A model generated the notes under the pieces. It made no database searches, was not told the DNA's origin, and worked only from the letters and a program-made list of their open reading frames with translations. Below are positions 1-64,000 of a stretch of DNA of 64,000 nt, one piece after another. How positions within the stretch are numbered: the stretch's first letter is position 1; every line of letters begins with the position of its first letter. The position numbers and the translations under genes were made by a program. Source of the DNA: Silvimonas terrae (GTDB lineage Bacteria > Pseudomonadota > Gammaproteobacteria > Burkholderiales > Chitinibacteraceae); the NCBI RefSeq assembly GCF_014202765.1, contig NZ_JACHHN010000007.1, positions 195,953 through 259,952 on the forward strand, given 5' to 3'.

Positions 1-1668
1 ACTGCTGATGGCCGCCAGCGGCTGATTGAGTTCATGCGCCAGGCTGGAGGCCAGTTCACCCATACTGATCAACCGTGCGGTGTGTTGCAGTTTTTCAGAC
101 TGCAAGCGCATGTCTTCGGCGTATTGGCGCACCTCGGTCACATCGGCCACGATATCCAGCCAGACCTGACGACGATCCACCCACTCGATGCGCCGGCGCT
201 GTACGTGATACCAGCGCCCCGTTACCGGATCGCGGGTTTCCACGGCCAGGGTGTGGTGTTCAATCAGTGGCACCAGGCAGCATGGGGCTTCGTCCCGCAG
301 CGGGAATAGATCATCGTGATGGCGGTTGCGATAAAGCAACTGACCGCTTTGCTCGTCCGTCACTGACACAGCGGCTTCCAGCCCTTCCAGCACCGTCAGC
401 AATTGTTTGCGCGAGGCCGCCAGCGCTTCCCGCTCCTTGCGGATTTCGGTGACGTCGTAGAGCGAGGCCATCCAGCCGCGATATTCACCGCGCCCATCGA
501 CAAGGCGGGATGAATACAAGCGCACGTCAAAGCGTTCACCATTGCGCCGCATAAAGCGCAGTTGATAGCCATTCTGCGGGGTCTGCCCTTCCAGAATGGC
601 GCGGTAAGCGGCGGCACAGTTTTCCAGTTCTTCCGGCGGCCAGTATGGCAAGGGCGGAATATGGCCCAGCAACTCGGACGCACTCCAGCCCACCATCTGG
701 CAAAACGCAGGATTCACATAAATGATGCGGCCATCCCGATCCATGGCGCGCAAACCCGTGGTAAGCGAGTCTTCCATGGCCGAGCGAAAACCCATTTCAT
801 CCCGCAGGGCTACTTCTGCCGCCTGGCGTTCCAGCATGCGCCGGCGCAGCATGGCCAGCATCCACCACAACAGGGTCAGCAGCAGGAACACCGCACCCAG
901 AAGCCAGGTCTGGCTACTGGCTTTGGGGTTGTCGCGCACACTGGCGCGCAATTTGAGTTCATGACCCAACGGGTCTACCCCAACGGTACGCGTCAGTTGC
1001 GAACCGGGCATGACCGTGGCATCAAGCGGCGCGACCACATGACCTTGATCATCCAGCAGTGCCAGGTCATAGCGCTGGATCATCCACCAGGGAATCCGCA
1101 AGCGTAACAGTTCCGGCAAGGAATACGCCGCCAGCACAATCCCGCCATACACAGAGGCGTGGTAGTACGGCACCGCCAGCACAATCACCGGGGCCTCGCG
1201 AATGATTACATTGCTGTAAACGGCGTAGCCCAGCGTGGCGGCACCATCAATGGCTTCTTGCACTTGCGGGTCATCCAGCGGCACAAGACTGCTGGGGCGC
1301 GAGCTATAGACGGGCAGACCGCCCATGCGGTGGCCGGTGGCGTCCAGGAACTCCAGCGACTGCATTTCCGGATTGTCTTTCATCAGCGCGTCGGCGCGCG
1401 CGTTGAAATCGGTATCGTCAATGGCATTGGCCGCCAGGCTGTAGGCCAGGTTTTCCATGACGTTCTGATTGGTCTGCAAATGCAGACGCAAACCCTGCTC
1501 TTGCCAGAGCAAATCCTGCGCCATGGTCATATCGCGCGCGGTTTCCGTCTGGCGTTGATCCAGCCAGGTATAACCAGCCAGCGCCACCAGCACCAGACCA
1601 ATGGCAAGGTGAGCCACCAGCCACGGCAGCATGGCATGCCAGGGAAGAAGAAATCGGGGTAAACGCAT
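1..1668 (-). CDS. PAS-domain sensor histidine kinase (C-terminus outside window)
   Basis: This is a membrane-bound sensor kinase of a two-component system, read leftwards and cut off at base 1. The ATG at 1668 gives a protein with a membrane segment at about residues 12-34, an outer sensor region of roughly 215 residues, and a second membrane segment at about 250-272. A PAS domain follows (around 290-400, including the stretch RDGRIIYVNPAF), then a second PAS-like region (about 400-520). The phospho-acceptor box is present just before the edge: the motif AHELNQPLAAIS with its histidine near residue 545. The ATP-binding domain must lie beyond the window. The H-box type resembles kinases such as DctB and FixL. 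The ligand and the partner regulator cannot be told from here. No strong ribosome-binding site precedes the start, so the exact N-terminus is uncertain. Confidence 0.87.
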   Translation of the reverse strand, partial: MRLPRFLLPWHAMLPWLVAHLAIGLVLVALAGYTWLDQRQTETARDMTMAQDLLWQEQGLRLHLQTNQNVMENLAYSLAANAIDDTDFNARADALMKDNPEMQSLEFLDATGHRMGGLPVYSSRPSSLVPLDDPQVQEAIDGAATLGYAVYSNVIIREAPVIVLAVPYYHASVYGGIVLAAYSLPELLRLRIPWWMIQRYDLALLDDQGHVVAPLDATVMPGSQLTRTVGVDPLGHELKLRASVRDNPKASSQTWLLGAVFLLLTLLWWMLAMLRRRMLERQAAEVALRDEMGFRSAMEDSLTTGLRAMDRDGRIIYVNPAFCQMVGWSASELLGHIPPLPYWPPEELENCAAAYRAILEGQTPQNGYQLRFMRRNGERFDVRLYSSRLVDGRGEYRGWMASLYDVTEIRKEREALAASRKQLLTVLEGLEAAVSVTDEQSGQLLYRNRHHDDLFPLRDEAPCCLVPLIEHHTLAVETRDPVTGRWYHVQRRRIEWVDRRQVWLDIVADVTEVRQYAEDMRLQSEKLQHTARLISMGELASSLAHELNQPLAAISS

Positions 1669-1736
1669 GTGCGAAGGATACCAGGTATTCTCAGTTTTGC
1701 CTTATAAAGACTTTTCCTCTGCGGCGCGGACAAAAC

Positions 1737-1764
1737 AAAAACGCCACCTTGCGGTGGCGTTTTT
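1737..1764 (-). terminator. Bidirectional rho-independent terminator
   Basis: The arms AACGCCACC and GGTGGCGTT form a perfect stem around a TTGC loop, flanked by A and T runs. It lies just past the stop of the Bax-inhibitor family gene and upstream of the histidine kinase, so it probably insulates the two minus-strand units. Confidence 0.8.
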
Positions 1765-1785
1765 GTATACCTGCCGGTCGCCGCG

Positions 1786-2466
1786 TTAGTTGCGGTTATT
1801 GCCGGACAGTGCCATCAGAATGTTCAACAGGCTGATGAAGATGTTGTACACGTTCAGGTACAACTGCAGCGTGGCGGTGACGTAGTTGGTTTCACCACCG
1901 TTCACGATGCGGCTCACATCCATCAGGATGTAGGCCGAGAAAATCATGATGGCGATGGCAGATACGGCCAGCGAAATGGCCGGAATCTGGAAGAACAGAT
2001 TAGCCAGCGAAGCCAGAATCAGCACAACCAGACCCACGAACAGGAACTTGCCCATGAACGAAAAGTCTTTTTTCGTCACGGTGGCGATCCCTGCCAGCGT
2101 AAAGAAGATGGCAGCCGTACCAATTGCGGCCGTGCCAATCATGGCCGGGCCATTGGCAAAGCGCAGGGCTACTTGCAGGATTTGTGACAGCCACAGACCC
2201 ATGAAGCCGGTATAGGCCAGCAACAGCACAACGCCCATGGCGCTGTTCTTGGTTTTTTCGATGGCAAAGAACATCCCGAAGCTCACGCCCAGGAAGACGA
2301 TGGCGCCAAACATCGGGCTCATGGCGAACTGCATGGAAATACCCAGCAACGCACCAGCGGCAGTGGGCAGCATGCTCAGGGCCAGCAGGAAATAGGTGTT
2401 ACGCAACACCTTGTTGCGTTCGACGGCGACTGCCGCGCCGCCGTATTGGGCGGTGGTGTAATCCAT
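1786..2466 (-). CDS. Bax inhibitor-1/YccA family inner-membrane protein
   Basis: A 226-residue, almost wholly hydrophobic protein with about seven membrane segments, ending in the conserved LYLNVYNIFISLLNIL segment typical of the BI-1/YccA/YbhL family. Bacterial members are inner-membrane proteins. E. coli YccA interacts with the FtsH protease, while YbhL has no settled role. The start is taken as the ATG at 2466 because GGAGAAG sits 5-10 bases upstream. A longer reading from 2481 would run through that ribosome-binding site. It is a single-gene unit, with a terminator directly downstream at 1737-1764. Confidence 0.9.
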   Translation of the reverse strand: MDYTTAQYGGAAVAVERNKVLRNTYFLLALSMLPTAAGALLGISMQFAMSPMFGAIVFLGVSFGMFFAIEKTKNSAMGVVLLLAYTGFMGLWLSQILQVALRFANGPAMIGTAAIGTAAIFFTLAGIATVTKKDFSFMGKFLFVGLVVLILASLANLFFQIPAISLAVSAIAIMIFSAYILMDVSRIVNGGETNYVTATLQLYLNVYNIFISLLNILMALSGNNRN

Positions 2467-2627
2467 AGTGTGCTTCTCCATATTCTGATCGATATTTCAA
2501 TACGAGCGGTTGACTCGCTGTGATTAAGATGACGGGATACCGTAAAAGTTTCAAGTGACTTGTTACTTTTTGCCCGAATCAACTAATCAAGCCACATCAA
2601 ACCACGCGCCCTCAGCGCTGGCAAGCT

Positions 2628-3698
2628 TCAAACCGGATCAAACCAGCGCGCCACACCGCTTTTCAGCGCTTGCGCTACCGAGGCATGCGCCCAGCGCGGC
2701 GTATTGTCGCGATCAATCAAACGGGCACGCACCCCCTCACGAAAGTCGCCATGCCGCACACTGTGCCGGGCGGCCAGGATTTCCATCGCTACAATGGCAT
2801 CGTAATCCATGTCGTGAGCACGCTGGGCGAGCGTCCAGCTCAACACGATGGAGTTGGGCGAGCCCGTCGCCATCTGCTGCTGCGCTTGCTGCAACCAGGC
2901 GCTATCCGTCCGGCACGCCGCAATACGCCCAATGATCTGCAGCAAGTCCTCACCCGCCACCAGTGTTTCGACAAGGTCCGCGACGGGCTCCCATTGCGCT
3001 GGCGGCAACGGGCACGGCATGGCGCTGGAGAACGCGGACAAAAGTTGGGAGAGCATCTGGGCATCAGTCTGCCCGTGCCCGGTCCAGGGCAACTCATTCA
3101 ACCCGGCCAGTACCGCATCAAATGCGTCTGCCGGAAGTGCCCAGTCTGCCGCGCCCGCCGCCAGCGCATCCGTGGCATTCAGGCGTGATGCGGTCAAGAA
3201 CAGAAAACGCCCCACGTGCTGCTTGAGCCGGCCGAGCCAGTCACTGGCGCCCACATCGGGGAACAAGCCAATACCGATCTCCGGCATCGCCAACAGGCTG
3301 GTTTCTGTCACCACGCGATGACTGGAACCGGCCAGCAGCCCCCAGCCACCGCCCATGATCACGCCGTTGCCCCACGCCAGTACGGGCTTGGGGTAGCGAT
3401 GCAGATCGCGGCACAGCGCGTATTCCTCTGCAAAGAAGTCATCCGCTTCGCCAATCCGGCCCGGCTCGGTCATGGCGTAATACAGCGCCTTGATATCACC
3501 GCCCGCGCAAAAGGCTTTCTCCCCTACCCCACGCACCAGGACGGCCACCACGGAGGGGTCTTCCCGCCACAGGTCTAACTGCGTTTGCATCTCCCGCACC
3601 ATGGCAAGGTTCTGGGCGTTGAGCGTACCGGGGGTATCAAGCAGGATTTCGGCAATACGGGTGCCGTTGCGGGTGGGCAGAAACTGGAAACGAACCAT
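2628..3698 (-). CDS. Enoyl-CoA hydratase/isomerase family, 3-hydroxyisobutyryl-CoA hydrolase-like
   Basis: A crotonase-fold protein of about 356 residues. The oxyanion-hole motif KAFCAGGDIKALY lies near residue 65 and GNGVIMGGGWGLLAGS near 110. The segment MPEIGIGLFPDVG near 140 carries the Glu and Asp positions that mark 3-hydroxyisobutyryl-CoA hydrolases rather than simple hydratases. Length and motifs fit the ECH_2 type subfamily, which acts in valine catabolism, but no valine-degradation genes are nearby, so the substrate is inferred. The start at 3698 (MVRFQF) matches the usual N-terminus and has GAGAA just upstream. A longer in-frame start at 3722 is possible. Confidence 0.85.
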   Translation of the reverse strand: MVRFQFLPTRNGTRIAEILLDTPGTLNAQNLAMVREMQTQLDLWREDPSVVAVLVRGVGEKAFCAGGDIKALYYAMTEPGRIGEADDFFAEEYALCRDLHRYPKPVLAWGNGVIMGGGWGLLAGSSHRVVTETSLLAMPEIGIGLFPDVGASDWLGRLKQHVGRFLFLTASRLNATDALAAGAADWALPADAFDAVLAGLNELPWTGHGQTDAQMLSQLLSAFSSAMPCPLPPAQWEPVADLVETLVAGEDLLQIIGRIAACRTDSAWLQQAQQQMATGSPNSIVLSWTLAQRAHDMDYDAIVAMEILAARHSVRHGDFREGVRARLIDRDNTPRWAHASVAQALKSGVARWFDPV

Positions 3699-3812
3699 GC
3701 GGATTCTCGAGCAATACACCATAGGCTGAAGCCCTGAGCTTACCGTCTGCCGGGCGGGTGGTGCATACGGGTTGTCACTCAGCGCCGCGTTTCATGCGGA
3801 CCGCAGCCAAAC

Positions 3813-3839
3813 AAAACGGCGCTCGAAGCGCCGTTTTTG
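3813..3839 (-). terminator. Terminator of lysP
   Basis: ACGGCGCT and AGCGCCGT form a tight hairpin with A and T runs on both sides, 25 bases after the lysP stop codon. It may work in both directions. Confidence 0.8.
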
Positions 3840-3863
3840 CTGCATTGCAGAGGTGTTCACGCC

Positions 3864-5333
3864 TCATTGATCACGCTGCGGGAATTTCATCTCGGCATAG
3901 GAAACAAAACGGCTCTTGCGCGCCAGACGGTAACCGCCCCAGATGACAAAGAACACCGGCAGACCAATATACGTGGCGGCCACACCCACCCAGTCAATCT
4001 GGTCTTTCAGGAAGGCCTGGTAGTTCTGGCCCAGGGTAATGATCAGGCACAGCACAAAGGCAAACACCGGCCCCCACGGGAAAAACCCGGAGCGATACGG
4101 CAGCGCGTTCAGATCACGCCCTTGCGCAACATAACCCTTGCGAAAGCGGTAGTGGCTTAGGGCAATACCCAGCCAGGCAATGAAACCCGTCATGCCGGAG
4201 GTGTTGAGTAGCCACAGATAGACTTCTTGCTTGCCGAACATGGAGCTCAGAAAACACAGTGCGCCGACAATGGTGGTGGCATAGAGCGCATTGCGTGGTA
4301 CGCCATTGGCGGAGAGCTTTGCAAACACCCTCGGTGCTTTGCCTTCGCTGGCCAGGGTGTACAACATGCGGGTAGAGGCATACATGCCAGAGTTACCCGC
4401 CGAGAGCACTGCGGTCAGAATCACGGCGTTCATGACCGCAGCGGCAAACGCCAGACCTGCGTGTTTGAACACCAGGGTGAACGGGCTGACCGCGATATCA
4501 CCCACGTCGTTCTTCAACAACGCCGGATCGGTGTACGGAATCAGCATGCTGACAATGAAAATGGCACACACGTAGAACAGCAAAATGCGCCAGAACACTT
4601 GCCGGACCGCGCGGGGAATATTCTTCGCCGGGTCTTCAGACTCTCCGGCGGCGACGCCAATCAGCTCCGTCCCCTGGAAAGAGAACCCGACCACCATCGC
4701 CACACCAATCAAGGCAGAGAAGCCGCCGGCAAACGGGCCATCGCCAATGGTGAAGTTATGAAAGCCCGCGGTCTCGCCACCCTTGAGGATGCCAAAGATC
4801 ATCGCCAGACCCAGCACGATAAAGATGACAATGGTGACCACCTTGATCAGCGAGAACCAGTATTCTGCCTCGCCAAAACCTTTGACCGAGATGTAATTGA
4901 GCAAGAACATGACGCCGAGGAACAGCGCGCTCCAGATCCAGCCGGGCGTGCCAGGGAACCAGTACGCCATCACCAGTTGCGAGGCCACCAGGTCGACCGC
5001 AATCGTCACGGCCCAGTTGTACCAGTAGTTCCAGCCCAGCGCGAAGCCAAAGCCTTCTTCAACGTAATTGGCGCCATACGTGGCAAACGAGCCGGACACC
5101 GGCATATACGCTGCCAGTTCGCCCAGGCTGGTCATCAAAAAGTACACCATCAAGCCGATCAGGGCGTAAGCGAGCAACGCGCCGCCGGGGCCAGCCTGAG
5201 AGATGGTCGCGCCGGAAGCGACAAAGAGCCCGGTACCAATAGAACCGCCGATGGCGATCATGGTCAGATGGCGGGCCTTGAGTTTGCGCGCCAGAGTGGG
5301 CGCAGCGGCCGGGGTGTCTACCCTGTTATTCAT
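3864..5333 (-). CDS. lysP: Lysine-specific permease LysP
   Basis: A 489-residue amino acid permease of the APC superfamily with about 12 membrane segments, importing L-lysine by proton symport. The length equals that of E. coli LysP. From memory of that protein, long blocks are nearly identical, for example RHLTMIAIGGSIGTGLFVAS near the N-terminus, EDPAKNIPRAVRQVFWRILL mid-protein and the C-terminal EMKFPQ. In E. coli, LysP also acts as a lysine co-sensor for the CadC regulator. No cad genes appear here. The ATG at 5333 is the standard start. Terminators lie on both sides, so it is probably transcribed alone. Confidence 0.96.
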   Translation of the reverse strand: MNNRVDTPAAAPTLARKLKARHLTMIAIGGSIGTGLFVASGATISQAGPGGALLAYALIGLMVYFLMTSLGELAAYMPVSGSFATYGANYVEEGFGFALGWNYWYNWAVTIAVDLVASQLVMAYWFPGTPGWIWSALFLGVMFLLNYISVKGFGEAEYWFSLIKVVTIVIFIVLGLAMIFGILKGGETAGFHNFTIGDGPFAGGFSALIGVAMVVGFSFQGTELIGVAAGESEDPAKNIPRAVRQVFWRILLFYVCAIFIVSMLIPYTDPALLKNDVGDIAVSPFTLVFKHAGLAFAAAVMNAVILTAVLSAGNSGMYASTRMLYTLASEGKAPRVFAKLSANGVPRNALYATTIVGALCFLSSMFGKQEVYLWLLNTSGMTGFIAWLGIALSHYRFRKGYVAQGRDLNALPYRSGFFPWGPVFAFVLCLIITLGQNYQAFLKDQIDWVGVAATYIGLPVFFVIWGGYRLARKSRFVSYAEMKFPQRDQ

Positions 5334-5359
5334 GCCTAGAGTGATTACATATGAAAATA

Positions 5360-5394
5360 CGAAGGGCGGGATTCTATCAAAATCCCGCCCTTCG
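5360..5394 (-). terminator. Long perfect hairpin between tldD and lysP
   Basis: CGAAGGGCGGGATT and its exact complement form a 14-base-pair stem around a 7-base loop (CTATCAA). It lies 73 bases after the tldD stop and 27 bases before the lysP start codon on the same strand. A short T-rich tract (TATTTTC) follows. It most simply terminates tldD transcription, but being inside the lysP leader it could also affect lysP expression. Confidence 0.65.
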
Positions 5395-5466
5395 TGTCGC
5401 GTAAATACCTGTTAATACAATGGGTTTACGCCGTAGATTGCCTGCCGTCGGTCAGTCACCGCCCGA

Positions 5467-6906
5467 TCAACCACCCGTACCGCCAACTGTCAGACCGCCA
5501 TCAATGCGCAAGGTCGGCTGGCCGACACCGACCGGCACGCTCTGCCCTTCCTTGCCACACGTACCGACGCCGGGGTCAAGTGCCATATCGTTGCCGATCA
5601 TGGAAACGCGGGTCAGCACGTCCGGACCATTGCCAATCAGCGTGGCGCCCTTGACCGGATATTGCAGCTTGCCGTCTTCCACCCACCAGGCTTCCGATGC
5701 AGAAAACACAAACTTGCCGCTGGTGATATCCACCTGGCCACCCCCAAAGTTCACGGCATAGAGCCCGCGTTTGACCGAGGCCAGAATCTCTTGCGGGTCT
5801 TTGTCGCCGCCCAGCATCAAGGTATTGGTCATGCGCGGCATGGGCAGATGCGCGTAAGACTCGCGGCGGCCATTTCCCGTCAACGGCATATTCATCAGGC
5901 GGGCGTTCAAGCTGTCCTGGATGTACCCCTTGAGGATACCGTCTTCGATCAGCATGGTACGGCCGGTCGGGTTGCCTTCGTCATCGACATTGAGCGAACC
6001 GCGACGATCGGCAATGGTGCCGTCATCAATCACCGTGACACCCGGCGCGGCGACACGCTCGCCCAGCCGGCCAGAGAATGCAGAGCTACCCTTACGGTTG
6101 AAATCGCCTTCCAGGCCATGGCCGATGGCCTCGTGCAGCAAAATGCCTGGCCAGCCATTGCCCAGCACCACCGTCATTTCGCCAGCCGGCGCCGGCCGGG
6201 CGGACAGGTTGAGCACGGCTTGTGCCACGGCAATACGGGCGTACTGTTCAACCACGGCGTCCGTGAAATAGCTGTAATCGAAACGACCGCCACCGCCAGC
6301 GCTGCCTTGTTCCCGATGACCGTTTTCTTCCACGATCACATTGAGCGAGAGACGCACCAGCGGGCGCACGTCCGCCGCGCGGTGACCATCGTGCCGGGCG
6401 ATGTAGATCACATCGTATTCAGACGCCAGGCTAGCCATAACCTGCACCACGCGCTTGTCTGCAGCACGGGCGGCGCGTTCCAGTTTTTCCAGCAGTGCCA
6501 CCTTGGCGCCTTCATCCAGGCTGGCCAGCGGATCAACCGGACGATACAGCGCGTGCCCGGTGCCATTCTTGACCAGCGCCGCTGTACCGGTGCCGCCCTG
6601 GCGACCAATGGCGCGGGTGGCTCGGGCGGCCTCAATCAGTGGCGCAAACCCGATTTCATCTGAATACGCAAAGGCGGTTTTCTCGCCGGACACCACCCGC
6701 ACACCCACGCCCTGGTCGATAGAAAAACTACCGGATTTGACGATGCCTTCATCCAGGCTCCAGCCCTCTGAGCGGGTACTCTGAAAATACAGATCGGCAT
6801 AATCGAGATCATGCTGCATCAGTTCGGAGAACACGCGATCAAGCTGCTGTTCATCCAGACTGTACGGGGCAAGCAGGGTGGACTGTGCGGTTTGCAGAAG
6901 GCTCAT
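5467..6906 (-). CDS. tldD: Metalloprotease TldD
   Basis: A 479-residue TldD, one half of the TldD-TldE (PmbA) heterodimeric zinc peptidase, which in E. coli degrades short peptides and matures microcin B17 and the CcdA antitoxin. The metal-binding motif HEAIGHGLEGD is at about residue 260 and the conserved C-terminal stretch GNDMALDPGVGTCGKEGQ is intact. The full length matches the family. The partner tldE/pmbA is not in this window. It is the last gene of a yhdP-nit-tldD run. yhdP and tldD are also neighbours in E. coli. Confidence 0.96.
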   Translation of the reverse strand: MSLLQTAQSTLLAPYSLDEQQLDRVFSELMQHDLDYADLYFQSTRSEGWSLDEGIVKSGSFSIDQGVGVRVVSGEKTAFAYSDEIGFAPLIEAARATRAIGRQGGTGTAALVKNGTGHALYRPVDPLASLDEGAKVALLEKLERAARAADKRVVQVMASLASEYDVIYIARHDGHRAADVRPLVRLSLNVIVEENGHREQGSAGGGGRFDYSYFTDAVVEQYARIAVAQAVLNLSARPAPAGEMTVVLGNGWPGILLHEAIGHGLEGDFNRKGSSAFSGRLGERVAAPGVTVIDDGTIADRRGSLNVDDEGNPTGRTMLIEDGILKGYIQDSLNARLMNMPLTGNGRRESYAHLPMPRMTNTLMLGGDKDPQEILASVKRGLYAVNFGGGQVDITSGKFVFSASEAWWVEDGKLQYPVKGATLIGNGPDVLTRVSMIGNDMALDPGVGTCGKEGQSVPVGVGQPTLRIDGGLTVGGTGG

Positions 6907-6990
6907 GCCGTTTGTGCTCGGTAAATATCGGATTATGGGTGGAACATGCCACCGGGGAGGGGGTTTGACAAGTACAGCGCCAGACCCACC

Positions 6991-7794
6991 CTACAGGATA
7001 CGGTGTTGCAGCGCCGGCAGAATCTTGCGCACGCGTTCTTGCTGGCTGGCTTTAAGCTCCGCAACCACCACGCCATTACCGTTTTCCCGCTGGGCCAGAA
7101 TCTGGCCCCATGGGTCCACAATCATGCTGTGACCGTGCGTCTCCCGGCCGGTCGGGTGCATGCCGCCCTGGCCGGGGGCGATGAAATAACACTGATTTTC
7201 AATGGCGCGGGCCCGAATCAATGGCTCCCAATGCGCCTTGCCGGTGGTGGCGGTAAAAGCGGATGGCAAGAACCAGAAATCAACCTCACCCGGGGCACGG
7301 AAAAGCTCGGGGAAACGCAGGTCATAGCAGATAGAGAGTCCAACGCGGCCAAACGGCGTGGCAAAGGTGGTGACCTTGTCGCCGGGCTCAATGGTTTCGG
7401 CCTCGGCAAAGTGTTCGTCGCCATTGGTAAAGCCAAACAGATGAATCTTGTCGTACCGGGCAACGAGCTTGCCATTGGGGTCGTACACCAGCGTGCTATT
7501 GCGCACTTTATCCGGGACGGAGGCCACCAGCGGCGCCGTGCCACCGATCAGCCAGATGCCGTGCCTGGCGGCGGTTTGCGCCAGAAAGTCCTGAATGGGG
7601 CCACTACCCGGCTGTTCCCGCACCGCAATCTTGTCACGCGGGTCGTGCCCCATGATGGCAAAGTACTCCGGCACGGCAATCAGCTTTGCGCCTTCGGCTG
7701 CGGCCTGTGCAATCAACTGGCCAGCCGTGGCCAGGTTGTCCTTGACCACGGGGGTGGAGATCATCTGTACGGCGGCAGCAACGACGGTTTGCAT
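6991..7794 (-). CDS. Nitrilase-superfamily amidase (Nit1 / omega-amidase-like)
   Basis: A 267-residue carbon-nitrogen hydrolase with the full Glu-Lys-Cys triad: E43 in AVPEYF, K116 in YDKIHLF and C156 in LSICYDLRFPELF. These features match the Nit1/Nit2 branch, which removes the amide from deaminated glutathione or from omega-amides such as alpha-ketoglutaramate. Neighbours do not decide between these. The start is 14 bases after the yhdP stop, so the two are almost certainly co-transcribed. Its gap to tldD is 84 bases. Confidence 0.9.
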   Translation of the reverse strand: MQTVVAAAVQMISTPVVKDNLATAGQLIAQAAAEGAKLIAVPEYFAIMGHDPRDKIAVREQPGSGPIQDFLAQTAARHGIWLIGGTAPLVASVPDKVRNSTLVYDPNGKLVARYDKIHLFGFTNGDEHFAEAETIEPGDKVTTFATPFGRVGLSICYDLRFPELFRAPGEVDFWFLPSAFTATTGKAHWEPLIRARAIENQCYFIAPGQGGMHPTGRETHGHSMIVDPWGQILAQRENGNGVVVAELKASQQERVRKILPALQHRIL

Positions 7795-7808
7795 CAGATT
7801 GTCCTGGG

Positions 7809-10800
7809 TTACGGCGTGGCACGGGCCCGGTGCAGCATGTTGTTTTCCAGCAGCGCAGCTTCTTGCACACGGCGGATTTTGGGGTCACTCATACTACCGG
7901 TGATGTCATATTCATAGGCGATCAGCTGCCCCAGCGGGTCTTTGAGTGCCCGTTGCAGCAGAAACGCCGCCACACCCGCGATCGGATTGACGATGGTGGT
8001 TGCCACCGCCACCGAGTCCCCGATCACCGGCACGATGCGCACGCGCAGGTCCTGAGTGCCCGCTTCAAAATTGGCGGCACCACGGAACAACACCTGGGCA
8101 GATGACCCGGTAATCACCAGGTTATCGGTGCGGGCCACGCCTTTTTCAATAACCGAGTCCCCGTGGATGGCATCAAACTCAAACCCCTGCGAGAACACGT
8201 CGCGAAAATCCAGTTGAACGCGGCGGGTTAATGATTGCAGGCTCAGGATCGACAACAACCGCCCTGCCCCCGGATCAATCCGCGCAAACTGGCCGGCATT
8301 GACGTCAACATTGATATTGCCCTGCATGGACGGGAAATCCGGCGGGAACGGTTCCCCATCCCATTCGACCTTGCCGGTAACCTTGCCCGGCGCACGCCGC
8401 AGGGTATCCGGGTAGCCAATGCGCGCCAGCAGCTTGCCGAAATCGTCACTCGCCAGGCCAAACTGGCCGGATACATGAGACTTGCCATTGGCCTGCCGCC
8501 ACAAGCCGCTCATGTCAAAGTGACCGTCCGGGTTATCCAGCGTGACCTTGTTAAGCGACCAGGCATCGCCCTGCTGCACGCCTTCGACGTCCAGCTTGCC
8601 CAGTTGCAGGCCCTTGTAACGGAAATCATCGACCGTCAGTTCCACCGCCGGCAAGCTGCGCAGTGGCGAGGATTCCACCGGCTGCGCGCCAGAATTGGTC
8701 AGCGGCAGATAGACTTTGCCCAAATGCGCAATCAGCTTGCCTTTACCCTGGCCGTTCCAGCCAAAATGACCACTCATTTCCCGGCTGGCCAGATCCCCCT
8801 GCCAGTTTTGCGTGCCGCCCTGGCTAGCCTTGAGCTTCAGGTCATTGAGCACCCGCCCCCAGCCACTGGCGCGGTCAAACGACAGGTCTACCTGTGCGAT
8901 GCCCGGCACGCCGGCGTTAGCACCGGTATCCGGGGCATGCCACTGCTGGTCGATGAAGCGATACCAGTCTTCAAAGTTGACTTCAGGCCAACCGCCGTTG
9001 ATCACGAAGCCGCTCTTGCTGGCCACCGCCGGACCGACACCCAGCGCCAGATTGCCCGAAGGCGCCCCATTGGCGGGTTGATGCAGGGTGGCTTGCAGGG
9101 TGCGCTCCCAGGCCAGATCAGCGTCATAGCCGTTTTTGTCAGCGGCAACGTGCAGGTGCAGCGGTCGAGCCTGGGCCGCCGCTTTGCCCACGGGCGCGGG
9201 CATATCCACCACGGCGCCAACCATGGAAGAAGCCAGCGTCAAATCCACCTTGTCGTGCCCGGCCAGCAACTGCCCTTGCCAGGCAATCTGCCCATGCAAG
9301 CGGGTGGCGAGCGTGGCATCAAAACGGCTGATGGCGTCGCCCAATTGACCTTTGCCCCCAAATTGCAGGCGCAGCGCGCCGTCTTTGTCGGTATTGCCGC
9401 TGATCTGCACCGGCCCGCCCAGCAACTGCCCGTTGACGTCCTTGAACGACATGCCGGTATCCGTAAACGCAATCTGGCCCGATGCCGCCGTAATCACCGG
9501 CGCGTTGTGGTCAAAATCCAGCTTGTTGTTGGCAAAGTGGTAAACACCGGCCACTTTGGTGTTGTCCACGTTCTCGATCGGGATATCGAGCTTGAGCGTC
9601 AGATCACCATCGCCCTCGGTCTTGAGCGGATCAATATAGCTGGCCAGCATGCCATGCAGCGGCGTGGCTTTCAGGTAATCCAGAAACCCGTTGGTGTGGT
9701 CTTGCGCCTTGCCGGCAATCTGCACGCGGGCATGGCCCAGATCAGCGATTGTGGCGTCCACGTTACTTAAACGGGCATTGCGGGTTTGCGCCTGCGGCGC
9801 GTGGATGAACATGGCGTTGCCATGAAAATCCAGCGCCCCGGTGATATGGGCGATTTCCGGCCAGTCGTTGGCAAAGCGCAGCGTGACATCCTGGGCGGTG
9901 GCGGTAATGCGAAACAAGCCCGTCTTGTCATCCTGGAACGGGAAGTCTTGCAGATTGCCGTGGACCTGAATCTTGCCGTCATAAGCACGGCCATGCAGTA
10001 GCGAATCCTTGAGCCAGGCCAGTGTATCGTCCCCCACCACGCGCGGCAGATAGGCATACGCGCGGGAGGCTTCCAGCCCCTTGATCACCCCATCCAGATC
10101 CAGCTTGCCCGCTCCCGTGCCGGGCCAGTTGTACTGACCCGCTACGCTGACGTTCATGTCTTTGTTGGTCAGGCGCGCCACGTCCAGATTGACGTGCCAG
10201 CCTGGCGCCTTGCGTTGCCAGGACGCAATCAGCGCCAGTTGGTCCAGCTTGATCGGTTCGACAAACTGCTGCGGGTAGTCGAGCACAAAGTGGTTGGAAT
10301 CCACATGCAGCGAGCCGCTGCTATCAGAAAAATCCGCCTGGATATTGGCCGGACCCCACTGCGGCAGGGTGCCAGGCCATTGCACAGCCAGATTATCGAT
10401 ATTGGCCTTGCCGTTAAAGTGCGCGGGTTTGTCCCAGTCGCCTTGCCAGGTGTATTGCAGCGTATGCACCTGACCCGCCAGTTGTCCGGGCGGAATCTGC
10501 TGCAACAACGTGGCCGGCAGCGCGTCGCGCAAACCCGCCAGATGATCCAGTTGCCAGTTGGTCAGCGACAGAGTGCGCTTGCCGGCCTTGTCCCGATTCC
10601 AGCCAAAGCGGCAGTCGTTACAGACTATGCCGTCCCGCGTGGCAATCTGTTCGCCGTCAAAACTGAGCGATTGCGCAGCACCCTCGCCATTCCAGCGCAG
10701 GTGCCCGGCAAAGCGGGGGAGTTCCAGCGTTCTACCGGCATAGCGCGCCAGCAGCGAGTGGGCATCCAGCTGCAAATCTGCCTGGGTCAACACACCGTGG

Positions 10801-11663
10801 CCGAAGCTGAAATCCAGCTTGCCACCCGCGGTGCCGGAAGCCACCGCCACCGGCAGCGCATCTGCAGGAAACTGCTGCCACAGGCTATCGAGTGCGACCT
10901 GTTGCGCCACTATGCGGCCGTGCCCGCTCCAGTTGCGCCAGTTGGCGACATCGCTGCCATACCAGACGCCACCCACAGTAAAGGGCTGGCCGATTTCGGC
11001 AGGCGGGGTGGCCGCAAATTCAAAACTGTGGCGACTGAAAATCCGGCGCAAATGCAGCAGCATATTGCGCGCTTCAACGGGCGTACTTTGGCTTAACTGG
11101 TCGGCATAGCGCAGCGTGCCGCCGCGCACATCCACTTCATCCTGATTGAGAAACCAGTTCGCCAGCTGGTTATTCCCCTTGCCACCGCCGGTAGCCAGCG
11201 CAAAGCCCGCTACGTGCCAGATGCCTTGTCCGTCACGCAGCACATCCACCGTCGGGGCAGAAATGGCCAGATGACGAAAGCGCACCTGCCCGGCGAACAA
11301 GGACCACCACGCCACGTCAGCATCCAGCGCATCCAGTTGCAGGGCCGGATTACCATCCCGATCCAGAATGGTCAGCCCCTGAATATGAAAACCAGGGCGA
11401 AAGGCGCGCCAGCCGCCCTCAATGCGGCCCAGCCGGATCTGGTTGCCGGTGGCTTGGGCAAATTTGTCTTGCAGCCACGGGCGGAACTCGTCCAGCCGGG
11501 GCAAGAGGTAGCATTGCCACACCAGTGCCGCGCCGACAAAGACCAGCACCAGGGCAAGCAGCAGGCGCAGCAACAAGCGGTAGTGCCAGTGAAGAAAACC
11601 CTTCACGCGCACCCAGATGGCCGCAGGCAGGGTTTGAAGACGGGATAAACGCAATAAGGTCAT
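7809..11663 (-). CDS. yhdP: YhdP family AsmA-like envelope protein
   Basis: A 1284-residue protein with one N-terminal membrane anchor (about residues 29-50) and a very long periplasmic region rich in beta-strands, ending with a DUF3971/AsmA-like C-terminal part (conserved region around SVVEKG-like and FLLQRALKDPLGQL). YhdP, with TamB and YdbH, is thought to bridge the inner and outer membranes and carry phospholipids outward. This is established in E. coli and inferred here. It heads the yhdP-nit-tldD unit and diverges from glnE across 183 bases that should hold both promoters. Confidence 0.93.
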   Translation of the reverse strand: MTLLRLSRLQTLPAAIWVRVKGFLHWHYRLLLRLLLALVLVFVGAALVWQCYLLPRLDEFRPWLQDKFAQATGNQIRLGRIEGGWRAFRPGFHIQGLTILDRDGNPALQLDALDADVAWWSLFAGQVRFRHLAISAPTVDVLRDGQGIWHVAGFALATGGGKGNNQLANWFLNQDEVDVRGGTLRYADQLSQSTPVEARNMLLHLRRIFSRHSFEFAATPPAEIGQPFTVGGVWYGSDVANWRNWSGHGRIVAQQVALDSLWQQFPADALPVAVASGTAGGKLDFSFGHGVLTQADLQLDAHSLLARYAGRTLELPRFAGHLRWNGEGAAQSLSFDGEQIATRDGIVCNDCRFGWNRDKAGKRTLSLTNWQLDHLAGLRDALPATLLQQIPPGQLAGQVHTLQYTWQGDWDKPAHFNGKANIDNLAVQWPGTLPQWGPANIQADFSDSSGSLHVDSNHFVLDYPQQFVEPIKLDQLALIASWQRKAPGWHVNLDVARLTNKDMNVSVAGQYNWPGTGAGKLDLDGVIKGLEASRAYAYLPRVVGDDTLAWLKDSLLHGRAYDGKIQVHGNLQDFPFQDDKTGLFRITATAQDVTLRFANDWPEIAHITGALDFHGNAMFIHAPQAQTRNARLSNVDATIADLGHARVQIAGKAQDHTNGFLDYLKATPLHGMLASYIDPLKTEGDGDLTLKLDIPIENVDNTKVAGVYHFANNKLDFDHNAPVITAASGQIAFTDTGMSFKDVNGQLLGGPVQISGNTDKDGALRLQFGGKGQLGDAISRFDATLATRLHGQIAWQGQLLAGHDKVDLTLASSMVGAVVDMPAPVGKAAAQARPLHLHVAADKNGYDADLAWERTLQATLHQPANGAPSGNLALGVGPAVASKSGFVINGGWPEVNFEDWYRFIDQQWHAPDTGANAGVPGIAQVDLSFDRASGWGRVLNDLKLKASQGGTQNWQGDLASREMSGHFGWNGQGKGKLIAHLGKVYLPLTNSGAQPVESSPLRSLPAVELTVDDFRYKGLQLGKLDVEGVQQGDAWSLNKVTLDNPDGHFDMSGLWRQANGKSHVSGQFGLASDDFGKLLARIGYPDTLRRAPGKVTGKVEWDGEPFPPDFPSMQGNINVDVNAGQFARIDPGAGRLLSILSLQSLTRRVQLDFRDVFSQGFEFDAIHGDSVIEKGVARTDNLVITGSSAQVLFRGAANFEAGTQDLRVRIVPVIGDSVAVATTIVNPIAGVAAFLLQRALKDPLGQLIAYEYDITGSMSDPKIRRVQEAALLENNMLHRARATP

Positions 11664-11846
11664 GCACAGCCCGGTGCGTCTGGAGAAGCACGGTCAGACA
11701 ATTAATCAAAAACAGGCACAATGCGCCTTCACCAGGGCGTCACGGTCAGCGGGAATCCGCAAACCGGCTAAAAAACCGACAGGAATATGCTACGGTAGCC
11801 GCTCCTGGCATTCTAACCGATCACGCCAAGCCTCAAGAGATTGAAC

Positions 11847-14534
11847 ATGTATGCTGTGACACATTCCACGCTTGCCCCTGCCATCGAACATAGCCGCTTT
11901 TTGCAGCGATTGTTTACCCGTTACAACACGCTGGAAGCCGAAACCGCCGCTGCATTGCAGCAGCCCTTTAGCCGGGCGCAAATGCAGTCCGCGCTGGCAG
12001 ACTGCATCAACCAGGATGAAGACGCCGCCAAACGTACGCTCAGACTGTTGCGTATGCACGTCATGGCCCGGCTGATTGCGCGTGAGCTGGCCGGGTTGTC
12101 TGATCTGGATGAAGCCATTCGCGTGATCAGCGATCTGGCCGAAGTCAGCATCGAGACCGTACTGGCCGCCGCCAGCAAACCCTTGCAGGCGCGTTACGGT
12201 GATCCCATTGGTGAAGACACCGGCCAGGTGCAGCAATTGATTGTGGTCGGCATGGGCAAGCTGGGCGGGCGCGAACTCAATGTGTCCTCAGATATCGACC
12301 TGATTTTTGTTTACCCCGAAGACGGCGAAACCAACGGCGCGCGCAAGATCAGCAATCACGAGTATTTTGCGATGCTAGGCAAGGCGTTGATCCAGTGGAT
12401 CGGCCAGCCCACCGATGAAGGCTTCGTCTTCCGGGTAGACATGCGCCTGCGTCCATTTGGTGATTCCGGCCCGCTGGTCTCCAGCTTTGGCGCACTGGAA
12501 AACTATCTGCTGACCCAGGGGCGTGAATGGGAGCGTTATGCCTGGATCAAGGGTCGTCCGCTTTCTGGCGATGGCGAAGCGTTGATGCAACTGGTGCGGC
12601 CGTTTGTGTACCGCAAATATCTGGATTACGGCGCCTATCGCTCCATGCGCGAACTGCACAGCCAGATCCGCCACGAAGTCACCCGCAAAGACCGGCTGGA
12701 TAACATCAAACTGGGGCCGGGCGGCATCCGCGAAATTGAATTCATCGGCCAGGTCTTTCAGCTGATCCGCGGCGGTCGCGACAAATATCTGCAAGAGCGC
12801 CCTACCCGCGTAATCCTGGCGCAACTGGCACGCGAGGGCCTGCTGCCGCAAGAGGCGGTAGAAGAACTGACCAGCGCCTATGTCTTTTTGCGCAATCTGG
12901 AACACCGCATCATGTATATCGACGATGCGCAAACCCAGATGTTGCCCACCAGCGAAGAAGACCGCGCCCACATCGCCAGCAGTATGGGTTACGCCGACTG
13001 GCCCACCTTCTACGCCGGTCTGGCGCAAATCCGCACTGCGGTCACGCGGCATTTTGAGCAGGTGTTTACTTCACCGCAGGCGGAAGACGAAAGTCATCCC
13101 CAGGCAGAACTATGGCAAGGCGCGCAGGACGATGGCGACGGCGTGGAAGCAGGCCTCGTCAACCTGGGTTATCAGGATGCCGCCGAAATCCGTCGCCGCC
13201 TGGCCGGCATGCAAGGCAGCAACCGCTATCAGCAGTTGTCTGATCGCAGCCGCCAGCGCATGGATGCCATTTTGCCGGCACTGCTGGAAGTCGCCGCCGG
13301 CTACCCCAACCCGGATACCACGCTGCTGCGGATTCTGGACTTGCTGGAAAGCATTGGTCGCCGCGAGTCCTATCTGGCGCTGCTGGCCGAACACCCGCAA
13401 ACGCTCAATCGCCTTGCCAGCCTGTACAGCGCCAGCCCCTGGGTCTCTGAATACCTCACCCGGCATCCTATTTTGCTGGACGAACTGCTCGACGCACGCT
13501 TGCTCTATCAGGTGCCAGACTGGGCAGAAGCCGGCAAGCAATTGCGCGCACAGATGAAAGATCATCTGGACGACACTGAAGCGCGCATGGATGTGCTGCG
13601 CCATTTCCAGCACACCCAGGTGTTCCGCCTGGTGGCGCAGGATATCGCCGGTCATTTACCGCTGGAGAGCCTGTCTGATCACCTGTCCGATCTGGCAGAC
13701 CTGTGCCTTGCCGTCACGCTAGAAGAAGCCTGGCGCGACATGACCAGCAAACACACCGAAACGCCGGTGTTCACCATCATTGGTTACGGCAAGCTGGGCG
13801 GCAAGGAGCTGGGCTACGGCTCGGATCTCGATCTGGTCTTCCTGTATGACGACCCGCATCCGGACGCGGCGGAAATTTACGCCCGTTATGCCAAACGGAT
13901 TGTGAGCTGGCTCAGTGCCCTCACCTCCGCCGGCCAGTTGTATGAGGTCGATTTGCGCCTGCGGCCCAATGGCTCGTCTGGCTTTCTGGTCTCCAGCATC
14001 GAAGCATTCACTCAGTACCAGAATGGATCCGCCTGGGTGTGGGAGCATCAAGCCCTGACCCGCGCCCGTTATGCCGCGGGGGATGCCACGCTGGGACAAC
14101 GCTTCGAGGCCATCCGCATTGAAATCCTGCGCCGTCCCCGTGATCCGGAAAATCTGGCCAAAGAAGTGGTCACCATGCGGGAACGCATGCTGGAAACCCA
14201 TCCGGCGCGGGCAGAAGATGTCAAACACTGCCGTGGCGGCATTGTGGACATCGAATTCATTGTGCAATTCCTGGTATTGGGGTTTGCCGAGAAGTTTGTC
14301 GACCTGACCGCCAATCGCGGCAATATCGCCTTGCTGGCGACCGCTGCCGGCCACGGCTTGATCGATCCGCAAGACGCAGAAGCCGCGCGTTACTGCTACC
14401 GGGAATTACGGCGCTTGCAGCACAAGGGTCGGCTTAACGGGCATAAACCGACAGAGGAAGAATTTACCGGGCTGGCCGCGCCACTGGCGGCGGTGCATAC
14501 CATCTGGCGCACACTGCTCAAGCAGGAAATCTGA
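11847..14534 (+). CDS. glnE: Bifunctional glutamine synthetase adenylyltransferase/deadenylylase GlnE
   Basis: An 895-residue enzyme that adds AMP to glutamine synthetase when nitrogen is plentiful and removes it under nitrogen limitation, directed by PII proteins. Both nucleotidyltransferase domains are intact. The N-terminal one has GMGKLGGRELNVSSDIDL at about residue 135 (removal), and the C-terminal one has GYGKLGGKELGYGSDLDL at about 647 (addition). Each keeps the paired aspartates (DID, DLD). The ATG at 11847 is chosen because AAGAG lies 7 bases upstream. A TTG two codons earlier overlaps the spacing. Confidence 0.96.
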   Translation: MYAVTHSTLAPAIEHSRFLQRLFTRYNTLEAETAAALQQPFSRAQMQSALADCINQDEDAAKRTLRLLRMHVMARLIARELAGLSDLDEAIRVISDLAEVSIETVLAAASKPLQARYGDPIGEDTGQVQQLIVVGMGKLGGRELNVSSDIDLIFVYPEDGETNGARKISNHEYFAMLGKALIQWIGQPTDEGFVFRVDMRLRPFGDSGPLVSSFGALENYLLTQGREWERYAWIKGRPLSGDGEALMQLVRPFVYRKYLDYGAYRSMRELHSQIRHEVTRKDRLDNIKLGPGGIREIEFIGQVFQLIRGGRDKYLQERPTRVILAQLAREGLLPQEAVEELTSAYVFLRNLEHRIMYIDDAQTQMLPTSEEDRAHIASSMGYADWPTFYAGLAQIRTAVTRHFEQVFTSPQAEDESHPQAELWQGAQDDGDGVEAGLVNLGYQDAAEIRRRLAGMQGSNRYQQLSDRSRQRMDAILPALLEVAAGYPNPDTTLLRILDLLESIGRRESYLALLAEHPQTLNRLASLYSASPWVSEYLTRHPILLDELLDARLLYQVPDWAEAGKQLRAQMKDHLDDTEARMDVLRHFQHTQVFRLVAQDIAGHLPLESLSDHLSDLADLCLAVTLEEAWRDMTSKHTETPVFTIIGYGKLGGKELGYGSDLDLVFLYDDPHPDAAEIYARYAKRIVSWLSALTSAGQLYEVDLRLRPNGSSGFLVSSIEAFTQYQNGSAWVWEHQALTRARYAAGDATLGQRFEAIRIEILRRPRDPENLAKEVVTMRERMLETHPARAEDVKHCRGGIVDIEFIVQFLVLGFAEKFVDLTANRGNIALLATAAGHGLIDPQDAEAARYCYRELRRLQHKGRLNGHKPTEEEFTGLAAPLAAVHTIWRTLLKQEI

Positions 14535-14588
14535 GGTGGGAATCTGCCGCAGAGGCCGTCCATGCTGACCGTTTGCGCAAATGCGCCG

Positions 14589-15068
14589 TCAGAGCGGAAA
14601 CGTGCAGTATTCGATGGCCTCTGCCCCCAGCGGCAGATAAGGCTCCAGCCAGGTCATCTCCAGCTTCACCCGGTCAATAATCTCGACCACCTGGCGTGGA
14701 TCGGCGTCGCTGGCAAAAGACATTTCCTTGCTCCAGAAACGGTCATCGTGTAGCAGCCCGCGTATGCCGGGCGACATTTCGTCCAGTGTTTTGCGGTTGC
14801 TGTGATAACCCGTACTGGCAAGGAGTTCCCCCAATTCGTCCGAGGCATCCGCCACCTCGATGACGAACGCCAGCCCATCAGAAGCTTGTTGTCTCAGGTT
14901 GACGAAAACACGGGTATCGAGCATCGAGCGGCGCGCCAGTTCGGCAAGACAATGTGGACAGGAAAAAGCGGCGCGGATGAAGCGCGCTTCATGGCGATCG
15001 AAAGCAGACGCCCCCGGCAGCTGTCTGTGCCCGCAACGGTGCGTCATGTTAAAAAGCAATCGATCCAT
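14589..15068 (-). CDS. Hypothetical protein with a possible zinc ribbon
   Basis: A 159-residue protein I do not recognise. The N-terminal third has C12-x-H14 and C37-x2-C40 (SCPHC), spaced like a small zinc-binding knuckle. The rest is mixed and mildly acidic with no membrane segment or signal peptide. It converges with glnE, with 54 bases between the stops. Upstream of its ATG at 15068 there is no clear ribosome-binding site. Codon use looks like that of its neighbours, so a real gene is likely. Confidence 0.6.
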   Translation of the reverse strand: MDRLLFNMTHRCGHRQLPGASAFDRHEARFIRAAFSCPHCLAELARRSMLDTRVFVNLRQQASDGLAFVIEVADASDELGELLASTGYHSNRKTLDEMSPGIRGLLHDDRFWSKEMSFASDADPRQVVEIIDRVKLEMTWLEPYLPLGAEAIEYCTFPL

Positions 15069-15127
15069 TCAGTGTTCTGACAGCAATCATTAACTGGAAT
15101 GACGCAATTATGTGTTAACCAAAATAA

Positions 15128-15159
15128 AACGCCAGAGATGTGTAAGCATCTCTGGCGTT
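15128..15159 (-). terminator. Terminator of aspS
   Basis: AACGCCAGAGATG and its exact complement form a 13-base-pair stem with a TGTAAG loop, flanked by T-rich sequence in both directions. It lies 70 bases past the aspS stop. Confidence 0.85.
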
Positions 15160-15228
15160 TTTGCAACAAAATCCTGTCAGCTTGCGCTGCAAACCGTTTT
15201 AAATGGCTGTTTTAGCCGTCGGTCAGGT

Positions 15229-17019
15229 TCAAGCGGCCGGCGTGGTGTTGCGCAGACGAATATGCAGTTCGCGCAGTTGTTTTTCGTCCACGGCGTTCGG
15301 CGCATTGGTCAGCAGACACTGGGCACGCTGGGTTTTCGGGAAGGCAATCACGTCACGGATCGACTCGGCCCCGGCCATCAACGTCACCAGACGGTCCAGA
15401 CCAAAGGCCAGACCACCGTGCGGAGGCGCACCGTACTGCAGGTTATCCAGCAAGAAGCCGAACTTGTTCTGCGCTTCTTCTGGACCAATACCCAGTGCAT
15501 CGAACACGGTCGACTGGACATCAGCGCGGTGGATACGAATCGAACCGCCGCCGATTTCCCAACCGTTCAGCACCATGTCATAGGCGCGCGCACGGCAAGC
15601 ACCCGGATTGGTGGTCAGCAACTCAAGGTGATCGGCCTTGGGGCTGGTGAACGGGTGATGGCAGGCATTCCAGCGCTTGCCATCTTCGTCATATTCAAAC
15701 ATCGGGAAATCAACCACCCACAGCGGACGCCATTCGCGCACGAAGAAGCCGCCGGCTTCGCCCTTTTCCAGACCAATTTTCAGACGCAGCGCGCCAATGG
15801 CTTCGTTCACGACCTTTTCTTTGTCGGCGCCAAAGAAGATGATGTCACCCGCCTGGGCTTCGGTACGCTCAACAATGGCCTTCAACGATTCCGGCGTCAG
15901 GTTCTTGACGATCGGGGATTGCAGGCCTTCTTCGTTCAGTTTGGCCGGATCGTTGACCTTGATATAGGCCAGACCCTTGGCACCGTAGATGCCCACAAAC
16001 TGGGTATAAGCATCGATTTCGGAACGGCTGAATGCTGCGCCGCCCGGTACACGCAGGCCCACCACACGGCCGTTGTCCGAATTGGCCGCGCCGGCAAAGA
16101 CCTTGAACGGCACGTCTTTCATCACATCCGTCAGCTCGGTGAACTTGAGCGAGATGCGCATATCCGGCTTGTCCGAGCCGTAGTAGAACATGGCGTCGTC
16201 GTACTTCATGCGCGGGAACTTGCCCAGATCCACGCCAATGGCTTCCTGGAACACATGGCGGGCCATGTCTTCGGTGATATCCATGATTTCGTCTTCGTTC
16301 AGGAACGAAGTTTCGATATCGATCTGGGTGAATTCAGGCTGACGGTCAGCGCGCAAGTCTTCATCACGGAAGCACTTGGTGATCTGGTAGTAACGATCAA
16401 AGCCGGCCACCATCAACAACTGCTTGAACAGCTGGGGCGATTGCGGCAGCGCAAAGAACATGCCGTCATGCACGCGGCTGGGCACCAGGTAATCGCGCGC
16501 GCCTTCCGGGGTGGAACGGGTCAACATCGGGGTTTCGACGTCGATGAAGCCACGGCTATCCAGGAAGTTACGCACCAGCAGCGCGACTTTGTAGCGCAGA
16601 CGCAGGTTCTTTTGCATGGCCGGGCGACGCAGGTCGATCACACGGTTTTGCAGGCGCACGGTTTCAGAGAGATTTTCATCGTCGATCTGGAACGGCGGCG
16701 TGTTGGCGCTGTTCAGTACCTTGATGTCCTTGGCCAGGATTTCGATCTCGCCGGAAATCAGGTTCTTGTTGGTGGTACCCGCCGGACGATCCCGCACGAT
16801 GCCGGTGATTTCCAGCACGAATTCAGAGCGGGTGGCATCGGCGGTTTTGAAAGCTTCCGGGGTATCCGGATCAAACACGACCTGCACCAGGCCTTCGCGG
16901 TCACGAAGGTCGATGAAAATCACGCCGCCATGGTCACGGCGACGATGAGCCCAGCCTTTCACGGTTACGGTCTGGCCGAGGAATCGCTTGTCGATCAAGC
17001 CACAGTAATCGGTACGCAT
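15229..17019 (-). CDS. aspS: Aspartyl-tRNA synthetase
   Basis: A 596-residue class II aminoacyl-tRNA synthetase of the bacterial AspRS type. It has the N-terminal anticodon-binding OB fold ([20 protein letters not shown] near residue 25), motif 2 ([20 protein letters not shown] near 215), a GAD insert, and motif 3 ([13 protein letters not shown] near 555). It charges tRNA-Asp, and in species lacking AsnRS it also charges tRNA-Asn, which cannot be decided here. It follows fmdB and the DUF502 gene on the same strand, an arrangement common in betaproteobacteria. A terminator follows it. Confidence 0.97.
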
Positions 17020-17119
17020 AGTTTTCTGAACCTGTTTTTCGGTAAATACCGGGTCAATGAGTCTATCAATCAGTCAAATCAGTCTATCTAAATCAATCTA
17101 TTACTACAAAAACGCAAAA

Positions 17120-17145
17120 ACCGGCCAGTCTGATCACTGGCCGGT
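17120..17145 (-). terminator. Terminator after the DUF502 gene
   Basis: ACCGGCCAGT and ACTGGCCGGT form a 10-base-pair stem with T runs on the minus strand (TTTTTGCG after the stem). It lies between the DUF502 stop and aspS, so aspS may have its own promoter or depend on read-through. Confidence 0.75.
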
Positions 17146-17162
17146 AAAAAGAGGGGTAACAC

Positions 17163-17846
17163 TCAAACCGGCGCAGCGACAACCGCGTTTTGTGGCGGAT
17201 TCACCGTGCGACCAGCGGGCACGACAACACCCATCGAAATCACGTACTTGAGTGCTTCATCCACGCTCATTTGCAGCTCGCGCACATCTTCACGGCGGGC
17301 CATGAACATAAAGCCCGAAGTCGGGTTAGGCGTGGTCGGTACAAATACCGAGACCAGTTCACCGCCCAGATGCTCCGCAATTTCACCACCGGGCGTGCCG
17401 GTCATGAAACCCACCGCCCACGTGCCCTGATGCGGAAACTGTACCAGCAACGCCTTGCGAAAAGCCTGGCCAGAGTCTGAAAACACCGTGTCCGAGACCT
17501 GTTTGACGCTGGAGTAAATCGAACGCACGATCGGAATGCGGTTGAGCAGGTACTCGCCAACCAGCAGCAGGCGCCGACCCAGGACGTTGGTGGCGATCAT
17601 GCCGGTGACCAACACCACCAGCACGGTCAGCACAACCCCAAAACCCGGAATGTGATGCGCGCCATCCAGAAACGGGGCGTACGGTGCAATCAGCTTGAGC
17701 AACCAGAAATCAGGCCGCACCACCTGCGGCAGCAAGGTGCCAAGCTGGTCAAGCGTGCCAATGATCAGGTTCAGCACCCACAGTGTGATACCCAGAGGCA
17801 CCCACACCAGCAGGCCGGTCAGCATGTACTTCTTGAAATGCGCCAT
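17163..17846 (-). CDS. DUF502 family inner-membrane protein
   Basis: A 227-residue protein with two N-terminal membrane segments (about residues 8-30 and 65-88) followed by a soluble region with the family block VGFMTGTPGG and VFVPTTPNPTSGF. This matches the DUF502 family, whose function is not established. The combination fmdB-DUF502-aspS recurs in betaproteobacteria and suggests a housekeeping role. The ATG is 64 bases after the fmdB stop. Confidence 0.88.
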   Translation of the reverse strand: MAHFKKYMLTGLLVWVPLGITLWVLNLIIGTLDQLGTLLPQVVRPDFWLLKLIAPYAPFLDGAHHIPGFGVVLTVLVVLVTGMIATNVLGRRLLLVGEYLLNRIPIVRSIYSSVKQVSDTVFSDSGQAFRKALLVQFPHQGTWAVGFMTGTPGGEIAEHLGGELVSVFVPTTPNPTSGFMFMARREDVRELQMSVDEALKYVISMGVVVPAGRTVNPPQNAVVAAPV

Positions 17847-17910
17847 TCAGGATCAAGCCTTGCGCCCGAAGGCGCGAAATTCATTCATGTGGGCCAGCTG
17901 CAAAGCAGCT

Positions 17911-18195
17911 TCAGTGGCAAGCGCAACCAGGGCTGCAGGCGGCCGGACTACTTTCGGCCGCCGGTTTGTCGGCCGCATTGCTGGACGGCGCGGTGACCGA
18001 AGTCCCGCCGCTGCCGCCTTTGAAATCGGTGGCGTACCAGCCAGAACCCTTCAACTGGAACCCTGCCGCAGTCACCTGCTTGACATAGGCCTCGGCACTG
18101 CAGGACGGGCACACGGTGAGCAGCGGGTCCGACATTTTCTGCATGTGGTCGTCCTGATGACCACAAGCGCTGCAACGATAGGCATAAATAGGCAT
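17911..18195 (-). CDS. FmdB family zinc ribbon protein
   Basis: A 94-residue protein starting MPIYAYRCSACGH, with a zinc ribbon formed by C8-x2-C11 and C29-x2-C32, a conserved FQLKGSGWYATDF block, and a low-complexity Ser/Ala tail ending in a Cys-rich motif (CSPGCACH). The family is named after a putative regulator of formamidase genes, but most members have no known function. The start at 18195 is preferred over 18201 because GGGGAT is correctly spaced (9 bases) only for the inner ATG. Confidence 0.88.
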   Translation of the reverse strand: MPIYAYRCSACGHQDDHMQKMSDPLLTVCPSCSAEAYVKQVTAAGFQLKGSGWYATDFKGGSGGTSVTAPSSNAADKPAAESSPAACSPGCACH

Positions 18196-18308
18196 GTGCA
18201 TATCCCCAAAAGAAACGGATTATACCGTGTTGTTCATGTTCGGGGCATTACCAGCAAAATCAAGCCTGTAGCCGGTAGGCCCAAAGCCAGCCACAAGGCT
18301 GGCGTGCT

Positions 18309-18944
18309 CTAAGGTTTGGGAATACGCAAGGTGCGGCTGATCATCAAGGAGCCCGAAAGTGCAAACATCAGCACCAGCGGATGCAATTGCCACGGGCCGA
18401 TATGCACCACCCCCAGCCACAGCGCCGGGCCCAGCGCGCCGGTCCAGGCGGCCACCGCCAGTACCAGCACCAGCAGCAGTGACGTGGGGATGGGCGTGCC
18501 TTCGTAATAACTGACCTTGCCCGATTCACCCTTGAGTTGTTCGGCGGTCACGTTATAGCGCGCCAGCCGGCTGACCCCGCAAGCCACAAAATAACCCAGC
18601 ACGACCCGATCCCACATGCCCTGCATGCCCGCACCATAAGCAATGGCGGCCGGCGCCACGCCAAACGAGATCACATCGGCCAGCGAATCCAGTTCTCGCC
18701 CCAGCGCCGATTGGGCGTGGCGCCAACGCGCCACCTGGCCATCGAGTACGTCAAACAGCAGCGCCAGCGGAATCAGCCCGCAAGCCAGTAACAGATGTTC
18801 CGGGCTTTGTTGTTGCAGATACGTCATCACGGAAAACAATGCACCGGTGCCGCACAGGGCGTTGGCCAGGGTGATCCAGTCGGCCAGATGAAACCCGCGA
18901 ATCATGGAAAAGTGACGGGCTTGTTTGTTGCGCGCTTCGTCCAA
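18309..18944 (-). CDS. pssA: CDP-diacylglycerol-serine O-phosphatidyltransferase family protein
   Basis: A 211-residue multi-pass membrane enzyme with the complete CDP-alcohol phosphatidyltransferase signature D-G-x2-A-R-x8-G-x3-D-x3-D, seen in DVLDGQVARWRHAQ followed by GRELDSLAD near residues 66-90. The short membrane form fits the PssA type, which makes phosphatidylserine from CDP-diacylglycerol on the way to phosphatidylethanolamine. Related alcohols are possible. The start appears to be TTG at 18944, with GGAG 5 bases upstream. The first in-frame ATG (18905) lacks a ribosome-binding site and would trim 13 residues. Confidence 0.82.
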   Translation of the reverse strand: MDEARNKQARHFSMIRGFHLADWITLANALCGTGALFSVMTYLQQQSPEHLLLACGLIPLALLFDVLDGQVARWRHAQSALGRELDSLADVISFGVAPAAIAYGAGMQGMWDRVVLGYFVACGVSRLARYNVTAEQLKGESGKVSYYEGTPIPTSLLLVLVLAVAAWTGALGPALWLGVVHIGPWQLHPLVLMFALSGSLMISRTLRIPKP

Positions 18945-19374
18945 GGTTGCTCCAGAAAGGCCAAAACAGTTGGTTAAACGTGTCCTATCTTAGCACTGAG
19001 GCGCGGCTTGTTTGAGAGATGCAAACGATAGCCGCTGGATCGCGATTGCGGCCTGGTCCATATCAGCAAGCGCTGTTGATCCGCAAAACACCTGACTTGC
19101 TTATTCAGAAAAGAACACAGCACAGTAGCAAAACAGTCCGCTTGTCCGGTTGGTGTTGCACACGATTGCAAGCCACTTGCCGGGATGAGCGCTCTGCTTT
19201 AGTTTTTGGGTTCTCCCGCCTTGGTGAGCCGTGTAAATGCTGGTCATCACACGCAGTGACCCGTTTGTACGGCCAACTTGGGCGGAGCACGACGTCGGGT
19301 ACGATATCTGCACACAGTCCACACAAGAGACTTGCGGCAATCTGTAAGCAAAAAAAGAAATTGGAGAGTTGAAT
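18945..19374. other. Gene-free stretch upstream of the chemoreceptor
   Basis: About 430 bases between a minus-strand pssA and a plus-strand chemoreceptor. Short reading frames on both strands have no recognisable protein character. The region should hold both divergent promoters. A weak sigma-70-like pair TTGGGC / TACGAT with 16-base spacing sits at 19278-19305, pointing to the chemoreceptor. I see no clear sigma-28 promoter. Confidence 0.4.
19278..19305 (+). promoter_or_regulatory. Weak candidate promoter of the chemoreceptor gene
   Basis: TTGGGC and TACGAT spaced by 16 bases, about 70 bases upstream of the start codon. It is only a consensus resemblance. Confidence 0.25.
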
Positions 19375-20991
19375 ATGAGTATTGGGCACCGCTTGATTGC
19401 AATGATTGCCATTGCGCTGGCCGCCGTTCTGGCCATTGGCGCCACCGGGTTATACCAGTTTGCCCAGATTCAATCGGGCGTAACCCGCTTGATGAATGAT
19501 GATATCGATAGCTTGTTGATCACCAACGACCTCAACAATGCTTACAAGGTTGAGCAGATTCAGTTGGGCCGGCTGATCCTGGAACAAGCCCCGGACGCGC
19601 GCGCCGCGATCAACAAGGGCATTCTGGATACCCGCAACAAGCTGCAGACCCAGGTCAAAGCCTACGAAAACAGCCATGTGCTGGATGAGGGTGAGAAAGC
19701 CAGTTTTGAAGACTTCAAAACCTCGCTGGCCAATCTGCACACCGTATTTGACCAGGTCATGAAAGCGTCGGAAGCCGGCGACAACGCCACGGCGGTAACG
19801 GTAGCCGGTTCGCAAGGGCGTGATTTGTCGGTTGAGGTGGAAAAGAAGCTCGATAAAGTCTCCTCCTTCAATATCGATCGCGCCCAGAAAGAACAAGCCG
19901 AGATCGACCGTCGTCATCACAATGCGCAAATCCAGTTCATTGCGGTGATCGTCGTGGCCGCGCTGATCCTGATTGCCGGCGGCGTAGTGATGTATGGTGC
20001 CATCCGCCGTCCGCTCTCTGCCATGAAGCAGGCTTTTGTGAATGTGCAGCGCAATCTGGATTTCACCCAGCGCGTACCGGTGGGTCGCAATGACGAAATT
20101 GGCGCCGCCGTGCGGGCCTTCAACCAGTTGCTCGATGGCCTGCAGACCAGTCTGCAAGGCATCAGCCAGCAAATTCGCCAGGTGGCGGGCGCAGCGACCG
20201 ATATGTCCCGTTCTGCCGCCGAAATGTCCGGCAACGCCACCAGCACCAGTGAAGCGGCCAGCAATATGGCGGCGACCGTGCAGCAAGTGACGGTCAGTAT
20301 CAACCACGTGGCAGACCGCGCCGGTGAAGCCAATGACTTGTCGCGGGAATCGGGCAAGCTGGCCAAGACCGGTTCGCAAGTGATCGAATCGACTGTGACC
20401 CGGATCGAAGGCATTGCCGGCACCGTGCGCACCGCGGCCGATGAAATTGGCAGCCTGCAGACGCTGTCTGGCGAGATCAACGCGGTGGTGAAAGTGATCA
20501 AGGAAATTGCCGATCAGACCAATTTGCTGGCATTGAACGCGGCCATTGAAGCGGCGCGCGCCGGCGAGCAAGGCCGTGGCTTTGCCGTGGTGGCCGACGA
20601 AGTGCGCAAGCTGGCCGAGCGGACTTCAGCCTCGACCCAGGAGATTTCTGCCACCGTCGGTTCTATCCAGGATGGCGCCCTGCGTGCGGTGTCGTCGATG
20701 CAGGAAGTGGTGTCACGCATGGAAGATGGCGTGGGTCACGCCCGTGAAGCCGGTCAGGCGATTGTGGAAATCCGCCGCGGTGCCAACGATGTGGTGGAGC
20801 GGGTGGACGATATCAGTACCGCCATTCAGGAACAGAGCGCAGCCAGCAGCAATATTGCGCAGCTGGTGGAGCGCATTGCGCAGATGTCAGAGGGCAACAG
20901 CGCTTCGGCCAGGCAAACCGCAGGTGCAGCACAGCAGTTGCATCAATTGGCGGGTGATATGCAGCGTGAGGTGGAACGGTACCGGGTGTGA
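19375..20991 (+). CDS. Methyl-accepting chemotaxis protein
   Basis: A 538-residue chemoreceptor. It has a membrane segment at about residues 8-28, a helical periplasmic four-helix-bundle-type sensor domain (about 30-185), a second membrane segment (about 188-208), a HAMP linker, and a long cytoplasmic coiled-coil domain. The highly conserved hairpin tip [19 protein letters not shown] near residue 380 contacts CheA and CheW. The protein ends in [10 protein letters not shown] without the CheR-docking pentapeptide, so it is probably a low-abundance type of receptor. The ATG at 19375 has GGAGAG upstream. A TTG two codons earlier is less likely. The ligand is unknown, and no che genes lie beside it. 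Confidence 0.95.
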
Positions 20992-21016
20992 GGTGCTTGT
21001 AGCGTGCCTGGACAAC

Positions 21017-21046
21017 AAAAAGCCCGACCTCACGGTCGGGCTTTTT
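21017..21046 (+). terminator. Terminator of the chemoreceptor gene
   Basis: AAAAAGCCCGACC and GGTCGGGCTTTTT form a perfect stem with a TCAC loop and a T run, 26 bases after the stop codon. Confidence 0.9.
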
Positions 21047-21129
21047 GTTGGCGTGCGTGGGCGCAGGGCGTCAATGCCGGAACAACGGCACGGCTTGCCG
21101 GTGACAGCCCACCTGCGGCGGGTGGCTGG

Positions 21130-21149
21130 ATTCCTGCGTTCGCAGGAAT
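21130..21149. repeat. dRS3-like 20-bp inverted repeat
   Basis: The sequence ATTCCTGCGTTCGCAGGAAT has the ATTCC-N10-GGAAT layout of the dispersed dRS3-type repeats known from Neisseria. A closer match is at 43685-43704. Confidence 0.5.
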
Positions 21150-21191
21150 GACGAGTCACAGGGATGCTAGCCGCACTTTCACCAGTGACGT

Positions 21192-21533
21192 AGCCGCCAG
21201 GCGGGAATCCGGGGGGCACTGGGGACAGGTTCTTGCGCGCATCGCTACCCCGGATTCTCGCAACGCTCCATCCGGGCTACTACCCTGGCAAACCACGAGC
21301 CCGGGGTCCCCACTCCTCGACTCTACCGCACTTCCACCAGATCCAGCGCCCAGCGACGTAGCCCGGATGGAGCCGCCAGGCGGGAATCCGGGGTGGCACT
21401 GGTGGCAGGTTCTTGCGCGCATCGCTACCCCGGATTCTCGCTGCGCTACATCCGGGCTACTACCCTGGCAAACCACGAGCCCAGGGTCCCCACTCCTCGC
21501 CTCTACCGCACTTCCACCAGATCCAGCGCCCAG
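21192..21533. repeat. Tandem ~162-bp duplication carrying a copied gene terminus
   Basis: Copy A (21192-21353) and copy B (21371-21533) match almost base for base with a shift of 179-180 bases. Each begins with a CCGCCAGGCGGGAATCC palindrome, contains a TAGCCCGGAT-type inverted repeat, and ends with the last codons of the GGDEF/EAL gene. Copy B supplies the real C-terminus (WALDLVEVR and stop). Copy A holds a dead duplicate of it at 21321-21353. Confidence 0.85.
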
Positions 21534-24433
21534 GTTTGTGCGCAGGTGCCCCGGATATCCAGCGCCAGCTTGCCCAGGTCAATGTCGCCAATGGGGATGG
21601 GCCGGGCAAACAAAAAGCCCTGCAATTTGGTGGCGCCCATCGCCCGCAGTTGATCTGCCGTGGTGATCGTCTCCACGCCTTCGGCCACCACTTCCAGATT
21701 CATCGCCTGGGCCAGCTGGATCACGCAGCGGACAATGGCGGCGCTCTTGGGATCGCTATCGAGCGAGAGCATGAAGCTTTTGTCGATCTTGATGGCATCA
21801 AACTGGTAGTGATGCAGATAAGACAATGAGGCGTAGCCTGTGCCAAAGTCATCCAGCACCACTTTCACCCCGGCCGTTTGCAGCGCCTGCATGGTGTGAT
21901 TGGCCTGCACCGGGTCTGCGACCAGCGCGCCCTCGGTCACCTCGATCTGCAAGCGCTCTGGCCGGATCCCGAAGGAGCGCATGCGGTCCAGAATGGTTTG
22001 CGCGCAATTGGGTTGCACCAGCGACAGGCCGGACCAGTTCAGATGGATGGGGGGCCAGGTTTCTGGCATGGTCGCCAGCCAGCGGCACAGCCAGTCCAGC
22101 ATGTAATAATCCAGCCGGGTGATAAGGCGGGTGTTTTCTGCCACCGCCAAAAGTTGCGCCGGCAGGGTCCAGCTCCCGTCACGCCCGCGCCAGCGCATCA
22201 GCGCTTCAAAGGCCACCACCTCACCTTTCTTGCAATCCACAATCGGTTGCAGGAACGGCACGATGGCGTCTTGCTCCTTGAGCGCATTGCGAAAGCGGGT
22301 TTCCTGTTCCAGCAAATCCCCGGCTTGTTCGCGCAGGTCCCCGGTAAACAGCACGTAACCATCCCGGCCGCGCGCTTTGGCCATGTACATGGCGGCATCG
22401 GCGTCCCGCAGCAAATCTTGCGGCGTCTGGTGCAGTTGCGGCTCGGCCATCACGATGCCGAGTGAGCAACTGGCAAAGATCGATTGCCGCGCCAGCACGA
22501 TCGGGTGATCAAACGCATCCAGAATGCGCTGGGAGATCACTTGCGCCGCAGCGGCATCACCCACGCCGGGCAGCAAAATGGCGAACTCGTCCCCACCCAG
22601 CCGGGCCAGCAAGTCGTTTTCCCGCAGGCAGGATTCGATGCGCCGCGTGGCTTCAATCAGTAGCGCGTCACCCTCAATATGGCCGAAGGTATCGTTGATG
22701 TGTTTGAAGCGGTCCATATCGGCAAAGATCACCGCAAACGGTTCTTCCGACACCCCATAGCCGCGCCAGGCCGCATCCAGTTCGTGCATGAAGTAGTTGC
22801 GGTTGGCGATGCCGGTCAGCGCGTCGTGGCGGTTTTCGTATTGCAGGCGGGAGTTGGCGGAGTCCAGGTCCTGGGTGCGTTCAGCAACGCGTTTTTCCAG
22901 TTCCAGGTACGCAGAGTGCAGGCGATCGGTACCGCGTTTGCGCGCCAGCGCCGTGCCGATGTGGTGCGAGACAAAGGTCATGAGCGCCACTTCGGTATCG
23001 CCAAACTCGACTTCGCCTTCGTAAATCTGGATCACGATCACGCCGCAGACATTGTCGCTCTCAAACAGCGGCGCACCCAGCCACCAGGTAAAGTTGTCAT
23101 CCCGGTTGAGAAAACGCGCGTCAATCTCGCCGGCCACGGCCAGGTCTGAGGCGCTTTTGCGGTTGACCAGCACGGGGCGGCGCTGGCGAATTACGTATTC
23201 GGTCAGGCCACGCTGGGCTTTGCGCGGGGCCGGGGTGTCTTCCAGGCTATCGACAAAGTACGGAAAACTGACGATGTCGGTGTCTTCGTCATGCAGGGCA
23301 ATAAAGCAGTTCTTGGCGTAGACCAGCGTGCTGATAATGGCGTGAATCTGGCCATAAAAGTCGGCCATGTCGATCTGGCGCGATGAGAGTTCGGCAATCT
23401 GGAACAGGGCGTGTTGCAGCGCCTCGCCACGCTCGCGCTCCTGGACTTCCGAGACCAGGAGGGTGTTGAGTTGTTGCAGTTCTTCCGTGCGGCGCGAAAC
23501 CTCGGTTTCCAGCCATGCCTTGCGCAAAAAGCGCTCTAGCGCCAACCCCACGTGTTGGGCCGTCAGCAGAAATAACCGCTGGTCATCCGCGTCATAGCGA
23601 TAGCCGGGGCGGTAGGTTTGCACGGCAATCATGCCGATCACTTCACCACTGGCCGCCCGCAAGGGAGCACCGATCCAGGACTCGGCCACCGGCCCTTCCC
23701 CACCCAGGCTGCCAGTGCGCTGCCGGTACAGAATGCCTTCCCGATCAATCAGCAAGGGCTCGGCATTGCGGATCACCCAGCCAGTCAGCGTGATTTCGTC
23801 CGGTGTGAACGGCAGGTCTTCGTTGGGATCGGGGAGGTCTTCGTCCAGCGTGTCGACAAAGTACGGGTAGCGCAGCGTTTGCCGTACCGGGTCATACAGG
23901 GCAACGAAGAAATTTTCGGCATCAATCAGCGTGCCGATTACCTCATGCACTTGCGGCAGGAACACATCCAGCTGGGTTTCACTGGCGGCAAGATCGGCCA
24001 GGCGGATCACCGCCTCGGTAATCTTTTGCAGATGGTCCGCATGCCGGCTGAGGATGGAGCGGCCAAAGACTTCGGCCGCGCACATGGCGACAAAGTGATC
24101 CACCTGCCCGCGCACAATCAGGCAGCCATCGGCATGCAGCGGGTCCCCGGTAAAGAAGGCTTGCCCACCCAGCTCCTTGATGGCCTTGTGCGGGTATTTG
24201 TAATGCAGCGCGTCGACAAACACCCGGAAATCATCCACCCCGGCAATCTGTTGCCAGACGTCATCGCGGTGCACAAACCAGGCCCAATCCCCTTGTAGCC
24301 AGACGGTTTTGTCGGCCTCAAGGCAAGCCGCGATCCCGGCCAGGGTGCGCTGTTGCAACAGCGAACGGCAAATCGATGCAGCTTCTTCAGGAACGCCAGG
24401 CAATGTTTCTGTCCAGGCCGGTTTGCTACTCAT
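21503..24433 (-). CDS. GAF-GAF-GGDEF-EAL cyclic-di-GMP protein
   Basis: A 976-residue cytoplasmic protein without membrane segments. An unassigned N-terminal region (1-150) is followed by two GAF sensor domains (about 160-310 and 345-515) joined by coiled coil, then a diguanylate cyclase domain (535-695) and a phosphodiesterase domain (710-960). The cyclase motif GGDEF is intact, with a preceding RxxD inhibitory site (RENDLLARLGGDEF). The EAL domain keeps FEALMRW, the E-x-TE segment EVTEG, DDFGTGYASLSYL, KIDKSF and VVAEGVET. Both activities are therefore plausible, and the net effect is unknown. The gene end lies inside a tandem duplication. Confidence 0.93.
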   Translation of the reverse strand: MSSKPAWTETLPGVPEEAASICRSLLQQRTLAGIAACLEADKTVWLQGDWAWFVHRDDVWQQIAGVDDFRVFVDALHYKYPHKAIKELGGQAFFTGDPLHADGCLIVRGQVDHFVAMCAAEVFGRSILSRHADHLQKITEAVIRLADLAASETQLDVFLPQVHEVIGTLIDAENFFVALYDPVRQTLRYPYFVDTLDEDLPDPNEDLPFTPDEITLTGWVIRNAEPLLIDREGILYRQRTGSLGGEGPVAESWIGAPLRAASGEVIGMIAVQTYRPGYRYDADDQRLFLLTAQHVGLALERFLRKAWLETEVSRRTEELQQLNTLLVSEVQERERGEALQHALFQIAELSSRQIDMADFYGQIHAIISTLVYAKNCFIALHDEDTDIVSFPYFVDSLEDTPAPRKAQRGLTEYVIRQRRPVLVNRKSASDLAVAGEIDARFLNRDDNFTWWLGAPLFESDNVCGVIVIQIYEGEVEFGDTEVALMTFVSHHIGTALARKRGTDRLHSAYLELEKRVAERTQDLDSANSRLQYENRHDALTGIANRNYFMHELDAAWRGYGVSEEPFAVIFADMDRFKHINDTFGHIEGDALLIEATRRIESCLRENDLLARLGGDEFAILLPGVGDAAAAQVISQRILDAFDHPIVLARQSIFASCSLGIVMAEPQLHQTPQDLLRDADAAMYMAKARGRDGYVLFTGDLREQAGDLLEQETRFRNALKEQDAIVPFLQPIVDCKKGEVVAFEALMRWRGRDGSWTLPAQLLAVAENTRLITRLDYYMLDWLCRWLATMPETWPPIHLNWSGLSLVQPNCAQTILDRMRSFGIRPERLQIEVTEGALVADPVQANHTMQALQTAGVKVVLDDFGTGYASLSYLHHYQFDAIKIDKSFMLSLDSDPKSAAIVRCVIQLAQAMNLEVVAEGVETITTADQLRAMGATKLQGFLFARPIPIGDIDLGKLALDIRGTCAQTWALDLVEVR

Positions 24434-24538
24434 GCGCGGGTACCAGGTGTGAGCTTTGACTGACAGATAAGTGCATATTCATTGCGGATTGCCGCTTTGG
24501 CAATGCCAACCGGGTAGAGTGTCGCGCGCAGGGGCTCT

Positions 24539-26590
24539 CTAACCCAGTTGCCGCCACAAAAAGCCAAATTCCAGCGCCAGCAAATGGGCGCGCTGCTCGT
24601 TATCAGCCGCGCCGCCGTGCCCCCCTTCGGTATTCTCATAATAGAAAACCGGATGACCTTGTTCCAGCATGCGCGCGGCCATCTTGCGGGCATGCCCCGG
24701 GTGTACCCGGTCATCACGGGTGGACGTAGTAAACAAGACTTCCGGGTAGACCGTGCCCGCTACCACATTCTGGTAGGGGCTGTATTTGCGGATGAATGCC
24801 CACGCCTGCGGATCGTCCGGGTTGCCGTATTCCGCCATCCAGGACGCGCCGGCCAGCAGGGTGTGATAGCGCTTCATATCCAGCAAGGGCACAGAACATA
24901 CCACCGCGTTGAAGAGTTCCGGGTGCTGCACAAACGTGGCGCCGACCAGCAAGCCGCCATTGGAGCCGCCCATGATGCCCAGTTGTTTGGGGGTAGTGAT
25001 GCCGCGCCGGATCAGGTCTTGCGCCACGGCGGCAAAATCGTCATAGCTGCGCTGTTTGTGCTGCAGAATGGCGGCCGTATGCCAGTCCGGCCCGTATTCG
25101 CCGCCACCGCGAATATTGGCGACCACCCACACCGCCCCCTGCGCCAGCCAGGCATGGCCATACACGCCGGAGTACCAGGGCTCCAGCGACACCTCAAAGC
25201 CGCCATAGCCATACAGCAAGGTGGGGCGTGGGCCACTGGCCTGCTGCGGGCCAATCACAAAATACGGCACGCGTGTGCCATCTGCCGAACGCGCAAACAA
25301 TTGTTCAACCTGCAAGCCGCTGGCATCAAACTGCGCCGGGCGGGACTTCAGAACTTCACGCTGATCATCCCCGGTCTGCCCCAGCCAGAGCGATTCTGGC
25401 GTGAGAAAACCGGTGTAGCTCAACAAATAGTGCTCGGCCAGCGGATCAGCCGCGCCCAGCTCTACATTGTGCAAAGCACTGACGGACAGGGTGCCTGGAA
25501 ACGGCGCATCCACTGCGCGGCCTTGCCATACGCCAGCGGCGTTCGGCGTCCACAGTTCCAGCCGGCCCGCCACGTCATCCAGTAATTGCAGTACCACACT
25601 GCTTCGGGTGAGCGTGTAGTCGGCCAGCGAGCGGGCCTGCGTGGGGGTGAACAGCGTCTGGATCTCACGATGCCCCGCCAGCCAGGCATCCACATCCGCG
25701 ACCACCAGGCTACCGGCTGAAATGACTTGTCCGGCCAGCACCCAGGCCGAGCGCGGCCGCACCAGCAGCAATGCGCCTGCCAGGGTTGGGGAGGCATCGC
25801 TTGGGACATCCAGTGCTTGCAAGGCACCTGTGGCCGTCAGCACAAACACGCGGGCGTTGTAAAAATCCAGCGATTGATAGAACACGGTGCGCGCGTGCCC
25901 TGGGGTGCGGTCGATACTCACCCCCACAGAGATATCCTGCGCTTGCCCTTCGAAAACCGTGGTGGCGTGCGCCAGCGACGTGCCGCGTTGCCAGCGTTTG
26001 ATGACGCGCGGATAACCGGAGTCCGTCATGCTGCCTGCGCCGAAATCCGTGCCGACATACAGCGTGTCAGCGTCTATCCACGTGACACTGGTTTTGGCTT
26101 CGGGCAGGGTAAACCCGCCATCGACGAACGCTTTGCGGGCGATGTCGAACTCGCGCACCACTACCGCATCCGCCCCGCCGCGGGAGAGCTTGATCAGGCA
26201 TTGCGGGCTCTCGGGCCCCAGCGCGGTTGCGCCAGCCCAAACCCAGTTTTCCTGTTCGCTGGCAGCCAGCGCGTCCAGGTCCAACAGGATGTCCCAAGCG
26301 GGTTCGGTCTTGCGGTATTCATCCAGCGTGCAACGCCGCCACAAACCGCGCTTGTGTTCTTCGTCTTGCCACAGGTTGTACAGCCACTGACCGCGCCGGG
26401 TAATCCAGGGAATGCGGTCACTGGCATTGAGCGTCTGGAGGATATGGGGCTTGATGCTGGCGTATTGCGGCTGGCTGGTGAGCAGGGCCTCGGCATGCGC
26501 ATTGCGCTCAGCCACCCAGGCTTGCGCACGCACGCCATCAATCTCTTCCAGCCATTGAAAATGATCGTCTTGTACTGTTGTGGAGGTCAT
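24539..26590 (-). CDS. Prolyl oligopeptidase family serine peptidase (S9)
   Basis: A 683-residue protein with an N-terminal seven-bladed propeller region (starting with DDHFQWLEEIDG) and a C-terminal alpha/beta hydrolase domain. The catalytic residues are visible: Ser in MGGSNGGLLVGA near residue 535, Asp in STRDDRVHPGHA and His in EGGHGGAADN near the end. These fit family S9A, cytosolic enzymes cleaving short peptides, often after proline. The start at 26590 begins directly at the conserved N-terminus. A longer reading to 26683 would cross a promoter-like region with DnaA-box-like sites. Confidence 0.9.
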   Translation of the reverse strand: MTSTTVQDDHFQWLEEIDGVRAQAWVAERNAHAEALLTSQPQYASIKPHILQTLNASDRIPWITRRGQWLYNLWQDEEHKRGLWRRCTLDEYRKTEPAWDILLDLDALAASEQENWVWAGATALGPESPQCLIKLSRGGADAVVVREFDIARKAFVDGGFTLPEAKTSVTWIDADTLYVGTDFGAGSMTDSGYPRVIKRWQRGTSLAHATTVFEGQAQDISVGVSIDRTPGHARTVFYQSLDFYNARVFVLTATGALQALDVPSDASPTLAGALLLVRPRSAWVLAGQVISAGSLVVADVDAWLAGHREIQTLFTPTQARSLADYTLTRSSVVLQLLDDVAGRLELWTPNAAGVWQGRAVDAPFPGTLSVSALHNVELGAADPLAEHYLLSYTGFLTPESLWLGQTGDDQREVLKSRPAQFDASGLQVEQLFARSADGTRVPYFVIGPQQASGPRPTLLYGYGGFEVSLEPWYSGVYGHAWLAQGAVWVVANIRGGGEYGPDWHTAAILQHKQRSYDDFAAVAQDLIRRGITTPKQLGIMGGSNGGLLVGATFVQHPELFNAVVCSVPLLDMKRYHTLLAGASWMAEYGNPDDPQAWAFIRKYSPYQNVVAGTVYPEVLFTTSTRDDRVHPGHARKMAARMLEQGHPVFYYENTEGGHGGAADNEQRAHLLALEFGFLWRQLG

Positions 26591-26661
26591 ACGGCGGGTC
26601 CGGACAGGCTTGATGAACGATTGACCCACAATTCCACAATTCATACCGGCTTGTCGACAGC

Positions 26662-26670
26662 TTATCCACA
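26662..26670 (+). promoter_or_regulatory. Consensus DnaA box upstream of the S9 peptidase
   Basis: TTATCCACA matches the DnaA box exactly. Nearby GCCCACA (26677-26683), CCCACAA (26625-26631) and TTCCACAA (26632-26639) add partial matches. The cluster sits in the 105-base gap before the peptidase gene. Its role is unproven. Confidence 0.45.
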
Positions 26671-26695
26671 GACTTGCCCACACGCCGGCATGCGT

Positions 26696-27688
26696 TCAGC
26701 CCAGATCAACCCACTGACCCGGTGTCGCCATCGCCCGCACGATGGGCAGCATGTCGCGCCAGCCAGCGGCAAAGCTGCTGGCAACCGGCTTGCCACCACG
26801 GATGGCGCGGGCAAAGGCACGCAACTCGCTGGCGTAGCCGTCATCGTCGTCGCGGCGCCATTCGCGGGTGCGGCCGCCAGCGTCGCTCAGGACTAGTGTG
26901 CGGCCGTCATAAGTGGCGCTGCCTTTTTCTGCCAGCAGCACCAGACGCCATTCGCTGTGCGCCGCGGCCGAGAAATACAGATTGATATTGGCCGTCGCAC
27001 CACTGGCGGTATTCAGGGTGAACGCCGCACCATCGTAACGCCCCAGATGCGGGTTCACCTGGCTGGGGCTGGCCGTTGCCCGGGTAATCTCGCCCAACAG
27101 GTCTCGCACCACGGCCATGTAATGCACGCCCGCATCCAGCACCAGCCCACCGGGGAAGGCGTCAGAAGAACGCCAGCCGCTGGCGATATAGCGGTTGTCT
27201 TCGTGCATCAGCATCATGGCGTTCCAGTTCAGCGCATACGGCCGCCCGGCTTCGCCGGAATCGAGCCAGTTGCGGATACGCTCAAACGCGGCGGCATAAC
27301 GGAAATTTTCGGCCACCATGGTGACGCGATCCGGCCAGGAACGGGCCAGATCCAGCATGGCCAGGGCCTGCTCTGCGGTCGGGGCGAGGGGTTTTTCGAC
27401 CAGAACATGTTTGCCGGCCTTGAGTGCCGCGCGGGTGGCTGCCAGGTTTTCAGTGGCGGGCAGAACGATATCGACGGCTTCAATATCGGGTCTGGCCAAC
27501 AGTTCATCCCACCCGACGTACCAGTCCACGCCGCCAGCCATGGCCGAAAAGTGCTGGGCCTTTTGCGCGGTGCGATTACACACAGCCACCAGTTCGACCT
27601 CTTCGGCCACAGCCTGCAAGGCCGGCCAGTGCAGTTCGCGCGCCGCAACGCCGCAACCAATCAGCCCGAGCTTGACGGGGTGAGTCAT
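26696..27688 (-). CDS. Gfo/Idh/MocA family NAD(P)-dependent oxidoreductase
   Basis: A 330-residue dehydrogenase. The N-terminal Rossmann fold has GLIGCGVAARELHWPAL at residues 8-24, and the family motif VEKPLAPT near residue 96 supplies the catalytic lysine. The C-terminal domain follows around AGVHYMAVVRDLLG near 185. Members act on sugars, inositol or related polyols, and the substrate cannot be told. AGGAAG stands 7 bases before the ATG. Two palindromes in the 240-base upstream gap suggest a dedicated regulator. Confidence 0.88.
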   Translation of the reverse strand: MTHPVKLGLIGCGVAARELHWPALQAVAEEVELVAVCNRTAQKAQHFSAMAGGVDWYVGWDELLARPDIEAVDIVLPATENLAATRAALKAGKHVLVEKPLAPTAEQALAMLDLARSWPDRVTMVAENFRYAAAFERIRNWLDSGEAGRPYALNWNAMMLMHEDNRYIASGWRSSDAFPGGLVLDAGVHYMAVVRDLLGEITRATASPSQVNPHLGRYDGAAFTLNTASGATANINLYFSAAAHSEWRLVLLAEKGSATYDGRTLVLSDAGGRTREWRRDDDDGYASELRAFARAIRGGKPVASSFAAGWRDMLPIVRAMATPGQWVDLG

Positions 27689-27746
27689 GGATATTCTTCC
27701 TGCGAGTCGGGTATTGTTCTGGCGCCAGTCACAAAGCCGGGTGGCT

Positions 27747-27763
27747 TATTCCGGGACGGAATA
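27747..27763. promoter_or_regulatory. Inverted repeat upstream of the oxidoreductase gene
   Basis: TATTCCG-GGA-CGGAATA, a perfect 7-base inverted repeat 59 bases before the start codon, a candidate operator. Confidence 0.4.
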
Positions 27764-27800
27764 CCCAGTGCGGTTTTGTGAACAGCTCTTATGCAATTTT

Positions 27801-27814
27801 GCGTAACGTTACGC
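27801..27814. promoter_or_regulatory. Palindrome resembling a LacI-family operator
   Basis: GCGTAACGTTACGC is a perfect 14-base palindrome with the central CG typical of LacI/GalR-family operators. It lies 113 bases upstream of the Gfo/Idh/MocA gene, a position that fits control of sugar use. No LacI-family gene is in the window. Confidence 0.45.
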
Positions 27815-27927
27815 GGCCCACCGACAGGAAGCAAAAGACGTATAAGGGTTACGGCGTAAGTACAACACCTGATCCAGCTCACATAAAGTATTGCGGCAGG
27901 TCAAACTTGACTGCCGCAAACCATGGA

Positions 27928-28644
27928 TCAGAACGCCAGCAAGGGTTCCAGCTTGGCCTGGGCCGAGGCCACCCAGGTGGGGATGTAGAACGGCGCATCG
28001 TCAATCGCAATGGCTTCTACCTCGGTAAACATTTCTACCGACTGCGGCGCGCCCCGCCGGGACTGCCGCGCAATGTGGGAGACCTTCCATATCAGTTGCT
28101 TGACCTCGCCCCGCTTGCTCCACAAGTCATCCAGATGCTTCATGCCGGCAGGCAGCACAAAGTAGGCATCAATGGTGTCGTAGGTGGTTTTATCGTGAAA
28201 ATGTTCCGGGTGCAGGCACAGCAACAAATAGGGCAGATAGTGCGGCTCAAGCCCGGCGTAATCGAAAATACCACGGGTATTGGCATCGATCAGCGCGCGC
28301 TGGAAATCCCCCCAGGACAGTTTGCGGCCCGACAGCGAATACGCTTTCAGGTACACCGGATACAGTTCTTTGAGTACCCAGGCCCGCACACGCTTGCCGT
28401 TATCGAGGTCCAGCGCAGAGGGCTTGAGATCAAACACCGCGTGGCGATATTGCGCCAGCGAGCTACACCGGCTGCCTGCCTTGTGGGCAAAGTGGGTCAC
28501 GGTATGTGGCGGGTGGGCCACCCGCAGCACCATGTCGGCATCGCAGATTTCGCACCGGCCTTTGGCGTTGTCACCATAGGTCTGCCGGAACCACTCCGCG
28601 CTCTGGATTCCTTGCCCGTTCGGGTCTGTGGCGCGATGAGTCAT
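27928..28644 (-). CDS. Hypothetical protein with a CoiA-like zinc motif
   Basis: A 238-residue soluble protein. Near the N-terminus it has C31-x2-C34-x16-H51-x2-H54-x5-C60 (including THFAH), a layout resembling the zinc-binding module of CoiA-like competence proteins and some nuclease-associated proteins. The remainder (helical, with SWGDFQRALIDANTRGIFDY near residue 110) matches nothing I know. The ATG has a strong ribosome-binding site (AAGGAGAT, 6 bases away), so it is surely translated. A role in nucleic-acid handling is only a suggestion. Confidence 0.7.
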   Translation of the reverse strand: MTHRATDPNGQGIQSAEWFRQTYGDNAKGRCEICDADMVLRVAHPPHTVTHFAHKAGSRCSSLAQYRHAVFDLKPSALDLDNGKRVRAWVLKELYPVYLKAYSLSGRKLSWGDFQRALIDANTRGIFDYAGLEPHYLPYLLLCLHPEHFHDKTTYDTIDAYFVLPAGMKHLDDLWSKRGEVKQLIWKVSHIARQSRRGAPQSVEMFTEVEAIAIDDAPFYIPTWVASAQAKLEPLLAF

Positions 28645-28729
28645 GGACTATCTCCTTGTAATCAGAACGCCATGATAACGAAATGAGACAGCTTGCCGTA
28701 GTGCGACAATCAGCCCGCCAGCGCCGCTG

Positions 28730-30004
28730 CTACAACAAACGTGCCAGCAAGGCACCGTTGAGGTGCGCCGGCAGCGGAATGGACACCGCTACGCCATTGC
28801 CCGCCGCCACACTGACAGGCTGGTTCTCCCCATCACGCATGGCGGTCAGTGCCAGCACCTGATTGCCGGACGGGTGGATGATTTCCAGCTGGTCGCCCAC
28901 CGCAAAGCGGTTCTTGACTTCAATCTGCGCCCAGCCATCGGTCACGCTCAGCACCTCGCCCACGTACTGGCTTTGGCGGGACTGGGAGTGGCCATCCAGA
29001 TAATTCTGCGTTTCATGGCTGTGATGGCGCTGCAAAAAGCCGGCGGTATAACCCCGGTTGGCGAGTCCTTCCAGATCGGCCAGCAGTGTCGGATCAAACG
29101 GCCGGCCAGCGACGGCATCATCAATGGCCCGCCGGTACACCTGCGCCGCACGCGCGACGTAATACGCGCTCTTGGTGCGCCCTTCTACCTTGAGCGAATC
29201 CACGCCAATCTCCACCAGCCGCGCCACGTGTTCCACCGCGCGCAGGTCTTTGGAATTCATGATGTAAGTGCCGTGTTCATCTTCCATGATCGGCATCAAT
29301 TCGCCTGGGCGGTTGGCTTCTTCAATCAGGTATTCGGTGTCAGCCGCATCATGGCGCGGCACGCTGCCACAGGCGCTCTCCCCTGCGGCGTGGACTTTGT
29401 AATCCCAGCGGCACGCATTGGTACAGGTGCCCTGGTTGGGGTCACGGTGATTGAAGTAGCCGGACAACAAACAGCGCCCGGAATACGCAATGCACAACGC
29501 GCCATGGACAAAAACTTCCAGTTCCATATCCGGGCATTGCTGGCGAATCTCCGCGATTTCTTCCAGCCCCAGTTCGCGCGAGAGAATCACCCGCGTGAGC
29601 CCCAGCGACTGCCAGAACTTCACCCCGGCATAGTTAACTGTATTGGCCTGCACCGACAGATGAATGGGCATATCCGGCCAGGCTTCCCGCACCAGCATGA
29701 TCAGACCGGGATCTGCCATGATCAGCGCGTCGGGTTTCATGGCGATCACCGGGGCCATATCGGCCACAAAGGTTTTCACCTTGGCGTTGTGCGGCAAGAC
29801 ATTGGCCGCCACAAATAACTGTTTGCCGCGCGCGTGGGCCTCTTCAATCCCGGTTGCCAGTTGTTCCAGCCGGAAATCATTGTTGCGCGCACGCAGGCTG
29901 TAACGCGGCAGACCGGCGTAGACCGCGTCCGCGCCAAAATCATAGGCAGTTCGTAATTTGGCGAGATTACCGGCAGGCAACAACAGTTCTGGCGCGCGAC
30001 GCAT
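28730..30004 (-). CDS. trhP: tRNA uridine-34 hydroxylase TrhP (YegQ, U32 family)
   Basis: A 424-residue U32-family protein. It tracks E. coli YegQ along its length, with shared blocks AGNLAKLRTAYDFGADAVYAG, HLSVQAN, VILSRELGLEEI, FVHGALCIAYSGRCLLSGY, DPNQGTCTNACRW and EDEHGTYIMNSKDLRA. In E. coli, TrhP works with prephenate and an iron-sulfur cluster to hydroxylate U34 of certain tRNAs, the step before cmo5U or mcmo5U. The conserved cysteines in GRCLLSGY and TCTNACRW fit cluster binding. The start at 30004 agrees with homologues. An upstream TTG (30028) adds eight residues and is less likely. Confidence 0.93.
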   Translation of the reverse strand: MRRAPELLLPAGNLAKLRTAYDFGADAVYAGLPRYSLRARNNDFRLEQLATGIEEAHARGKQLFVAANVLPHNAKVKTFVADMAPVIAMKPDALIMADPGLIMLVREAWPDMPIHLSVQANTVNYAGVKFWQSLGLTRVILSRELGLEEIAEIRQQCPDMELEVFVHGALCIAYSGRCLLSGYFNHRDPNQGTCTNACRWDYKVHAAGESACGSVPRHDAADTEYLIEEANRPGELMPIMEDEHGTYIMNSKDLRAVEHVARLVEIGVDSLKVEGRTKSAYYVARAAQVYRRAIDDAVAGRPFDPTLLADLEGLANRGYTAGFLQRHHSHETQNYLDGHSQSRQSQYVGEVLSVTDGWAQIEVKNRFAVGDQLEIIHPSGNQVLALTAMRDGENQPVSVAAGNGVAVSIPLPAHLNGALLARLL

Positions 30005-30064
30005 AAAGAGGGGTTTCCGTCTGGGCAAGGAGCAAAGCCGACAATTATAAAACCCTGCGCCGGC

Positions 30065-30766
30065 TGCCTCTCTTTTAAGCAGGTGGTAAAAATGCCGCTA
30101 AAACAGTTGTTTGCCCCATCTGTCCACAGCACGTACACATGTTTGTTCCGGGTTTTGCGTGGACAACCCACTCTTTTCCACAAAGGGTGTGACCGACCTG
30201 CCAATGCCCTTATGAACCCTGGCAGATTGCCCAAAAAACGGGCGCACTCCACAAATGTCTGGGCGGACAAGGACTTGCCCCACTTGTCCACAGGGCATGC
30301 ACAGTCTTGTGCCCGCATCTTGTGTAAAACCCGTTGGGATTGCCTCTTTTTCAGGCAGTGCCAAAAAGCCGTTTAGCGTCAACGGCCTGCCCCGCTTGTC
30401 CACAGACCACCAACATGGTTGTTCCGCAAAAACCGTGGAAAACCATACGCAGCCTGGTTTTGCGAGGTGCCTCGCAGCAAAGGGCAGCCGGATTTATCCC
30501 CAGGTTTTGCTGAAAACACCCTGCAAAACGCCCTTTGCCTGTTTTTTGATCAGTGCTTAAAAAGCGTTATGACTCAGCACCCTGAAGCCCTTATCCACAG
30601 CCTCTGCACAGTTCAGCCCGGACAAAGCGGGGATAATCCCCAGCCGTATCGGGCTGCAACGCTGCCCATTTTGCAGGCAGCGGCCAGAAAGCCTTGCAAA
30701 TCAAGGTGATGAGGCGCTTACCCACATGGCGTACACAAGCTTGTCCAGCCCGCGCGTGGATAACCG
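30065..30766. repeat. Array of five degenerate 104-bp structured repeats with paired DnaA-box-like sites
   Basis: The gene-free stretch 30005-30868 holds five direct repeats at 30065-30168, 30228-30331, 30341-30444, 30536-30639 and 30663-30765, separated by 59, 9, 91 and 23 bases. The left half of a unit begins TGCC, a T-rich loop, then AGGCAG and AAAAAGCC in most copies. The right half starts 55-56 bases later with a 9-mer like TTGTCCACA or TTATCCACA and ends about 48 bases on with its inverse (GTGGACAA, GTGGATAA, GGGGATAA). Between them is a shorter palindrome such as ACAAGCTTGT. Unit 1 pairs GTCC with GGAC, whereas unit 4 pairs ATCC with GGAT, a compensating change. Unit 2 is the most diverged in its left half. 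Confidence 0.85.
30591..30599 (+). promoter_or_regulatory. Consensus DnaA box in repeat unit 4
   Basis: TTATCCACA is an exact match. Related sites in the array are TTGTCCACA (30284, 30396), TTACCCACA (30718), TTTTCCACA (30174) and, on the minus strand, TTTTACACA (30321-30329) and TTATCCACG (30755-30763). Confidence 0.5.
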
Positions 30767-30868
30767 GTGCGAGTACATCGCGCCGCTGTACGCAATCGTC
30801 CATGTCAGCGGTATGCCAGACGGTTAACATGGTTGTTTTCCAGGCCATCGTCACGAGGTTTCTCCACC

Positions 30869-31666
30869 ATGAAGATCGGATTTATCGGCACCGGCAACAT
30901 GTCTGGCGCCATGATCGCCGGTATTAAACACACCCACCCGGATTGGCAAATCCACGGCTACAACCGCAGCCACGAAAAACTGATTGCCCTGCAAAACAAA
31001 TGGGATGTGGTGCCTTCTGATTCTCTGGCCGAAATCGCCGCCCTGGCAGACTTTCTGGTGGTTGGGGTCAAACCGCAGGGTTATGACGCCATGCTGGCCC
31101 AGTTACGCCCGCTGCTGCAGCCACGGCACGTGATTGTGACCGTCGCCGTGGGATACCCGATCGAGCGCGTACAGCGCCACGCCGGCGAACACACCAAGGT
31201 GGTACGCAGCATGCCCAACACGCCCGCCCAGATTGGCCAGGGCATGAGCGCACTGTGTGCCTCTACCCAGGTATCGGTTGATGAGCGCGCGGCGGCGCAA
31301 AACATCTTTGAGAGCTTTGGTCGTGCCGTATTTATTGAGGAGAGCCAGTTTGACGTGTTCTCTGCCGTGGCGGGCTCTTTGCCGGCGTATGTCTGCGTGA
31401 TTATCGAAGCGCTGGCAGACGCCGCCGTGCAGCACGGCATGCCCCGGCAGCAGGCTTATGGTGTGATCAGCCAGGCAGTCATGGGGTCGGCGCAACTGGT
31501 GCGCGATGGCAATCGGCATCCGGCCGAGTTGAAGGATCAGGTGTGCTCGCCGGGTGGCACGACGATTGCCGCCATTGCGGCGCTGGAAGCGGGTGGCTTG
31601 CGCAGTACCTTGATTGAGGCGGTGAGCGCCTGTATGGCGCGGACGAAGGTGTTGGCGGGGAAATGA
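30869..31666 (+). CDS. proC: Pyrroline-5-carboxylate reductase
   Basis: A 265-residue NAD(P)H-dependent enzyme that performs the last step of proline synthesis, reducing pyrroline-5-carboxylate. The Rossmann motif GFIGTGNMSGAMIAGI is at residues 4-19, and the C-terminal family signature appears as KDQVCSPGGTTIAAIAAL near residue 225. The ATG at 30869 starts directly at the conserved N-terminus, with GAGG about 10 bases upstream. An upstream in-frame extension to 30767 runs into the repeat array and is rejected. Confidence 0.95.
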   Translation: MKIGFIGTGNMSGAMIAGIKHTHPDWQIHGYNRSHEKLIALQNKWDVVPSDSLAEIAALADFLVVGVKPQGYDAMLAQLRPLLQPRHVIVTVAVGYPIERVQRHAGEHTKVVRSMPNTPAQIGQGMSALCASTQVSVDERAAAQNIFESFGRAVFIEESQFDVFSAVAGSLPAYVCVIIEALADAAVQHGMPRQQAYGVISQAVMGSAQLVRDGNRHPAELKDQVCSPGGTTIAAIAALEAGGLRSTLIEAVSACMARTKVLAGK

Positions 31667-31721
31667 GGGGGTTGGCGAGCCTGATACCGGGGTTGCTGGC
31701 GGGATGCTGCGACGTGGAAAG

Positions 31722-32023
31722 GTCGTAGGGTGGATTCGGAGCGGAGCGACAATCCACCTTCATTGCCGTAAAACCCGAAACTCTGTTAGCGCCTTGCGGC
31801 GCGGGTTTGAAAGGCATTTGATACCCGCGGTGGCCGGAGCACGTTACTTTCTTTGCTTCGCCAAAGAAAGCAGTCGTAGGGTGGATTCGGAGCGGAGCGA
31901 CAATCCGCCTTCATTGCCGTAAAACCCGAAACTCTGTTAGCGCCTTGCGGCGCGGGTTTGAAAGGCATTTGATACCCGCGGTGGCGGGAACACCCTACTT
32001 TCTTTGCCTCGCCAAAGAAAGTA
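31722..32023. repeat. Tandem 151-bp direct repeat
   Basis: Copies 31722-31872 and 31873-32023 are nearly identical. Each begins GTCGTAGGGTGGATTCGGAG, contains the inverted GGTGGATT / AATCCACC pair and ends in CGCCAAAGAAAG. A third, more diverged copy starts at 43239. Confidence 0.9.
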
Positions 32024-32270
32024 GGCAAAGAAAGGCGACCCCGCCCTGCGGCCCTCCGGGCTTCCCTCGGTTGGTCGGGAGCCTGGGGTCTCCCTCCACG
32101 CCCTCGGCGCTGGGCTTTTATGGGGGAGAAAGTCAAAAACAACCCCAACTGCAACGGCAATATCCACTGCCCCTGCCCCTGCCCCTGCCCCTGCCACTGC
32201 CACCGCCACTTCAACACGCACCCCACTGACTCGTCATTCCGGCCCTGAGCCGGAATCCAGCGACGACACG
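31873..32270. repeat. Dispersed ~400-bp intergenic element, copy 1
   Basis: The second 151-bp unit continues rightwards through CTTTCTTTGCCTCGCC, GGCCCTCCGGGCTTCCCTC, GGTCGGGAGCCT and GGCGCTGGGCTTTTATG to the inverted repeat ATTCCGG / CCGGAAT near 32235-32255. The same order of blocks recurs at 43239-43610. Similar CTTTGCTTCGCCAAAGAAAG sequences are widespread between genes in proteobacteria and are often mistaken for reading frames. Confidence 0.8.
32167..32208. repeat. Hexanucleotide microsatellite (CTGCCC)n
   Basis: About five units of CTGCCC followed by two drifting units (CTGCCA, CCGCCA) inside the dispersed element. It is outside any real gene. Confidence 0.8.
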
Positions 32271-32307
32271 TGAGCACTCTTTACGGTGAATTCGGAGCGC
32301 AGCACCG

Positions 32308-32340
32308 TAGCCCGGATGGAGCAAAGCGGGAATCCGGGGT
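32308..32340. repeat. TAGCCCGGAT-type inverted repeat
   Basis: GTAGCCCGGATGGAGC followed by GGGAATCCGGGG, the same short inverted-repeat family as at 21245-21280, 21358-21393, 43741-43771 and 53347-53375. Confidence 0.7.
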
Positions 32341-32424
32341 GGCGATGTCGGCAAGAATGGGGTTGTGCGGTGAGGGGTCAGGCGAGTGAGGGCCGCGATA
32401 TGGCTCTTGATGAACATCAGCAAA

Positions 32425-32453
32425 CAAAAAACGGCCGCAAAGGGCCGTTTTTT
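32425..32453 (-). terminator. Terminator of the xseB-ispA-dxs operon
   Basis: AAAAAACGGCC and GGCCGTTTTTT flank a short loop, 20 bases after the dxs stop. T runs on both strands allow use in both directions. Confidence 0.85.
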
Positions 32454-32472
32454 GTTTTGCCGGACTAACGAG

Positions 32473-34314
32473 TCAAGCCAGCTTCTTGCGAATCGCCGCA
32501 GTCACACCCGCCCCATCCAGCCCGCAATCGGCCAGCAGTTTGTGCTGCTCACCGTGTTCCACGTAGCCATCCGGCAAGCCCAGCAGCAGTGTATCGATCT
32601 TGATGCCCTGGGCGCTGAGCGATTCCAGCACCGCGCTGCCGGCGCCGCCCATGATGGCGTTGTCTTCCACCGTCACGATCAAGTCGTGGCTGGTGGCCAG
32701 TTCTGCGACCAGCGCGTCGTCCAGCGGCTTTACAAAGCGCATGTTGGCCACGGTGGCGTCCAGTGCTTCGCCGGCTTCCAGCGCCGCGCCCAGACGGGTG
32801 CCGAAGGAGAGGATTGCCACTTTGCTGCCCTTGCGGCGGACTTCACCCTTGCCCCAGGGCAAGGCGGTCATCTCCTCCTCAACGGTGGCACCGAGGCCGC
32901 TGCCGCGCGGGTAGCGCACGGCGGTGGGGCCATCATGCAGGAAGGCGGTGTAGAGCATCTGCCGGCATTCGTTTTCATCGCCCGGGGCCAGAATGGCCAT
33001 ATTTGGGATGCACCGCAGGAACGAGTAATCAAACGAGCCCGCGTGCGTCGGGCCATCCGCACCCACCAGCCCCGCCCGGTCAATGGCAAACACCACTGGC
33101 AGGTTTTGCAGTGCGACGTCATGTACCAGTTGGTCATAAGCGCGCTGCAAAAAGGTGGAGTAGATAGCGACCACCGGCTTGACGCCCTCACAGGCCAAGC
33201 CACCGGCAAAGGTCACGGCGTGCTGTTCGGCAATGCCCACGTCAAAGTAGCGGGCGGGATATTGCTCCGCGAATTTCACCAGGCCCGAACCCTCGCGCAT
33301 GGCGGGGGTAATGCCGACCAGACGTTCATCTTTGGCGGCCATGTCGCACAGCCATTCGCCAAACACCTGGGTGAAGCTGGGCTTGCTGCTGGATTTGCCC
33401 GTCATGCCGTTTTCCGGCGTGAACGGGGTCACGGCGTGATATTTGACCGGGTCGGCCACGGCCAGTTTGTAGCCCTGACCTTTTTTGGTCACCACATGCA
33501 AAAACTGCGGGCCAGAGAGGTTCTTGATGTTCGACAGTGTGGTGACCAGCGTGTCGATATCGTGCCCATCAATCGGGCCAATGTAATTGAAGCCAAATTC
33601 TTCAAACAACAGGCCGGGGGTGAACAAGCCTTTGAGTTGTTCTTCACTGCGCTTGGCCAGCTCCCGCAGCGGCGGCACTTTGTCCAGCATGCGGCCAGAC
33701 ACATTGCGAAAACCGTTGTAGAACTTGCCCGAGAGCATCTTGGCGAGGTAGTTGTTGAGCGCGCCCACATTGGGCGAGATCGACATCTCGTTGTCGTTCA
33801 GGATCACCAGCAGGTCAACATCCCGGTCGCCGGCGTTGTTGAGCGCTTCAAACGCCATACCGGCCGTCATGGAGCCATCGCCAATCACGGCAATGGCTTT
33901 ACGGTTTTCGCCGTGCAGTTTGGCGGCCTCGGCAAAGCCCAGCGCGGCCCCAATAGATGTACTGGAGTGACCGACACCAAAGGTGTCGTATTCACTCTCT
34001 TCGCGCTTGGGAAAACCTGCCAGGCCGTTTTGCTGGCGCATGGTGCCCATGCGCTCGCGGCGACCGGTCAGCACCTTGTGCGGATAGCTTTGGTGGCCCA
34101 CATCCCACACGATCCGGTCATACGGCGTGTTAAAGACGTAATGCAAAGCCAGGGTCAGTTCGACTGCGCCCAGGTTAGAGGCAAAGTGCCCTCCGGTGCT
34201 GCTGATGGAGTCCAGCAGAAACTGGCGCAGTTCACCCGCCACCTGCGGCAGGTCTTCCCGGTCCAGGGCGCGCAGATCGGCGGGCAAATTGATTTGATCA
34301 AGCAATGTGGTCAT
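32473..34314 (-). CDS. dxs: 1-deoxy-D-xylulose-5-phosphate synthase
   Basis: A 613-residue thiamine-diphosphate enzyme that condenses pyruvate and glyceraldehyde 3-phosphate in the first step of the MEP isoprenoid pathway. Visible features are [15 protein letters not shown] near residue 72, the thiamine-binding [18 protein letters not shown] near 145, the transketolase pyrimidine domain with [12 protein letters not shown] near 415, and the C-terminal domain. The start [11 protein letters not shown] at 34314 lies 13 bases past the ispA stop. The in-frame extension to 34389 overlaps ispA and is rejected. Confidence 0.97.
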
Positions 34315-34327
34315 GACTCTGTTCTTT

Positions 34328-35215
34328 TTAGCTGCGGCGTTCGACGATAAAGTCCGCCAATGCCTGCAAACGGGCGGCACGCTCGCCAAAGGGTGCCAGC
34401 GCGGCGCAGGCCTCGTTCAAGAGTTCTGCGGCTTTGTCTTTGGCGCCTTTCAGGCCCAGCAAAGACACGTAGGTCGGTTTGTGGTTGGCGGCATCCTTGC
34501 CCACGGTTTTACCCAGGGTGGCGGTGTCGGACTCTTCATCGAGCACGTCGTCAATGACCTGGAAAGCCAGGCCGATGCACTTGGCAAAGTGATCCAGCCG
34601 CGCCCGATCCTCGCTGCTCATGGGCTCGCCGCAATACGTGCCCATGATGACGCTGGCGCGAATCAGCGCGCCAGTCTTCAGAATATGCATCAATTCCAGT
34701 TCGGGCAGAGTCAGTGTCTGGCCGACACTGTATAGATCAATACCCTGCCCGCCGCACATGCCAAGACTACCCGAAGCACGTGCCAGTGCGGCCATGGTGG
34801 CGACCTGGTCGGCAGCGCGGGCAAATGGGGCGTGCGCCAGCACATCAAAGGCCTGGGCTTGCAGGGCATCTCCCGCCAGCAAGGCGGTGGCTTCATCAAA
34901 CTGCACGTGAACGGTGGGCTTGCCGCGCCGCAGCACGTCGTTGTCCATCGCCGGCATATCGTCATGGACCAGCGAATAGGCGTGGATCATCTCCACAGCG
35001 GCGGCGGCAGCGGCCGTACAGGGCGCACTGCCGTTCACCAGTTCCGCAGCGGCGTAAACCAGCAGGGGGCGCACCCGTTTGCCGCCATCGAGCACGGCGT
35101 AACGCATGGCGTCATGCAGTCTTGAGGGCGCGTGCGACAGCGGTGGCAGTGCGTGTTCGAGCGTATTTTCCATGCGCGTCTGAACGTCGCGCATCCATTC
35201 CTTGAAGTCGGTCAA
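34328..35215 (-). CDS. ispA: Farnesyl diphosphate synthase
   Basis: A 295-residue short-chain prenyl transferase adding isopentenyl diphosphate to give farnesyl diphosphate. Both aspartate-rich motifs are present: DDMPAMD near residue 85 and [15 protein letters not shown] near 222. GGKRVRP (near 44) and GGQGIDL are also conserved. The start appears to be TTG at 35215, overlapping the xseB stop (TTGA), with GGGGAT 6 bases upstream. This length aligns with E. coli IspA. An ATG at 35194 is a possible alternative. Confidence 0.95.
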
Positions 35216-35448
35216 GCTTGATCCCCATCCACTTTGAGGGTCTGCAGGCGGTCCCCTTCCAGGACCTTGAGCTGGCGTTCGGCGTCGGCCAGTTTGCCTT
35301 CGCAGTATTGCAAAAGCTCCTGACCACGCTGCCAGGATGCGAGCGAGGCTTCCAGTGCCAGGTTGCCAGACTCAAGCTGGGCGATCAGCGCTTCCAGCTC
35401 GGCAAAACCGGCTTCAAAATTCTCCGGCTGTTTGACTGTTTTAGGCAT
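35212..35448 (-). CDS. xseB: Exodeoxyribonuclease VII small subunit
   Basis: A 78-residue helical protein with the family core FEAGFAELEALIAQLESG followed by LEASLASWQRGQELLQYC. It binds the large subunit XseA (not in the window) to form the single-strand-specific exonuclease VII. It is the first gene of xseB-ispA-dxs, the classical arrangement. The ATG at 35448 gives the usual length. An in-frame start at 35481 would add an uncharacteristic hydrophobic stretch. Confidence 0.93.
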   Translation of the reverse strand: MPKTVKQPENFEAGFAELEALIAQLESGNLALEASLASWQRGQELLQYCEGKLADAERQLKVLEGDRLQTLKVDGDQA

Positions 35449-35695
35449 GCTGCAAAACTCGGCGGAAAATCCAGCGAACATAGCGTATTGGCGGCTTTGG
35501 CGTCAATGACAGGCAGATGACTGTTGCCTCTGACAAGCAGGTCAACGAGGCGACCGGCCAGAGCCATTGACCGGCTTTGCAAGACACATCAAGCAGATAC
35601 ACAAGCCCACAACGCCACCGGGCCTGTGCACGGAGACGACACGCCCGGCGGCTGCGCCAGTGCATGAACCGGCGCAGCGGCCAGGGCGGTGGGTA

Positions 35696-35971
35696 TTAAT
35701 GCAGTACGCGGCGATCGTGGTGTTCGGTTTCGGCAAACATGGCGCCCTCTTCCAGCATGGCTTCATCATCATCGGCTGCGGCGGCTTGCAGCATCAGGTC
35801 TGCAAACCCTGCTGGCACCCCGGCTTTGAGCATGATCTCCAGCAGATCTTGCGCGTCACCCCCAGCATCCAGGTTGTCCTGGGCCCATTCGAACCAGTCG
35901 CCGTAAAAGTCCAGCCAGTGTGCGTCCAGAAATTCCATCATTTCGTCCCATCGGGCATGCAATAAGAACAT
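35696..35971 (-). CDS. Small acidic hypothetical protein
   Basis: A 91-residue acidic protein (MFLLHARWDEMMEFLDAHWL at its start), rich in Asp, Glu, Trp and Met, with no signal peptide. I do not recognise it. The ATG at 35971 lacks a ribosome-binding site. ATGs near 35941 preceded by GGGACG would shorten it by about ten residues. Codon use is like its neighbours. It stands alone between xseB and the nadC terminator. Confidence 0.55.
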   Translation of the reverse strand: MFLLHARWDEMMEFLDAHWLDFYGDWFEWAQDNLDAGGDAQDLLEIMLKAGVPAGFADLMLQAAAADDDEAMLEEGAMFAETEHHDRRVLH

Positions 35972-36086
35972 AGGATATATCCGATAAGTCTACGCAAACG
36001 GACACCTGTGTACTATTGACGCCGCAGTTTCTCACAAAAAAACGATGTTTTTATTCGCGCAGGCCTTTCTGGCTAAGGACACAAAT

Positions 36087-36115
36087 AAAAACGGAGCCGG
36101 TGAGGCTCCGTTTTT
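36087..36115 (-). terminator. Terminator of the cysK-nadC operon
   Basis: AACGGAGCC and GGCTCCGTT form a hairpin with flanking A and T runs, 21 bases after the nadC stop. Confidence 0.88.
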
Positions 36116-36135
36116 CTCATAAATCAGTGCTGGTT

Positions 36136-36975
36136 TCAGAGTGCAAAACGCATCGATAAATCGATCGCACGGACGTCTTTGGTCAGTTTTCCGACGGAAA
36201 TGCGGTCTACCCCGGTTTCAGCAATGGCCTTAATTTGCTCTAGATCAACTCCACCCGATGCTTCCAGCACCGCACGGCCACGGGAAGACTGCACGGCCAC
36301 GCGCATGTCAGCCAGCGTCATGTTATCCAGCAGCACTGATGTAGCCCCCGCGTGCAATGCCTCGTTCAACTCATCCAGGTTTTCCACTTCAATCTGGATG
36401 GTCACCTGGGAGGGCGCCAGTTCCCGCGCGGCCTTGAGCGCGGCGCTAATGCTGCCGGCGGCCATGATGTGGTTTTCCTTGATCAGGATGCCGTCGTACA
36501 AACCAATACGCTGGTTCTCTCCCCCGCCCACCTTGACCGCGTATTTTTGCGCCAGCCGCAGGCCTGGAAAGGTTTTACGGGTGTCATATACTTTGGCCTG
36601 GGTGCCGGTAATGGCATCCGCGTAGCGGCGGGTTTCAGTCGCGACACCCGACAGCAACTGCAGGAAATTGAGCGCAGCCCGTTCACTGGTCAGCAGGCTA
36701 CGGGCCTGGCCTTCCACCCGGCACAGCAAGGTGTTGGGCGCCACGCGCTCACCCTCTGCCACTTGCCACAGAACCCGGCTGGATGGATCAACCTGGCGAT
36801 AGACTTCTTCAAACCAGTCCTGGCCGCAAATCACCGCCTCTTCCCGCGCAATCACCGTCGCCACGCCCGGGTGGCCGGCGGGGATCAATTGTGCGGTCCA
36901 GTCACATTGACCAATGTCTTCGGCCAGGGCAGCCGCCACATTGGCAGCAATCACGTGATGAGCGGGAGCGGTCAT
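36136..36975 (-). CDS. nadC: Nicotinate-nucleotide pyrophosphorylase (carboxylating)
   Basis: A 279-residue quinolinate phosphoribosyltransferase that converts quinolinate and PRPP into nicotinate mononucleotide for NAD synthesis. Conserved blocks are [16 protein letters not shown] near residue 100, [18 protein letters not shown] near 130, [20 protein letters not shown] near 152, and the C-terminal EASGGVD and DRISVGKLT. The ATG at 36975 has AGGA 9 bases upstream. The gene follows the phosphohexomutase after 27 bases. Confidence 0.96.
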
Positions 36976-37002
36976 AGGGCGAAATCCTGAGTGCAAAAGC
37001 GC

Positions 37003-38358
37003 TTATTGTACCGGCCAGGGCAAGGGTGCGATGGCTGTTTTGATTTCTTGTTCAATCCGGGCCAGCGCGGCCTCATTTTCCGCCTCCAGCCGCAAGGTGA
37101 GGACTGGCGTGGTGTTGGAGGCGCGAATCAGGCCAAAGCCATCAGGATATTCAATGCGCAAGCCATCGACCGTAATCAGCTGGCTGGCGCTCGGGAACCT
37201 GGCGTTTTTGGCGATCCGTGCCACCACGGCGTGGCCGTCTTCTTGCACGGGAACCTGGATTTCCGGCGACGAAATAAACTGCGGCATGCTGTCGAGCAGC
37301 GCATCCAGGTCAGCGCCGGCGGCAATCATCTGCACAATGCGGGCACCGGCGTACATGCCGTCGTCAAAGCGCCATTGCCCGAAGGCCAGGTGGCCGGACA
37401 GCTCGCCCGCGACCAGCGCGCCGGTTTCTTTCAGGCGCTTTTTCATGTGGGTATGGCCAACGGCAATCACCTCGCTGGTGCCGCCCAGTTGTGCTACCCA
37501 GACGGCCACGGCGCGGGTTGATTTGACGTCATACAGTACATGGCCGCCCGGATGCGCCTCCAGCATGGCTTTGGCGAACAACATCAGAATATGGTCGCCC
37601 GGTACGATACGGCCGCTTTTCGTCACTACGCCAAGCCGATCGCCATCCCCATCAAACGCCAGCCCCACTGCCGCGCCCGTCCGGATCACGGCCTGTTGCA
37701 GGTCTACCAGATTGGCCGCAACTTGCGGGTCCGGATGGTGATTGGGGAAATGGCCGTCGACTTCGGTAAACAGGCCATGCACCTTGCAGCCCAGTTGTTC
37801 ATAGAGCTGCGGGGCACTGGCGCCGGTTACGCCGTTGCCGCAGTCAATGACAATGGAAAGCGGTTGCTTGAGCGTGTTTTGCGCGCACAGGTCACGGATG
37901 TATTCACCGGCGATATCCAGTTGTTCTACCCGGCCCTGGCCGTTCACAAAATCGTCGGCCTCAATCAGGTCGGCCAGTCCGGCCAGGCGCGCATCGCCCA
38001 CCGTTACGCCGCCTTCCATGATCTTGATGCCGTTGTAATTGGGCGGATTATGGCTGCCGGTCACCACCGCGCCGCAGCCTTCGGACTTGTAGAGTGCGGC
38101 GTAATACATCTCGGGCGTGGCGGCAAGGCCAAGGTCCAGCACGGTCAGGCCGCAGTCGGTCAAACCCCGGGTGAGTGCAGCCGCCAGATCAGGGCTGGAG
38201 AGCCGGCCGTCCCGCGCCACCGAAAACAGCGTATGTCCTGCACGTGCCACCATGCTGCCGGCGGCGCGGCCGATCAGGTACGCCGCTTCCGGCGTCAGTT
38301 TGTCGACGGTAGAGCGCACGTCGTAGGCTTTGAACAGGCTGCGGTCGATGCGGGACAT
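37003..38358 (-). CDS. Phosphomannomutase/phosphoglucomutase
   Basis: A 451-residue alpha-D-phosphohexomutase of the AlgC/ManB type, interconverting hexose 1- and 6-phosphates to feed nucleotide-sugar and surface polysaccharide synthesis. The phosphoserine loop TGSHNPPNYNG is near residue 100, the magnesium loop DGDGDR near 237, the sugar-binding GELSGH near 318 and the phosphate-binding RASNTTP near 415. AAGGAG lies 10 bases before the ATG. The gene is tightly placed between yheT and nadC. Confidence 0.92.
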   Translation of the reverse strand: MSRIDRSLFKAYDVRSTVDKLTPEAAYLIGRAAGSMVARAGHTLFSVARDGRLSSPDLAAALTRGLTDCGLTVLDLGLAATPEMYYAALYKSEGCGAVVTGSHNPPNYNGIKIMEGGVTVGDARLAGLADLIEADDFVNGQGRVEQLDIAGEYIRDLCAQNTLKQPLSIVIDCGNGVTGASAPQLYEQLGCKVHGLFTEVDGHFPNHHPDPQVAANLVDLQQAVIRTGAAVGLAFDGDGDRLGVVTKSGRIVPGDHILMLFAKAMLEAHPGGHVLYDVKSTRAVAVWVAQLGGTSEVIAVGHTHMKKRLKETGALVAGELSGHLAFGQWRFDDGMYAGARIVQMIAAGADLDALLDSMPQFISSPEIQVPVQEDGHAVVARIAKNARFPSASQLITVDGLRIEYPDGFGLIRASNTTPVLTLRLEAENEAALARIEQEIKTAIAPLPWPVQ

Positions 38359-38376
38359 AAGCTGGAACTCCTTCGA

Positions 38377-39393
38377 TCAAAGAACCTGCGCAGTGGCCTG
38401 ATGGGCCGGCAGGTGAGCATCAAAAAACGAGAGCAAAGTGCGCGGCAACCAGGCCAGTCGCCCGGGCGGCATGCCATCGGCAAATCCGACATGGCCGCCC
38501 GTGGCGGGTTGCAGCAAGGTGACTGCGGCAGAGACTTCACTTTGCTTTGGCAATATATGGGCCGGGACAAAGGGGTCGTTCTTTGCGTTGATAATCAGCG
38601 TGGGCACGGTAATACCCCGCAAATGCGGCTTGCTGCTGGCTGCGCTCCAATAATGGTCGACATCGCGAAAGCCGTGCAGCGGTGCGGTCACCAGGTTATC
38701 GAATTCGCGCAGTGTCACCGCGCGGCGCAGGGCGTTCTGGTCAACACGGACGTCGCCATGCAGGCGCAGTTTGTCACCCATTTTCTGTTTTAGCGTGCGC
38801 AAAAATTCGCGTGTGTAAATTTGCCGGTTCAGGCCTTTATCGAGTACCGCACCGCACTCGGTCAGATCCAGCGGGGCGCAGACGGCGGCGGCGGCATCAA
38901 TCACCTCAGACGCCGCTGAACCGCGTTCTCCCAGCCATTTCAACAGGGCATTGCCTCCCAGCGAAACGCCAGTGGCAAAAATGGGTGCGTCCGGATTGTG
39001 CTGACGGATACGGCGTAGCACCCAGTCTATTTCTACCGAATCACCTGCGTGATAGGCCCTTGGCAGGCGGTTGTCAAAGTCCCCGCAGGAGCGAAAGTGC
39101 GGCACCACACCACGATAGCCAACCTCTTTGGCACTACCAAACAAAGACAGGGAATAGTGACTGCGGGAGCTGCCTTCCAGCCCGTGAAACAGCACCAGCA
39201 GGGGCTGTTTGATATCGCCATCCAGCCAGTCCACGGCGATTTCGTCTGCATCTGGCGTCTGCCAGGTTTCACGCCGGAACTGTGGGCCGCGATTGCCCAG
39301 CCAGAGGGCCGGATAGAGCGTTTGCAGATGGCCGCCAGGTAACCACGAAGGCGCACGATACGGAGCAAAATCAGGGATTGAGGAACGGGACAT
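38377..39393 (-). CDS. yheT: YheT family alpha/beta hydrolase
   Basis: A 338-residue hydrolase with the YheT hallmarks: the start APSWLPGGHLQTLYPALW, the oxyanion segment FHGLEGSSRSHYS, and the nucleophile elbow GVSLGGNALLKWLGE near residue 145. The Asp is near NAKNDPFVP and the His is in GGHVGF. Members are putative esterases with no agreed physiological substrate. It follows cysK after 72 bases and precedes the phosphohexomutase by 18. Confidence 0.88.
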   Translation of the reverse strand: MSRSSIPDFAPYRAPSWLPGGHLQTLYPALWLGNRGPQFRRETWQTPDADEIAVDWLDGDIKQPLLVLFHGLEGSSRSHYSLSLFGSAKEVGYRGVVPHFRSCGDFDNRLPRAYHAGDSVEIDWVLRRIRQHNPDAPIFATGVSLGGNALLKWLGERGSAASEVIDAAAAVCAPLDLTECGAVLDKGLNRQIYTREFLRTLKQKMGDKLRLHGDVRVDQNALRRAVTLREFDNLVTAPLHGFRDVDHYWSAASSKPHLRGITVPTLIINAKNDPFVPAHILPKQSEVSAAVTLLQPATGGHVGFADGMPPGRLAWLPRTLLSFFDAHLPAHQATAQVL

Positions 39394-39465
39394 GGACGAG
39401 GCCAGACGAAGACAGATTCAAGGTGGCCCAGCCAGCGCCAGAGCGCGCCGGCCGGGCGGATAACG

Positions 39466-40443
39466 TTAGATTGCAATGCCCTTTTCGTCGAACATGCCTT
39501 CAAACAGGATGGAGCTGAGATAACGCTCGCCCGAGTCTGGCAGGATCACCACGATGGTCTTGCCGGCGTTTTCCGGCAATTTGGCCAGACGCACCGCCAC
39601 GGCCACCGCCGCGCCAGAAGAAATGCCGGAAAGCAGCCCTTCTTCACGCGCCAGACGGCGGGCGTATTCCACCGACTCTTCGTTGGAGACTTGCTGCACG
39701 TCGTCAATCAAGGACAGGTCGAGGACATCCGGCACAAAGCCGGCGCCAATCCCCTGAATTTTGTGCGGACCCGGTTGCAGTGGCTGCCCGGCGCGCTTTT
39801 GCGTCAGGATCGGGCTGGAGGTTGGCTCGACCGCGACCGAATGCAGCGCTTGCTTGCGCTCTTGTTCAAAGTAACGCGACACGCCCGTGATGGTACCGCC
39901 CGTGCCCACACCAGAGACCAGGATATCCACTTTGCCATCCGTGGCATTCCAGATTTCCGGGCCGGTGGTGGCGACGTGAATGGCCGGGTTGGCGGGATTC
40001 TTGAACTGTTGCAACAGCACGTACTTGCCTGGATCGGAGGCGACAATCTCTTCGGCCTTGGCAATGGCGCCGTTCATGCCTTTGGCCCCTTCGGTCAGCA
40101 CCAGTTTGGCACCGAATGCGGCCAGCAATTTACGCCGCTCCACACTCATGGTTTCCGGCATGGTCAAGGTCAGGGGAATACCTTTGGCCGCGGCCACAAA
40201 GGCCAGCGCAATACCGGTGTTGCCGCTGGTGGGCTCCACCAGTTCTTTGCCAGGCCCAAGCAAACCGCGCTGTTCGGCGTCCGCAATCATGGCGGCGCCA
40301 ATACGGCATTTGACCGAATACGCCGGATTGCGGCCTTCCACCTTGGCCAGCACGGTAGCGCCAGCACCTTCGGTGATACGGTTGAGCTTGACCAGCGGCG
40401 TGTTGCCAATGGCCAGCGCGTTGTTCTCAAACCAGTGAGCCAT
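39466..40443 (-). CDS. cysK: Cysteine synthase A (O-acetylserine sulfhydrylase)
   Basis: A 325-residue PLP enzyme that makes cysteine from O-acetylserine and sulfide. The cofactor lysine is in [11 protein letters not shown] near residue 43, the substrate loop is [10 protein letters not shown] near 70, and the phosphate-binding glycine loop is [10 protein letters not shown] near 175. The end [10 protein letters not shown] fits the CysK type. The start at 40443 (MAHWFENN) has GGAG 7 bases upstream. A longer frame to 40527 has a non-family hydrophobic extension and is rejected. Confidence 0.95.
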
Positions 40444-40533
40444 GCGTGTCTCCGTAACGGGTAGCAGTAAAGGTAACAAATAAAGGTAACAAAGCAGTAC
40501 AGCGCCCCGGCCAGACAGCCAGGGCACTCAAAA

Positions 40534-41352
40534 TCATGACTTGCGGGCCGCCAGTTGCAACGCCACATCGGTCAAGACCCGATAGGTCTCGCCGGTGGCC
40601 GGGTCAAGCGCGGTCGTTGCGGCAATTTCCTGCGCAATAATACCCAGGTCATTGCGCGCTGCCGGGCCCGTTAACGCTTGTGCCGGGCCGTAGCGATCCA
40701 GATTTGCCAGTGTGCCATCAATCAGCGGCTTGAGCGCAGACCAGGCGGCATCTCGCGGGATACCCGCGCCTTCCATGCTGCGCAGCGCGGTTTCCATTAA
40801 CGCCACCAGGTGGTTACAGGCCAGCACGGCGCCAGCGTGGTACAAGAGCTTGCCGGAAGCCGCAATGGTAAAGCGTTGCGCACCGATCTGATCAAACAGG
40901 GGTAACAGGACGTCCAGCGCCGCCGTATCGCCTTCAGCCGCGCACCAGGTGCCGGCAAAACGGGTGACGGCATGGGCCGGGTCAGCAAATGAAAACAGCG
41001 GGTGTACGCTGGCCAGCACCGCCCCTGCGTTGCGCAACGGCGCCAGCACCGCACTGGACAACGCACCGCTGCAATGGAACACCACGTCGCCTGGCCGCAC
41101 CTGCGATGCCAGGCGGGGCACAGCGCCAGCAATGGCATCGTCTGGCGTGGCCAGCAAGGTGATGGCGGCGGGCGTCAGGCCATCCCAATCCACCACTCGC
41201 CCCGCGCCGATAAATGCGGCGGCGGCGTGCCCCCGAGCGGCATCTCTGGCCAGCAAGTCAGCCACACGCACGCTGGCGCGTTCATGCCAAAGCCGGCCCA
41301 GCGTTTGGGCCAGGCGGCCCGGGCCGATGATGTTCAATGCAGGAAGCGACAT
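40534..41352 (-). CDS. Rossmann-like and DUF2520 domain protein
   Basis: A 272-residue protein with an N-terminal NAD(P)-type Rossmann fold (LNIIGPGRLAQTLGRLW) and a C-terminal helical DUF2520 domain (around YHAGAVLACNHLVALMETAL). Members resemble pyrroline-5-carboxylate reductase and hydroxyacid dehydrogenases, but no activity is established. The ATG at 41352 starts just before the Rossmann motif. An extension to 41478 would cover the divergent promoter region. Confidence 0.85.
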   Translation of the reverse strand: MSLPALNIIGPGRLAQTLGRLWHERASVRVADLLARDAARGHAAAAFIGAGRVVDWDGLTPAAITLLATPDDAIAGAVPRLASQVRPGDVVFHCSGALSSAVLAPLRNAGAVLASVHPLFSFADPAHAVTRFAGTWCAAEGDTAALDVLLPLFDQIGAQRFTIAASGKLLYHAGAVLACNHLVALMETALRSMEGAGIPRDAAWSALKPLIDGTLANLDRYGPAQALTGPAARNDLGIIAQEIAATTALDPATGETYRVLTDVALQLAARKS

Positions 41353-41497
41353 GACAGCAATTGGTAAAAAAATTGACACTGGCCAGATGTTACCCTGCTG
41401 TCCGCGCCCGGCATACCGCCCAGCGGTGCTATAACTGCACCAGTTCAGGTGGCCTGCCCCGAACAGCCATCCCGCCAATCAGCCAGAAGATGCGCAT

Positions 41498-43168
41498 ATG
41501 ACCCAGCCCGTAGATGCCCAACAGATTGATCCAGACGATCTGCCCGCCGATCCCACCCGCCGCCGCGTACTGGAAGGCCTCGCCGCCGTCAGTGTGGCCG
41601 GCATGCTGCCGCTGGTGGCCGAAGAAGCCGACGCCGCCAAAGCCAGACCACAGCATCAGGGCGGCTCGCTGGATGCGCGTCTGAATGCGCATGTGAAGAA
41701 CATTGTGGTGATCTATCTGGAAAACCGCAGCTTCAATAACTTGTATGCGGATTTCCCCGGCGTGCTGGAGCCGCTCTCCTCCCTGAGCGCCGCGCAATAC
41801 ACCCAGACCGACCGCAATGGCCAGCCACTGGCGACGCTACCCAAAATCTGGGGCGGCCTTGTGCAACGCGGCCAGACCGTCGGCGGCAAGTACTACATGA
41901 TCAAGGAAGAGCAGATCGACAAGCTGCCCAATGCCCCCTTCCCGCTCAAGGATGCAGAAGGCTTGCCGCTGCCTGAAGCCGTGATCACGCGGGACTTGTG
42001 GCATTTGTTTTACCAGAACCAGATGCAGATCAATGGCGGCAAGAATGACCAGTTTGCGGCCTGGGCAGATTCAGGCGGTCTGGTGATGGGGTATTACGAC
42101 CAGACCGCCAAAAACCTGAACATGTACCAGATTGCCCGCCAGTTCACGCTGTGCGACCGCTTTTTCATGGCGGCGTTTGGTGGCTCTTACATGAACCACC
42201 AATTTCTGGTGACGGCGCGTCCCAATGTTTACCCCGATGTGGCCAACAGTGTGGCTGCCAAAAAGATCGCCAGGGTGGATGGTGGCCCGCAAGGCACGCG
42301 CCTGACGCTGCATGCGGAAAACCCCGCTTCCGCGCTGGATGGCAAACCCAAATTTGCCAACGACGGCGCCATGACACCAGATGGTTATGCCGTGAACACC
42401 ATGGCCCCGCCCTACCAGCCCAGCTTTATCAAGCCTGCACCGGATGGCGACAAAACGCTGGCAGACCCGGCAGACCCGGCCACCCTGCCGCCGCAAAGCT
42501 ACGACACCATTGGCGATCTATTGTCACGCAAGGGTGTGAGCTGGGCCTGGTATGCAGGTGGCTGGCAAGCCGCACTGGATGGCAAGGGGGGCCCGGATCA
42601 GCCGAACTTCCAGTTCCATCACCAGCCGTTCAACTACTTCAAGCAATTCGGCCCCGGCACTGCCGCCCGCGCCGAGCACCTGCGTGATGGCGGCATGGGC
42701 GACAGCCCGATGTCCAACCGTTTTCTGGCCGACGCCGTTGCCGGCAAGCTACCGGCCGTGACTTTCTACAAGCCGCAAGGCAACCTGAACATGCATGCCG
42801 GGTATTCGGATGTGGAGTCGGGCGATCGTCACGTGGCAAACATCCTCATGCATCTGATGAGTTCGCCGCAGTGGAAGAACATGGTGGTGGTGATCACGCA
42901 TGATGAAAACGGCGGCTGGTGGGACCACGTTGCCCCGCCGCAAGGCGACCGCTGGGGCCCTGGCTCACGTATTCCGGCGCTGGTGGTATCGCCATTTGCC
43001 AAGCGCGGGTACGTGGATCACACCTTCTATGACACGACCTCCATCCTGCGCTTGATTAGTCGCGTACATGGCCTGCCCAAGCTGGAAGGGATTGCGGAGC
43101 GGGATGCGGCGTTCAAGGCACGGGGCGCGCAGCCGCCGGGGGATTTGACCGGGGCACTGCAGGTGTGA
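41498..43168 (+). CDS. Tat-exported acid phosphatase / phosphoesterase family protein
   Basis: A 556-residue phosphoesterase of the family that includes AcpA-type acid phosphatases and bacterial phospholipases C. The N-terminus has a twin-arginine-like signal (PTRRRVLEGLAAVSVAGM then AEEADA). The metal/nucleophile segment IYLENRSFNNLYADF lies near residue 75, and THDENGGWWDHVAPP near 465 is the second metal site. It is expected in the periplasm, releasing phosphate from organic esters. The gene is divergent from the DUF2520 gene across 145 bases and has its own terminator. Confidence 0.88.
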   Translation: MTQPVDAQQIDPDDLPADPTRRRVLEGLAAVSVAGMLPLVAEEADAAKARPQHQGGSLDARLNAHVKNIVVIYLENRSFNNLYADFPGVLEPLSSLSAAQYTQTDRNGQPLATLPKIWGGLVQRGQTVGGKYYMIKEEQIDKLPNAPFPLKDAEGLPLPEAVITRDLWHLFYQNQMQINGGKNDQFAAWADSGGLVMGYYDQTAKNLNMYQIARQFTLCDRFFMAAFGGSYMNHQFLVTARPNVYPDVANSVAAKKIARVDGGPQGTRLTLHAENPASALDGKPKFANDGAMTPDGYAVNTMAPPYQPSFIKPAPDGDKTLADPADPATLPPQSYDTIGDLLSRKGVSWAWYAGGWQAALDGKGGPDQPNFQFHHQPFNYFKQFGPGTAARAEHLRDGGMGDSPMSNRFLADAVAGKLPAVTFYKPQGNLNMHAGYSDVESGDRHVANILMHLMSSPQWKNMVVVITHDENGGWWDHVAPPQGDRWGPGSRIPALVVSPFAKRGYVDHTFYDTTSILRLISRVHGLPKLEGIAERDAAFKARGAQPPGDLTGALQV

Positions 43169-43192
43169 TGGGTTGATGCGACGGGTACAACC

Positions 43193-43223
43193 AAAAAAGC
43201 GCGGCATTGAGTCGCGCTTTTTT
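43193..43223 (+). terminator. Terminator of the acid phosphatase gene
   Basis: AAAAAAGCGCG and CGCGCTTTTTT flank a 9-base loop, 24 bases after the stop codon. Confidence 0.85.
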
Positions 43224-43238
43224 GTTTTGTGCGGGGGG

Positions 43239-43610
43239 CGTAGGGTGGATTCGGAGCGGTAGTGACAATCCACCTTGACTGCGGAGGGAACCCGAACCCC
43301 AGTTAGCGCCTTCGGCGCAGGCCTTTTAAAAACATTTGATACCCGGGGTGCCGGGCCCACGTTACTTTTCTTTGCTTCGCCAGCCTCGGCGGCCCCAAGA
43401 AAAGTAACCAGAAGAAAGGCGACCCAGCCGGGCGGCCCTCCGGGCTTCCCTCAGTCGGTCGGGAGCCTAAGGTCTCCCGTCCTCCTTCGGCGCTGGGCTT
43501 TGATGGAGGGGAAGGTCAAAAGCAAAGGCAACGGCCAATTCAACGCGCATTCCACTGACTCGTCATTCCGGTCCTCGGCGGCCCCCTTGCGCCGGAATCC
43601 AGCTGCGACG
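43239..43610. repeat. Dispersed intergenic element, copy 2
   Basis: It shares the order of blocks with 31873-32270: TAGGGTGGATTCGGAGCG, AATCCACCTT, TTAGCGCCTT, ATTTGATACCCG, CTTTGCTTCGCC, AAAGGCGACC, GGCCCTCCGGGCTTCCCTC, GGCGCTGGGCTTT and TGACTCGTCATTCCGG. It is more diverged than the tandem pair. Apparent reading frames in it are not genes. Confidence 0.8.
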
Positions 43611-43684
43611 TATGCATGCCACTCAGGACGATTTAGTACGGTCTCGGTAAGCCACCGCAAGCAGCCCGTTGGGCTGCGGACTGG

Positions 43685-43704
43685 ATTCCCGCCTGCACGG
43701 GAAT
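43685..43704. repeat. dRS3-like repeat
   Basis: ATTCCC-GCCTGCAC-GGGAAT exactly fits the ATTCCC-N8-GGGAAT form of the Neisseria dRS3 repeat. Confidence 0.6.
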
Positions 43705-43740
43705 GACGAAGTGGTGAGGCGGGCCCATCATTCTTGCGGG

Positions 43741-43771
43741 CGGATTCCCGCTTCGCGCCATCCGGGCTACA
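43741..43771. repeat. TAGCCCGGAT-type inverted repeat
   Basis: GGATTCCCG then CGCCATCCGGGCTAC, the family also seen at 32308, in the reverse orientation. Confidence 0.65.
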
Positions 43772-43814
43772 CGGTAGCAAGCGCCTGCACGGCCCCCTCC
43801 CTCAACGCCCAATA

Positions 43815-43844
43815 AAAAAAGCGCAGCCAAAGCCGCGCTTTTTT
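43815..43844 (-). terminator. Terminator of ybiT
   Basis: AAAAAAGCGCAGC and GCCGCGCTTTTTT pair with a single mismatch around CAAA, 29 bases past the ybiT stop. Confidence 0.8.
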
Positions 43845-43873
43845 CCAACCCACGAAAACCACCGCAGGGGAGC

Positions 43874-45481
43874 TTAAATCTCTACCCCACGGCTGTGCAG
43901 GTAATCTTCATACCCGCCGACGTAGTAGGTGTAAGTCCCGTCGCCGTTGAGTTCCAGAATCTGCGTCGCCAGCGATGTCACAAACTGACGGTCATGCGAC
44001 ACAAACACCAGCGTACCCTTGTACAGTTCCAGCGCCAGGTTCAAGGATTCAATCGACTCCATATCCATATGGTTGGTCGGTTCATCCATCACCAGCACGT
44101 TCGGGTTTTCCAGGATCAGCTTGCCGTACAGCATGCGGCCCTTTTCACCCCCGGACAGCACCTTGACCGACTTGTGCACGTCGTCGCCACTGAACAAGAG
44201 CTTGCCCAGCACGCCACGCACCACTTGATCATCCGTACCCGGCTGGGTCCACTGCTTGAGCCAGTCAAACAGGGTGATGTCTTCGGCAAAATCAGCCTCG
44301 TGATCCTGGGCAAAGTAACCCAGTTGGGCTTTTTCGGCCCATTTCACGCTCCCGGCATCCGGGCCCAGTTCGCTCACCAGCAGCTTCATCAGCGTGGATT
44401 TACCCACACCGTTACCCCCAATCACGGCCAGCTTGGCGCCGGCTTCCATGATCATGGACAAAGACTGGATCAACGGCTTGTCAAACGACTTGGACAGGTT
44501 GTTCGCTTCAAAAGCCTGACGATGCAGCTTTTGCTTGTCTTCCATTTCAAAGCGGATATACGGGTTCTGCCGGGACGACGGCTTCACCTCAACCATATTG
44601 TCCTTGATCTTGTCAGCCAGCTTCAAACGGCTGGTGGCCTGACGACTCTTGGACTTGTTGGCGGCAAAACGCTGGGCAAACGCCTGCAGTTCAATCACGC
44701 GCTCTTTGGCCTTGGCGTTATCCGTCAACAGGCGCGCACGTGCTTGCGTGGCAGCCAGCATGTAGTCGTCGTAGTTACCCGGATAAATACGAATCTCGCC
44801 GTAGTCCACATCGGCCACGTGCGTACACACCTGGTTCAAGAAGTGACGATCGTGCGAGATGATGATCATGGTGGATTCACGCTCGTTCAGCGCTTCTTCC
44901 AGCCAGCGGATGGTGTTGATATCCAGGTTGTTGGTCGGTTCGTCCAGCAGCAGCACATCCGGATTGCTGAACAGGGCCTGCGCCAGCAGCACCCGCAGTT
45001 TCCAGCCTGGGGCTACTTCGCTCATCGGGCCGTTGTGCTGTTCGGTGGGAATGCCCGCACCCAGCAACAAGGCGCCAGCACGCGCTTCTGCGGTGTAACC
45101 GTCGTATTCGGAGACCACGCCTTCCAGTTCGGCGGCGCGCATGTAATCGTCTTCCGTCGCTTCCAGATTGGCGTAGATGCCATCCCGTTCCTGGATCGCC
45201 GCCCACAATTCGTGGTGACCTTGCATGACCACGTCCAGCACGCGCTGGTCTTCGTAGGCAAACTGGTCCTGACGCAGCTTACCCAGGCGCACGCCCGGGT
45301 CCAGGCTGACGTTGCCGCCGGAGGGCTCCAGATCGCCACCCAGAATTTTCATGAAGGTGGACTTGCCGCAGCCGTTGGCACCGATCAAACCATAACGGTT
45401 GCCGTCGCCAAATTTAACACTCACTTTTTCGAACAGCGGCTTCGCGCCAAACTGCATCGTGATGTTGGAAGTACTAATCAT
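43874..45481 (-). CDS. ybiT: ABC-F family ATPase YbiT
   Basis: A 535-residue cytoplasmic ABC-F protein with two ATPase domains and no membrane segments. The first has Walker [10 protein letters not shown] (near residue 35), the atypical signature [17 protein letters not shown] and Walker [12 protein letters not shown]. The second has GGNGVGKST (near 355), LSGGEKGRM and [11 protein letters not shown] linker lies between. The atypical first signature and the overall match identify YbiT. ABC-F factors bind the ribosomal E site and relieve stalling, and the specific role of YbiT is not well defined. Confidence 0.94.
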
Positions 45482-45580
45482 GTGTCGCGTTTTCCTCGTT
45501 ATCCAGCGTATAGCGCCGGAAAGCGATTAAAATTCAATATTTTGCCAAACCCGGCATTTTAGCATATCCGGATTGAACTC

Positions 45581-46735
45581 ATGCGTTACGCCCAGCGCCT
45601 CTCACAAATCGAACCCTTTCATGTCATGCGCATCCTCGCGGCAGCCCAGCAAATGCAGGCTGCGGGCCGTGATGTCATTCACCTGGAGGTGGGAGAGCCA
45701 GATTTCCCAACCCCTCAGCCGATTGTTGAGGCCGGTCTGAACGCACTGGCCCAGGGCAAGACGTTTTACACCGGTGCCTGCGGTATCTGGCCACTACGTG
45801 AGGCCATTGCCGGGTTTTATCAAACACGTTTTGGTGTCACGGTTGATCCGGCCCGCATCATCGTCACGCCTGGGGCATCCGGTGCGCTGCAACTGATTCT
45901 GGCCCTGTTGGTCGATCACGGGAGCGAAGTGCTGCTGACTGACCCCGGCTACCCATGCAACCGCCACCTCGTCAGCTTGTTGGGTGGTTTGCCTGTCAAC
46001 GTGCCCGTCGGGGCCGATACGCGTTTTCAGTTGCTGGCCCCGCATATTGAACAGTACTGGCATGACAATACCGCGGCCGCGCTGGTCGCCAGCCCGGCCA
46101 ACCCGACCGGCACGGTGCTGGAACCCCTGGAGATCAAAGCGCTGGCGCAAGCCTGCAATGCCAGGGGCGGCGCACTGATTGTGGATGAAATCTACCAGGG
46201 TCTGGTCTACGGTCGCCCGCATGAAACCGCGCTGAGCCTGGGCGAGGATCTGTTTGTAGTGAACAGTTTTTCCAAATTCTTCCAGATGACCGGCTGGCGA
46301 TTAGGTTGGCTGGTCAGCCCGCCAGAACATGTGGCCGCACTGGAAAAACTGGCCCAGAACCTCTTCCTGGCGCCCCCTACTGCTGCGCAATGGGCCGCAC
46401 TGGCGGCCTTTGCACCGGCCACGCTGGAACTCGTTGAACAGCGCCGGCAAGTGCTCGACGGTCGTCGCCAGTATTTACAAAGCGCCTTGATGCAACTGGG
46501 TTTCGGCATTCCTGCAACACCTCAGGGCGCGTTTTACCTGTGGGCAGATGCCGGTCACCTGGGCCGTTCTGCCGCGCATTTTTGCGAGAACCTGCTCGCC
46601 ACGCAAGCAGTCGCGGTAACGCCTGGCGACGACTTCGGTCGCCAGGACAATTTCTTACGTTTTGCATACACCCAGCCAACCAAAACGCTTGAAGAAGCCT
46701 GCAATCGAATTCATAACTACTTGATATCGGGTTGA
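45581..46735 (+). CDS. PLP-dependent aminotransferase (class I/II)
   Basis: A 384-residue fold-type I aminotransferase. The cofactor lysine is in VNSFSKFFQMTGWRLGW near residue 230. LEVGEPDFPTPQ (near 36), SPANPTGTV (near 170) and VDEIYQGLVYG (near 202) are all as expected of the aspartate aminotransferase-like group. The amino donor and acceptor are not decided by sequence or neighbours. The gene diverges from ybiT across 99 bases. Confidence 0.9.
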   Translation: MRYAQRLSQIEPFHVMRILAAAQQMQAAGRDVIHLEVGEPDFPTPQPIVEAGLNALAQGKTFYTGACGIWPLREAIAGFYQTRFGVTVDPARIIVTPGASGALQLILALLVDHGSEVLLTDPGYPCNRHLVSLLGGLPVNVPVGADTRFQLLAPHIEQYWHDNTAAALVASPANPTGTVLEPLEIKALAQACNARGGALIVDEIYQGLVYGRPHETALSLGEDLFVVNSFSKFFQMTGWRLGWLVSPPEHVAALEKLAQNLFLAPPTAAQWAALAAFAPATLELVEQRRQVLDGRRQYLQSALMQLGFGIPATPQGAFYLWADAGHLGRSAAHFCENLLATQAVAVTPGDDFGRQDNFLRFAYTQPTKTLEEACNRIHNYLISG

Positions 46736-46861
46736 TTATCGTAAGTTTTTGACTTAATCTTGGAGAAATTACGAAAAACCCCGCACCGGTTTATTCCTAC
46801 AAAAAACGGCTCGCTGACATGGCTCAGCTGCAGCGACGCCCTGGTTTCGATAGGCCCAGCA

Positions 46862-48388
46862 ATGTTTGATTTCAAAGGACTGGTAAGCGCTCTGTTTATC
46901 AATCGCTCTCTTGAGGGCGTACACGATTACAAGTCGGCCACGCTGATGATGGCCGAGTTGCCAGAGAGCGACATCCTGCAAGCGCAGATCGAGATCGTCA
47001 AAGCGCTGCGTCAGCTCAACACCAACGCGGACATCTCGTTCAAGGAACGGGCGCGGGCAGTGCCCTATCTGGATGAAAAGGCCCGGGTACTGCAACGCCA
47101 TCTCGTCAATATCTGCGAGGGCAGCATTCTGGACGACAAAGCCAGCCCGCAGCAGGTTTTGCCGACCATGCTGGCGTTCTGGCGCGAGATGGGCGACGCC
47201 TATCGCATCTGTATCAAGCAGGCACTGCAAACCAGCGCGCGTGGTCAGGAAAAAACCCTGCACCAGTTCAACCTGCGCGCCATGACCTACTACGGTGCCC
47301 ACGCCAAGTGGTGCTGGCTGCGCTATCTGGACGTAGAAGCCAACGCCTGGCGCAATCTGCACAAGCTGTATCTGTACGCCGAAGAAGGCGGTTACACCGA
47401 CGCCCCGCTGGCCGCCTGGGATGGCGCGCCCATGACCGATATTCGCGGCGAATATCTGCAAACCCAGATGCTCTCGCTCGCGGCACCAGACAAATTGCAA
47501 CCGCGCCAGATTGAAACCGTGGCGCACTGGCTGGCCCGTTGGAGCGGCCTGTTGCAGATTGAAAAACACATCCGTCCGCATCACCAATTGTTTGCGGTGA
47601 ACCTGGCTGGCTCTACGCTCCCCAAACGCCTGCGCCGCGATATGGTGGGCGATAACTGGCGCTACTGGGGCACAGAAGCGCTGGTGCGGCATATGGAAGA
47701 AGTGCGCGACCAGCTCAAACAAGGCGCCAACCCGCTGGCGCTGAGCTTGCCGCCGGACGCCGCCACGCCGGGCAATGTGGCGTTGCTGCAGCAAATGGTC
47801 AATCTGTGGTCGCAAGATGTACCCCAACCGATCCGCAAGCAGGAACGGCGGGTGGCAGAAAAGAAAATCAGCGTGGTACGCGGGCTGGATCATATCGCCG
47901 CGTTCCTGCGCGGACAGCGCCCGGAAGATGGTCTGCCGCTAGCCCGCTGGTCCGTGGAAAACGAAAGCGACGGTGGCCTTGCGCTGGTTTACCGCGCGGT
48001 GGATGACGACAAACTGCAAGTTGGCGAAGTGCTGTGTGTCGCCGGTTTCGGCAACAAGCCTTTCACCATTGGCGTGGTCCGCCGGCTGAACAAAACCCGC
48101 GAAGGTGACGTGCATGTGGGCGTGGAAGCCCTGACACAAACGCCCGTGGCGGTTGAACTCACGCCCCTGCCTGGCCAGCGCAGCCTGACCGCCATTTATG
48201 CGCCAGACAGCCTGAACCCGAACCATGGCCGCTTTATCATCGTGCCAGAAGCGCATTTTGCGGAAGAACGGGAGTTTCAGCTGGCGGCACAAGGCAAGGC
48301 CTGGCGCATCAAACTCACCCCGGCCATTGAGCAAAACAGCAACGCTGTGCTGACACGCTTTACCGTGCTGGAAAAAGTCGCGGTCTAG
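46862..48388 (+). CDS. PilZ-like domain protein, possible cyclic-di-GMP effector
   Basis: A 508-residue protein. The first 310 residues are helical and unrecognised. The last 200 are beta-rich. R325-K-Q-E-R329 followed 38 residues later by N367-E-S-D-G-G372 fits the RxxxR ... NxSxxG pair that binds cyclic di-GMP in PilZ domains. The fold assignment is an inference from these motifs. The start is taken as the ATG at 46862 (MFDFKGLVSAL). A TTG at 46760 would add 34 residues of unlikely character. The tRNA-Ser gene follows 47 bases after the stop. Confidence 0.7.
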   Translation: MFDFKGLVSALFINRSLEGVHDYKSATLMMAELPESDILQAQIEIVKALRQLNTNADISFKERARAVPYLDEKARVLQRHLVNICEGSILDDKASPQQVLPTMLAFWREMGDAYRICIKQALQTSARGQEKTLHQFNLRAMTYYGAHAKWCWLRYLDVEANAWRNLHKLYLYAEEGGYTDAPLAAWDGAPMTDIRGEYLQTQMLSLAAPDKLQPRQIETVAHWLARWSGLLQIEKHIRPHHQLFAVNLAGSTLPKRLRRDMVGDNWRYWGTEALVRHMEEVRDQLKQGANPLALSLPPDAATPGNVALLQQMVNLWSQDVPQPIRKQERRVAEKKISVVRGLDHIAAFLRGQRPEDGLPLARWSVENESDGGLALVYRAVDDDKLQVGEVLCVAGFGNKPFTIGVVRRLNKTREGDVHVGVEALTQTPVAVELTPLPGQRSLTAIYAPDSLNPNHGRFIIVPEAHFAEEREFQLAAQGKAWRIKLTPAIEQNSNAVLTRFTVLEKVAV

Positions 48389-48435
48389 CCCCTACCCGGC
48401 AGGCCCGATTACCGCTAGAATACGCCCCTCAAACC

Positions 48436-48525
48436 GGAGGTCTGGGTGAGTGGTTTAAACCAGCAGTCTTGAAAACTGCCGAGGATGTGAGTCCTCCGTG
48501 AGTTCGAATCTCACGGCCTCCGCCA
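48436..48525 (+). tRNA. tRNA-Ser (anticodon UGA)
   Basis: A 90-base tRNA with CCA encoded. The acceptor arms GGAGGTC and GGCCTCC pair, the anticodon stem GCAGT/ACTGC encloses CTTGAAA (anticodon TGA), the long variable arm is GAGGATGTGAGTCCTC, and the T arm is GTGAG-TTCGAAT-CTCAC. It reads UCN serine codons. A TAGAAT -10-like box ends 14 bases upstream. Confidence 0.96.
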
Positions 48526-48534
48526 GATACAAAC

Positions 48535-48570
48535 AAAAAACCCGCATAGCGATGAGCTTGCGGGTTTTTT
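48535..48570 (+). terminator. Terminator of tRNA-Ser
   Basis: AAAAAACCCGCA and TGCGGGTTTTTT form a 12-base-pair stem with a 12-base loop, 9 bases after the tRNA. Confidence 0.9.
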
Positions 48571-49136
48571 GTTTTTGCACGGGTGCTTGAGCGGTGGGCA
48601 AGCGCACGTGGTGGTTCAATTGAAGATCCAGCCAGGCCTGTTCAGCGCAGGCGCGGGCCTGACTGAGTGCCCAGGGTCAGGCGGGCGACGTCCTGCACGC
48701 GGCGGCCTACGGCCTTTGGTTTTTCCCGCCGCTATTTCTGCTTGTGTCTGGTCAGTCAGCAGCGCGGATGGCGTGGAGCAGAAATCCGGCCGGGTGTAAG
48801 CCACTCTCTGTCTGCTCCCACCTGGCAGTGGCGGTCCGCCTGATCAGGCAGACGTTCCGACAAACGGCCACTGCGACCAGTTTATTGCCCTCCCGAACAT
48901 TCGTAACGCCCCCAAACCCCGCGAAATCACACGTCCAGGTGGGATATCAGTACATTAGCATTTTATAAATTTACACTAGACGCACGGATGCATTAATTTA
49001 CAAGTAAGCATTGTATAATCATGATGAATTAAATGAGGAAGCGATCCAGCGGCATCTGGAATGCCTCCCGTAACCTGTGACCGGCTCTTTGAAAATGGCC
49101 GGCATTTCAGTTTGTTAGGGAAATTGAGGAAATATC
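48571..49136. other. Gene-free leader of the PEP-CTERM gene
   Basis: About 566 bases. The left half is GC-rich with short unconvincing frames on both strands. The right half turns AT-rich, with a perfect TATAAT at 49014-49019 but no good -35 match at the right distance. The last 110 bases form a leader of moderate length. A dedicated regulator is possible. Confidence 0.4.
49014..49019 (+). promoter_or_regulatory. Candidate -10 box of the PEP-CTERM gene
   Basis: TATAAT matches the consensus exactly inside an AT-rich stretch 118 bases upstream of the start. The weak -35 leaves it uncertain. Confidence 0.35.
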
Positions 49137-49973
49137 ATGATACATAAGCACTTCGCGATCGCGGCTGCCACCACGATCATGTTATCGGCCGCCGCACATG
49201 CTACGGTGACCACTCTGCCAGACTCTGCCCTCACGCCGTCCACGTCTTACTACACCGACAACCTGGGCTCGCTGGCCATGACCCCCAATGATGACGGCTC
49301 CAGCAGCCTGATCAATCTGGGCTTCAACTTCACCCTGTACGGCACGACCTACAACAGCCTGTACATCAACAATAACGGCAATGTCACCTTTCTGAATGCC
49401 CTGGGGGCCTACACGCCGACCGGGCCAACAGGGGTGAATGTACCGATTATTTCGCCTTACTTTGCTGACGTGGATACCCGCGGTACAGGTACCGTCTCTT
49501 ACCGTGATGATGGTAGTGCGCTCTATGTGACCTGGGATCAGGTGGGCTACTACGGCGTCCATACCGACAAACTGGATAGCTTCCAGTTGGTCTTGCGTGC
49601 CGACGGCTCGGTGATCCCGGCCGGTCAGGGCCAGATTGGCTTTTTCTACAAGCAAATGGGTTGGACCACGGGTGACGCCAGTGGTGGTTCCGGCGGCTTC
49701 GGCGGTGCCCCAGCGGCGGTGGGTTTTGGTAACGGCGCTGGCGATGCGCAGGTGTTGTTCTCTTCCCAGGCCAGCAACATCAACCAGATCGTGAACAATA
49801 GCCACATCTGGTTCAACATCAGCAACGGTGGCGGCGTCGTTGTGGTGCCGTCAGTACCGGAACCAGAAACCTGGGCGTTGATGGGCATGGGCGTGGTGGG
49901 CCTGATTGGTGCGGCTGCACGCAGACGCCGTGCCGGCAAGCCGGCAGCGCCGGATCAGTTGGCCGCAGCCTAA
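49137..49973 (+). CDS. NIDO-domain protein with a PEP-CTERM sorting signal
   Basis: A 278-residue exported protein. The signal peptide covers about residues 1-22 (ending AAAHA). The middle resembles a nidogen-like NIDO domain: YINNNGNVTF, PIISPYFADVDTRG, LYVTWDQVGYYG and GFFYKQMGW. The C-terminus has VPEPETWALMGMG, a hydrophobic helix and RRRR, the signature recognised by exosortase EpsH. A 13-residue tail after the arginines is longer than usual. PEP-CTERM proteins are linked to exopolysaccharide and biofilm loci. No exosortase is in the window. Confidence 0.85.
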   Translation: MIHKHFAIAAATTIMLSAAAHATVTTLPDSALTPSTSYYTDNLGSLAMTPNDDGSSSLINLGFNFTLYGTTYNSLYINNNGNVTFLNALGAYTPTGPTGVNVPIISPYFADVDTRGTGTVSYRDDGSALYVTWDQVGYYGVHTDKLDSFQLVLRADGSVIPAGQGQIGFFYKQMGWTTGDASGGSGGFGGAPAAVGFGNGAGDAQVLFSSQASNINQIVNNSHIWFNISNGGGVVVVPSVPEPETWALMGMGVVGLIGAAARRRRAGKPAAPDQLAAA

Positions 49974-50003
49974 GGCAAACTGAACGCCTTTGCATTGCAA
50001 AAC

Positions 50004-50031
50004 AAAGCCGCCCTTCTGGGGCGGCTTTTTT
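50004..50031. terminator. Terminator between convergent genes
   Basis: GCCGCCC and GGGCGGC form a stem followed by TTTTTT, 30 bases after the PEP-CTERM gene and just before the end of the convergent EamA gene. Confidence 0.82.
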
Positions 50032-50044
50032 GTGTGCAATCCAT

Positions 50045-50938
50045 TTACGGCTGGACAGGCGCAGTCACTTTTTTGGGCGCAAATTTGAGTTCGCTCACCA
50101 GCACACCGGCCACAATCAGGGCGCCACCCAGTATCGCCAGGGCCGGCAGGCGATCGCCGGCAATCCGGCCCACCACACCACCCCAGACCGGCTCACCGGC
50201 GTAGATCACGGTGGCACGCGTGGGCGATACGGTTTTCTGGGCCCAGTTCATGGTGAACTGAATCACCATGCTCATCACGCCCATCACCAGCACGGGCAAG
50301 GCCCAGTACCAGGAGAACGCCGGGATGGCTTCCCCGGCAATGGGCATGCTCAACAGCGCCAGCCCGCCAGCAACCAGAAGCTGCACCACCGTCACGCGGC
50401 GGCTATCCACGCGACCGGCAAAACGGCCAATGAGCAGAATTTCGCCAGCCACCGCCACCGCGCAAAGCAGGGTGGCGATTTCACCGGGGCCGAAACTGAG
50501 CGAACCAGCTTGCGGGCCGGACAGGCAGATCAGACCGGTAAAGGCAAGAAAGATGCCAAGCCAGCTCATCAGATGGGGCGGCCGCCCCATCACCAGCCAT
50601 TGCACCAGCGGCACCATCGGCACGTAAAGCGCGGTGATAAATGCGGACTGGCTACCGGTAATGGTTTGCAAACCGTAGGTTTGCAGGCCGTATCCCAAAA
50701 AGATGGAGACCCCAATCAAAAAGCCTGCCCAGAGTTCGCGCCGGGTCAGCCCGCGCAAATGCCCACGGCATAAGGCCAGACTCAGCAACCCCGCCCAGCT
50801 AAAACGCAGGCCGACAAAGAACAGTGGCCCGGCGTGCTGCATGGCCAGATGAACCACAAAAAAGGTACCACCCCAGAAGACGGTGACCAGAATCAGCGCC
50901 AGTTCCTGGCGGCTGGGTAAAAGACTGAATGATTTCAT
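50045..50938 (-). CDS. EamA/DMT family transporter
   Basis: A 297-residue inner-membrane protein with ten predicted membrane segments in two EamA repeats. The first opens with LILVTVFWGGTFFVVHLAM. The second includes YAGEPVWGGVVGRIAGDRL near residue 250. Family members export amino acids or other small metabolites, and the substrate is unknown. The ATG at 50938 (MKSFSLLP) is the likely start. An ATG at 50971 would add 11 residues. Confidence 0.88.
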   Translation of the reverse strand: MKSFSLLPSRQELALILVTVFWGGTFFVVHLAMQHAGPLFFVGLRFSWAGLLSLALCRGHLRGLTRRELWAGFLIGVSIFLGYGLQTYGLQTITGSQSAFITALYVPMVPLVQWLVMGRPPHLMSWLGIFLAFTGLICLSGPQAGSLSFGPGEIATLLCAVAVAGEILLIGRFAGRVDSRRVTVVQLLVAGGLALLSMPIAGEAIPAFSWYWALPVLVMGVMSMVIQFTMNWAQKTVSPTRATVIYAGEPVWGGVVGRIAGDRLPALAILGGALIVAGVLVSELKFAPKKVTAPVQP

Positions 50939-51046
50939 GGAGATAACGCGGCTGACGGTCTGCCCGACCATGCAGGACGATACGGGCTTTGTTTGATATG
51001 TGGCAATGCGTGTTTACCGTAACACGCGGCGACCATAAAAACAAAA

Positions 51047-51065
51047 AGGGAGCATGGTGCTCCCT
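51047..51065 (-). terminator. Terminator of the TonB receptor gene
   Basis: AGGGAGCA and TGCTCCCT form a hairpin followed on the minus strand by TTTTTGTTTTT, 26 bases after the receptor stop. Confidence 0.85.
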
Positions 51066-51090
51066 CTTCTGTCGGTGCTCCGCAAAACGC

Positions 51091-53211
51091 TCAGAAACTG
51101 ACCGCGGCGTTCAAGCTGACCGTGCGGGGATCGCCCGCTTTGACGTAGTTGGCGTACTGGAACTCCCAGTATTCTCGGTTGGCCAGGTTGTCGATACCGG
51201 CCCGCAAGGTGTAGTCGTAAGCGCCCGCACGCAGGTTGTACACCGCGCCCAGATTGAACACCGCGTAGCCGGCTGCATTCAGGCTGCCGGTCGGGGTAAT
51301 CATGGTATTGCCGGTGTATTTGCCATCCAGACCAATCTTCAGACCTGCCACGCCAGCCACCTTGTATTGCACTTGGCCGGCTGCAATCCATTCCGGGGCA
51401 CCGGCCACGCGGTTGCCGCGATTGCTGCTGCCTTCGCCGTACCAGGTTTTCAGGCCCATCAGGCTACCCCCGACTTCCCATTGCGGGTTAACGCGCCAGG
51501 TGCCGGCCAGTTCTACACCCTGGAACACCGACATACCGTCTTGCACGTAGACGTTGTCGGCATTGCCGTATTCGGCCCCGCGTTCAATGCGGAACAAGGC
51601 GGCAGTGGTGCTGAATACGCTGGAGTCATGTTTGAAGCCCAGTTCGTACTGCTTGCTGCTCAATGGCTTGAGCATTGCGCCCGCGTTGGCGTAGGTGCTG
51701 CCAACCGTCGAGCCTTGCTCCAGCGATTCCACATAGCTGGCATAGGCCGTTGTGGCCGGATCAAACTTGTACATCAGCGCGACGGTCGGGCTGGTCACGC
51801 CGTTCTTGTCATAAGACGCGGTACTGGCCCCGCTGGCGCTGAATGAGTTCTGCTCGTAGTTGGTATAACGCAGGCCAGCCAGGACAGACCAATGCTCGCC
51901 AAAGCCAAGCGTATCGCTGGCGAACAGGGCTTTCTGGGTGATGTCGCTGTCGTGGTAGGTCTTCAGCCCGGCCAGATCGCCCATGCTATTGCTGTTGGCG
52001 GCGTAGATATTGCCTGTGCCCAGCAAACCATAGAACGCATTGGCGCCATAGTAATTGGCTTGCTGCTGCCAGGAGGCGCCGGCCGTGATCTGATGACTGA
52101 TCGCGCCGGTCTGTGCCTTGCCCTCTGCCATGGCATCCCAGTAGTTGAAGCGGTTGGCTTCCTTGCCAATCCAGCGGTAGTCGCTGTAGCTGCCCGAAGC
52201 GTCATTCAGGTACAGCGTACTTTCGTTGCGATCCCGAGTGGATTCGCTGTAGCTGTAACGGGTAGAGAGACGCCAGTCCGGAGTGAGCTGATATTGCACG
52301 CCTGCGGTATACAGTTGCAGACCGGTGTACAGATGCTGGCCGTCACTATTGAGATTGCTGGTGTCGCCTGGCACCGTGCCCGGCATGCCACTACCCTGGT
52401 AGGTGGCAAAACTCAGCGAGGCCGGCTGGTTATCCGAGCGCCGTTGCTGGTTCAACATATTGAACCAGGTCGACAAGCGATCGGTCAGCTGGGCATCCAG
52501 CGCTACCGAGACCGAGTTGCGGTTGGTGTGGCCGCCGGTGACGGTATCGCCGCCTTCATGCGTGTAATTGACGCGGGCACCAAACATATTGCCCTCGCCA
52601 AAACGCTGGCCAATATCGGCGTGTTCGGTCAGTACGCTGTCATTGGTGTAACCGATATCAATACTACGCACAGGCGTGCCTTCCGCCTTTTTGGTCACGT
52701 AATTGACCACGCCACCAGGCGCGCCGAAACCATACATAAAACCCGACAGTCCCTTGAGCAGTTCGACATGGTCAAACTGTTCGTAAGGCAGGTTTACGCC
52801 GTAGCCAATGAACGGCAGACCGTCGATCTTGTAGCCGTTCTGCCAGTCCAGTTGCAGCCCGCGCACGGTCAGGTAACTGGCCCAGGCGCTGTTGGCGTCG
52901 CTGTTGTCCGAGACAGAGGCATCCGCCGCAAAGATATCGCCCAGCTTGCGGACCTGCCGATCTGCCATGTCCTGACCGCTGACCACGGTTTGCGAGAACG
53001 GGGTGTCGATGACCTTGCGCGAACCCAGCGCACCGCTGCTTGAGGGAGTGGCCAGTTCACTCTGTTGCTGCGTTGCGGTGACGTTGACTTCCGGCAAGGC
53101 AGTAGCGTCATCGGCAAACGCGGGTGCCGCGAAACTCAGCAAAACGGCGGTTGAAAAAGGGCAAACAAGGCTGGCGCAGGGCGTTCTGGCCCAGCGAGGA
53201 CGAGATTTCAT
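51091..53211 (-). CDS. TonB-dependent siderophore receptor
   Basis: A 706-residue outer-membrane receptor. A signal peptide (about 1-33, ending APAFA) precedes a TonB-box-like segment (LPEVNVTATQ), the plug domain (FSQTVVSGQDMADRQVRKLG, LTVRGLQLDWQNGYKIDG, VELLKGLSGFMYGFGAPGGV) and a 22-strand beta-barrel ending with phenylalanine (LNAAVSF). It takes up a ferric siderophore with energy from TonB-ExbBD, none of which is here. A Fur-box-like site lies 45 bases upstream. The start at 53211 is preferred to 53250, which adds residues before the signal peptide. Confidence 0.93.
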   Translation of the reverse strand: MKSRPRWARTPCASLVCPFSTAVLLSFAAPAFADDATALPEVNVTATQQQSELATPSSSGALGSRKVIDTPFSQTVVSGQDMADRQVRKLGDIFAADASVSDNSDANSAWASYLTVRGLQLDWQNGYKIDGLPFIGYGVNLPYEQFDHVELLKGLSGFMYGFGAPGGVVNYVTKKAEGTPVRSIDIGYTNDSVLTEHADIGQRFGEGNMFGARVNYTHEGGDTVTGGHTNRNSVSVALDAQLTDRLSTWFNMLNQQRRSDNQPASLSFATYQGSGMPGTVPGDTSNLNSDGQHLYTGLQLYTAGVQYQLTPDWRLSTRYSYSESTRDRNESTLYLNDASGSYSDYRWIGKEANRFNYWDAMAEGKAQTGAISHQITAGASWQQQANYYGANAFYGLLGTGNIYAANSNSMGDLAGLKTYHDSDITQKALFASDTLGFGEHWSVLAGLRYTNYEQNSFSASGASTASYDKNGVTSPTVALMYKFDPATTAYASYVESLEQGSTVGSTYANAGAMLKPLSSKQYELGFKHDSSVFSTTAALFRIERGAEYGNADNVYVQDGMSVFQGVELAGTWRVNPQWEVGGSLMGLKTWYGEGSSNRGNRVAGAPEWIAAGQVQYKVAGVAGLKIGLDGKYTGNTMITPTGSLNAAGYAVFNLGAVYNLRAGAYDYTLRAGIDNLANREYWEFQYANYVKAGDPRTVSLNAAVSF

Positions 53212-53255
53212 GGCGGGTTTCTTGGTCTGTGCGATTAATAAATTGCGCACATGGT

Positions 53256-53275
53256 AATGCGAATTATTCTCAATA
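53256..53275 (-). promoter_or_regulatory. Fur-box-like site upstream of the TonB receptor
   Basis: AATGCGAATTATTCTCAATA resembles the AATGCGAATNATTCTCATT form of Fur sites. It sits in an AT-rich stretch directly before the receptor gene, as expected for iron repression. Confidence 0.65.
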
Positions 53276-53346
53276 TCAATTTTTTAATATATCAGGGTTG
53301 ATACAAATGGGGGGATCACACTGTGGAACACCTGCGCCAGACCGCT

Positions 53347-53375
53347 GTAGCCCGCGCAGCGAGAATCCGGGCTAA
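53347..53375. repeat. TAGCCCG inverted repeat
   Basis: TAGCCCG and CGGGCTA flank CGCAGCGAGAATC, another member of the family described at 32308. Confidence 0.65.
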
Positions 53376-53468
53376 CCATGCAGCCAGGCAGGCCCCGGCA
53401 ACCATCGCCACCCTGGGGCGTCATCCGGGCGATGTGATATGGCCGGCGGGGTGGGTACCGAAACCCAT

Positions 53469-54770
53469 TCAGCGAGCGTGGGAGCCGTGCTCCTGGCGGG
53501 CGTGTTCTGCTTCGTTGTACAGCACCACCTGATTACGCCCGTTACGCTTGGCCTGATAGAGCGCCAGGTCCGCGTTTTCCATCAATTGCTGGGTGGTCAA
53601 CCCCGGCGTCAGGGTAGAAACGCCCGCGCTGAACGAGGCGTGGAACGTGCTGTTGTTGCCGTTCTGCGGGAACGCGCAAAACTGCAAGCGCACGGCGTCG
53701 ATAAACCGGGAAGCGAGCACGGGCGCAATGCCCGGCAGCGCAACGCCGAATTCCTCTCCGCCGTAACGGCCAATCAGCGCCTGCCCTGGCGCAGTGTGCC
53801 GCAAGATACGCGCCAGACTCTGGATCACATAATCGCCCGTCAGGTGACCGTATTCATCATTGACCGACTTGAAGTGGTCAATATCGATCATGGCAAAGGT
53901 CAGGTGATCGCCATTGCGCGCGCAAGTCTGGATAGACTGATCCAGATGTTCCACCAGCGTGGTGTGGTTGAGCAGCAAGGTCAGGCTGTCCCGCGTCATC
54001 CATTGGCGCAGACGGCGATAACGTTCACAGGTGATGGTGACTGCCGCAACCAGATCTTCCGGCGGCGTGTCTTTGACGAGGAAATCATCGCCACCCATGC
54101 TGCGCGCCACCAACTGCTTGTTGCGGCTGACTTCGGTCGAGAAAAAGATGATGGGAATGCCATCAAAACGCGGCTGCTGGCGAATGATATGCGCCATCTC
54201 GTTGCCCGAGCACTCTGGCATATAGACATCCAGAATGACGATTTCCGGGCGATGCCGATCCATCATCAGCAAGACATCCAGCGGGCTGCGGGTTTTGAAG
54301 ACTTCCATGCCGGCGCCATGCAGCACTTTGTGCAGCCAGTGCAGCATGGCTTCAGAGTCATCAACCACCAGTACCCGGAACGGCTCTGGCCGGCGTTGAT
54401 CCAGCAGTTCATCCAGCCGCGCCACCAGCTTTTGCAGCGGCAGCGGCCGCGCAACAAAATCGGTAATACCCAGGCGCAACAAGGCAATCTGGCGTGAAAC
54501 CGATTCCCCGGTGGACGACAAAAACAGCGGGCCCTTGCTCAGGCGTTTGATGAGGGGAACATGAAACTCCAGATCCAGCCCTTCGGTCTGAGCGTCCAGG
54601 ATGACCGCAAACGGCGGCTTGCCATGCATGGCGGCCAACAAGGCCGTGGCATGATCAAACACGGTGGTCTCGAAACCGAAAACCACCAGTTGTTTATCCA
54701 GCGGGGCAAGGTCAGACTCCCGCCCCGTCAGCAGGTAAACAGCGGTAGAAGGAGATGTTTCTGTATGCAA
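53469..54770 (-). CDS. Tandem-receiver diguanylate cyclase (REC-REC-GGDEF)
   Basis: A 433-residue cytoplasmic response regulator. The first receiver (about 8-125) has a possible phospho-acceptor in VILDAQTEG. The second (about 130-250) has VLVVDDSEAML and ILDVYMPE. The GGDEF domain (about 265-420) keeps RYGGEEFGVAL, so it should make cyclic di-GMP. The residues before it (PGQALIG) lack the RxxD inhibitory site. The start seems to be TTG at 54770, with GGAG 7 bases upstream. No in-frame ATG lies near the N-terminus. Its kinase is not adjacent. Confidence 0.9.
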   Translation of the reverse strand: MHTETSPSTAVYLLTGRESDLAPLDKQLVVFGFETTVFDHATALLAAMHGKPPFAVILDAQTEGLDLEFHVPLIKRLSKGPLFLSSTGESVSRQIALLRLGITDFVARPLPLQKLVARLDELLDQRRPEPFRVLVVDDSEAMLHWLHKVLHGAGMEVFKTRSPLDVLLMMDRHRPEIVILDVYMPECSGNEMAHIIRQQPRFDGIPIIFFSTEVSRNKQLVARSMGGDDFLVKDTPPEDLVAAVTITCERYRRLRQWMTRDSLTLLLNHTTLVEHLDQSIQTCARNGDHLTFAMIDIDHFKSVNDEYGHLTGDYVIQSLARILRHTAPGQALIGRYGGEEFGVALPGIAPVLASRFIDAVRLQFCAFPQNGNNSTFHASFSAGVSTLTPGLTTQQLMENADLALYQAKRNGRNQVVLYNEAEHARQEHGSHAR

Positions 54771-54980
54771 GCCTGGGCTCCGCCGCGCCGGACTGGGTAA
54801 GCACGAACGCGGGCTGTGTTGAAGTATGAACTTAGCATAGGCTAGGCTCCCGGTTCTGGTATATCACGCCGGGCGTCGTATTAAAACATCGTGACAGCCT
54901 GGTTACACGGGTAATCGGGCCTGCCTTGTCAGAGGGCGTTGACGCGCCACTCCTGCTGCCGCACAAAAAGAAATATCAAT

Positions 54981-54996
54981 AAGAATTAATATTCTT
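54981..54996. promoter_or_regulatory. AT-rich inverted repeat upstream of the desaturase
   Basis: AAGAAT-TAAT-ATTCTT, a perfect 6-base inverted repeat about 55 bases before the desaturase start, in a very AT-rich stretch. It could be an operator or promoter element. Confidence 0.35.
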
Positions 54997-55048
54997 TTAT
55001 GAAATAAAAACAACACCCTATAGTCGTGCAAGTCAACCCGTCACAGGC

Positions 55049-55966
55049 ATGGTTATGCCCGCAAGAGCCCGTTATCTTCTGGCCGAATGGCCCACCTGGC
55101 TGCTGCTTATCCTGATCTACAGCAGTTGGCTGGCACTGGCGCTGTGGGCACGTACCCTCAATCCGTGGTTCTGGCATGGCGCCATGACGCTGGTCGTGAC
55201 CTGGTACATGAGCTTGCAACATGAGTTGCTGCACGGTCACCCTACCCGCTCGGCACGGGTCAATCGCTGGCTGGGTCTGGCGCCATTGGCGGTGTGGTAT
55301 CCCTATGATTTATACCGGCACACCCACCTGGCGCATCACCGTGAAGACCACCTGACCTATCCGGGGATCGATCCGGAAAGCAACTATCTGGCCCCCGCCG
55401 TGTTTGATCGCTTGCCATGGCTACTGCAGCCAGCGCAAAGGGCCAGCCGCACGGCGCCCGGTCGTATTGTGATAGGGCCTTTGCTGTCGGTTGTGGCATT
55501 GGCCCGCCAGGCGGTGGCGGCATTGTGGCGCGGACCGGCCAGACTGAGGCGGCTCTGGGCCTGGCACGGCCTGTCCGTGCTGGCCTTGTTGCTGTGGCTG
55601 GACCTCGCCTGCGGGATATCCGCCTGGCGCTATCTGCTGGGCGTGGCATGGCCTGCATTAGGGCTGGCCATGTTGCGCTCGCTCTATGAACATCGCCCCG
55701 CTGCAGTGCCGGCGCACAGGGTGGTGATCAATGAAGCGGGCTGGTTCTGGCGGCTTTTGTATCTGAACAACAATTATCATGCGGTCCACCATGCCCACCC
55801 TGCGTTGCCGTGGTATCGCCTCGCCACCGTCTACCACGAGGATCGGGCCGGTTATCTATTTCGTAATGGCGGTTTTCTGATACCAGGCTACGGTTATTTG
55901 CTGCGCCGCCATGCCCTGACGCCTGTCGACCCTCCGGTTTACCCCGCGCTACGTGTGGGCGTATAA
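55049..55966 (+). CDS. Fatty acid desaturase family membrane protein
   Basis: A 305-residue integral membrane protein with the three histidine clusters that bind the di-iron centre: HELLHGH near residue 58, HTHLAHH near 92 and NNNYHAVHHAHP near 245. Family members introduce double bonds into acyl chains or act on related lipids such as carotenoids. The substrate is not clear. Either ATG, at 55049 or 55055, may start it. AGG is better spaced for the second. It precedes the osmF operon but is separated by 92 bases. Confidence 0.88.
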   Translation: MVMPARARYLLAEWPTWLLLILIYSSWLALALWARTLNPWFWHGAMTLVVTWYMSLQHELLHGHPTRSARVNRWLGLAPLAVWYPYDLYRHTHLAHHREDHLTYPGIDPESNYLAPAVFDRLPWLLQPAQRASRTAPGRIVIGPLLSVVALARQAVAALWRGPARLRRLWAWHGLSVLALLLWLDLACGISAWRYLLGVAWPALGLAMLRSLYEHRPAAVPAHRVVINEAGWFWRLLYLNNNYHAVHHAHPALPWYRLATVYHEDRAGYLFRNGGFLIPGYGYLLRRHALTPVDPPVYPALRVGV

Positions 55967-56058
55967 ACACATTCAATCTTGCCCGACTGCTGTTTTGACC
56001 GGCACAGGCGCGCTGTAGTGACTAACCTCAAGCCTGTAAACCCATTGAAGGAAGACCG

Positions 56059-56976
56059 ATGAATTTGCGAGTTTGCCGCCACGCACTGGGTGTTGTTCTG
56101 GCACTGAGTCTGTCTTTGGCGCAGGCCGATAGCGCGGTGCGCGTCGGCTCCAAGATCGATACCGAGGGCTCTTTGCTGGGCAATCTGATCTTGCAAGTGC
56201 TGGAGGCCAAGGGCATCAAGACAGAAAACAAGATCCAGCTGGGCACCACCAAGGTGGTCCGCAGTGCCATCACCGCCGGGCAGATCGATATTTATCCGGA
56301 GTACACCGGCAACGGCGCTTTCTTTTTCGCGGATGAAAAAAACCCGGCCTGGCGCAATGCGCAGGCGGGTTACGACAAAGTAAAAACCCTGGATTTGCAG
56401 CAAAACAAACTCGTCTGGCTCACGCCCGCGCCGGCCAATAACACCTGGGCCATTGCGGTGCGCAAGGATGTTGCCAGCGCCAACAAACTCAAAACACTGG
56501 CCGATCTGGGCAAATGGATCAACGGGGGCGGCCAGTTCAAGCTGGCGGCATCGGCCGAATTCATTGAACGCCCGGACGCCCTGCCCGCCTTTGAAAACGC
56601 CTACGGCTTCAAACTCAAGCAGGAGCAGCTGCTGACGCTGGCCGGTGGCGATACCACCGTCACCATCAAGGCCGCTGCGGAGCAAACGTCCGGCGTGAAC
56701 GCCGCCATGGCTTATGGTACCGATGGCCCGGTAGCGGCACTCGGTCTGGTGACGCTGGATGACCCCAAGGGCAGCCAGCCTATTTATGCCCCCGCGCCCA
56801 TTGTGCGGGCCGACGTTCTGGCGAAATATCCCGCGATCAAGACTGCGCTGGCCCCGGTATTCCAGAGTCTGGATAGCCACACGCTGCAAACCCTGAATGC
56901 GAAGATCGCCATCGAAGGGCAGGATGCCAAAAAAGTGGCGGCGGATTACCTCAAACAAAAAGGCTTTGTGAAGTAA
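56059..56976 (+). CDS. osmF: Osmoprotectant-binding periplasmic protein OsmF
   Basis: A 305-residue substrate-binding protein, the same length as E. coli OsmF (YehZ). A signal peptide covers about residues 1-23 (ending SLAQA). The mature part has VRVGSKIDTEGSLLGNLIL and IDIYPEYTGNGAFFF, typical of the OpuAC/QAT glycine betaine-binding family. It delivers betaine-like osmoprotectants to the YehYXW transporter. AAGGAAG precedes the ATG. The operon order osmF-yehY-yehX-yehW equals that in E. coli. Confidence 0.93.
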   Translation: MNLRVCRHALGVVLALSLSLAQADSAVRVGSKIDTEGSLLGNLILQVLEAKGIKTENKIQLGTTKVVRSAITAGQIDIYPEYTGNGAFFFADEKNPAWRNAQAGYDKVKTLDLQQNKLVWLTPAPANNTWAIAVRKDVASANKLKTLADLGKWINGGGQFKLAASAEFIERPDALPAFENAYGFKLKQEQLLTLAGGDTTVTIKAAAEQTSGVNAAMAYGTDGPVAALGLVTLDDPKGSQPIYAPAPIVRADVLAKYPAIKTALAPVFQSLDSHTLQTLNAKIAIEGQDAKKVAADYLKQKGFVK

Positions 56977-58134
56977 GTGCAGGCCGTCCACAACCGCGTG
57001 CTGCTGTTGCTATGGCTGTTGGGTGCGATGGCGGCGTGGCAATGGCCGCTGCTCACCCATGCGCCGAACCGGCTGGTGACCGGTGTCGGCATGACGTTGG
57101 CGAGCTGCCTGACGGGCTGGCATGTGTTGATCCTGATCCCGGCGCTGCTGCTGGGGGTCGCCTCCTTTGTTTCGCCGCGCCCAGCGCGTGAGGTCGTTGT
57201 TCTTCTCGCCTGTGCCACCTGGCTGGCTGGCCTGCTGGCGGTGGGCGGCGACGTGGCGCGTACCCTCGCCAATACGGATTCCAGTTACAGCCGGACCTCG
57301 TTTGGCGGTGGCACCTGGGCACTGTGGGTGCTGGGCTGGCTGGCTGCGGCAGATGCGCTGGGGCGGTTGAAACTCAATCCGCGCGACACCGTCCTGGTCG
57401 CCCTGGCCGTCCTGGCCCCCGGCGTGGTGTTGCTGTTTTCTGGTGCGCTGGCGGAACTGTCCGTGCTCAAGGAATACGCCAACCGGCAGGACGTGTTTGA
57501 TGCGGCGCTCCTCCGGCACCTGGCCATCGTGGCAGCCACCCTGGTTCCCACCTTGTTGATTGGCGTTCCTTTGGGTGTCGCGGCCTTTCGCCGCGCCGGC
57601 CTGCGCGGGCCGTTGTTTTCCGTGCTGAACATCATCCAGACCATCCCGTCCATTGCCTTGTTTGGCCTGCTGATCGCACCATTGGCAGCGCTGGCCGCCC
57701 ATGTGCCGCTGTTGGGAGAACTGGGTGTCAGCGGCATCGGTGTCACACCGGCCGTGATCGCGCTCACGCTCTATTCTTTGTTACCCATGGCGCGCAGTAC
57801 CACCGCAGGGCTGGAGCAAGTGCCGGCAGCCGTGGTGGAAGCCGCGCGCGGCATGGGCCTGTCGCGCCGCCAGGTGTTCTGGCAGGTGGAAGTGCCGCTG
57901 GCACTGCCGGTGTTGCTCTCTGGCCTGCGCATCACCACGGTGCAGGCCATTGGCCTGACCACCGTGGCCGCGCTCATCGGCGCTGGCGGCTTTGGGGCAA
58001 TCATGTTTCAGGGCTTGCTTAGCAGTGCGCTGGATCTGGTGTTGCTGGGCGCTGTGCCGGTGATTGCGCTGGCCATCGCAGCGGATGCCGTGTTCAAACT
58101 GTTGGTGTCACTACTGGGAGCACGCGGGCAATGA
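56977..58134 (+). CDS. yehY: Osmoprotectant ABC transporter permease YehY
   Basis: A 385-residue membrane protein, identical in length to E. coli YehY. The N-terminal half has several membrane segments of unknown purpose. The C-terminal half is an ABC permease domain with the EAA loop (VEAARGMGLSRRQVFWQVEV near residue 285). The start is GTG at 56977, directly after the osmF stop codon, which suggests translational coupling. It overlaps yehX by four bases (ATGA). Confidence 0.92.
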   Translation: MQAVHNRVLLLLWLLGAMAAWQWPLLTHAPNRLVTGVGMTLASCLTGWHVLILIPALLLGVASFVSPRPAREVVVLLACATWLAGLLAVGGDVARTLANTDSSYSRTSFGGGTWALWVLGWLAAADALGRLKLNPRDTVLVALAVLAPGVVLLFSGALAELSVLKEYANRQDVFDAALLRHLAIVAATLVPTLLIGVPLGVAAFRRAGLRGPLFSVLNIIQTIPSIALFGLLIAPLAALAAHVPLLGELGVSGIGVTPAVIALTLYSLLPMARSTTAGLEQVPAAVVEAARGMGLSRRQVFWQVEVPLALPVLLSGLRITTVQAIGLTTVAALIGAGGFGAIMFQGLLSSALDLVLLGAVPVIALAIAADAVFKLLVSLLGARGQ

Positions 58135-59063
58135 TCCAGTTTGAACAGGTGGGTAAACGCTTTGGCGATTTTGTCGCGGTGGATAACCTGTCTTTACGTC
58201 TGGCTGATGGCGAATTCACGGTCCTGATCGGCCCCTCTGGCTCGGGCAAATCGACCACGCTCAAGATGATTAACCGGCTGGTGGAACACGATCAGGGCCG
58301 CATCCTGTTTGCTGGCCAGGAAATCCGCAGCTTCCGGGAAGAGGACCTGCGCCGGCGCATGGGTTATGCCATTCAGTCGATCGGATTGTTTCCGCACTGG
58401 ACCGTGGCGCAGAACATTGCCACCGTACCCGCGCTACTCAAATGGCCCAAAGCCCGCGTTGCGGCGCGTGTCGAAGAGCTACTTCATTTGTTGGGATTGC
58501 CGCCGGCCGAGTTCAGCCGACGTTACCCGCATCAACTGTCAGGTGGCCAGCAGCAACGTGTCGGTGTCGCACGGGCCCTGGCGGCAGACCCGGAAGTCTT
58601 GCTGATGGATGAACCCTTTGGCGCGCTCGATCCGGTCACCCGCAGCGCCTTGCAGACAGAAATCGCCCGGATTCATCAAGTGTCCGGCAAGGCCATTGTG
58701 CTGGTCACGCACGACATTGATGAAGCGCTGTTGCTGGCCGATCGCATTGTCATGCTCGATCGCGGCCGTGTTGTGCAAGACGGCACTCCCCGACAGATTC
58801 TGCTGGAACCGGCTTCTGATTTTGTCACCAGCTTTGTGGGCCGAAGCGAGGTGGGCCTCAAGCTGTTGGCGCTGGATCAAGTGGCCAGCCGGATGCGCCA
58901 GGATCAGCATATCGAAGGCCCAGCGATCACCGGCACAGCCACACTGCGAGAAGCGCTCTCTGCCCTGATCGCCAACCGCACCGAACAACTGCCTGTGGTG
59001 GATGAACATGGCCATACCATCGGCAGCATTCATGTGGCCGATCTGCTGGATATCGCCGCATGA
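58131..59063 (+). CDS. yehX: Osmoprotectant ABC transporter ATP-binding protein YehX
   Basis: A 310-residue ATPase subunit with Walker [10 protein letters not shown] near residue 33, signature [15 protein letters not shown] near 132, Walker [13 protein letters not shown] near 155 and the switch histidine in [14 protein letters not shown]-terminal CBS-like region ([15 protein letters not shown]) is the usual ionic-strength sensor of betaine transporters. It overlaps both neighbours by four bases. Confidence 0.94.
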
Positions 59064-59869
59064 ACCCGACACGCCGCTGGTGGCTGGACCCGCTCTTCTG
59101 GTCTGCCGGCCTGCTGCTGGCCCTGACGTTTGGCATGTCGCATTTGGGGCCGCTGTTTCATGCTTTGTTCCCGGAACAGGAACGCCCGCTGTATGAGCAA
59201 GCCTCGTTTCCGGCGCTGGTGCTGGCCCATGTGTGGATTGTGGGTGTCTCCAGCGCCATAGCAGTGATACTGGGCTGCAGCGCCGGATTGTTTGTTACCC
59301 GGGAAACTGGCCGGGATTTTCGCCCGTTGCTCGAAACCGTGGTGGCCATCGGCCAGACCTTCCCGCCGGTGGCGGTGTTGGCGGTGGCCGTCCCCTTGAT
59401 CGGTTTCGGGCCTGCACCAGCGCTGATCGCCCTGGCGCTGTATGGCTTGCTCCCCATTGTCCAGAGCACCATTGCCGGTCTGGAATCTGTCCCCCCACCC
59501 TCGCTGGAAGCCGCGCGCGGGCTGGGCATGAGCCGCCGGCAACTGCTCTGGCAGGTTGAGCTGCCATTGGCCTTGCCGGTGATCCTGGCTGGCGTACGCA
59601 CCTCCGTCATCATCAATATCGGCACTGCCGCCATTGCCTCTACAGTCGGGACGCCGACATTGGGCTCGCCCATTATTGTGGGCTTGAGCGGCTTTAATAC
59701 GGCCTATATTGTAGAAGGAGCCCTGCTTGTGGGGCTGCTGGCGGTCGTGACGGATCTGGCGTTTGAGCGTTTGATGATCCGGTCACAACCATGGCGACTG
59801 ACACCGCACAATCGCCCCATAACAAGCGCATCGCCCGCCAGTGCGCAAATGGATAGAGGCCGAATATGA
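59060..59869 (+). CDS. yehW: Osmoprotectant ABC transporter permease YehW
   Basis: A 269-residue inner-membrane permease with about six membrane segments and the EAA loop [20 protein letters not shown] near residue 155. It is the second permease of the YehYXW transporter and is slightly longer than E. coli YehW (243). Its stop overlaps the start of the next gene (ATGA). Confidence 0.92.
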
Positions 59870-60660
59870 AGGTTTCATTGCCCATGTATTTTGCCGGGCC
59901 AGGGGACACAGCACGATTATGGCTGGCACTCAAAGCGGAATTGATCAACCACGAAATCACCGGCGCGCCGGAAGAAATCATCTGGCCCGATCACCTGGTG
60001 GAACACTGGTTAGACCCGGATTTACTACTAAGCCAGACCTGCAGTTACCCGCTGATGACCGTGTTGAAAGACAAAGTGCAAAGCGTGGGGTATTTCCATT
60101 ACGACGCAGAGGGTTGTGACGGCCCGTTTTATTGCAGCATGCTGGTGGTACGCGCCACCGACAAACGCATCAGCCTGACCGACTTCAGAGGTGCCACGGT
60201 GGCCTATAACAGCCGTGATTCACACTCTGGCTACAACAGCCTGCGCGCACTGATCGCGCCGCTGTCGGTAGGTGGGCAGTTCTTTGGCCGCGCGGTAGCC
60301 ACCGGCAGCCATGCCCGTTCCATTGAGTTCATCCGGGATAACCAGGCCGATATCGCCGCGATTGATTGCGTCACGCTGGCCTTGTTGCAGCGACATCAAC
60401 CCGAGGCCGCCACCGGCATTCGCGTGATCGGTCAGACCGCCCCTTCGCCAGGGCTACCGCTGATTACTGCGCTTTCCACCTCACCAGATCAATTGTGGAT
60501 GATGCGCCTGGCACTGGCCCATGCCTGTGCCAACCCGGACCAGGCCGCTGCACTGGCCCCATTCGGGATTACCGGCTTTAGCGTGTTGCCCGATTCAGTA
60601 TGCAATGTGGTCGCGGAAATGGAACAGGAAGCCGCGGATTACGGCTATCTGCAACTATGA
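59866..60660 (+). CDS. PhnD/SsuA-like substrate-binding-fold protein without signal peptide
   Basis: A 264-residue protein with the fold of phosphonate-binding PhnD: the conserved [48 protein letters not shown] and [14 protein letters not shown] blocks are visible. The start [13 protein letters not shown] lacks a signal peptide, so it should stay in the cytoplasm. It is the fifth gene of the osmoprotectant operon by a 4-base overlap with yehW. Its role is unknown. It might sense a ligand or belong to an unrelated pathway. Confidence 0.8.
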
Positions 60661-60662
60661 AA

Positions 60663-60686
60663 ACGGCGAGCACTTTGGCTCGCCGT
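60663..60686 (-). terminator. Terminator of the DUF5610 gene
   Basis: ACGGCGAGC and GCTCGCCGT form a 9-base-pair stem followed by TTTT on the minus strand. It lies between convergent stops at 60660 and 60717 and may serve both sides. Confidence 0.72.
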
Positions 60687-60716
60687 CATTAGACACTCAT
60701 TCACTGATCCACTCGT

Positions 60717-61544
60717 TCAGGCGGAAGTGGAAATCGAACTACCGGTGGTACTGCTCGAGGCACTGGCGCTTGCAGCGCTTCCCGACGACCCACTACTACT
60801 GTCTGCATTCTTGGGATTGATGACCGCGTTCACGTCGTCATCCGTCAAGCTGACATCCCCTTGTGGAATCCCGTTCTGCGACCATTTATCCAGCTCATTC
60901 ATGATCACATCATGAGTCTGGTTACTGATATCCGGCAGCTTGCCCCCGAAAAACTGGGCGGCGCTGTCAAAGCCTTGCTGGATCGCATCTTTCAGTTGCG
61001 CCAGTTTGGTCGGGTCGTTACCCGCCGCCGCCTTGGCAAAATTCAGAATCCGGTCGGCTGTATTCTTGATACCAAACTCACCATCCGGCGAGACGGCCTG
61101 CTTGGCCGCCGCAATGGTCTGTGGGTCTGCGCTGAGTTTTTGCTCACCGCTCACCACCTTGGACCACGTCAGCCCCTGCTGCTTGAGCATATTGCCCAGC
61201 ATGTCGATGAACTGTTGCACCTTCTGATTGGACTGATCGATCATCGAAGCCAGATCCGTCGGCGTGCTGGTCGATGACGTCCCGTCAGTACTATCTGCAC
61301 TGCTGCTGTCAGCGCCGGAACCAGTCGTCTGACCCTGCATCTTGCGTGGGTCGGTATAGGTAAGGCTCACCGTGGTTTGCGAGTACTCAAACGTCACGCT
61401 CTCTTGCGGTACCTGCAAATCCATCGGCGTTGCCGTCAACGAACTATCCGGTTCCTCAACGATCTGGCTGGCACTGTTGGTGGTGTTGCTGTTGTTACTT
61501 TGCTGGGTGGCCTGATTACTCAGACTGGTAGCACTGATTGACAT
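60717..61544 (-). CDS. DUF5610 domain protein
   Basis: A 275-residue protein with a Ser/Thr/Asn/Gln-rich N-terminus, a low-complexity linker (about 85-110), a helical DUF5610-like core (IKNTADRILNFAKAAAG, LPDISNQTHDVIMNELDKW near residues 155-225) and a Ser/Ala-rich tail ending SSISTSA. No signal peptide is seen. The function of the domain is not known. The start at 61544 has an excellent ribosome-binding site (GAGGAG, 8 bases upstream). The in-frame start at 61568 is rejected. Confidence 0.8.
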   Translation of the reverse strand: MSISATSLSNQATQQSNNSNTTNSASQIVEEPDSSLTATPMDLQVPQESVTFEYSQTTVSLTYTDPRKMQGQTTGSGADSSSADSTDGTSSTSTPTDLASMIDQSNQKVQQFIDMLGNMLKQQGLTWSKVVSGEQKLSADPQTIAAAKQAVSPDGEFGIKNTADRILNFAKAAAGNDPTKLAQLKDAIQQGFDSAAQFFGGKLPDISNQTHDVIMNELDKWSQNGIPQGDVSLTDDDVNAVINPKNADSSSGSSGSAASASASSSTTGSSISTSA

Positions 61545-61745
61545 CGTTGTTCTCCTCTCGAGGCCCACTAAACCAGCGCGGCAGGCCTTGCGTAAAACAA
61601 TTCACCCGGTAATCAGGTGCTGGCGCCGCGGGTGACACGGGCCAGCACACGGTATCTATCCTGCCTTTTTCGGCCGGTTTGCCCGAATCTTGATGCTGTT
61701 GCGTGCATTGGGCCGATATGTGGTAAACAGCAGCCCGGCCCCCTG

Positions 61746-63254
61746 TTACTGGAAGGCCACTTCGGCAAAGCTGCGCAATTTGCGACTATGTAATTGATCG
61801 ACGCCCTGTTCGCGCAACAGTTCCATGGCGCGAATACCGATCCGCAGATGCTGATCCACGCGTTCCCGATAAAACTGGTTGGCCATACCAGGTAACTTGA
61901 TCTCGCCATGCAGTGGTTTGTCACTCACGCACAGCAACGTGCCATAGGGCACGCGAAAGCGGAAACCGTTGGCCGCAATGGTGGCACTTTCCATATCCAG
62001 CGCCACCGCCCGGCTCTGGCTGAAGCGGCGTTGGGGTCGGTTATCGGGCAACAGCTCCCAGTTGCGGTTGTCGGTACTCGCCACCGTACCTGTCCGCATA
62101 ATGTGCTTGAGTTCCGGCCCTTTCAGACGCGTGATATCTGACACTGCGGCTTCCAGCGCAAGCTGGATTTCTGCCAGCGCCGGAATCGGCACCCACAACG
62201 GCAAGTCTTCATCCAGCACGTGATCTTCCCGCACATAGCCGTGCGCCAGCACGTAATCACCCAGTTGCTGCGAGTTACGCAAACCTGCGCAATGCCCCAG
62301 CATGATCCATGCATGCGGGCGCAGCACGGCAATGTGGTCGGTAATGGTTTTGGCATTGGCCGGGCCGACGCCAATGTTCACCATGGAAATACCACTGCGA
62401 TCCGCCCGGATCAGGTGATACGCCGGCATTTGCGGCAAGCGCGGCGGCGCAGCACCCAGTGCATCGCCCGCTTCTGCAGACAGCCCTACCCGACGGGTAA
62501 TCACATTACCGGGCTCTACAAAGGCAATGTAATCACTGTTGGGGTCATTCATGCTCTCCTGACCCAGCCGGATAAACTCATCAATGTAGAACTGGTAATT
62601 GGTGAACAGCACAAAATTCTGGAAATGTTCCGGCACCGTGCCGGTGTAATGGCGCAACCGATGCAGCGAGTAATCGATTCGCGGCGCGGTAAACAAGGCC
62701 AGCGGTTGCGGCTCGCCCGGACGCGGGTCGTAGGTGCCGTTGGCAATGCCGTCATCCATGGCAGAGAGGTCTGGCAGGTCAAACATATCGCGCATCAATT
62801 GCCGCCGGGCCGGGCTGAGCGTGCCTTCAATGTAGTCATGCTCGGCAAACGAAAAATGCACCGGAATCGGCTGGGAACTGGTGCCAATCTCCAGTTCACA
62901 ATCATGATTTTGCAGCAGCAGCCGAAACTGCTCCTGATAGTAATCGGCGTAAAGATCAGGTCGGGTCAGGGTCGTTTCGAAATAACCCGGGCCTGCCACA
63001 AACCCGAAACTCAGATGAGCACTATCCGCTTCGTTGGAGCGCGCCACGGTATCCGTCTGAATGCGCACAAACGGGTAGCAGGCCCGAACATGACCGCCCA
63101 GGTCTTCGCCTGTCACAAAACGCTGCATGGCATCGCGCAAATGATTGACGCTGTTTTCATAAATCAGCTTCACCTGCGCCAGCGCTGCGGCCGGATCGGT
63201 GTAACGGGTGGGGGCAATGAATCTGGGCAAATAAGGCAGGGAACGGGAACTCAT
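61746..63254 (-). CDS. amn: AMP nucleosidase
   Basis: A 502-residue enzyme that splits AMP into adenine and ribose 5-phosphate, balancing adenylate pools. The N-terminal AMP-nucleosidase domain (IYENSVNHLRDAMQRFVTGE near residue 30) is followed by the nucleoside-phosphorylase-type catalytic domain: VNIGVGPANAKTITDHIAVL near 290, GHCAGLR near 320, and the catalytic LDMESATIAANGFRFRVPYG near 418. The start at 63254 (MSSRSLPYL) matches homologues. An upstream in-frame start adds eight residues. Confidence 0.95.
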   Translation of the reverse strand: MSSRSLPYLPRFIAPTRYTDPAAALAQVKLIYENSVNHLRDAMQRFVTGEDLGGHVRACYPFVRIQTDTVARSNEADSAHLSFGFVAGPGYFETTLTRPDLYADYYQEQFRLLLQNHDCELEIGTSSQPIPVHFSFAEHDYIEGTLSPARRQLMRDMFDLPDLSAMDDGIANGTYDPRPGEPQPLALFTAPRIDYSLHRLRHYTGTVPEHFQNFVLFTNYQFYIDEFIRLGQESMNDPNSDYIAFVEPGNVITRRVGLSAEAGDALGAAPPRLPQMPAYHLIRADRSGISMVNIGVGPANAKTITDHIAVLRPHAWIMLGHCAGLRNSQQLGDYVLAHGYVREDHVLDEDLPLWVPIPALAEIQLALEAAVSDITRLKGPELKHIMRTGTVASTDNRNWELLPDNRPQRRFSQSRAVALDMESATIAANGFRFRVPYGTLLCVSDKPLHGEIKLPGMANQFYRERVDQHLRIGIRAMELLREQGVDQLHSRKLRSFAEVAFQ

Positions 63255-63353
63255 GCAGGCGCATCCACTAAACGACAACCATAAATGCCGCGCGTGACCG
63301 GGCGGCGGACATGCCTGTGAGTCTAACGCATTGCTTATGACATTTACGAATCG

Positions 63354-63803
63354 CTAGTGATAGCGCACTGGTCCCAAGGCCGCGTACATGACGGAATATG
63401 GAATCAAACCCGCCATTCGCGGCTTGGCCGCACCATCACACAGGGCGCGGAAATACCAGACCCGCGCCACAAAATGACGCCCTTCCTGGATCAGGTCTCT
63501 GCTTTCCAGCAAATCGCCATTGACGATCATGCGCGCTAGCGGTTCGTAGGCGCCGGCATAGCCCTGCCGTGCCGCCCGTAACATGAAATCCGCCGCTATG
63601 GCTTTGTCTGTTGCTACGCCATGACCACGTACATACGCTACCGCCAGATTGAAACTTGCCTTGGCCAGACCCGCGCCAGAGAGATAGCGGAAGCTTTCCA
63701 GCGCGCAATGGCGCTCATCCGGGTCCGCGCTTTGCAGCATGCGGCTGGCAGACCGGAACAACTCCAGATTTGTGGGCGTGACCGCCTTTTCGTTTGCACC
63801 CAT
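63354..63803 (-). CDS. Sel1-like repeat protein
   Basis: A 149-residue helical protein with one clear Sel1/TPR-like repeat (KASFNLAVAYVRGHGVATD, then DFMLRAARQGYAGAYEPLA, near residues 50-95), a fold used for protein contacts. There is no signal peptide in this form. The start is uncertain: ATG 63803 gives MGANEKAVTP, while a TTG at 63848 adds 15 residues with a hydrophobic stretch. The partner is unknown. It lies 130-160 bases from the end of an rRNA operon. Confidence 0.68.
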   Translation of the reverse strand: MGANEKAVTPTNLELFRSASRMLQSADPDERHCALESFRYLSGAGLAKASFNLAVAYVRGHGVATDKAIAADFMLRAARQGYAGAYEPLARMIVNGDLLESRDLIQEGRHFVARVWYFRALCDGAAKPRMAGLIPYSVMYAALGPVRYH

Positions 63804-63930
63804 CACAACGCATAAGCCAAAGAGTGAATGAGCTTTAAATTTATGCAAACGAAATGAATGGGTACAGGTGGCCGATCAACGGCAGCGCGGAACGCGCAGG
63901 GGGAGTGCATTGCGGGAGCGCACAAAGCAA

Positions 63931-63960
63931 AACGCCCGTACAGTTGTCTGTACGGGCGTT
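63931..63960 (-). terminator. rRNA operon terminator
   Basis: AACGCCCGTACAG and its exact complement form a 13-base-pair stem with a TTGT loop, followed by TTTTG on the minus strand, 8 bases after the 5S end. It is a strong stem as usual for ribosomal operons. Confidence 0.85.
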
Positions 63961-63968
63961 CTAATGGG

Positions 63969-64000
63969 TGTCTGGCAATGTCCTACTTTCACACGGGTAA
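63969..64000 (-). rRNA. rrf: 5S ribosomal RNA (3' end only)
   Basis: The last 32 bases, read on the minus strand, give TTACCCGTGTGAAAGTAGGA followed by CATTGCCAGACA, the conserved 3' end of betaproteobacterial 5S rRNA. The rest of the gene and presumably the 23S and 16S genes lie beyond the right edge. Confidence 0.88.

What the first reader, a model, noticed from the sequence alone, without database searches (positions are those of the whole stretch)
30065..30766. Five 104-bp structured repeats with inverted DnaA-box-like pairs between trhP and proC
Seen directly: five direct repeats of almost constant length (103-104 bp) with variable spacers (59, 9, 91, 23 bp) in an 860-bp gene-free gap. 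In every unit the TGCC start lies 55-56 bases before a TTrTCCACA-like 9-mer, and the inverse 9-mer comes about 40 bases later, with a smaller palindrome at the centre. The outer arms change together (GTCC/GGAC in unit 1, ATCC/GGAT in unit 4), which suggests that pairing is kept. Established: the E. coli datA locus holds a cluster of DnaA boxes and limits DnaA-ATP. Inference: this could be a DnaA-titrating or DnaA-ATP-lowering site, a family of structured RNAs or attenuators, or a REP-like mobile element. I know of no described element with this layout.
Basis: partly seen in the sequence, partly recalled or inferred. Interest (0 to 1): 0.8.

Follow-up and report, generated by a model that had tools for sequence, protein, structure and literature searches.

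The report
Tandem DARS-like DnaA-recharging DNA array
Between two ordinary genes, a Silvimonas bacterium carries five repeats of a non-coding DNA module laid out like E. coli's DARS sites, predicted to bind DnaA, IHF and Fis and likely to recharge DnaA, the protein that starts chromosome copying; all 43 genomes searched in its family have matching modules.

Summary
The repeats are real. Each ~104-bp unit reads not as an RNA but as an ordered set of protein-binding sites: a Fis-type 15-mer, an IHF-type site with an upstream A-tract, a DnaA box, then three more DnaA-box positions spaced (12 and 26 bp, the last inverted) like boxes III, II and I of E. coli DARS1 and DARS2. Read backwards, the order core, IHF, Fis is that of E. 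coli DARS2. A profile of the units matches 43 of 43 genomes of the family (at least 37 with two or more listed matches within 1 kb) and 86 of 300 sampled genomes of the order, beside different genes in other families, and 0.14-0.49 of the genome from dnaA in 21 placements. The same genome also has two single E. coli-like DARS cores elsewhere. Tests for RNA structure, arm covariation and a dispersed repeat were negative. Best reading: a tandem array of DARS-like modules likely to regenerate ATP-DnaA. Main doubts: box II is degenerate, no activity was tested, and a datA-like role is not excluded. My paper searches found no description of such arrays; the founding DARS paper was not available.

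The parts
30065..30168 (+). Unit 1: Fis-type 15-mer 30066-30080; IHF-type 13-mer 30101-30113; DnaA box 1 30120-30128; box III position 30131-30139; box II position 30143-30151; inverse box I 30158-30166
30228..30331 (+). Unit 2: Fis-type 30229-30243; IHF-type 30265-30277; box 1 30284-30292; III 30295-30303; II 30307-30315; inverse I 30321-30329
30341..30444 (+). Unit 3: Fis-type 30342-30356; IHF-type 30377-30389 (CTG in place of TTR); box 1 30396-30404; III 30407-30415; II 30419-30427; inverse I 30434-30442
30536..30639 (+). Unit 4: Fis-type 30537-30551; IHF-type 30572-30584 (CTG in place of TTR); box 1 30591-30599 (TTATCCACA); III 30602-30610; II 30614-30622; inverse I 30628-30636
30663..30766 (+). 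Unit 5: Fis-type 30664-30678; IHF-type 30699-30711 (ATG in place of TTR); box 1 30718-30726; III 30729-30737; II 30741-30749; inverse I 30755-30763
28730..30004 (-). trhP (yegQ-like) coding sequence, left neighbour; the array lies upstream of it
30869..31666 (+). proC-like coding sequence, right neighbour

Best explanation
The stretch is a tandem array of five DARS-like modules, each a three-position DnaA-box core with E. coli DARS spacing preceded by a DnaA box, an IHF-type site and a Fis-type site, predicted to bind DnaA, IHF and Fis and likely to release ADP from spent DnaA so that it can reload ATP and start the next round of replication. Inferred mechanism: IHF and Fis bend the left half of the unit; DnaA loads cooperatively on box 1 and box III (2 bp apart, head to tail) and box II (3 bp further on); the head-to-head contact between DnaA on II and on the inverted box I loosens ADP, as described for E. 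coli DARS1/2. Repeating the module would raise capacity or sharpen the dependence on DnaA, IHF and Fis levels. Shown here: the sites, their order, spacing, conservation and distribution. Not shown: any binding or activity.
For: Geometry: on 87 units from outside the family, likeness to the DnaA box (TT[A/G]TCCACA, mean matches of 9) over columns 66-94 is highest at 68 direct (5.82), 80 direct (5.43) and 94 inverse (6.62), i.e. +12 and +26; the next highest are 4.47 (69 inverse) and 4.45 (93 direct). E. coli DARS1 and the DARS2 core have the same offsets with 24 and 22 of 27 matches. R1, built without E. coli sequence, lands gaplessly on the DARS1 core as its best match in three E. coli loci (8.7 bits); the wider profile R2 ranks DARS1 second, a DARS2-region site third and the DARS2 core fourth of 27 matches in 75.6 kb, against 4.5 bits at best in a 50-kb control. 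IHF: by weight C-16 100%, A-15 96%, R-14 97%, T-8 100%, R-7 100%, with an A-tract at -32 to -29; outside the family 71 of 87 units have CAR-N4-TTR. Fis: four key positions met in 32 of 33 and 83 of 87 units. Order core-IHF-Fis as in DARS2. IHF-alpha (71% identity in the own genome) and Fis (51%) homologues in 8 of 8 genomes examined. E. coli DnaA prefers box pairs 2 or 3 bp apart (PMC11317965). Distribution: 43 of 43 family genomes. Position: 21 placements in 20 genomes of 1-3 contigs at 0.14-0.49 of the genome from dnaA, median 0.29; E. coli DARS2 0.21, DARS1 0.33, datA 0.10.
Against: Box II positions of the window units read TTGTTCCGG, TTGTGCCCG, TTGTTCCGC, CAGCCCGGA, TTGTCCAGC: the CACA half is lost, so binding there is doubtful. 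The E. coli cores show no box at the position of box 1 (read). The genome already has two single DARS-like cores with a perfect box II, so the array may do something else. The strict IHF rule CAR-N4-TTR is met in 2 of 5 window units and 21 of 33 units; the strict Fis string GNNYANNNNNTRNNC in 32 of 87. E. coli scores are weak (E 0.016 to 0.42); R2's best E. coli match is upstream of dnaA, not a DARS, and 5.8 bits fall in asnA. Out-of-family units were chosen by the profile itself. 214 of 300 genomes of the order had no match at E<=1e-4, under the stricter filters used for large searches. About 7 in 10 random loci would also lie beyond 0.14 from dnaA.
Confidence: 0.52

Rival explanations
1. The array lowers free or active DnaA: a datA-like site (IHF-dependent ATP hydrolysis on DnaA) or a plain DnaA sink built from DARS parts.
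For: Many DnaA boxes plus IHF-type sites in a gene-free stretch; the genome already has two single DARS-like cores; strong box 1 and weak box II differ from DARS; datA also has a box pair 3 bp apart.
Against: In datA the IHF site lies so that bending brings box 2 and box 3 together (PMC10380432); here it lies to one side of all boxes of a unit. R2 matches datA only at separate single boxes. Arrays lie 0.14-0.49 of the genome from dnaA, while a sink should be copied soon after initiation. Exact spacing of weak boxes is not needed for a sink.
Confidence: 0.27
2. The sites are a DnaA/IHF/Fis-controlled regulatory region of trhP or of the neighbouring gene.
For: Within the family the array is next to trhP in several genera, and DnaA acts as a transcription factor in E. 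coli (PMC11317965).
Against: Of 18 loci looked at (of 38 held, 1.5-kb flanks), 13 (3 of the family, 10 of six other families) have no TrhP as the longest flanking reading frame (judged by eye). The gene on the other side is not ProC-like in two Iodobacter-genus loci. Five 104-bp copies over 700 bp exceed a promoter's needs.
Confidence: 0.09
3. A family of structured RNAs or attenuators.
For: Local inverted repeats in single units, e.g. TGCC/GGCA.
Against: RNAalifold predicts no pair on 33 units; no arm covariation; folding z-scores -1.67 to +0.83; the only Rfam match in the window is a tRNA elsewhere. The TGCC/GGCA palindrome is explained by the Fis-type 15-mer.
Confidence: 0.02
4. The chromosomal origin itself.
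For: DnaA boxes and IHF sites are origin parts.
Against: Sampled GC skew in the closed Silvimonas-genus genome G003 turns at about 2.1-2.3 Mb, at dnaA (2.33 Mb); the array is at 1.005 Mb. In G034 (Iodobacter genus) it turns between 2.8 and 3.0 Mb, dnaA 2.77 Mb, array 2.15 Mb. In G013 it turns between 2.7 and 2.9 Mb with dnaA at position 1220 and the array at 1.04 Mb.
Confidence: 0.03

Closest known systems
DARS2 of E. coli (between rppH and mutH)
   Same: Three-box core at +12/+26; order core, IHF, Fis; largely intergenic; far from oriC.
   Different: Here the whole set is packed into 104 bp and repeated; an extra DnaA box sits 2 bp before box III; box II is degenerate; E. coli DARS2 is single, 455 bp, with two IHF sites 3 bp apart.
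DARS1 of E. coli (between bioD and uvrB)
   Same: Best E. coli match of R1, gapless over III-II-I.
   Different: DARS1 needs no protein factors such as IHF or Fis (PMC4585315); perfect box II; single.
datA of E. coli
   Same: DnaA boxes plus IHF, DnaA-control locus; a box pair 3 bp apart.
   Different: IHF placed to join boxes 2 and 3; near oriC (0.10 of the genome); no good inverted box I at DARS spacing (19 of 27 for the three boxes).
Two single DARS-like cores in the same genome (L297; L295)
   Same: Same core spacing, with Fis- and IHF-type sites nearby.
   Different: Perfect box II TTATCCACA, single copy, no box 1; the Fis- and IHF-type sites stand in the order core, Fis, IHF (read). Neighbours recognised from recall as hemE/priA and xseA.

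Membership tests
DARS (DnaA-reactivating sequence) | Core of three DnaA boxes, III and II direct, I inverted (I and II head to head), at fixed spacing | tested here: met
   Highest box likeness at +0, +12 and +26 inverse; E. coli DARS1/2 the same. Of 127 units in which box 1 was located (174 rows given), the inverse box starts at +37 from box 1 in 94, +38 in 26, +36 in 3.
DARS (DnaA-reactivating sequence) | All three core boxes able to bind DnaA | tested here: inconclusive
   Box II is degenerate (mean 5.43 of 9; CACA half mostly lost); binding not tested.
DARS (DnaA-reactivating sequence) | Promotes ADP release from DnaA | not testable with these tools
   Needs biochemistry.
DARS2 type | IHF and Fis sites in the order core-IHF-Fis | tested here: met
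   By sequence only; strict IHF rule in 21 of 33 and 71 of 87 units, strict Fis string in 32 of 87.
datA | IHF site placed between essential DnaA boxes | tested here: not met
   The IHF-type site lies before all DnaA boxes of the unit; datA feature from PMC10380432 and recall. IHF sites of a following unit do lie between boxes of neighbouring units, but at variable distance.
datA | Close to oriC | tested here: not met
   0.14-0.49 of the genome from dnaA in 21 placements; datA 0.10. Not measured in the window's own genome, which is in 15 contigs.
oriC | At the GC-skew turning point | tested here: not met
   G003, G034 and G013 sampled.
Structured RNA | Conserved pairing with covariation | tested here: not met
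REP-like mobile repeat | Copies scattered over the genome | tested here: not met
   Own genome: five strong matches, all in this array; next best 18.9 bits.

The most novel reading that the evidence does not exclude
A third, previously undescribed kind of DnaA-control locus: a multi-copy, IHF- and Fis-dressed DARS-derived array that works beside two ordinary DARS sites in the same chromosome, as an amplifier or as a DARS turned into the DnaA-lowering counterpart of datA, kept throughout a bacterial family of the beta lineage.
Probability: 0.4. Interest if true: 0.85.

Novelty: new variant of a known kind. Interest (0 to 1): 0.74.

Why it matters
DnaA-ATP control outside E. coli and its kin is poorly known (recall); the 2014 DARS2 paper states that Fis and the DARS2 core are confined to gammaproteobacteria related to E. 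coli (PMC4245941), while a review says that DARS-like sequences are conserved in many proteobacteria (PMC10380432). If right, this is an IHF/Fis-type DARS module in the beta lineage, in tandem, with natural differences in unit number at the same trhP locus: one seen in Andreprevotia, two in Iodobacter, four in Amantichitinum, five in Silvimonas (other loci of those genomes may hold more). That is a ready-made series for testing how module number sets initiation timing. The profile also finds near-full-length modules, mostly single, in other orders of the class.

Tried and rejected
RNA reading: Rfam (one tRNA only), RNAalifold, single folds, arm concordance: rejected. Origin reading: GC skew sampling: rejected. 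BLASTN for further copies in the own genome and in 60 relatives: syntenic arrays in three Silvimonas-genus genomes and pieces in five genomes of a second genus (Iodobacter); most other listed hits have E > 0.01 and I take them as chance. DnaA-box counting in 1200 bp upstream of trhP in 80 named loci: 6 boxes in Silvimonas amylolytica, 9 in Amantichitinum, 3 in Malikia (L116, not followed up), 2 in Iodobacter, at most 1 in the other 76; it misses diverged units (one in Andreprevotia seen by eye), so the profile replaced it. Genome G031 of the Iodobacter genus was left out of the 33 units because my anchors did not fit it. Papers: Fujimitsu 2009 and the 2019 paper on DnaA-DnaA contacts at DARS1 are not held, so which DARS homologues they list is not checked. 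Papers seen as passages only: PMC4585315, PMC10380432, PMC10950094, PMC4245941, PMC11317965, PMC12371093; all others as search listings. Searches.

Full report
WHAT IS THERE. The window lies on contig C7 of a 4.83-Mb genome in 15 contigs of the same genus as G001, whose contig length is that of the Silvimonas amylolytica record. Only the claimed co-variation of the outer arms fails.

THE UNIT IS A PROTEIN-SITE MODULE. I collected 33 units from this gap in four Silvimonas-genus genomes (five each), Amantichitinum (four), four genomes of the Iodobacter genus (two each) and Andreprevotia (one). They align in 111 columns for 109 bases. Taking the first base of box 1 as 0, the conserved columns are: G, Y, R, C at the four key places of a Fis 15-mer around -54 to -40 (32 of 33 units); an A-tract at -32 to -29; C-16, A-15, R-14 and T-8, R-7 of the IHF consensus WATCAR-N4-TTR; box 1 TTRTCCACA; a box ending in CACA at +11; TTGT-C at +23; and an inverse box GTGGAWAA at +37 or +38. 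Consensus strings for IHF and Fis are those quoted in PMC4585315 (I allowed R for its last A in WATCAA); that the A-tract sits as in IHF site H' of phage lambda is recalled, not tested.

SELECTION. Between this genome and two other Silvimonas-genus genomes the motif columns are 525/590 identical (89%), other unit positions 265/450 (59%), spacers 357/690 (52%). Orthologous units are 66% identical between species (n=30) against 47% for non-orthologous ones (n=120) and 48% for paralogues within a species (n=40), so the array is older than these species and is not homogenised. The motif columns were defined on the same units, so the 89% is somewhat flattered.

DARS GEOMETRY. It matched 86 of 300 genomes drawn from the order at E<=1e-4 (52 of 134 genera). 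Ten of the 86 are of the family; of the other 76, 36 have three or more matches, in several cases head to tail within 2 kb (e.g. G189, G225, G229, G288). On 87 units outside the family (22 loci), DnaA-box likeness between columns 66 and 94 is highest at 68 and 80 direct and 94 inverse (5.82, 5.43, 6.62 of 9; next 4.47 and 4.45). These offsets, 12 and 26, are those of boxes III, II and I in E. coli DARS1 and in the DARS2 core, although no E. coli sequence went into the profiles. R1's best match in three E. coli loci is the DARS1 core, gapless (8.7 bits, E 0.016). The wider profile R2 in 75.6 kb of E. coli ranked the dnaA upstream region first (10.0 bits), DARS1 second (9.1), a DARS2-region site third (7.9) and the DARS2 core fourth (6.5); then 5.8 bits in asnA, 5.6 in the DARS2 region, 4.9 at datA and at the edge of oriC, and at most 4.5 in a 50-kb control stretch. 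The order core-IHF-Fis follows E. coli DARS2, where IBS1-2, 3 bp apart, lie between core and the Fis sites FBS2-3 (PMC4245941); two IHF-like strings 3 bp apart at L180 1729 and 1745, which I take to be IBS1-2, fit this.

THE PARTNERS EXIST. E. coli IHF-alpha finds a 71% and Fis a 51% identical homologue in the window's genome, and homologues in 8 of 8 genomes examined. E. coli DnaA prefers pairs of boxes 2 or 3 bp apart (PMC11317965), the spacing of box 1-III and III-II here.

TWO ORDINARY DARS CORES IN THE SAME GENOME. The best weak matches of R2 elsewhere in the genome turned out to be single cores with a perfect box II (TTATCCACA) and the same spacing: at C1:667962 between frames that I recognise as hemE and priA, and at C3:380990 beside one that I recognise as xseA (names from recall). 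A pattern drawn from these two, up to 2 mismatches, occurs in 65 of 81 genomes (own included); the reversed control pattern in 0 of 81. All four Silvimonas-genus genomes have two perfect matches. So the array is a third site of this kind, not the genome's only DARS, which leaves room for a special role.

PLACE. In the family the array is often beside trhP (four Silvimonas-genus genomes, Amantichitinum, four Iodobacter-genus genomes; and L163, L171, L173, L174, L177), but 13 of the 18 loci that I looked at (of 38 held), 10 of them in six other families, have no TrhP as the longest flanking frame (by eye, 1.5-kb flanks). In 21 placements from 20 genomes of one to three contigs it lies 0.14-0.49 of the genome from dnaA (median 0.29, from positions; some genome sizes rounded). 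Six of the 26 genomes (G042, G254, G085, G169, G326, G316) are not among the 20, because one search listed no position I could use; further matches in G026, G034, G133, G242 and G255 were left out; and G009 (four contigs, array 0.13 away) is not counted. Some placements rest on one or two matches (e.g. G239, the second in G242). Sampled GC skew puts the origin at dnaA in G003 and near it in G034; in G013 the turn is some 0.7-0.9 Mb from dnaA; in none is the array at the turn.

HOW FAR IT SPREADS. In 369 genomes drawn from the class, R2 matched 40 at E<=0.001; 38 of these are outside the order, mostly with one match, and 22 of the 38 have a match spanning at least positions 9-97 of the 103. By the E-values under one genome would be expected by chance, but calibration is rough. 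Compact single modules thus seem older than the arrays (inference).

WHAT IT MOST LIKELY DOES. By analogy with DARS1/DARS2 (head-to-head I/II contact, PMC10380432; IHF and Fis dependence of DARS2, PMC4245941) I infer ADP release from DnaA on an IHF- and Fis-bent module. Steps shown: sites, spacing, order, conservation. Steps inferred: binding, ADP release, benefit of tandem copies. The degenerate box II is the weakest point; it may make the module work only when DnaA loads cooperatively from box 1 and III, or it may mean that the unit no longer recharges DnaA. The datA-like or sink reading keeps 0.27. I therefore call it DARS-like and do not file it as a proven DARS.

NOVELTY. New variant of a known kind. 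Nine paper searches (seen as listings, six papers as passages) gave no description of tandem DARS arrays or of DARS with IHF and Fis sites in these bacteria, in a library that lacks the founding DARS paper.

Noticed in passing
window 26652-26680: Three DnaA-like boxes head to tail, TTGTCGACA-GC-TTATCCACA-GAC-TTGCCCACA (spacers 2 and 3 bp), just past the 3' end of the minus-strand frame 26696-27688; R1 gives 15.2 bits. Possibly another DnaA site.
   Followed up: partly
L297 1560-1594 (G000:C1:667962) and L295 1487-1521 (G000:C3:380990): Two single DARS-like cores with perfect box II in the window's genome, beside frames recognised as hemE/priA and xseA.
   Followed up: partly
window 30869-31666: The proC-like gene has a second, 33% identical homologue in the same genome (C4:205284); most relatives have only one at 32-38% identity to this query, so this looks like an extra proC paralogue of Silvimonas and Amantichitinum.
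   Followed up: no
L180 1952-1986 (E. coli, near DARS2): A second site with DARS geometry (20 of 27) about 0.3 kb from the E. coli DARS2 core; PMC11317965 lists a DnaA peak and a double box there.
   Followed up: no
G013 (L206-L225): Sampled GC skew turns between 2.7 and 2.9 Mb although dnaA is at position 1220 of the 3.56-Mb record: origin and dnaA may be apart, or there was an inversion.
   Followed up: no
L196 and L194: In some out-of-family units (f20, f21) the better DnaA box stands at the III position and box 1 is weak.
   Followed up: no
L116 (Malikia granosa), 446-658 bp upstream of trhP: Three DnaA-like boxes upstream of trhP in a distant betaproteobacterium.
   Followed up: no
window 21192-21533 and 31722-32021: Two-copy tandem repeats of 180 and 151 bp, 95% alike.
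   Followed up: no
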